IMG/VR virus record: IMGVR_UViG_3300047443_000169
Location: 1 to 23,510 of that record
Origin: a virus
Reading direction: 5' to 3' (one strand)
Length of the DNA stretch: 23,510 nt
Positions 1-23,510 of this stretch are shown one piece after another (positions within the stretch are counted from its first letter, which is position 1; each line of letters starts with the position of its first letter). The position numbers were made by a program, and so were the translations under genes. Under the pieces are notes generated by a model, which saw only the letters and a list, made by a program, of their open reading frames with translations, made no database searches and was not told the origin of the DNA.

Positions 1-79
1 TCAGCGACACCCGTCACGTACCCGCCACCAGCGCAATTTCGTTTGATCATGCCTGGCTCTACAGCCCGAAGGAGTCGTG

Positions 80-547
80 ATGGAGACGGACCGCGAATGG
101 GAGCTGAAAGCCCTCTGCCGCAACGGCTACGACCCGGACATGTGGTTCTCCGAGTCGAAGGCGGCGACGAACGAGGCCAAGTACCTGTGCAGGAACTCGT
201 GCCCGGTCCGGGAGGAGTGCCTGGCGGCGATCCTCGCCCGTGAGTCGCTGACATCGGACAGCCTCCGCTTCGGCATCGTCGCTGGGCTCAGCGGTCGGCA
301 GCGGGCAGCGCTCGCTGCCGCACGCCGGGCCCGCCCCGCCACCGCCACCGTCGCCCCCACCGCAGCGGCGAAGCCGAAGAAGCCTGTCGGCTCGGGGCGG
401 CCGCTGGCGCCGTGCGGCACTAAATCCGCGTACGAGCGGCACCGACTCAAGGGCGAGCCGATCGACCAGGCGTGCCGTGACGCCCATGCCCTCGCCAACC
501 GGGAGTACAGGCGCACCGGTTCCACGCGAGTCCCTGCCTCCCGATGA
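80..547 (+). CDS. WhiB-family iron-sulfur regulator with extra C-terminal Cys domain
   Basis: WhiB-like (Wbl) proteins are actinobacterial and actinophage transcription factors that hold a [4Fe-4S] cluster and bind the sigma factor. Here the four cluster cysteines are C13, C37, C41 and C47, giving the typical C-x3-C-x5-C spacing in the last three. The usual G-V/I-W-G-G turn is replaced by GIVAGL (residues 65-70), so the turn tryptophan is missing. After an Ala/Pro/Lys linker (about 80-108) a second small domain starts at PCGT and includes RHRLKGEPIDQAC, a motif I know from actinophage proteins without an assigned role. I chose ATG at 80 rather than GTG at 77 because AAGGAG (69-74) then lies 5 bases upstream. 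The product is 155 aa. Phage Wbl proteins are known to interfere with host regulation (for example WhiBTM4); that role here is inference. Confidence 0.88.
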   Translation: METDREWELKALCRNGYDPDMWFSESKAATNEAKYLCRNSCPVREECLAAILARESLTSDSLRFGIVAGLSGRQRAALAAARRARPATATVAPTAAAKPKKPVGSGRPLAPCGTKSAYERHRLKGEPIDQACRDAHALANREYRRTGSTRVPASR

Positions 548-552
548 GCACC

Positions 553-588
553 GGTGGCCCGGCGGATGAGACCGGCCGCCGGGCCACC
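553..588 (+). terminator. Perfect 13-bp GC hairpin after the WhiB gene
   Basis: GGTGGCCCGGCGG at 553-565 pairs perfectly with CCGCCGGGCCACC at 576-588 around a 10-base loop. It starts 5 bases after the WhiB stop codon and ends 32 bases before the HNH start. There is no following T run, which is common for actinobacterial terminators. It probably ends or attenuates the WhiB transcript. Confidence 0.65.
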
Positions 589-620
589 GACCACCACCCT
601 CACCCCGTAGGAGACAGCAC

Positions 621-1199
621 ATGGGACACCCGATCTTCATCGGCGGCTTTCAGGACCTCGTCTGGCTCGCCGACACGACGTTCGGGTCGGGCATCGCCAA
701 AACCCTGGTCAGGGAAGCCATCGCCTCCGGAGGCGACGCCGCGCTACGGCTCAACTACGCGGATATGGCGCGCCGCTTCGAGTTCACTGAGGCGGAGATC
801 CGCACGGCAGTCGGTCACCTCCTGGTGTACGACTTCGCACGGATCGAGCGGAACTACGAGCGGGGCCCCGGCGAGTGGCTCCTGATCCTGACACCTGGTC
901 GACTTGCTGAGGACGCGCGCGAACAGGTGAAGCGGGCTCAGAAGGTGGCCGAGCAGGCGGTGAAGCTCGCTCTTCGCGGCGGGCAGGTGCGTCGGCGGGC
1001 GATCCCGCCCGACGTCCGCAACTTCGTCTTCGAGCGCGACGACCACCGCTGTGTGAAATGCGGCGCCACAGAGGACCTGGCCTTGGACCACGTACACCCG
1101 TGGTCGCTCGGTGGCCCTGACACCGCAGACAACCTCCAGGTCCTGTGCCGTCCCTGCAACAGCCGGAAGGGCGACCGCGTTCCTGCCCTCTCTGTCTGA
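621..1199 (+). CDS. HNH endonuclease with N-terminal helical domain
   Basis: The C-terminal third is a clear HNH nuclease: C144-x2-C147, then DHVHP (D156, H157, H159), N171, and C176-x2-C179 followed by N180 and K183. The paired CxxC motifs would hold structural zinc, and the DH/N/N residues would form the metal-dependent cleavage site. Residues 1-125 are not part of the HNH fold; about 40-90 look like a winged-helix DNA-binding segment (an inference from LNYADMARRFEFTEAEIRTA-like helix pattern), followed by a charged helix. AGGAGA at 609-614 gives a good ribosome binding site 6 bases before ATG. The gene is 192 aa and lies alone between the WhiB hairpin and the replication operon. It could be a homing-type nuclease or a host-nucleic-acid nuclease. 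It is not the terminase-adjacent HNH that many cos phages carry. Confidence 0.85.
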   Translation: MGHPIFIGGFQDLVWLADTTFGSGIAKTLVREAIASGGDAALRLNYADMARRFEFTEAEIRTAVGHLLVYDFARIERNYERGPGEWLLILTPGRLAEDAREQVKRAQKVAEQAVKLALRGGQVRRRAIPPDVRNFVFERDDHRCVKCGATEDLALDHVHPWSLGGPDTADNLQVLCRPCNSRKGDRVPALSV

Positions 1200-1233
1200 C
1201 CCCGCCCAACTCTGAAAGCGAGCACCACTTCAC

Positions 1234-2217
1234 ATGCCGAGCCGGTTCGAGTACGAGCGCGCGATCCGCAGCAGCGACCTGCCGTCGCTGTCGCGGCTGC
1301 TCGCGCTCACGATCGCCACCTGGGCGGACGTGCGGACCGGCATCATCCCCGACCGGCACCAGCCTTCCCTGACCGTGCTGGAGGAGACGACGGGGATGGT
1401 GAGGGCCTCGGTGCGGACCCATCTGACCAAGTTGGAGACCGGCGGTTGGCTCAAGCGTGACCGCCCTTCGGTGGCCGCCGCGCGGACGAAGAAGGCTCGG
1501 ACCCACTACAAGCTCCTGGTTCCGGTACCCGTCGAAGCAGACGATATGAGCCTGTTTGAGCTAGGGCAGGAGATGCCCCCCTCTAGGGCAGGAGATGCCC
1601 CAGAGGAAGCCGACCTAGGGCAGGAGATGCCCCAGCCTGGGGTAGGAGATGCCCCAGAGCTAGGGCAGGAGATGCCCCCCTCTAGGGCAGGAGATGCCCC
1701 CAGTAGTTCCTTGGGTCCCACGTCCGATGAAGTCCGTGGTCCTGCCGACGCTTCCGGTCCCGCAGCCCCGCCCACCCCCGGTGACACAGGAGACGCACCA
1801 GAGGACGAGGTCCTCGAAGGAGAGCCTGTCGACGACGCTGAGGCCGTCGACTCCGACGCCCCTGTCACCGCCCAGACGATCGTGGGCGAGTGGCTGGAGC
1901 GCTGCGCCAGTCGCCCGCCCTCGTCCGTCATCGGCCAGATGGCCAAGCAGATCCGCATCCTCCTCGATGAGGACGGCATCCACCCGGACCACATCCGGCG
2001 CGGCATCGCGCACTGGATGACCCGCGACCTCCACCCCTCGACGCTCCCGAGCCTCGTCAACAGCGCCATGAACGCCCAGGCCACGCCCGGCGCCCGTACG
2101 CCGGGCCCACAGCCCGCGAACTCCCTCTACGACCAGGCCACCGGCACGACCGTCTTCGACCGCGCTCGCGCCCGTGCCGCCGCCCGCACCGCCGCCCAGG
2201 AAGGACAAGGCCAGTGA
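1234..2217 (+). CDS. Phage replication initiator, winged-helix, with iterons in its gene
   Basis: Residues 1-95 match the actinophage helix-turn-helix protein family that starts with FEYERAIRSSDLPSLSRLLAL and contains a second-helix pattern T-x-R-A-S-V-R-T-H-L-T-K-L-E, followed by GGWLKR, as in a winged helix. Residues 110-156 are a low-complexity linker encoded by six DNA repeats (see 1561-1700) and read alternately as LGQEMP and SRAGDAP. Residues 160-215 are acidic and Pro-rich. Residues 217-285 form a compact helical C-terminal domain (IVGEWLERCASRPP through SLVNSAMN) that may bind the helicase loader. The product is 327 aa, and its stop overlaps the GTG of the next gene. Its closest functional model is the lambda O protein, which binds iterons inside its own gene; the role here is inferred from that layout. 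Confidence 0.75.
   Translation: MPSRFEYERAIRSSDLPSLSRLLALTIATWADVRTGIIPDRHQPSLTVLEETTGMVRASVRTHLTKLETGGWLKRDRPSVAAARTKKARTHYKLLVPVPVEADDMSLFELGQEMPPSRAGDAPEEADLGQEMPQPGVGDAPELGQEMPPSRAGDAPSSSLGPTSDEVRGPADASGPAAPPTPGDTGDAPEDEVLEGEPVDDAEAVDSDAPVTAQTIVGEWLERCASRPPSSVIGQMAKQIRILLDEDGIHPDHIRRGIAHWMTRDLHPSTLPSLVNSAMNAQATPGARTPGPQPANSLYDQATGTTVFDRARARAAARTAAQEGQGQ
1561..1700 (+). repeat. Six 19-bp iterons, probable replication origin
   Basis: The unit CTAGGGCAGGAGATGCCCC occurs at 1561-1579, 1583-1601, 1615-1633, 1660-1678 and 1682-1700, all exact. A sixth copy with two mismatches (A to G, C to T) is at 1637-1655. Start-to-start spacing is 22, 32, 22, 23 and 22 bases, so copies sit on about the same face of the helix in three close pairs. 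Each unit has an internal dyad, GGGCA then five bases then TGCCC. Copies fall in two reading frames of the initiator gene, so selection appears to act on the DNA rather than on the peptide. By analogy with iterons in lambda O this is a good origin candidate; an autoregulatory operator is the main alternative. Confidence 0.75.
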
Positions 2218-2906
2218 CCCAGGACGAAGCGATCATGCTGCTCGAATACGTCGCCGCGGCCTGCCCCGCACAGCGCATCGGCGAGTTCACACCCGACGTC
2301 TGGGGCGAGCTGTTCGCCCCGTACAGCCTCGACGAGTCGCGCACTGCCGTCCTCGTCGTCGCCCGCCAGCAGCCGTTCATCGCCCCGGCCGACGTCATCG
2401 CCGAGATCAAGGCCCGCCGTGCCGAGCGCATCGAACTGGCGAACATCGTCTACGACGGGGACCCGCTGGAGACCGGCGCCGAGTCCGCCGCCGCCCTCCG
2501 CGAGATCATCCGAGCCGCTGGAGACGGCCTCACAGGGCCCAGCAGCATCTCTAAGGCCCTCGGGGCCGGAGATCGCCTCGCACTGCCCCCAGGCGCCGAT
2601 CATGGCCCGTACGAGGGCCGTGCAGCTGCAGCCCGAGCCGCTATCGGCAAGATGCCGTCCGGCGGCGACCGCTCCAAGGACCCCCGCGGCCGCGCCTGCC
2701 GACGCTGCGGAGCCGCACCCGGCAGCAGCTGCACCACCAACGGCCAACGCCGCCGCGACGTCCACCCGATCCGCCTGGAAGACACCCAGCGCGCGGCCGC
2801 CGGCCTCCCGCTGCTCGACCACGACCAGGAGCAGGCCCGCATCAAGGCCGCGTCCGCCGCCGCCCTCGCCCGCGAGGACCAGGAGCAGAAGGCCGAGGCG
2901 TCATGA
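2214..2906 (+). CDS. Zinc-finger replication protein, possible helicase loader
   Basis: The 230-aa product starts at GTG, overlapping the initiator stop by four bases, so the two are translationally coupled. Residues 1-70 are a helical domain (LEYVAAACPAQ through APADVIAEIKARR) whose length and helix pattern resemble the N-terminal part of G39P-type helicase loaders; this is a resemblance by eye, not a firm match. Residues 155-190 carry a C-x2-C-x7-C-x10-H motif (CRRCGAAPGSSC then DVH), the small zinc-binding motif common in Streptomyces and its phages. The end is rich in Ala/Gln/Glu. Position directly after the initiator and iterons supports a replication role. Function is unproven. Confidence 0.6.
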   Translation: MTQDEAIMLLEYVAAACPAQRIGEFTPDVWGELFAPYSLDESRTAVLVVARQQPFIAPADVIAEIKARRAERIELANIVYDGDPLETGAESAAALREIIRAAGDGLTGPSSISKALGAGDRLALPPGADHGPYEGRAAAARAAIGKMPSGGDRSKDPRGRACRRCGAAPGSSCTTNGQRRRDVHPIRLEDTQRAAAGLPLLDHDQEQARIKAASAAALAREDQEQKAEAS

Positions 2907-3193
2907 CGCAACCGATCCCCCGTCAGCGCAGGCCCTACCGGTTCCCGTCGATGGCCATCCAGTGCACCTGGTGCCGCGCCCGCGTCGGCGAGCTGTGCAC
3001 GAACCAGCGCGGCACTCAAGACCGACGCCGCGACGTGCACACCGCACGACAGACCGACTGGATCAGGGTCATGTCAACCCGGTGCCCTGAGCGCATCTGC
3101 CAGGCCCACCCCGGGCAGCCCTGCACCCTCACCCCCGACGTCCACCAAGCCCGCATCACCGCGGCCAACACCCCGACCACCACCACGCCATGA
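2903..3193 (+). CDS. Small protein with two tandem zinc-binding motifs
   Basis: This 96-aa protein starts four bases inside the previous gene (ATGA overlap). It has two copies of the motif seen at the end of the preceding protein: CTWCRARVGELC followed by RRRDVHTAR, and CPERICQAHPGQPC followed by DVHQAR. The shared pattern is a Cys pair, seven residues, Cys, then a variable loop and Asp-Val-His; the second copy has C-x4-C rather than C-x2-C. Four-ligand (C3H) zinc binding is likely. The family occurs as solitary domains in many actinophages, with no assigned role. A nucleic-acid-binding function is plausible but not shown. Confidence 0.7.
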   Translation: MTQPIPRQRRPYRFPSMAIQCTWCRARVGELCTNQRGTQDRRRDVHTARQTDWIRVMSTRCPERICQAHPGQPCTLTPDVHQARITAANTPTTTTP

Positions 3194-3483
3194 GACGACT
3201 CGCCACGTGCCACGACTGCCGCCGCCCCATCCTCTGGACCATCACCGAGGCCGGGAAGCGCCTGGCGGTCGACCCCGACCCCGACCCCGCCGGCAACGCC
3301 GCCGTGTGGCGAGACGGGACCGGCGCCGTACGGTCCCGCCGCCCCAGCGAGGACCTCCCGCTGACCGGCTGGGAGCGACTCCACAAGCCCCACGTCGCCA
3401 CCTGCCCCAGCCGGACCGAGCAACTCGCCCTCCCCGTGGGCGTGACCAGCCTCGCCGAGCACCGCCGAAGGAAGCGCCGATGA
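3190..3483 (+). CDS. Small Cys/His protein, actinophage hypothetical
   Basis: This 97-aa product begins at ATG overlapping the upstream stop by four bases. It opens with CHDCRRPILWTI (a C-x2-C knuckle), continues with a conserved-looking KRLAVDPDPDPAGNAAVW segment, and has a later H-x2-H-x3-C (HKPHVATC) that could complete a zinc site. The tail is basic (EHRRRKRR). Similar proteins are frequent in Streptomyces phages and integrated elements, always without known function. Its place in the coupled early operon suggests an accessory role in replication or host takeover. That is inference only. Confidence 0.65.
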   Translation: MRRLATCHDCRRPILWTITEAGKRLAVDPDPDPAGNAAVWRDGTGAVRSRRPSEDLPLTGWERLHKPHVATCPSRTEQLALPVGVTSLAEHRRRKRR

Positions 3484-3698
3484 AGTGCCGCTACTGCCCC
3501 CGCCGACTCCGCACGAAGGAGTCCAGGGACCGCGGATACGGCCTGATCTGCGGCCAGAAACTCGGTCTGATCCCCAAGCCGACGCCCCGTCACCGGGCCC
3601 TGACGGCACCCGTCAAGCCCGTCACGACGCCCGACGTCCACCCCGACCAGACCGCCATCCCCATCCAGCCCGAACTCCCCAAGGAGCCCGACCAGTGA
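3480..3698 (+). CDS. DUF6011-like small zinc-ribbon protein
   Basis: The 72-aa product starts at ATG 3480, overlapping the previous stop by four bases. The N-terminus, MKCRYCPRRLRTKES then YGLICGQKL, has the short C-x2-C plus later Cys pattern and the 'R-x-L-x(5)-S-x(3)-G-x-G' spacing that I associate with DUF6011. The second half is a Pro-rich tail without evident domains. I picked this start because the long open frame upstream in the same register overlaps the well-supported neighbouring gene, while the ATG here fits the coupled pattern of the operon. Function is unknown. Confidence 0.65.
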   Translation: MKCRYCPRRLRTKESRDRGYGLICGQKLGLIPKPTPRHRALTAPVKPVTTPDVHPDQTAIPIQPELPKEPDQ

Positions 3699-3943
3699 CC
3701 GGACCCGAGCACTACCGCGAGGCACAGCGCCTCCTCGCCACCGCGAAGACCGAAGACGGGCGCGTCCTCAGCGGATACGCCGAGACGCTGCTCGCCGCGC
3801 AGGCGCACGCCACCCTCGCCCACACCGCCGCCACCGCCATGCAGGCCCCCGTCGACGGCAGCGAGCCCGGCATGAGCAGCACCGAGTTCCGCGCCTGGTA
3901 CATCGCCGCCGGCGTCAAGCCCACCACCACGAAGGGGAACTGA
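3695..3943 (+). CDS. Small helical hypothetical protein
   Basis: This 82-aa protein begins at GTG 3695 (GTGA overlap with the upstream stop). It is mostly helical: HYREAQRLLATA, then a stretch of Ala-rich helix (LLAAQAHATLAHTAATAM), ending with FRAWYIAAGV near residue 70. No catalytic or metal-binding residues are evident. Proteins with the HYREAQRLLA opening are common in Streptomyces phages next to single-stranded DNA-binding proteins, which matches its place just before SSB. I cannot assign a function. Confidence 0.65.
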   Translation: MTGPEHYREAQRLLATAKTEDGRVLSGYAETLLAAQAHATLAHTAATAMQAPVDGSEPGMSSTEFRAWYIAAGVKPTTTKGN

Positions 3944-3945
3944 CC

Positions 3946-4449
3946 TTGCTGCCCACCCTCACCGGAGTCGGCCGCCTCACCGCCGACCCCGAACTCCGCT
4001 TCACCCCGTCCGGCAAGGCCGTCGCGAACGTGTCGCTCGCCTTCAACTCCCGCCGCCTCAACCCCCAGACCCAGCAGTGGGAGGACGGCGACACCTTCTT
4101 CATCCGCGGCTCCGTCTGGGAACGCCTCGCCGAGAACGCCACCGAGACCCTCGCCAAGGGCATGGAGGTCCTCGTCACCGGCGAAATCCGAACCGAGTCG
4201 TGGGAGAAGGACGGCCAAAAGCACGAGCGACCGGCACTCCTCATCCGCTCCATCGCCCCGAACCTCGCATTCGCCGTCGCGCAGGTCTCCAAGGACTCCG
4301 CGAGCCAACAGAACGGCGGACAGCGCCCCGCACAGAACCAGCAGCGCCCCCAAGGCCAGGCGCAGCGATCCCGCCCCACCAGCCCGCCCGCCGACGACCC
4401 CTGGGCCGTCGACCAGGCCAACGGCTACTCGGCCGAACCACCCTTCTGA
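3946..4449 (+). CDS. ssb: Single-stranded DNA-binding protein
   Basis: SSB coats single-stranded DNA during replication and recombination. Residues 1-112 form the OB fold, recognisable from GVGRLTADPELRFTPSGKAVANVSLA, a mid-domain DTFFIRGSVWERLAENA, and KGMEVLVTGEIRTESWE. Residues 115-160 are a Gln/Pro-rich disordered linker, and the protein ends in SAEPPF, a variant of the bacterial DDDIPF tip that recruits partner proteins. The start is TTG at 3946; AAGGGGAA lies about 7 bases upstream and the family's usual N-terminus fits there. Length (167 aa) is normal. It is the best-identified replication gene in the early operon. Confidence 0.93.
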   Translation: MLPTLTGVGRLTADPELRFTPSGKAVANVSLAFNSRRLNPQTQQWEDGDTFFIRGSVWERLAENATETLAKGMEVLVTGEIRTESWEKDGQKHERPALLIRSIAPNLAFAVAQVSKDSASQQNGGQRPAQNQQRPQGQAQRSRPTSPPADDPWAVDQANGYSAEPPF

Positions 4450-4577
4450 TGCGCACCCTCACCACCGCGGCCGCCATCGTCCTCGCAGCCCTCCTCACCA
4501 GCTGCACCAACACCGACCGCGTACCCACACCCGAACCCCAAGCCGCACCCGTAGCCCCACACGACGGGAGCCACTAA
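4449..4577 (+). CDS. 42-aa putative lipoprotein
   Basis: A short frame starts at ATG 4449, sharing one base with the SSB stop codon. It encodes a basic start (MRT), a hydrophobic run (AAAIVLAALL) and a lipobox, LTSC, with the cysteine at residue 19. The mature part would be only about 24 residues, Pro-rich and probably disordered. A signal peptide with so short a mature segment is unusual; it could be a small membrane-anchored inhibitor or a lysis or exclusion factor, but nothing in the sequence decides that. Tight spacing on both sides supports it being a real gene. Confidence 0.55.
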   Translation: MRTLTTAAAIVLAALLTSCTNTDRVPTPEPQAAPVAPHDGSH

Positions 4578-4750
4578 TGGCCCTCCTCGTACGACTCTCC
4601 AGCCCCGACGACCTCTCCGAGATCGTCGAAGCCCTCATCACCGCAGCAGACACCAAGGACACCGAAGCCCCCGTCCTCGCCGCCCGATGGCGCGAGATCG
4701 CACACGACATCGGTGACTCCCTCGACCTGCTGCCCAAGCCCCACAAGTAA
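4577..4750 (+). CDS. 57-aa hypothetical protein
   Basis: ATG at 4577 shares one base with the TAA stop of the lipoprotein gene. The product starts MALLVRLSSPDDLSEIVEAL and contains ARWREIAHDIGDSLDLL near its end. It is soluble, acidic and helical, with no cysteines. The reading frame is the continuation of the coupled early operon, and the codons end in G/C as in the neighbours. I recognise no family. It looks like a conserved small phage gene on coding-pattern grounds only. Confidence 0.55.
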   Translation: MALLVRLSSPDDLSEIVEALITAADTKDTEAPVLAARWREIAHDIGDSLDLLPKPHK

Positions 4751-4810
4751 CCCCACAGCGGACAGGGACCCCATGCAGGGACCCGCCCCGGCCACCACAC
4801 CGGAGCAACC

Positions 4811-5308
4811 ATGTCCACGACAGACAATAGCCCCCGAAGGAACCAGGAACCGGAACCGGTTCGCCCCTGGTTCGCGCGCCTGCTCCGCCGCAGGCCGACG
4901 CCCGTCATGACGCCCCAGACCGGCGAGGGCGAACACATCCTCCGCCTCACGCAGGACCTCACCGCCACCCCTGCCGCCGAGACCACCAACCGGGCCGCGC
5001 TGGTGAAGCGCATCGCCGCCGCCCTCACCGAGCACGACCTGGTCCACCTCACCGACCCCGACCTCGCCGACGAGTACGACTGCTGCGCCGAGGCTGTGTT
5101 TGACGCGCTGGTGGGCGGGAGCCGTGTGGCCACCGAGGCGCAGCAGCCTGGCTGCCCGACACCCTGCGACGCCAACTGCCCCTACGCCTGCCATGAGATC
5201 CATCACCCGGCGCACCGTCGCACCCACGAGCCCTGGACCTGCCCCGGAGCCGGGGAGCCGCAGAAGCCGGACACCCCGCGAGGCGAACCCAGGGCCGCCG
5301 ACGACTGA
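4811..5308 (+). CDS. Cys-rich hypothetical protein
   Basis: This 165-aa protein starts at ATG 4811 with GGAG (4802-4805) just upstream, after a 60-base gap, so it may have some independent expression. Residues 1-45 are basic and Arg-rich. Residues 55-110 are a helical acidic domain (LVKRIAAALTEHDLVHL, then DEYDCCAEAVFDALVGG). Residues 118-140 have a dense Cys/His cluster, CPTPCDANCPYACHEIHH, with another Cys at about 147, which could bind zinc. No known family is apparent to me. It ends 10 bases before a strong hairpin, so it is likely the last gene of this transcript. Confidence 0.6.
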   Translation: MSTTDNSPRRNQEPEPVRPWFARLLRRRPTPVMTPQTGEGEHILRLTQDLTATPAAETTNRAALVKRIAAALTEHDLVHLTDPDLADEYDCCAEAVFDALVGGSRVATEAQQPGCPTPCDANCPYACHEIHHPAHRRTHEPWTCPGAGEPQKPDTPRGEPRAADD

Positions 5309-5318
5309 CCACGCGGTA

Positions 5319-5349
5319 CGGCCGCCCCTGTCCGAATCAGGGGCGGCCG
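5319..5349 (+). terminator. 12-bp GC hairpin before the exonuclease gene
   Basis: CGGCCGCCCCTG at 5319-5330 pairs perfectly with CAGGGGCGGCCG at 5338-5349 around a 7-base loop. It lies in the 81-base gap between the Cys-rich protein and the exonuclease. There is no T run downstream. A terminator or attenuator for the early replication transcript is the best reading. Confidence 0.65.
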
Positions 5350-5389
5350 CTCCCCGCACTATCCCAGCCACCACCAGGAGCAGACGCAC

Positions 5390-6442
5390 GTGATCAACAT
5401 CGCCTTCGTGGACTGCGAGACCACCCACCTCAACGCCGAGATCGGCGAGGCCTGGGAGGTCGCCGTCATCCTCCGAGAGCACGAGGACGGCCAGCACACG
5501 GACACCGAGTACGCCTGGGAGTTCTCCATCGCCCCGGAGACTGTCGACCCCGAGGCCCTGGCCGTCGGCCGCTGGCACGAGCGCCGCCAGCTGCTCGCGC
5601 GCACCAACCAGGCCGCGTTCACCGGCTCCATCCCAGCACTCCTGATGACCCGGGCCGAGGCCATCGCCGCCATCACCAGCGTCCTGTCGGGGGCCGTCCT
5701 CGTCGGCTCCAATCCGTTCTTCGACGAGCGGTTCCTCCGCAAGCTCCTCGGCCCCGGCAACGCACAGTGGCATTACCGGCCGTACGACATCGTCCAGCTC
5801 GCCGCCGCCAAGATCGGAGCCCAGGCCGCCGGCCCGCTGCCCTGGCGCTCACACGTCCTGTCCCGGGCGGTCGGTGTCGAGCCGCCCACGGCCGAGGCCG
5901 CGCACACCGCGCTCGGAGACGCCCGCTGGGCGCGCGACGTGTACGACGCTGCCACCCGCCGGCAGCCGTACGAACTGACCGTGGAGGGGCGCGCGCAGCA
6001 CGCCATGGGGCTGTATGTCGAGACCGCCATCGAGCTGGAGGACGCGCGGCGGGAACTGACGAGGACGAAGGCCGAGCTCGCGGAGGAGAAAGCGAAGGTA
6101 GACCCGCGGCTGCGCTGCCTGCTCATCAAGACCGCCCCCGACCGGGACCAGTACGTCGGCTGGTCCAACATCTGCGAGATGCCAGCCGGAGTGTGGTCCC
6201 GAGAGGCCGCCCTGGAGTACGGCTTCCCACCCTCTCGCCTGGACCGTGCGGACCAGACTGGCACCTCCTCGTACATCGGCGACGGCGCTTGGGACGACCA
6301 GGGGTTCATCGCCGAGCAGCGCGGCTGGCTCCGCCGCGACCTGATGGGCGACTACGCCGTCGAGTACCTCCTCGGCGACCGGACGGCCGCGTACGCCCTG
6401 TTGGAGCCGCTCGACAGCGACCCAGGTGACGAGTCGTCATGA
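5390..6442 (+). CDS. DEDDh 3'-5' exonuclease (DnaQ-like) with extra C-terminal region
   Basis: The first 190 residues are an RNase T/DnaQ-type exonuclease. Exo I is VDCETT (D8, E10), Exo II is GSNPFFDERFL (D112), and Exo III is HTALGDARWA (H172, D177), so all five DEDDh residues are present and activity is expected on DNA or RNA 3' ends. Residues 205-240 form a likely coiled coil (ETAIELEDARRELTRTKAEL). The remaining part, about 240-350, is an unrecognised domain with several Trp and Tyr residues (YVGWSNICEMPAGVW). The start is GTG with AGGAG (5376-5380) 9 bases upstream. Length is 350 aa, longer than a minimal DnaQ. No DNA polymerase is encoded nearby, so proofreading for a phage polymerase is unlikely within this window. 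Confidence 0.85.
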   Translation: MINIAFVDCETTHLNAEIGEAWEVAVILREHEDGQHTDTEYAWEFSIAPETVDPEALAVGRWHERRQLLARTNQAAFTGSIPALLMTRAEAIAAITSVLSGAVLVGSNPFFDERFLRKLLGPGNAQWHYRPYDIVQLAAAKIGAQAAGPLPWRSHVLSRAVGVEPPTAEAAHTALGDARWARDVYDAATRRQPYELTVEGRAQHAMGLYVETAIELEDARRELTRTKAELAEEKAKVDPRLRCLLIKTAPDRDQYVGWSNICEMPAGVWSREAALEYGFPPSRLDRADQTGTSSYIGDGAWDDQGFIAEQRGWLRRDLMGDYAVEYLLGDRTAAYALLEPLDSDPGDESS

Positions 6443-6630
6443 CGACCGTCATCGCCTACGTCGTCCTCGTCACGCTGCTCACCGCCGTCCTCTGCTGCCA
6501 CCACGGCGAGGACGGCCGGGCCGTCGGCCGCGCGGTCCTCCGCGCTCTCCGCCGGCGCGGCCCCGCCTGGGCGCGCGGCCGATACCGCGCCCGCCGCATC
6601 GCCCACCGCACCCGCCAGGAGTCCACATGA
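6439..6630 (+). CDS. Small single-pass membrane protein, Arg-rich tail
   Basis: The 63-aa product starts with an ATGA overlap with the exonuclease stop. Residues 3-20 are one transmembrane helix (VIAYVVLVTLLTAVLCC) ending in CCHH. The rest is very basic (RALRRRGPAWARGRYRARR), so the positive-inside rule puts the tail in the cytoplasm. Function is unknown. High Arg content is partly expected from GC-rich sequence, but the clean coupling on both sides supports the call. Confidence 0.55.
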   Translation: MTTVIAYVVLVTLLTAVLCCHHGEDGRAVGRAVLRALRRRGPAWARGRYRARRIAHRTRQEST

Positions 6631-6992
6631 ACCCCACGGAGCAGCCGGTGAGCGCGCACCGTCGCACCGCCCGCGCCCTCGTCCTGGGCGCGGGCGGGTC
6701 CACAGCCGCCAGCCTTTACGCCGTCACGGCCAACCCGTGGCTCGCCCTGCCCGGCCTGTACGCCGCCGCCTTCTTCGCCTGGTGCGCAGCCCGCTACTAC
6801 GCCGCCCACCGCCGCGGGCTCCAGGAGGACGAGTGGGAGCGGCGCTGCGTACTCGGCGAACGGCCTGCTCCGTTGAATCCGTGCTGCATGATCGCCCGCC
6901 ACAGCGACGGTGCAGCACACGACCGGCGGTGCACGGACCTGTTCCACCGGATCACCGCCGACCTCGCCGCCGACCGCCGGAGCAGCACATGA
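6627..6992 (+). CDS. Membrane-associated hypothetical protein
   Basis: This 121-aa protein begins at ATG 6627, overlapping the upstream stop by four bases, and ends overlapping the next start. Residues 15-55 include two short hydrophobic segments (ALVLGAGGSTAASLYAVTA and WLALPGLYAAAFFAWCAARYY). The C-terminal half is soluble with the Cys residues CVLGERPAPLNPCC and a later RRC, plus several His, suggesting a metal site. I recognise no family. The membrane topology is probably a hairpin with both ends in the cytoplasm. Confidence 0.55.
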   Translation: MNPTEQPVSAHRRTARALVLGAGGSTAASLYAVTANPWLALPGLYAAAFFAWCAARYYAAHRRGLQEDEWERRCVLGERPAPLNPCCMIARHSDGAAHDRRCTDLFHRITADLAADRRSST

Positions 6993-7693
6993 ACCAGCCG
7001 CACACCGCCGCAGCCGACGACCTCGACACCATCACCGAACGCTGGACCACCCTCCAGGACCGCGCCGGCGACCGCCCTACCACCACCTGGCCCCCCGCCA
7101 TGGGCATCACCCGCCTCCTCGACGACGAGGAGCGCCAGGCCCTCGTCGACGAGCACGCCGACACCAACCCGGACGCCCCCGGCCCCCGCCCGGTCCCCGT
7201 CGACCTGGACGTCCTGGACATCATGACGACCATCGAGACGGGACTCGTCACCGCCGCGGACTGGCTCGCCGAACGCGTCCAGCGGCCGGCCTTCCGCGCG
7301 CCGACCGGGCACGGCTGGAGCGACGACGTCCACCGCGCCGCCGTCCTCCTCGCCGCGAAGGACGCGGCCGACCCGCGCCGCTGGAAGTTCACCGGGCAGC
7401 GCAGCGCCCCCAACGCAGCCGAGTGGCTCGCCTGCCGACTCCGTGACCAGCCCGGCCCGTTCCGGAAGCTGGACGAGGGCGAGCGCCAGGCCGTCACCGA
7501 AATCGCCGCGAGCGGGGCCGAGCTGATCCGCCGCACCCTCGGCGACGCCCGCCGCACGCAGGCCGTGCCCGAGCCCTGCCCGATGCCCTGCGGCGGCCAG
7601 CTGGTCGTCGAGGGCGGCGACGGCGAACCCCCAGTCGTCCGCTGCGAGGACTGCGCCCGCACCTGGACCGAGGCGCCCAGTGACGCGGCATGA
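6989..7693 (+). CDS. Hypothetical protein with C-terminal zinc ribbon
   Basis: This 234-aa product starts at ATG overlapping the upstream stop. Residues 1-70 are acidic and Pro-rich. Residues 70-185 form a helical domain (VLDIMTTIETGLVTAADWLAERVQ through PNAAEWLACRLRDQ). The end has CPMPCGGQLVVEG followed by VVRCEDCARTW, two CxxC-like knuckles (C-x3-C and C-x2-C) typical of a zinc ribbon. Such proteins recur in Streptomyces phages downstream of exonuclease genes without assigned function. A DNA- or RNA-associated role is possible. Confidence 0.6.
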   Translation: MNQPHTAAADDLDTITERWTTLQDRAGDRPTTTWPPAMGITRLLDDEERQALVDEHADTNPDAPGPRPVPVDLDVLDIMTTIETGLVTAADWLAERVQRPAFRAPTGHGWSDDVHRAAVLLAAKDAADPRRWKFTGQRSAPNAAEWLACRLRDQPGPFRKLDEGERQAVTEIAASGAELIRRTLGDARRTQAVPEPCPMPCGGQLVVEGGDGEPPVVRCEDCARTWTEAPSDAA

Positions 7694-7844
7694 CGGCCCC
7701 CGTCAGCCCCAGTCCTGCGACGTGCCCACCGGCGAGCACACACCCGGGCCCGCGCGCCTGTACCCGTGTGGATGGCGCTGCACCACCCACGCGCCATGCC
7801 CACGCGTGACGCCCGTCGACACCCCGTCAGCTCAGGCTCGTTGA
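7680..7844 (+). CDS. 54-aa hypothetical with YPCGWRC motif
   Basis: GTG at 7680 overlaps the upstream gene by 14 bases and opens a frame ending at TGA 7842-7844. Its translation contains CDVPTGEHTPGPARLYPCGWRC and then HAPC; the 'LYPCGWRC-x2-H-x-P' pattern resembles short actinobacterial proteins. The competing frame from ATG 7690 to 7809 has ATGA coupling but reads as Pro/Ala-rich sequence without a recognisable pattern. I favour the GTG frame on motif grounds. No function can be given. This is a moderate-to-weak call. Confidence 0.45.
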   Translation: MTRHDGPRQPQSCDVPTGEHTPGPARLYPCGWRCTTHAPCPRVTPVDTPSAQAR

Positions 7845-7858
7845 ACTCGTAGCACCGC

Positions 7859-7873
7859 CCGCGCCCAGCGCGG
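7859..7873 (+). terminator. Short perfect hairpin before the membrane gene cluster
   Basis: CCGCGC at 7859-7864 pairs with GCGCGG at 7868-7873 around CCA. It lies in the 143-base gap (7845-7987) between the early operon and the DUF2637 gene. Without a T run it is a weak terminator candidate. The rest of the gap shows no convincing -35/-10 pair. Confidence 0.35.
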
Positions 7874-7971
7874 TACCGTCAAGGCGGCAGATGCCCCCCG
7901 CAGGGCGTCACCTCCAGAACTGATCGAGCCCCGGACGCGGAGACTGCAACTCCGGCCGAGGCTCTGACCAC

Positions 7972-7987
7972 AGGAGAGTGACCTCCT
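7972..7987 (+). promoter_or_regulatory. Ribosome binding site inside a small hairpin
   Basis: AGGAG (7972-7976), the ribosome binding site of the DUF2637 gene, can pair with CTCCT (7983-7987), which ends one base before ATG at 7988. The loop is AGTGAC. If formed, this would hide the site and lower translation. The stem is only five pairs, so the effect is uncertain. Confidence 0.35.
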
Positions 7988-8875
7988 ATGGCTGAGCTGC
8001 ACCCTAGTGCGCCCATCCGCCCCAGCACCATCCACCCGCGTGCCGTAATCGCCTTGGCCATCACCGCCGCGGTCCTGATCTTTCTCCTCACCGGCGTCTC
8101 CCTCTGGCTCTCCTACGAGCACCTTCACGACGTCGGCGCCCGCCACGGATTCCACGGCGACCCGATCCGCGCCTGGGCCTGGCCCGCCACCCTCGATCTG
8201 TTCTACGCCGCGGGCGAGGTCCTCATCCTGCGCGCCGCCCTCGCCCGCCGCGTCGACTGGTGGGCCATCGCCCTGGTCGTCTTCGGCGCCGGCGGATCCA
8301 TCGCCCTCAACATTGCCGGGGTCGGCCCGAACGCCGAGCCGCTGGACTACGTGGTCGCAGCCGTCCCGCCCGTCGCCTCCCTCCTGGCGTTCGGCGCGCT
8401 GATGAACCAGCTCTACCGCCTGCTCCGCGAGCCCACTGTGACGGCCGACGTGACGCCCGTCAGTGACGACCAGAAGCCGGAGCAGCAGCCGATGACGGCG
8501 CCCGTCATCCCGGCCGCACCCGTCCAGGCGCCCGCGGTCCCGGCCACACCCGTGCCGCGTGCGATCCCGGCCGCCACGCGCCAGCCGGTCGTCCCCACGG
8601 GGGCACATCTGCTGCCGATCGTCGCCCGGCCGCCCATCGCCCAGGCCCCCGCGCCGATCCAGTACAGCGACCCCCGCTGTGCCGTGATCCGGCCGCTGTA
8701 CGACACGGCCCCGCCGACCCGGCCCGGGACGAAGGCGATGCGCGACGCCCTGGTCGACGCCGGGTACGTCGCCCCGTCCGACGGGATCATCCGCGGCACC
8801 CTGCGCGCCGAGGTCGAGGCGCACGAGCCGCACCTCGCGCACCTGCCGCCCGCGCCCGTCGCCATCGGCGCGTAG
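7988..8875 (+). CDS. DUF2637 (SpdA-like) four-helix membrane protein
   Basis: The N-terminal half is a DUF2637 domain: four transmembrane helices at about residues 20-41, 62-84, 91-110 and 121-142, with the conserved-looking DVGARHGF between helices 1 and 2 and the RAWAWPATLDLFYAAGE signature. Residues 148-220 are a Pro/Ala/Val-rich linker, and residues 235-280 look like a short winged-helix or helical domain (TKAMRDALVDAGYVAPSDGIIR). DUF2637 proteins are known from Streptomyces conjugative plasmids and integrative elements, where neighbours act in plasmid spread, and from actinophages. No TraB-type translocase is present here. The product is 295 aa and leads a membrane gene cluster. Its role in a phage is unknown. 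Confidence 0.8.
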   Translation: MAELHPSAPIRPSTIHPRAVIALAITAAVLIFLLTGVSLWLSYEHLHDVGARHGFHGDPIRAWAWPATLDLFYAAGEVLILRAALARRVDWWAIALVVFGAGGSIALNIAGVGPNAEPLDYVVAAVPPVASLLAFGALMNQLYRLLREPTVTADVTPVSDDQKPEQQPMTAPVIPAAPVQAPAVPATPVPRAIPAATRQPVVPTGAHLLPIVARPPIAQAPAPIQYSDPRCAVIRPLYDTAPPTRPGTKAMRDALVDAGYVAPSDGIIRGTLRAEVEAHEPHLAHLPPAPVAIGA

Positions 8876-8887
8876 CCGCCCGCAGCC

Positions 8888-9043
8888 ATGCTCACCGCCG
8901 TGTTCGGCGTGCTCTGTGCTGCGTGCGCGCTCCTCGCACTCGCCGGTCTGGCCCTGGTGGCCCCCCGCAGCGTTCCCCCGATCACCGGGACCTGCGCCTT
9001 CGTGCTCACCCTCGCGGCGCTCGGCGTCGCCATCCTCCGCTGA
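8888..9043 (+). CDS. 51-aa two-helix membrane protein
   Basis: ATG at 8888 opens a 51-aa frame made almost entirely of two hydrophobic helices, LTAVFGVLCAACALLALAG and CAFVLTLAALGVAIL, joined by a short PRSVPPIT turn. The stop at 9041-9043 overlaps the ribosome binding site of the next gene. No strong site precedes it, but it is only 12 bases after the DUF2637 stop, which favours reinitiation. Small two-helix proteins in phages can be holins, but no endolysin is adjacent, so that label is not supported. Confidence 0.55.
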   Translation: MLTAVFGVLCAACALLALAGLALVAPRSVPPITGTCAFVLTLAALGVAILR

Positions 9044-9051
9044 GGACTCCC

Positions 9052-9573
9052 GTGCACTCCATGAACTACGTGACGTACGGCGGTGTCACCGTCGGACTCA
9101 TGATCCTCGTCTACCAAGTCATCACCTGGTGGCCGGGCCGGAAGCAGCTGATGAAGGACCCCGCCAAGCACGCGGCGAAGCTGCTGCCGTTCCTGCTGTC
9201 CTGGTCGTACGGCTGCCTCACCACGCTCGGCGTGGCCGGGCTCATCGGCACCGCATCCAGCGCCGTCCTGGGCATCTCCAACTGGCTCGGCGACGCAGCC
9301 CTGTTGTGGGGGGTGGGCGAGCAACCCGGCCAGCTCGCCGCGCGAGCGACCTTCACCCCGCTGTCCGGCCCCGGCAACTGCGTGGTGCTCATCCTCACCG
9401 CAGGGTTCATCGCCGCCGTGAAGAAGTCCGGCGAGGAGCAGCGCGGCCAGCTGAAGCGCGGCGCCTGGTGCGGGGTCACTCTCGGCACCAGCGCGGGCGT
9501 GGCCGGGTTCGCGGCCGTCCCGCTCGCCCTCGCCGCGAACTGGCTTGCCGACAACACGTACGGGCGCATCTGA
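9052..9573 (+). CDS. Multi-pass membrane protein, unknown function
   Basis: This 173-aa protein has about four hydrophobic segments: near residues 8-24 (VTVGLMILVYQVITWW), 48-75 (FLLSWSYGCLTTLGVAGLIG), 103-123 (CVVLILTAGFIAAV) and 137-163 (GVTLGTSAGVAGFAAVPLAL). Loops carry Lys/Arg patches (GRKQLMKDPAKHAAK and KKSGEEQRGQLKRG). I chose GTG 9052 because GAGGA (9042-9046) sits 5 bases upstream; ATG 9061 would leave 14. No family is recognised. Placement behind DUF2637 suggests a shared membrane complex. Confidence 0.62.
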   Translation: MHSMNYVTYGGVTVGLMILVYQVITWWPGRKQLMKDPAKHAAKLLPFLLSWSYGCLTTLGVAGLIGTASSAVLGISNWLGDAALLWGVGEQPGQLAARATFTPLSGPGNCVVLILTAGFIAAVKKSGEEQRGQLKRGAWCGVTLGTSAGVAGFAAVPLALAANWLADNTYGRI

Positions 9574-9902
9574 TGAGCGGCCAGAAGAAGGCGCCGGCCG
9601 AGGAGCCGTCCAGGGTGGGTGGGGCGTGCGTCCTGGTGGTCCTCGCGGGCGTCGTGATCGGGGTGGCGTTCGCGGTCGACGAGGCCGCCGGGGTGCTCCT
9701 GGTGGTCGTCTCGGGGGGCGTGGCCCTGTACCGCTCAGCACGCCGTATGTCCGATTCGTCCGCCACTCCCCCACCGAGAGGGGTTACCCCCTCTGGCAAC
9801 GTTTCCGCACGTGAGACGGGTGAGATCGCGAGAGTGGTCCCGATCTCAGAAGGGGTTGCGTTCATCCTGCATCCAGTGCGGGAGGAGGTGAACGACGCGT
9901 GA
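9573..9902 (+). CDS. Small membrane protein with cytoplasmic tail
   Basis: ATG at 9573 shares one base with the upstream stop (TGATG). The 109-aa product has a short charged start, a hydrophobic hairpin of two segments (GACVLVVLAGVVIGVAFAV and AAGVLLVVVSGGVALY), then a soluble tail of about 50 residues ending in EEVNDA. The tail has no cysteines or catalytic motif. It belongs to the coupled membrane cluster; function unknown. Confidence 0.58.
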   Translation: MSGQKKAPAEEPSRVGGACVLVVLAGVVIGVAFAVDEAAGVLLVVVSGGVALYRSARRMSDSSATPPPRGVTPSGNVSARETGEIARVVPISEGVAFILHPVREEVNDA

Positions 9903-9994
9903 TCGAGAGCCTCTTCAGCCTCATCGTCCGGACCTACGACTACTGCAAGGTCTGCGGGTGGTGGGTCAAGGACTGCGGACATTCACAACAGTGA
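9899..9994 (+). CDS. 31-aa Cys/His microprotein
   Basis: GTG at 9899 overlaps the upstream stop (GTGA) and is preceded by GGGAGGAGGTG (9880-9890), the strongest ribosome binding site in this part of the window, about 9 bases away. The product begins MIESLFSLIVRTYDYC and has CKVCGWWVKDCGH, a C-x2-C-x6-C-x1-H set that could hold one zinc ion. It closes the membrane cluster and precedes the non-coding gap. The strong site and the coupling make a real gene likely despite its size. Confidence 0.55.
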   Translation: MIESLFSLIVRTYDYCKVCGWWVKDCGHSQQ

Positions 9995-10084
9995 TCACAA
10001 GAAGATGGAAGACGTGAGCAGCGGTTGATTTCCCGGCGATCATGTCGCATCCTGGGGCCAAGTCCGGCGTGCCCGGACACAGGA

Positions 10085-10107
10085 GGCCCGCCGACCAGCG
10101 GGCCTTT
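10085..10107 (+). terminator. Rho-independent terminator after the membrane cluster
   Basis: GGCCCGC (10085-10091) pairs with GCGGGCC (10098-10104) around CGACCA, followed directly by TTTGTC. This has the classic stem plus T-rich tail. It would end the transcript running through the membrane cluster. The smaller hairpin just upstream at 10062-10078 may assist. Confidence 0.8.
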
Positions 10108-10127
10108 GTCATGACGGTCCTCCGTTC

Positions 10128-10145
10128 ACGTCACAGAAACGTCAC
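10128..10145 (+). repeat. Paired ACGTCAC heptamers, 11-bp period
   Basis: ACGTCAC occurs at 10128-10134 and again at 10139-10145 with a 4-base spacer, an 11-bp repeat period or one helical turn. This arrangement of direct heptamers resembles activator sites such as those of SARP regulators, but the sequence differs and no clear -10 box follows. It lies 68 bases before the lipoprotein start and could be its control site. Confidence 0.35.
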
Positions 10146-10212
10146 TCACCATCCACATCACCCCCATATGTCGCATGATGCTTCCTCGTTCGCATTCACC
10201 TTGGGGGACACC

Positions 10213-10629
10213 ATGCGTACTCGCCTCGCCGCAGCCGCTCTCGCCGCCGCAGCACTCCTGACGCTCACCGCTTGCGAAGGCACCGAGGACACCAGCTCCA
10301 GCAAGCCGGACACCGCCGCCCAGGACGCCAACGACCAGGCGAAGGACGCCGACACCACGGCCACGGATACGCCCGACAGCGCCGCCGCCGACTCGGACTC
10401 CGAAACAGCAGACCTCCCCGACCTCGTCGGCCAGGACCTCCAGGCCGCCCAGGACGCCGCACAGGCAGCCGGGTTCTACGTCCTCGACGACCAGGACGCC
10501 AGCGGTCAGGGCCGCCTCCAGGTCTATGACCGCAACTGGACCGTCTGCAGCCAGGAACCCGAGGCCGGCACGCACCCCACGGACACGCCCGTGACCTTCT
10601 ACGCCGTCAAGGACGACGAGAGCTGCTGA
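10213..10629 (+). CDS. Secreted lipoprotein with C-terminal PASTA-like domain
   Basis: The 138-aa product has a signal peptide (MRTRLAAAALAAAALL) and lipobox LTAC with the lipidated cysteine at residue 21. Residues 25-70 are an acidic Asp/Ser/Thr/Ala spacer. Residues 73-138 resemble one PASTA domain: LPDLVGQDLQAAQDAAQAAGF, then a strand region, SQEPEAGTHPTDTPVTFY. Two extra Cys (in TVCSQEP and the last residue) may form a disulfide outside the cell. I chose ATG 10213 because the longer in-frame version would run back through the terminator. Flanking terminators on both sides make it a self-contained unit. Superinfection exclusion at the cell surface is a hypothesis. Confidence 0.78.
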   Translation: MRTRLAAAALAAAALLTLTACEGTEDTSSSKPDTAAQDANDQAKDADTTATDTPDSAAADSDSETADLPDLVGQDLQAAQDAAQAAGFYVLDDQDASGQGRLQVYDRNWTVCSQEPEAGTHPTDTPVTFYAVKDDESC

Positions 10630-10645
10630 CTCACCCCCGCTGACC

Positions 10646-10677
10646 GGCCCGGCCGCGCCCGTGCGAGGCCGGGCCTT
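10646..10677 (+). terminator. Terminator after the lipoprotein gene
   Basis: GGCCCGGCC (10646-10654) pairs with GGCCGGGCC (10667-10675) around a 12-base loop, followed by TTCGC. It starts 16 bases after the lipoprotein stop and ends before the terminase ribosome binding site. It likely insulates the lipoprotein from the late operon. Confidence 0.7.
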
Positions 10678-10699
10678 CGCACGCCCGGAGGTGATCCCC

Positions 10700-11197
10700 T
10701 TGGGCAAGGCCCGTCCGGTCACCGACAAGGATCGCCAGCGCGTCCGCGAACTCCACGCAGAGGGCAAGGGCCGCAACGAGATTGCCACCGAGCTGGGGCG
10801 CTCCGGCCGGACGATCAGCACCATCGCCAAGGACCTAGGCCTCAGCTTCGCCCGGGCCGCCGAGGTACGCCAGGCCACCGAGATCCGGCAGGCCGACCTC
10901 GCCGACCGCCGCGCCGCCCTCGCCCAACGCCTCCAGGACGTCGCCGAACGCGAGCTGGAGAAGGTCAACGCCCCACACACGTACTTCGATTGGGGTGGCA
11001 AGGATCATGATTTCGACACCTACGAGGCACCCGAGCCGATCCCGTCCGACAAACGTGCACTGCTCGGCGTCGTCGCGACCGCCGTGGACAGGTCACTGAA
11101 GCTGGTACCGCCGAAGGACGAGGACAGTAACGGCGAGGTTGGCTCGCTGCTGACCAACCTGTTCGACAAGCTGCGAGACCGCCATGGGGACGGCTGA
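10700..11197 (+). CDS. terS: Terminase small subunit
   Basis: TerS recognises the phage DNA and starts packaging. The 165-aa product has an N-terminal helix-turn-helix (VTDKDRQRVRELHAEGKGRNEIATELGRSGRTISTIAKDLG), a central helical region with an Arg/Glu-rich coiled coil (ADLADRRAALAQRLQDVAERELEKV), and a C-terminal segment near DRSLKLVPP. I chose TTG at 10700 because GGAGGTGA (10687-10694) lies 5 bases upstream; an earlier GTG at 10661 falls inside the terminator stem. The gene overlaps the large subunit by 14 bases, the usual arrangement. The helix-turn-helix and position make the assignment strong even though small subunits diverge widely. Confidence 0.85.
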   Translation: MGKARPVTDKDRQRVRELHAEGKGRNEIATELGRSGRTISTIAKDLGLSFARAAEVRQATEIRQADLADRRAALAQRLQDVAERELEKVNAPHTYFDWGGKDHDFDTYEAPEPIPSDKRALLGVVATAVDRSLKLVPPKDEDSNGEVGSLLTNLFDKLRDRHGDG

Positions 11198-12434
11198 GCC
11201 GACCCTCTCCGAGAAGCAAGAGATCTCAATCGCGCACTCCACGTCGTGGTTGAACGTCTGGGAGGGCAGCGTCCGCAGCGGCAAGACCATCGCGTCGCTG
11301 CTGCGCTGGCTGATGTACGTGGAGAACGCACCCTCGGGTGGCGAGCTGGTTATCGTCGGCAAAACGTTCGACACCGTGGCCCGCAATGTGTTCGGCCCGC
11401 TCACCGACCCGTCGCTGTTCGGCGAGGCCTCCAAGCTGGTCCACTACACGCGCGGGGCCTCGGTGGCGCGGATCCTCGGCAAGCAGGTCGAGGTCATCAC
11501 CGCCAACGATGCCAAGGCAGAAGCCCGGCTGCGCGGCCTCACCGGCGCCGGCGCCTACGTGGACGAGATGACGCTGCTGCCGAAGGAGTTCTTCAAGCGG
11601 CTCATCGACCGCATGAGCGTGCCCGGCGCGCTGATCTTCGGCACGACCAACCCCGACAATCCCGGGCACTGGCTCCGCAAGGACTGGCTCAACCGGGCCG
11701 CCGAACTCGGCATCCGCGCCTGGCACTTCACCCTCGACGACAACCCGGCCCTCTCGCCCGAGTACGTCGCCCGCATGAAGGCCGCCTTCACCGGACTCTG
11801 GTACCGGCGGTACATCCTCGGTCACTGGGTCATGTCGGAAGGCGCCATCTACGAAGCCTTCGACGCCACCCGGCACGTCGTTGACGAGATCCCGACCATC
11901 ACCCGCTGGCTGTGCGATGCCGTCGACTACGGCACCGTCAACCCCTTCGCCGACCTGCTCATCGGGCTTGGCGCGGACCAGCGGATCTACGTCACGTCGG
12001 AGTACCGGCACGACTCCCGCGCCGCGCGTCGGCAGATGACCGACGCCGAGTACTCCGCAGCCCGCCGCGAGTGGCTGAAGACGCAGGGTGTACGGCCGGA
12101 GTTCACCGTCGTCGACCCGTCCGCCGCCTCGTTCATCGAGCAGCTGCACCGCGATGCAACCCCCGGTGTCGTCCCGGCCGAGAACACCGTGCTGGACGGC
12201 ATCCGCACCGTCGCCTCGCTGCTCGCTGCGGACCGCCTGCGCATCCACCGCTCCTGCACCGGCCTCATCGACGAGCTGCCGGGCTACAGCTGGGATGACG
12301 AGGCGGCTGAGAAGGGCGAGGACAAGCCCATCAAGCAGGACGACCACTCCTGCGACGCGCTCCGGTACGGCGTGCGTACGACCGAGGCCCTGTGGCGGCC
12401 GCACATCCCGATGCTCCTGGAGGTGGCCGCGTGA
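11184..12434 (+). CDS. terL: Terminase large subunit
   Basis: TerL is the ATP-driven packaging motor and nuclease. Visible motifs are Walker A GSVRSGKT (residues 28-35), Walker B AYVDEM (D127, E128), the coupling motif TTNP (154-157), and the RNase H-like nuclease residues in CDAVDYGT (D248), VVDPS (D311) and DDHSCDALRYG (D387-D391). Order and spacing fit the PBSX-type terminase family. Length is 416 aa, slightly short but complete. It overlaps TerS and its stop overlaps the GTG of the next gene. It belongs to a headful or cos packaging system; which one cannot be read from the sequence. Confidence 0.95.
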   Translation: MGTAEPTLSEKQEISIAHSTSWLNVWEGSVRSGKTIASLLRWLMYVENAPSGGELVIVGKTFDTVARNVFGPLTDPSLFGEASKLVHYTRGASVARILGKQVEVITANDAKAEARLRGLTGAGAYVDEMTLLPKEFFKRLIDRMSVPGALIFGTTNPDNPGHWLRKDWLNRAAELGIRAWHFTLDDNPALSPEYVARMKAAFTGLWYRRYILGHWVMSEGAIYEAFDATRHVVDEIPTITRWLCDAVDYGTVNPFADLLIGLGADQRIYVTSEYRHDSRAARRQMTDAEYSAARREWLKTQGVRPEFTVVDPSAASFIEQLHRDATPGVVPAENTVLDGIRTVASLLAADRLRIHRSCTGLIDELPGYSWDDEAAEKGEDKPIKQDDHSCDALRYGVRTTEALWRPHIPMLLEVAA

Positions 12435-12610
12435 AGGTCGAAGTCATCCTCCGTACTGAGGGGCAACCGGCCGCAGTTGTGGGCGAGGCCGAGGGCGACA
12501 CGTGGCCGGAGATGCGCGAGGCACTCCCCGTACTACTCCGCAGGTTGGCCGACGAACTGGAACAGCCGATCGACAGCGAGGAGGTCCCTGATGCCTCTGC
12601 CGACGGCTGA
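12431..12610 (+). CDS. Small 59-aa protein between terminase and portal
   Basis: GTG at 12431 overlaps the terminase stop by four bases, and the gene overlaps the portal start by 20 bases, which contains the portal ribosome binding site. The product reads MKVEVILRTEGQPAAVVGEA near the start and then WPEMREALPVLLRRLADELEQP, an acidic helix. No family is recognised. Its place between terminase and portal is common for small accessory proteins in Streptomyces phages. Confidence 0.6.
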   Translation: MKVEVILRTEGQPAAVVGEAEGDTWPEMREALPVLLRRLADELEQPIDSEEVPDASADG

Positions 12611-14189
12611 CACCCCGTGGCCCCCGACCGACGAGCGGGTCCAGGCCGCCCTCGCCGACTGGGACGCCTGGTACTCCTCCGAACCCGACCGCCTCGAGCA
12701 GCGCTACCTTGGCCGCGGCTACCGCGAGGCCGTCGACCGACCCGCGCAGCACCGCGGGGGCCTCGTCGGCAGGCTGGCCCGCTGGTTCTGGGGCAACCCC
12801 ACAGCCGAGGGCGAGAAGCGCGAGAAGCTACACGTTCCGCTCGCCGGTGACATCGCCCGCACCTCCTCCGAGTTGCTGTTCTCCGAGCCACCCACGCTCC
12901 TAGCCTCCGAGGATGCGAGCGAGGCGACCCAGACCGCCCTCGACGAGTTGCTGGAGACCGGCCTCCAGCCGACTCTCCTGGAGGCCGGCGAGGTCTGCGC
13001 CGCGCTCGGTGGGGCGTACCTGCGTGTGGTGTGGGACGAGGACGTGTCCGACCGGCCATGGATCGACACTGTGGCCGCAGACCGGGCCGTACCGGAGTTC
13101 GCCTACGGACGGCTGCGCGCCGTCACGTTCTGGACCGTGCTGGAGTCGGAGTCACCCGACGACCGGCGCGTGTTCCGACACCTGGAGAAGCACGAGAAAG
13201 GCCGGATCTACCACGGGCTCTACGAAGGCTCCGCAGGCAGTCTCGGCTCCGTGCGCCCGCTCGCCGACCACCCCGCCACGGCCCCCCTCGCGGCCATGGT
13301 GGACGCCGAGGGAGGCCTCGACACCGGCGCGCCGGACCACCTGACCGCCTCGTACGTGCCCAACGTGCGCCCCGCACGCGCCTGGAGGCACGTCCCCACG
13401 GCCGCGTACTGGGGACAGTCGGACTTCCAGGGCATCGAAGGCCTCATGGACGCCCTCGACGAGACGTACTCCTCGTGGATGCGCGACATCGTGAACGGCA
13501 AGGGCCGCGTCGTCGTCCCGAACTCGATGCTCGACTCCCTCGGCCCCGGCCAAGGCGCCGCATGGAACGAGGACCGCCGCGTCTACACCGGGCTGAACAT
13601 GCTCCAGCGGCCCGGCGACCCGAACCCGCTCACGGTCGTGCAGTTCGAGATCCGCGTCCAGGAGCACCGCGACACCTGCCAGTCCCTGATGGAGCAGGCC
13701 GTACGACAGGCCGGGTACTCCGCCGGCTCGTTCGGCGAGTCCGACGGGCAGGCCGTGACCGCGACCGAGGTGAAAGCCCGCAATCGGCGCTCGCTGAGCA
13801 CCGCCGGCCGCAAGGGCAAGTACTGGGGACCGGGCGTGGCCGACATCTGCGCGGCCTTCCTCGCGGTCTTGGCGGGCCCGCGCTTCCGCGTGAGCGGGCT
13901 GGACCTGACCCCGCCGAAGGTGGAGCTCCAGGACGGCGTCACCGAAGGCCCCATCGAGCTGGCGACCGCGGCCGAGTTGCTCGCCCGCGCGGAGGCAGCC
14001 TCGAAGGAAACGCTGGTGGCCATGGTCCATCCCGACTGGGACAAGGACCAGGTGAAGGCCGAGGTAGCCCTGATGAAGAAGGAGTCGGCGCTCGCCGACC
14101 CCGTCATGACGGGCGCCGAAGGCCCGGGCCCCGGCTTCCCTTCGCCCGCTGGCGGAGAGCAGAGCGAGGACGACAGCGGAGAGGCGTAG
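12591..14189 (+). CDS. Portal protein (SPP1 gp6-like)
   Basis: The portal is the 12-fold ring through which DNA enters the head. This 532-aa product starts at ATG 12591 with GAGGAGGT (12579-12586) 4 bases upstream. It matches the SPP1 gp6/DUF1483-type portal family by its length and layout: an N-terminal head (YLGRGYREAVDRPAQHRGGLVGRLARWFWG), a wing with AGDIARTSSELLFSEPP, a stem and clip region in the middle (FQGIEGLMDALDETYSSWMRDI), and the conserved DSYSAGSFGE-like QAGYSAGSFGESDGQAVTATEVKARN near residues 378-405. The acidic end (EQSEDDSGEA) is typical. Position after terminase and before MuF confirms it. Confidence 0.9.
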   Translation: MPLPTADTPWPPTDERVQAALADWDAWYSSEPDRLEQRYLGRGYREAVDRPAQHRGGLVGRLARWFWGNPTAEGEKREKLHVPLAGDIARTSSELLFSEPPTLLASEDASEATQTALDELLETGLQPTLLEAGEVCAALGGAYLRVVWDEDVSDRPWIDTVAADRAVPEFAYGRLRAVTFWTVLESESPDDRRVFRHLEKHEKGRIYHGLYEGSAGSLGSVRPLADHPATAPLAAMVDAEGGLDTGAPDHLTASYVPNVRPARAWRHVPTAAYWGQSDFQGIEGLMDALDETYSSWMRDIVNGKGRVVVPNSMLDSLGPGQGAAWNEDRRVYTGLNMLQRPGDPNPLTVVQFEIRVQEHRDTCQSLMEQAVRQAGYSAGSFGESDGQAVTATEVKARNRRSLSTAGRKGKYWGPGVADICAAFLAVLAGPRFRVSGLDLTPPKVELQDGVTEGPIELATAAELLARAEAASKETLVAMVHPDWDKDQVKAEVALMKKESALADPVMTGAEGPGPGFPSPAGGEQSEDDSGEA

Positions 14190-14192
14190 CCC

Positions 14193-15332
14193 ATGCCCGT
14201 GTCTCCCGCGCTGGCCGAGGACCTCGCCGCGGCAATCACCACGCTGTACGCGGACGCGGAGCTGTCCATCATCGAGCGGCTGCGCAAGGCCCTGGAGGAG
14301 GGCATCGACTCGCCGCTGTGGGCGGAGATCAAGCTCCGCTCCATCGGCGACCTGCGGGAAGCTGTCGAGGAGGTCGCCGCGGCGCTACAGCAGGACGCGA
14401 ATGGGGCCGTAGCTCGTGCGCTCACGGAGGCGTACGGGCGCGGGAGGCAGGCGGCTGTCGCCGAGCTGGGGGCGCTGGACATCGGTCGCGAGCTCCAGGC
14501 GCGGCGGATCCTGCCGAACGCCCCGGCTGTCGACCGGCTCGCCGCGTCGTACGCCGCTGATACTCGGCCGTTGTACCAGCGGATCACGCGCGCGGTCGTG
14601 GACACGTACCGCAACGTTGTGACCCGTGTGGCGTCCGGTCCGCTCCTCGGCGCTGTGACCCGCCGCCAGGCCTCCCAACGGGCCCTGAATCAGTTCGCGC
14701 AGCGTGGGGTGAGCGGCTTCACGGACCGGTCGGGCCGGAACTGGGAGCTCGCGTCGTACGCGGAGATGGCCGTGCGCAGCGTGGCCGCCCGGGCGGCGAT
14801 CGAGGGGCACATCGACGCCCTCGCCGAGATCGATGTGGGCCTGGTCATCGTCTCCGACGCCCCTCTGGAGTGCCCGCTGTGCAGGGTGTGGGAGGGCGAG
14901 ATCCTCACACTCGGGCAGCAGTCGGGCCCTCACACGATCCGCGCGGATCACGCGATCCAGCCCTCCGGCCTGTTCGCACCCACGCGCACGGTCGCCGTGC
15001 ACATCGCGGGCAGCCTCGTAGAAGCCCGCGCGGCCGGCCTGTTCCATCCCAACTGCCGTCACTCGCTGAGCGCGTACCTGCCGGGCGTGACCACGCGTCC
15101 GCCGCACCACGCGACCCCGGGCACGACGTACGAGGACACGCAGCGTCAGCGGGAGATCGAGCGGCACATCCGCCGCTGGAAGCGCGAGCAGGCCGCCGCC
15201 ATGGACGAGGCCGCGCGCAAGCGGGCCGGAGCGTTCGTCCGCAAGTGGCAGGCCGCGCAGCGCGAGCACGTGGCCGCGCACGCGGACCTGCGCCGCAAGC
15301 CGCAGCGCGAGCAGATCGGCGCCGCGCGCTAG
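14193..15332 (+). CDS. MuF-like phage minor capsid protein
   Basis: This 379-aa protein follows the portal by three bases and belongs to the phage minor capsid protein 2/MuF-type head-morphogenesis group. The first half is helical with RALTEAYGRGRQAAVAELG. The C-terminal core contains CPLCRVWEGEIL (C227, C230) and FHPNCRHSL (C288, H290), the Cys/His set seen in MuF domains and likely to bind zinc. The last 80 residues are a basic helical tail (RRWKREQAAAMDEAARKRAG). MuF proteins are injected or stay at the portal and assist head assembly. Its TAG shares the CTAG palindrome with the stop of the next, antisense gene. Confidence 0.85.
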   Translation: MPVSPALAEDLAAAITTLYADAELSIIERLRKALEEGIDSPLWAEIKLRSIGDLREAVEEVAAALQQDANGAVARALTEAYGRGRQAAVAELGALDIGRELQARRILPNAPAVDRLAASYAADTRPLYQRITRAVVDTYRNVVTRVASGPLLGAVTRRQASQRALNQFAQRGVSGFTDRSGRNWELASYAEMAVRSVAARAAIEGHIDALAEIDVGLVIVSDAPLECPLCRVWEGEILTLGQQSGPHTIRADHAIQPSGLFAPTRTVAVHIAGSLVEARAAGLFHPNCRHSLSAYLPGVTTRPPHHATPGTTYEDTQRQREIERHIRRWKREQAAAMDEAARKRAGAFVRKWQAAQREHVAAHADLRRKPQREQIGAAR

Positions 15333-15643
15333 GCCATGGGGGACGGCCCGGCGCCGGACAGCTCGACCTTCCAATAGCGCCCGTCCGTGAGTGTCATGCC
15401 GTGGATGTAGGCGTTGCCTGAGCCGCCCTCCGGGATCCGGACCTCCACAGGGCCCGAGGTAGCCCAGTCCGGGCTGACCTCGGGTGCTTCGCTCCGCGCA
15501 ACCTCGGCAGTGCCATCCCAGCTCTTCAGGATGCCGTCGCCGTCGGAGTCGGCGTGCTCGCTGAGGTGGACCTCGGCGAACTGGACGCCGTTGACCACAG
15601 CGGGGCCGTCGTACCGGCTGAGGCTGAACGAGATCTCTGGCAT
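15329..15643 (-). CDS. Antisense hypothetical protein inside the late operon
   Basis: This 104-aa gene is the only minus-strand one supported. Its sequence, MPEISFSLSRYDGPAVVNGV, then AEVHLSEHADSDGDGILKSWDG and VRIPEGGSGNAYIHGMTL, reads as a beta-rich folded protein with normal composition rather than the Arg/Pro shadow pattern. The plus strand here (15333-15748) has no good frame of its own upstream of the scaffold start. ATG at 15643 is my choice; a GTG at 15676 would add 11 residues. A weak TAGGGG on the minus strand (complement of 15686-15691) could be part of its promoter. It shares stop-codon bases with the MuF gene. Function unknown. Confidence 0.68.
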   Translation of the reverse strand: MPEISFSLSRYDGPAVVNGVQFAEVHLSEHADSDGDGILKSWDGTAEVARSEAPEVSPDWATSGPVEVRIPEGGSGNAYIHGMTLTDGRYWKVELSGAGPSPMA

Positions 15644-15748
15644 GTCCCCATTGTGGCCCCCACCGGGCGCGTCCACCGGGGATCGCCCCTACAGACCACC
15701 GGCATCCGCCGCACGGCGACCGCCGGAAGATCCCGCACGGGAGATCAC

Positions 15749-16450
15749 ATGCAGCACCCTTTCAAGCACCCGCTGGCAACCCACGCAGCGGGAACCGTCC
15801 TCGGCAGGCGCCGCAACGGCTCGCCGATCTACGCCATCGCGGGTGGCAACGGCGAGGGCGAAGGCGGCTCCGGCACCGGCACCCCGACCGCACCCAGCGG
15901 TGAGGGCACCCCGCCCGCGACACCCCCGGCCACGCCTCCGGCCTCGCCCCCTGCGGGTGACAGCACGGACTGGCAGGCGGAAGCCCGCAAGTGGGAGAAG
16001 CGCGCCAAGGAGAACAAGACCGCGGCCGACGAACTCGCCGCGCACAAGGCGTCGCAGATGAGCGACCAGGAGAAGGCCGTCGCCGAAGCCGAGAAGCGGG
16101 GCCGCACGGCCGCCGCCATCGAACACGGCAAGGAACTCGCCGCAGCCCGCTTCGAAGCCGCCGCCACCCGCGTCGGCGTCGACCTGGGCGACGCGGCCGA
16201 ACTGATCGACACCGCACGGTTCGTCGACAAGGACGGCAAGGTCGACACCGACGCCATCACGGCCGCCGTGAAGAAGCTCGCCAAGCTCGCCCCGAAGGGC
16301 GCCGGCCGCTCCGGCGCCGACCTCGGCGGGGCCGGCGGCTCCGGCGACCAGGGCGCCTCCCTCGACAAGCAGATCGAGGAGGCCGCAAAGGCCCGGAACT
16401 TCCCCGAGGTCTTCCGACTCAAGCGGCTCAAGGCCGCACAGACCACATGA
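15749..16450 (+). CDS. Scaffolding protein (DUF4355-like)
   Basis: Scaffold proteins guide capsid assembly and leave the head. This 233-aa product begins MQHPFKHPLATHAAGTVLG with GGGAG (15739-15743) 5 bases before ATG. The Gly/Thr/Pro-rich linker (residues 30-72) is followed by a highly charged coiled-coil region (AEARKWEKRAKENKTAADELAAHKASQMSDQEKAVAEAEKRG-type pattern, about 76-130), a helical domain with GVDLGDAAELIDTARFVDKDGKVD, and a short basic end (FRLKRLKAAQTT). Charge pattern, length and place directly before the capsid gene are those of DUF4355-type scaffolds. The longer in-frame extension upstream is rejected as it runs over the antisense gene. Confidence 0.85.
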   Translation: MQHPFKHPLATHAAGTVLGRRRNGSPIYAIAGGNGEGEGGSGTGTPTAPSGEGTPPATPPATPPASPPAGDSTDWQAEARKWEKRAKENKTAADELAAHKASQMSDQEKAVAEAEKRGRTAAAIEHGKELAAARFEAAATRVGVDLGDAAELIDTARFVDKDGKVDTDAITAAVKKLAKLAPKGAGRSGADLGGAGGSGDQGASLDKQIEEAAKARNFPEVFRLKRLKAAQTT

Positions 16451-16464
16451 TCTGAGGAGGCACC

Positions 16465-17667
16465 ATGGCCGGCATCACCGGAATGGGCACCACCTTCAAC
16501 CTGCCCAACTACGCGGGCGAGCTTTTCGCGATCACGCCCGACGACACGCCGCTACTGTCGGCCATCGGCGGCCTCACCGGCGGCGGTCAGACGACGTCGA
16601 CCGAGTTCGAGTGGTCCACGTACGACCTGCGCGACCCGGCGCAGCGCACCAAGGTGGAGGGCGCGACTGCGCCGACCGCCGAGGAGCGGGCCCGCGGGAA
16701 CGTGCGGAACGTGTGCCAGATCCACCAGGAGAAGGTCAGCGTCTCGTACACCAAGCAGGCCGCGGTGGGGCAGATGGCGACCCCGCAGTCCGCTCCGTTC
16801 AACGGCGTGAACGGGTCGAACCCGGTCACGAACGAGCTGGACTGGCAGACAGCGCAGGCCCTCAAGAGCGTCGCGCTGGACGTCAACTGGTCGTTCATCA
16901 ACGGGTCGTACGCCAACCCGACGACCAACGCGACGGCGCGGCAGACCCGCGGCCTGCTCGCCGCGATCACCACGAACCGTATCGCCAAGGGCACCTCGGT
17001 GGCCGGCGCAACGTCGGCGACGGACACGATCACGGCGACCGCACACGGCCTGTCCGTCGGCAACAAGATCGTGTTCACGGCGGTCGGCGCGATGGCGGGC
17101 GTCGTTCCCGGGCGCGTCTACTTCGTCGTCACCGTCACCGACGCCAACAACTTCAAGATCAGCACGACTTCGGGCGGCGCAGCGATCACCGTCGGCACCG
17201 CTACCGGCATCGCCTTCACCAAGCCGTGGGCGACGGCGCTGACCGGCGACCACGTCTCCGACCTGCTCCAGCTGGCCTACGACAACGGCGGCATCAGCGA
17301 GCAGGCCACCGGCACCCTCCTGTGCAACTCGATCCAGAAGCGGGCCATCACCAAGGCGTTCGCGTCGCAGTACGGCCAGTACACCGAGACCTCCCGGACG
17401 GTCGGCGGTGTCGCGATGTCCACCGTGGTGACCGACTTCGGCACGCTGAACCTGATGATGGACCGGCACATGCCGCAGGACACCATCGCCGCGGTGTCGC
17501 TGGAGCAGCTCATGCCCGTCTTCCTGAACATCCCCGGCAAGGGCGTGTTCTTCGACGAGCCGCTCGCCAAGACCGGCGCCTCCGACGAACGCCAGCTGTA
17601 CGGCGAGATCGGCCTGAAGTACGGGCTGGAGCGCGCGCACGCCGTCATGACGGGTCTGGTGATCTGA
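16465..17667 (+). CDS. Major capsid protein with inserted beta domain
   Basis: The 400-aa protein has the SU10/DUF5309-type capsid sequence: GMGTTFNLPNYAGELFAITP at the start, FEWSTYDLRDP with TKVEGATAP near 60-70, and the C-terminal part ending in GEIGLKYGLERAHAVMTGLVI. GAGGAGG (16454-16460) is a strong ribosome binding site, fitting high expression. Residues about 177-254 form an extra unit (TSVAGATSATDTITATAHGL through ITVGTATGIAFTKP), with the repeated hairpin pattern of small beta domains that also occur in tail fibre and other structural proteins. It splits the capsid fold and likely sits on the head surface. No head protease is visible near, in keeping with this family. Confidence 0.9.
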   Translation: MAGITGMGTTFNLPNYAGELFAITPDDTPLLSAIGGLTGGGQTTSTEFEWSTYDLRDPAQRTKVEGATAPTAEERARGNVRNVCQIHQEKVSVSYTKQAAVGQMATPQSAPFNGVNGSNPVTNELDWQTAQALKSVALDVNWSFINGSYANPTTNATARQTRGLLAAITTNRIAKGTSVAGATSATDTITATAHGLSVGNKIVFTAVGAMAGVVPGRVYFVVTVTDANNFKISTTSGGAAITVGTATGIAFTKPWATALTGDHVSDLLQLAYDNGGISEQATGTLLCNSIQKRAITKAFASQYGQYTETSRTVGGVAMSTVVTDFGTLNLMMDRHMPQDTIAAVSLEQLMPVFLNIPGKGVFFDEPLAKTGASDERQLYGEIGLKYGLERAHAVMTGLVI

Positions 17668-17669
17668 CC

Positions 17670-17969
17670 ATGGCGATCTACCAGCGTGGCACGGGCGACC
17701 ACATCGCCGAGCGCGTGCAGCCCGAACCGGGCAGCGAGGAAGAGCAGCGGCTCGAAGAGCTGGTGGCCCGCGGCGAGAGCGGCTGGCACCGGGTCGACAG
17801 CGAGCCCGCAGCCGAGACCGGGCCGGTCGTCCTGGAGCGGCCGGCCAAGTCCGCGTCCAAGGCCGACTGGAAGGCCTACGCCATCCAGGAGGGCATGGAC
17901 GAGGCGGAGGCGGAGAAGGCCACGCGCGACGAGCTGGCCGCGAAGTACGCGGACGGGGGCAGTAGCTGA
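17670..17969 (+). CDS. Small protein with SAP/Rho-N-like C-terminus
   Basis: The 99-aa product follows the capsid by two bases. It begins MAIYQRGTGDHIAERV, has an acidic middle (EPGSEEEQRLEELVARGESGW), and ends with SKADWKAYAIQEGMDEAEAEKATRDELAAKY. The last 30 residues look like a small SAP/Rho-N (LEM-like) fold, which is frequent in head-tail-region proteins of actinophages. Its stop shares a base with the next start. The role may be structural or in DNA gating; not resolved. Confidence 0.65.
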   Translation: MAIYQRGTGDHIAERVQPEPGSEEEQRLEELVARGESGWHRVDSEPAAETGPVVLERPAKSASKADWKAYAIQEGMDEAEAEKATRDELAAKYADGGSS

Positions 17970-18475
17970 TGGCCCTCACGCGCACGCGGGTGTCGGTGTC
18001 GCTCAACGCCACCCAGACCAAGCCCGACGACCTGTCCGTCCCTCAGGACGCGATCGAGTACCTCAAGACCCTGTCCTTCGCGGATGGCGCCGGCGCGGGT
18101 GCAGCGAATCTGGTCTTCCACGACCAGCGCACCCTCGCCGCGTCGGCGACGGAGAACCTGGACCTGGCCGGAGTCCTCAGCGACAAGTTCGGCCAGGTCC
18201 TCACCTTCGCCCGGATCAAGGCCGTCCTCGTCGTCGCTGCCTCGGCGAACACGAACAGCGTCAACGTCACCCAACCCGCGTCCAACGGCGTGCCGCTGTT
18301 CCTTGCCGCGGGCGACGGCGTCGGCGTACGGCCGGGCGGCATGTTCCTGTGGGTGGCCCCGGACGCCGCTGGCGCCGTGGTCACCGCGGGCACGGGCGAC
18401 CTGCTGACGGTGACCAACTCGGCGGCTGGCACGTCGGTGACGTACGACGTGCTGATCCTCGGCGCAGCCACGTAA
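17969..18475 (+). CDS. Probable head decoration or minor structural protein
   Basis: The 168-aa product starts at ATG 17969, sharing one base with the upstream stop. It is beta-rich, with short Val/Thr/Ala strands (RTRVSVSLNATQ, IKAVLVVAASANTNSVNVTQ, MFLWVAPDAAGAVVTAG, SVTYDVLILGAAT) and Gly/Asn turns, no cysteines and few charges. Position between the capsid and the connectors suggests a decoration or minor head protein. I do not recognise a named family. The absence of a catalytic pattern supports a structural role. Confidence 0.55.
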   Translation: MALTRTRVSVSLNATQTKPDDLSVPQDAIEYLKTLSFADGAGAGAANLVFHDQRTLAASATENLDLAGVLSDKFGQVLTFARIKAVLVVAASANTNSVNVTQPASNGVPLFLAAGDGVGVRPGGMFLWVAPDAAGAVVTAGTGDLLTVTNSAAGTSVTYDVLILGAAT

Positions 18476-18487
18476 GGGGGGTGCCTG

Positions 18488-18907
18488 GTGGCCCGGATCT
18501 ACGCCACGTCGGCGGACTACCAGAGCTTCACCGGGCAGACCCCGCCGGCCGACATCACGGTGACGCTCGCCGACGCCACGCGCATGCTGGAGGCGGCCGT
18601 CTTCCGCTTCTGCCTCTTCGAGGTCGACGAGGACGGCTACCCCTCCAACACGCTCGTGCGGCAGGCGTTCCGCGAGGCGGTGTGCGCGCAGGCGCGGTGG
18701 TTCGACGACGTCGGGGACTCCACGGGCGCGGCCGCTGCCGGGTGGGGCAGCGTGCAGCTCGGCTCGGCGCAGTTGTCCCGCTCGGTCACGGCCACCTCGG
18801 GGGCGTCGTCCCCGGCTCGGGAGATCGCCCCGGCGGTCCTGGACGTGCTTCAGGCGCCGGACCTGACGCCGGACATCTTCCTGCTCGGGGTGGTGGCGCA
18901 GCGGTGA
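18488..18907 (+). CDS. Head-tail adaptor (HK97 gp6-like)
   Basis: The 139-aa product starts at GTG 18488 with AAGGGGGGTG a few bases upstream. Its layout fits the helical connector that docks under the portal: MARIYATSADYQSFTGQ, then ITVTLADATRMLEAAVFRFC, VRQAFREAVCAQARWFDD, and a loop, then a final helix APAVLDVLQAPDL. Similar small alpha-helical gp6/gp15-type adaptors follow capsid genes in most siphoviruses. The stop overlaps the next GTG. Confidence 0.75.
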   Translation: MARIYATSADYQSFTGQTPPADITVTLADATRMLEAAVFRFCLFEVDEDGYPSNTLVRQAFREAVCAQARWFDDVGDSTGAAAAGWGSVQLGSAQLSRSVTATSGASSPAREIAPAVLDVLQAPDLTPDIFLLGVVAQR

Positions 18908-19221
18908 AGCTCCCCGGCATGTGGCTGCGCCACCAGGTCACCGTGGAGCCGTACGAGGGAGACAGCGCAGTCGGGCCGCTGTACGGCGATCCAGTGCCGG
19001 TGCGGTGCTGGCTGGAGAAGAAGAAGCGGCTCGTGCGCGCGCCGGACGGCCGCGAGGTCACCAGCTCGTCAACGTTCTACTGCCGCCTCGGCGCGGTCAA
19101 CGCCCCGCCGGAGTCGGTCGTCACGCTGCCCGACGGCAGCAAGACCACCGTCATCAAGCAGATCGAGAACGACGGCGGCGGGCTGCCGCTCCCCGACCAC
19201 CTGGAGGTGCAGCTCGTATGA
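18904..19221 (+). CDS. Head-tail stopper/joining protein
   Basis: GTG 18904 opens a 105-aa product, overlapping the adaptor stop by four bases. It starts MKLPGMWLRHQVTVEPYEGD and has VPVRCWLEKKKRLVRAPDG, SSTFYCRLGAVNAPPESVVTLPDG. This beta-barrel-like pattern, length and position match stopper proteins that close the head before tail joining (SPP1 gp16 group). I rate family assignment moderate because these proteins share little sequence. Confidence 0.7.
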   Translation: MKLPGMWLRHQVTVEPYEGDSAVGPLYGDPVPVRCWLEKKKRLVRAPDGREVTSSSTFYCRLGAVNAPPESVVTLPDGSKTTVIKQIENDGGGLPLPDHLEVQLV

Positions 19222-19568
19222 CGCAGTACACGCGCTTCCGCTACGACGGGCAGCGTCTGTGGACGTCGCGCGGCCGCCGCCTCGCCTCGGAGGGCCTGCG
19301 CCGCGGCCTGGAGCACGTCCTCGCCGAGTCCCGGAAGATCGTGCCGCTGGACGAGGGCACCCTGGAACGGTCAGGACGGGTCGACGTCGACGGCCTGAAC
19401 GGCTCGGTCTCGTACGACACGGTGTACGCCCGGCGCCAGCACGAGGAGCTCACCTGGAAGCACCTGCCCGGCAGGAGCGCGAAGTACCTGGAGATCCCGA
19501 TGAACCGGGAACGAGAGGTCGTGCTGCGTCTGATGGCCGTGAGCCTGCGGAGGTGGCTGCGTGGCTGA
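19218..19568 (+). CDS. Tail-completion or minor capsid protein
   Basis: The 116-aa protein starts at ATG 19218, four bases inside the upstream gene. The segment KIVPLDEGTLERSGRVDV followed by VSYDTVYARRQHEELTW matches the usual tail-completion pattern (Minor_capsid_2-like or HK97 gp10-like): a 'leading helix, SG, then YARRQH' core. It ends with LRLMAVSLRRWLRG. It overlaps the next gene by eight bases. It likely helps link the tail tube to the head. Confidence 0.72.
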   Translation: MTQYTRFRYDGQRLWTSRGRRLASEGLRRGLEHVLAESRKIVPLDEGTLERSGRVDVDGLNGSVSYDTVYARRQHEELTWKHLPGRSAKYLEIPMNREREVVLRLMAVSLRRWLRG

Positions 19569-19986
19569 GCTCCTCGACGGCCTCGCCCGCCACCTCCAGG
19601 AGCAGGACCTCGTCAACTACCAGCCCGCCGCGCCAGGTGGTGACCTCTTCCTGGAGGACATGCCGCCGACGCCCGACGAGGCGGTGGCGCTGACCATCTA
19701 CGACGACGGCCGTGAGCCGGACAGCCTGCTCGGCTACGACGAGCCGTACGTCCAGGTCCGCGTGCGCGGCACCAGCGACCCGCGCGTCTCCCGGCGCCGG
19801 TGCGCAGCGATCCGCGACGAGCTGCACGGCCTGGGCCCGCTGACCCTGCCGGACGGCACGGAGCTGATCCTGTCCGTCGCCCTGCAGAACGCGCCGGCCT
19901 CGCTCGGCATCGACCAGCTCGGCCGGCACGAGCACGTCGCCAACTTCCGCATGGAAGTCCGCAACATCTCGACGCACCGCGTCTGA
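19561..19986 (+). CDS. Tail terminator-like minor capsid protein
   Basis: GTG 19561 gives a 141-aa product, overlapping the previous gene by eight bases. Its features, MAELLDGLARHLQEQDLVNY, then EAVALTIYDDGREPDS, GYDEPYVQVRVRGTSDPR, and NAPASLGIDQLGRHEHVANFRMEV, are those of the tail terminator group (Minor_capsid_3/gpU-type): alternating strand and helix, with a closing strand. The tail terminator caps the tube end that joins the head. Position before the tube gene supports this. Confidence 0.75.
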   Translation: MAELLDGLARHLQEQDLVNYQPAAPGGDLFLEDMPPTPDEAVALTIYDDGREPDSLLGYDEPYVQVRVRGTSDPRVSRRRCAAIRDELHGLGPLTLPDGTELILSVALQNAPASLGIDQLGRHEHVANFRMEVRNISTHRV

Positions 19987-20002
19987 CCCTTCCCCTTTCC
20001 CA

Positions 20003-20026
20003 GCCCGGGCGGCGGCCGCTCCGGGC
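20003..20026 (+). terminator. Weak hairpin before the tail tube gene
   Basis: GCCCGG (20003-20008) can pair with CCGGGC (20021-20026) around a 12-base GC-rich loop in the 67-base gap between tail terminator and tube genes. No T run follows. It may be a pause, an RNA-processing site or a partial terminator that adjusts levels of tube mRNA. Confidence 0.3.
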
Positions 20027-20053
20027 AGTTCGTCATGCCCGAAGGAGGCAGCC

Positions 20054-20503
20054 ATGGCGCTGCAGAAGTACAACGCGAGGGACGTCGACTTCCAGGTCGA
20101 AGATTTTCTGGCGCCCGGCACGTGGATCACGATCGGTGGCGTCAATACCTTCTCCAAGAGTCACGAGGAGGAGACAACCGACACCACGACCTTCGCCAGC
20201 CAGGGCCAGGCCGAATCGCAGAAGATGCAGATCGGCAAGCAGCTCCAGATCGAGGGCCTGCGCCTGCGCGACGACGCCACCGGCGCCGGCGACCCGGGCC
20301 AGGCCAAGGTGGAGGCCCTGTCGGAGCGGCTCGGCGAGCTGTCCCTCGGCCGCGTCCGTTTCTCCCACAAGAACGACACCACGTGGGAGGTGTGGACGGC
20401 CCACTGCAACCTGGGTGACCAGGGCGGCGGCAACAACGACAAGACCACCTGGTCCGCGACGTTCACCCGCTCCGGCGCGTCCACCACGGTGGCCAAGCCG
20501 TGA
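20054..20503 (+). CDS. Major tail tube protein
   Basis: The 149-aa protein begins MALQKYNARDVDFQVEDFLA with GAAGGAGG as a strong ribosome binding site. The sequence WITIGGVNTFSKSHEEETTDTTTFASQGQAES has the long loop and acidic stretch seen in tail tube subunits of TP901-1-like siphoviruses, and the end GSGGGNNDKTTWSATFTRSGAS-type strand pattern (WSATFTRSGAS) is a common tube feature. The place directly before the G/GT pair supports this. Its stop overlaps the next start. Confidence 0.87.
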   Translation: MALQKYNARDVDFQVEDFLAPGTWITIGGVNTFSKSHEEETTDTTTFASQGQAESQKMQIGKQLQIEGLRLRDDATGAGDPGQAKVEALSERLGELSLGRVRFSHKNDTTWEVWTAHCNLGDQGGGNNDKTTWSATFTRSGASTTVAKP

Positions 20504-20976
20504 CGGCCCGCAAGACCACCCCCGCCCACGAGTCGTGGGACGAGTTCTGGGCCGAGGTCTCGCCGGGCCGTGCGGAGGTCATCCGCGGCGTCGAGGTGCA
20601 GGTGCCCAGCGACATGCCGCTGGCCGTGGAGAGACGCATCCAGGAGCTGCGCGAGTCGTCCGCCGAGGAGGACATCGCTGAGCTGCTCCAGATGCTCTTC
20701 GGGGTGGACGTGCTGAACCGGTGGCGTGAGAACGGCATGGGTCTCCAGGAGCTCCAGACCGTTCTCACCTGGGGCATCGCGCAGGCCTCCGGTACGGGCA
20801 TGTCGTTCGCTGAGGCGTACGAGCTGGTCCTCGCGGGAGATGGCGAGGGAAAACCGCTGGGCCCGAAGGGGCCGAACCGAGCCGCCAGGCGCGCGCCGTC
20901 CAAGAGCACTGGTGGGCAGTCGAAGCGGACTTCCAGCGCGAGTACGGGCTCGGCCCGCACGAGATCGCGCTCCTGA
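20500..20976 (+). CDS. Tail assembly chaperone, short form (gpG-like)
   Basis: GTG 20500 overlaps the tube stop by four bases. The in-frame product is 158 aa: an acidic/helical first part (SWDEFWAEVSPGRAEVIRGV, then IAELLQMLFGVDVLNRWRENGMGLQELQTVLTWGIAQ, and EAYELVLAGDGEGK). The last 40 residues, after the slip site, are Ser/Arg/Thr-rich without folded pattern, as expected for the short form in phages that use a frameshift. The two forms together guide the tape measure and tube assembly in lambda-like tails. Confidence 0.85.
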   Translation: MTARKTTPAHESWDEFWAEVSPGRAEVIRGVEVQVPSDMPLAVERRIQELRESSAEEDIAELLQMLFGVDVLNRWRENGMGLQELQTVLTWGIAQASGTGMSFAEAYELVLAGDGEGKPLGPKGPNRAARRAPSKSTGGQSKRTSSASTGSARTRSRS

Positions 20977-21101
20977 GCCGACGCCGCTTCTACGTCCTGC
21001 TTGGCGGTCTGAGCCCCGAGGCGATGTTCAGGCGCGTTGTTGGCGATGAGCTGACGATCATCGACGACCCCGACCAGATCCGGGCCGCCCTGCGGTCCTG
21101 A
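20500..21101 (+). CDS. Tail assembly chaperone, frameshifted long form (gpGT-like)
   Basis: Ribosomes that slip back one base at 20847-20853 read on from 20853 in the -1 frame to TGA at 21099-21101. This gives about 200 aa: 118 shared residues and 82 new ones. The new part has TAGPEGAEPSRQARAVQEHW then WAVEADFQREYGLGPHEI, and FYVLLGGLSPEAMFRRVVGD, a helical domain of the gpT type with the usual W-x-V-E-A-D-F pattern. No good start exists inside the -1 frame until deep inside, so translation depends on frameshift. Frameshift rate cannot be read from sequence. Confidence 0.82.
20847..20853 (+). promoter_or_regulatory. -1 frameshift slippery site GGGAAAA
   Basis: In the zero frame the site reads G GGA AAA, which fits the X XXY YYZ rule; the -1 reading is GGG AAA. 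It lies 42 codons before the zero-frame stop. The lambda site is G GGA AAG, one base different. No pseudoknot was scored. Confidence 0.85.
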
Positions 21102-21129
21102 CCCAGCACGCGGACGGGGGTGTACAGGG

Positions 21130-23510
21130 GTGGCCCTCAACATCGGCGAGCTGGTCGGGTTCATCCGTGCGGACGACTCCGGCATGCGCCGCGGTCTGTC
21201 CGATGCGGAACTACGCATGCGCGGCTTCGCCCGCGACGCCGAGGGCCGCCTGCGTCACCTCGACGGCCGCTTCGCCAACACGGGCGAACTGGCCGCGCTC
21301 GGCCTGCGCCAGGGCACCGACGAGGGCCACCGGTTCAGTCTCTCCCTGGGCCGGATCGCAGGCATGGTGGGCGGACTCGGTGGGGTAGCGGCCTCGGTCG
21401 GCCGGATCGCCGCGATGCTCGGCACTGCGGTTCCGGCCGCTGCCGGCCTGGTGGCGACGCTGGCCAACATCGTCCCGGCGGCTGGAGTGGGCGTCACGGC
21501 GATGCTGGCGCTGAAGCAGGCCACGCTCGCCGTGAAGCTCGGCACCCAGGGCATGGACGCCGCCCTGAAGCTGGCTCTCGACCCGGACAAGGCCGAGGAG
21601 TTCGAGAAGGCCCTTGAGAAGCTGTCCCCGGAGGCTCGCCAGTTCGCGCGAGCGGTCCGCGGCCTCGGCCCCGAGTTCCGCAAGTTGCAGCAGGACGTCC
21701 AGGACGAGCTGTTCCGGGGCCTGGCGGAGAACCTGGAGCGCACCGCCAAGGTCGTGTTGCCGGTGTTGCGGCGCGAACTGGTCAACACCTCGCTGGCGTT
21801 GGGGGACATGGCCGCCGGCGCGATGGGCGCGGCCCGGGACCTGGCGGAGAACGGCACGCTGGGCAAGGCCATGGGCTCGGCGTCCATGGGCCTGCGCAAC
21901 TTGTCTGGGCTTCCCAGCATCGTGGTTACGGCGCTGGGGCAGATCGCTGCGGCGGCGGGCCCCAGCTTCGAGGGGCTGACTGCGGCGGCTGCCCACTCGG
22001 CCAACCAGATCGGCCAGAAGCTGGGTGATGCGTTCGAATCGGGCCGGATGCAGGAGGCCATCCAGAACGCGATCGACCTGCTCGGCGACATCGTCGATGT
22101 CGGCATGAACGTCGGCGAGATTCTGGGCTCGGTCTTCTCTGCGGCGCAGGTCTCCGGCGGCGGGTTCATCGGCACCCTCCAGGAAATCACAGGCGCCTTG
22201 GCGGACGCGTTCGCGTCCCCGGCCGTACAGCAGGGCCTCCAGGCGCTGTTCCAGACCATGGCGACGGTGGCGCAGACCGTGGCGCCGCTGCTCGGCCAGG
22301 CGCTCGCCGTCATTGCGCCGGTCCTCTCGGAGCTCGGACCCCCGGTCCAGATCCTGGTCAAGGCCCTCGGGAGCGCCCTGTCCCCGATCATTGAGGCACT
22401 GGCGCCTGTCCTGGAAGGCGCGGCGAGCGCGGTCGGAATTCTCGTCGAGGCGATCTCCCCGCTGCTGCCGGTCGTCGGCGAGCTGGTCGCCGCGCTGCTG
22501 CCCGCCCTCACCCCGATCCTGGACGCGATCTCTGACGTCTTCGCCGCCCTGGCGCCTGTCGTCGAGGAGGTCGCGGGCATCCTCCAGGACACTCTGTCGC
22601 CGATTCTGGCGACCCTGCCCGGGATCATCGAGCCGATCGTGCAGCTTCTCGCCGCCCGGCTGATTTTCTTCCTTCAGTTCCTGGGTGATCTGCTCGTCGC
22701 GCTAGGCCCGACGTTGGTCATCCTCGGTGAGGCCTTCGGTGAGCTGCTGGTGGCACTGACCCCGGTGATCGAGGCCTTGTCAGGGCTGATCGTCACCGTT
22801 CTTGAAGGACTCATGCCGCTGATCGGGCCGCTGATCGGGTTGATCGGGGGACTCATCGAGATCTTCGCGACCGGTCTGGCCGCGATCATCACGGGCGTCG
22901 TCGTGCCGGTGCTCGAGTTCCTGGGCAAGCTGCTGTCGGGCGACTTCGCAGGCGCGTGGGAGATGGCCAAGGACGCCGCCATGGCGGCTGTGGACTTGAT
23001 CGCAGACGCGGCAGGGATGATCGGACCGATCGTCGCCGACGCAATCGCCGCAGCGGTCAGCTGGCTCACCGGGCTGCCCGGCCGCGCCGCGTCGGCACTC
23101 AGCAGCCTGCCCAGCGCGCTGGGCTCCAAGGCGGCGGCGGCCGGCCGCCAGATGGTGAACGCAACCCGTCAAGGGATCTCGGACGCGATCACCTGGGTGA
23201 AGGGCCTGCCCGGGCGGGCCGCGAAGGCTCTCGGCTCCATCGGCAACGTGCTGCTGGGAGCGGGCAAGGCGCTGATCCGTGGCTTCATCGACGGCATCAG
23301 CTCCATGTTCGGCAGCGTGAAGTCCACACTTGGCGACCTCACCGGCTCACTCACCAGCTGGAAGGGCCCGGAGGACCTCGACAAGCGGATCCTCACTCCC
23401 GCGGGCCGCTCGGTCATCAGAGGTTTCCAGCGCGGTATCACCGACCAGACCCCAGGCCTCCGCCAGCAGCTCCAAGACCTCACCCAGGGCATCCCGGGGA
23501 TGACGGTGCC
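21130..23510 (+). CDS. Tape measure protein, 5' part (runs off the window)
   Basis: GTG 21130 opens a frame that stays open to the window edge, 793 codons so far. GGGGG (21116-21120) is a plausible ribosome binding site. The start, MALNIGELVGFIRADDSGMRRGLSDAEL, is the usual actinophage pattern. Residues about 80-130 are hydrophobic (GRIAGMVGGLGGVAASVGRIA and on), and residues about 375-590 are a long series of amphipathic/hydrophobic repeats rich in 'L-x-P-V/I-L' (APLLGQALAVIAPVL, ALSPIIEALAPVLEG, AISPLLPVVGELV). The end region, SSWKGPEDLDKRILTPAGRSVIRGF-type, matches the C-terminal motif of Streptomyces tape measures. The tape measure sets tail length and is ejected into the host membrane. 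Confidence 0.92.
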   Translation, partial: MALNIGELVGFIRADDSGMRRGLSDAELRMRGFARDAEGRLRHLDGRFANTGELAALGLRQGTDEGHRFSLSLGRIAGMVGGLGGVAASVGRIAAMLGTAVPAAAGLVATLANIVPAAGVGVTAMLALKQATLAVKLGTQGMDAALKLALDPDKAEEFEKALEKLSPEARQFARAVRGLGPEFRKLQQDVQDELFRGLAENLERTAKVVLPVLRRELVNTSLALGDMAAGAMGAARDLAENGTLGKAMGSASMGLRNLSGLPSIVVTALGQIAAAAGPSFEGLTAAAAHSANQIGQKLGDAFESGRMQEAIQNAIDLLGDIVDVGMNVGEILGSVFSAAQVSGGGFIGTLQEITGALADAFASPAVQQGLQALFQTMATVAQTVAPLLGQALAVIAPVLSELGPPVQILVKALGSALSPIIEALAPVLEGAASAVGILVEAISPLLPVVGELVAALLPALTPILDAISDVFAALAPVVEEVAGILQDTLSPILATLPGIIEPIVQLLAARLIFFLQFLGDLLVALGPTLVILGEAFGELLVALTPVIEALSGLIVTVLEGLMPLIGPLIGLIGGLIEIFATGLAAIITGVVVPVLEFLGKLLSGDFAGAWEMAKDAAMAAVDLIADAAGMIGPIVADAIAAAVSWLTGLPGRAASALSSLPSALGSKAAAAGRQMVNATRQGISDAITWVKGLPGRAAKALGSIGNVLLGAGKALIRGFIDGISSMFGSVKSTLGDLTGSLTSWKGPEDLDKRILTPAGRSVIRGFQRGITDQTPGLRQQLQDLTQGIPGMTV

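Follow-up and report, generated by a model that had tools for sequence, protein, structure and literature searches.

An iteron array inside the replication initiator gene of a virus contig close to a Streptomyces prophage-like region: a probable in-gene origin

The initiator gene, its iterons and their surroundings

The window, that is, the whole stretch of 23,510 nucleotides analysed here, is IMG/VR record IMGVR_UViG_3300047443_000169, a 23.5-kb virus contig that closely resembles a prophage-like region in Streptomyces caniscabiei (L130). It contains a replication initiator gene that is preceded by WhiB-like and HNH genes and followed by a gene overlapping it by 4 bp, and then by genes for zinc-finger proteins, a single-strand DNA-binding protein (SSB), an exonuclease and head proteins. 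The features are as follows.

1234–2217, + strand: replication initiator gene, 327 aa (matches to phrog_8064 and phrog_391)
1234–1527, + strand: N-terminal winged-helix DNA-binding domain, HTH_36-like, aa 1–98 (AlphaFold2 pLDDT mostly 76–94)
1402–1440, + strand: codons of the predicted recognition helix, aa 57–69, RASVRTHLTKLET; helical in the model, covarying with the inner half-site triplet
1531–1857, + strand: disordered linker, aa 100–208, hosting the iterons and the AT-rich stretch (pLDDT mostly <50)
1561–1579, + strand: iteron 1, frame 1 (LGQEMP)
1583–1601, + strand: iteron 2, frame 2 (SRAGDAP)
1615–1633, + strand: iteron 3, frame 1
1637–1655, + strand: iteron 4, frame 2, two mismatches, CTGGGGTAGGAGATGCCCC
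1660–1678, + strand: iteron 5, frame 1
1682–1700, + strand: iteron 6, frame 2
1701–1740, + strand: candidate unwinding element, beginning CAGTAGTTCC; GC 0.57 compared with 0.69 locally
1870–2076, + strand: helical C-terminal domain, aa 213–281, from the model; common to Thermobifida and Arthrobacter phage proteins with other N-termini
2214–2906, + strand: G39P-like helicase loader with a C-terminal phage zinc-finger domain (fold match 1NO1; PF24623)
3946–4449, + strand: single-strand DNA-binding protein, in the same early region (PF00436, E = 2.9e-24)

The encoded protein matches phrog_8064 (replication initiation protein; E = 3e-33) and the O-like family phrog_391 (E about 2e-8; 1.6e-8), the latter also with the DNA-binding domain alone (E = 2.8e-6). 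HTH_36 (PF13730) matches it weakly (E = 0.011; 15.9 bits against a family cut-off of 25), and the same family scores 31.8 bits with relative L128 (E = 1.2e-7) and 55.2 bits with the E. coli type described below. The lambda O family proper, Phage_rep_O (PF04492), gave no match to the window protein, whereas lambda O itself gave 5.7e-36. A fold search with the initiator model returned generic winged-helix matches only, none with E <0.001. Judging from the model, coding constraint is weak where the array and the low-GC stretch sit, namely in the disordered part of the protein.

The top match of the model of the next gene product was 1NO1, SPP1 G39P (Foldseek probability 1.00, rmsd 1.6 over 65 columns, TMt 0.79, E = 0.34); the search against sequence families gave no match for it. 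Two further genes of the window deserve mention. The HNH endonuclease gene directly 5' of the initiator (621–1199) has an N-terminal part that reads as a small winged-helix domain fused to HNH. A DUF2637 protein (7988–8875) matches the PHROG 'excisionase' phrog_733 (E = 2.6e-65), a label that deserves checking because DUF2637 is found in plasmid-type genes of Streptomyces as well.

When up to three mismatches are allowed, the unit CTAGGGCAGGAGATGCCCC starts at 1561, 1583, 1615, 1637, 1660 and 1682, giving six matches on one strand where 0.02 are expected, a number that none of the shuffled sequences reached. This recount agrees with the first-pass annotation on the five exact copies and the one with two mismatches (that at 1637), on their spacing of 22, 32, 22, 23 and 22 bp, and on their position inside the initiator gene in alternating frames, which arise because 22 + 32 = 54 is a multiple of three. 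The GGGCA/TGCCC dyad that had been noted in each unit is present and can be refined to GGGCA-N5-TGCCC, with outer CTA..TAG bases that are partly degenerate in the window; across the Streptomyces family, the full half-site is 8 bp long, CTAGGGCA, around a 5-bp centre. The arrangement as three close pairs does not hold as a general rule, since relatives space their units 33/57/33/23/24 or 17/25/23/22 and still retain the dyads and the reading frame. L130 and L122 have two extra units each, consistent at the sequence level with insertion of one 54-bp module. The units, being dyads with 5–8 bp arms, set the array apart from the iteron-plasmid class with monomeric initiators and non-palindromic iterons.

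No further copies of the CTAGGGCAGGAGATGCCCC type occur elsewhere in the 23.5-kb record, and scans for sigma-70 promoters and terminators near the array found nothing. A dyad scan of four whole relative contigs, with up to three mismatches in the 16 arm positions, detected the array only; therefore, these contigs have no separate operator and no second array. These results bear on the suggestion that the array may equally be an autoregulatory operator, at which the initiator blocks its own transcription or caps its own level while the origin lies elsewhere. Site and protein clearly co-evolve, as described below, and binding within the gene could serve as a roadblock. However, the upstream side of the gene is free of copies, as are the surroundings of any promoter, which makes regulation the less likely main function; moreover, an operator would not need 4–8 dyads spread over 120–200 bp with the lowest-GC stretch and a helicase loader gene behind them. 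We regard this alternative as quite unlikely.

The AT-rich stretch to the right of the array is modest in the window itself (57% GC) and reaches 0.42–0.50 GC over the same 40 bp in six relatives. In all eight family members compared, these 40 bp fall within the lowest 0.1–4% of local GC, and in several no local stretch is lower; the corresponding value for lambda is 0.7%. Tandem AGTAGTTCC/AAGAGTTCC 9-mers directly follow the array in several relatives (L124, L126 and L068), at the place of 1701–1720 in the window, and may be repeats through which the unwinding element is contacted as single strands. Cumulative GC skew, in which the first-pass annotation had proposed to look for a change near 1.6 kb, was computed for the window and four relative contigs; the curves are monotonic and confounded by transcription, carry no origin signal and are uninformative.

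Constraint on the array DNA and joint changes of helix and half-site

Six sequences (the window, L018, L113, L124, L125 and L068) were compared codon by codon. Within the array, the third bases of four-fold degenerate codons are identical in all 252 comparisons (100%), whereas in the DNA-binding domain only 49.6% of 819 are; amino-acid agreement runs the other way, at 62% in the array versus 79% in the domain, with 81% nucleotide agreement in the array. The codons that are rarest across 20 window genes (CTA, TCT, AGG, GCA, GGA and GAT) are also found in the array, and its GC3 is 0.62 versus 0.91. This comparison of related initiators indicates that selection acts on the array DNA and not on the peptide, as the first-pass annotation had proposed from the two reading frames; thus, what is found is the opposite of the case it had named against itself, in which relatives keep the peptide repeat but not the DNA unit.

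The same figures bear on a peptide repeat with a role at the protein level, the DNA similarity being a by-product of recent duplication. LGQEMP/RAGDAP repeats are indeed present in the peptide, and the array length shifts in 54-bp modules in L130 and L122. Such a repeat is already contradicted, however, by four-fold sites that are invariant between relatives; moreover, the unit occurs in two reading frames, the model predicts disorder for the peptide stretch, and in L127 and L128 the peptide becomes LGAEN/RGTQP with the dyads kept. We give this alternative next to no weight.

With nothing but the DNA-binding domain as query, IMG/VR yielded 20 viral loci, half of them (10 of 20) new to the analysis. 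All 20 have a dyad array, beginning about 290–350 bases from the start codon, just past the DNA-binding domain. The half-site is CTAGG+NNN around a 5-bp centre, NNN being GCA, GGC, TCA or TCG, plus one GTC outlier, and, as read from these loci, the triplet follows the recognition helix of the encoded protein. GCA is found with helices such as VRASVRTHL, GGC with DRSTVRRHL (L127 and L128), TCA with SKGAFLTHR or SKGTLLTHR (L209 and L208, respectively), and TCG with SKSAFLNHR and similar helices (L207, L210–L212, L214 and L216). L213 deviates, with the helix SKPTVKRHL and GTGGGGTC.

Two comparisons show the change in whole arrays. With the helix altered from VRASVRTHL to DRSTVRRHL, the units of L127 and L128 are CTAGGGGC-N5-GCCCC; they retain the window spacing of 22, 32, 22, 23 and 22 bp, and the dyad is altered in essentially all of them, the first unit being degenerate. 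L209 (SKG, TCA) and L210/L211 (SKS, TCG) have a common spacing of 33, 57, 33, 23 and 24 bp and DNA-binding domains that are 83–85% identical, yet both arms differ in six of six units. In a tree computed with the helix columns left out, TCA has arisen or been retained twice, at separate positions that both have glycine as residue 58; two independent pairs in agreement (n = 2) are too few for statistics. Helix and all site copies thus appear to have changed together in relatives, so that helix–site pairs can be matched from sequence alone, and the re-specified arrays support a tie between the site and the recognition helix of the initiator.

The centre of the units speaks to a possible role in RNA, in which GGGCA-GGAGA-TGCCC hairpins in the initiator mRNA bind proteins or ribosomes and control translation. 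The dyad could fold into short hairpins with a GGA loop. In L208, however, the 5-bp centre is reversed (GCTCC), a finding in favour of a symmetric DNA site rather than an RNA loop, and in L209 it is mixed; such changes would break a loop motif and not a DNA dyad. Since, in addition, unit changes go hand in hand with changes in the helix by which the encoded protein reads DNA, and a low-GC stretch adjoins the array, a role in RNA seems very unlikely.

A partition or incompatibility (centromere-like) site, bound by the initiator or another protein in a plasmid-like prophage state, would also involve repeated DNA: iteron arrays have such roles in plasmids, and some actinophages have parS repeats near repA (PMC7157519). 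Here, however, the arrays lie inside the initiator gene and covary with it, relatives occur in chromosomal contigs of Streptomyces (L130), and those neighbouring genes that were inspected serve replication, all of which make a partition site highly improbable.

Domain exchange and occurrence among HTH_36-type initiators

The C-terminal domain of the window type is joined to other N-termini in Arthrobacter phage Laroye gp88, Thermobifida phage P1312 and the Streptomyces loci L132 and L133. The arrays of Laroye (GGCCCG-N4-CGGGCC) and L133 (GTCCGG-N5-CCGGAC) differ from that of the window, as expected if the array belongs with the N-terminus. Conversely, the E. coli-type N-terminus is joined to several C-termini, one of which resembles that of mEp043/epsilon34, whose N-termini differ. 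The gene that follows the initiator varies as well: in L123, L125 and L128, which carry another C-terminal domain, it encodes an IstB/DnaC-like ATPase; it looks IstB/DnaC-like by reading in L126 and L127 too, and in L207–L212, L214 and L216 it is, by inspection, the start of a DnaB-like helicase. On these sequences, the type of the next gene changes together with the C-terminal domain, which is exchanged between initiators and is predicted to contact the loader; the DNA-binding domain moves with its iterons as one unit, and the C-terminal domain with the loader as another.

At the same linker position, Arthrobacter phage Kharcho (L175:1801–1924) has five 24-bp in-frame repeats (ETGATEAP) with a CCCCGG-N3-CCGGAG dyad; these are near-identical, and therefore recent expansion and a peptide repeat are indistinguishable there.

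The pair pattern GGGCANNANNTGCCC, run over the 2.9 million viral contigs of IMG/VR, matched 37 stretches, and the reversed control pattern none. Of the stretches that are intact, nearly every one falls directly behind the DNA-binding domain in a winged-helix initiator gene; those of L143 and L144 are cut by contig ends. An exception is L161 (3825–3861), with a GGGCAGCAGGTGCCC pair at 22-bp spacing outside any winged-helix initiator gene. A scan of 393 Streptomyces genomes for the exact pair found one prophage only; therefore, few sequenced species have the GGGCA form in its exact version.

The core dyad recurs in other hosts. In the E. coli-type group, which occurs in E. coli chromosomes (most of the query is present in 95 of 5,426 genomes), strain W224N carries three perfect GGGCA-N5-TGCCC units; in Salmonella phage SI5 there are two, each with a single mismatch (GGGCA-N5-TGACC). 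The cyanophage-like contigs L137 and L147 have GGGCA-N5-TGCCC inside the gene, and the nearest annotated relatives of one pattern group are Prochlorococcus phages. Phages picked by protein similarity alone have the cores GTGCA (SfV and AsXd-1) and CGGCA (Pseudomonas PP9W2). Orf39 of Shigella phage SfV (L182:901–1719) and Aeromonas phage AsXd-1 (L181) each contain five unannotated GTGCA-N5-TTCAC dyads, spaced 24, 21, 21 and 24 bp, and these in-gene arrays are likely to be the origins of those phages. Array annotation for such HTH_36 O-like initiators is absent from the database records examined. A dyad detector found no array in Vibrio D65, Serratia, Sphingopyxis, phi2 and MED4-184, negatives that prove nothing because it picks up even the lambda iterons weakly.

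The DNA-binding domain of the window is 20–24% identical to those of the other groups (E. coli-type reference comparison), 20% in the case of the E. coli type, for which the other groups give 19–46%; a mixed alignment of the domain was too diverse for a collection scan. All groups share the PS ... V pattern of the helix-turn-helix. Shared ancestry of the recognition helix would be the simplest reason for the common core, which could also have arisen by convergence. It is quite possible, although we stop short of calling it probable, that HTH_36-type initiators across bacterial phyla follow one scheme, with a GCA-type core dyad around a 5-bp centre, inner half-site bases read by recognition-helix residues at about 56–58, and arrays re-specified in step with the helix. 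If this is true, the sequence of the protein could serve to predict that of its origin.

The proposed origin and its known counterparts

The array is very probably the iteron part of an in-gene theta origin of the lambda O/SPP1 gp38 type, bound by the product of its own gene. By analogy with those systems, a dimer of the N-terminal winged helix would bind each GGGCA-N5-TGCCC dyad, and six bound dimers on closely spaced sites would build an O-some-like complex that bends the DNA and opens the AT-rich stretch to the right (about 1701–1740). The C-terminal domain would then recruit the G39P-like loader encoded by the overlapping next gene, and the loader would deliver the replicative helicase. 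The sequence evidence covers the array, the DNA-level constraint, the helix–site covariation, the low-GC flank and the loader gene, and from these we infer dimer binding, opening, loading and origin activity. The origin reading of the first-pass annotation is thereby strengthened by the initiator-family matches, the loader next door, the AT-rich flank and the re-specified arrays in relatives.

The Streptomyces arrays are ready candidates for actinophage origins. As the gene itself contains the site, the protein and its site move as a pair, and between close relatives the helix differs at one or a few residues and the site in every copy, so that an old question, how an initiator and its multi-copy origin can shift specificity jointly without losing replication, becomes testable with natural sequences. 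The core shared by E. coli, Salmonella, cyanophage-like and Streptomyces elements also provides a simple pattern for annotating unmarked origins. Our searches of the open-access literature turned up neither this iteron nor an in-gene origin from an actinophage.

The in-gene origin as a type has been known since lambda, and the layout is therefore not undescribed, as had been thought possible; it is the same in lambda, SPP1, P22 and L. In lambda ori in gene O, and in the Stx phages P27 and 933W, dyad iterons lie in the initiator gene between the DNA-binding and C-terminal parts, as in the window, and lambda ori further resembles it in a spacing of about 20–24 bp, an AT-rich stretch on the right and a loader gene next to it (PMC5043065, PMC7466680); the Stx phages also have six iterons. 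In contrast, lambda has a Phage_rep_O domain (PF04492), the iteron ATCCCTCAAAACGAGGGA and loader P, whereas the window has an HTH_36-like domain, GGGCA-N5-TGCCC, a GC-rich host and a G39P-like loader. SPP1 oriL, in gene 38 (gp38, gp39 = G39P, gp40), likewise lies within a gene with a G39P-fold loader encoded adjacent to it (PMC6316719), but SPP1 has a second origin, oriR, whereas the four Streptomyces relatives have a single array. Taken together, the array, the low-GC flank, the loader gene and the lack of a second array give the layout known from lambda ori and SPP1 oriL. In the Salmonella phages P22 and L (gene 18), distantly related initiators each appear to bind different repeats in their own gene (PMC8022706); the phage L repeats, TGTCCAACGGA in six copies, differ from those of the window, and helix-by-site covariation as in the Streptomyces family is not described there. 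What is new in comparison with these systems is a large Streptomyces family, an HTH_36 class whose one core dyad is common to hosts from different phyla, as its presence in prophages of E. coli and Salmonella and in cyanophage-like contigs shows, and the natural re-specification of whole arrays.
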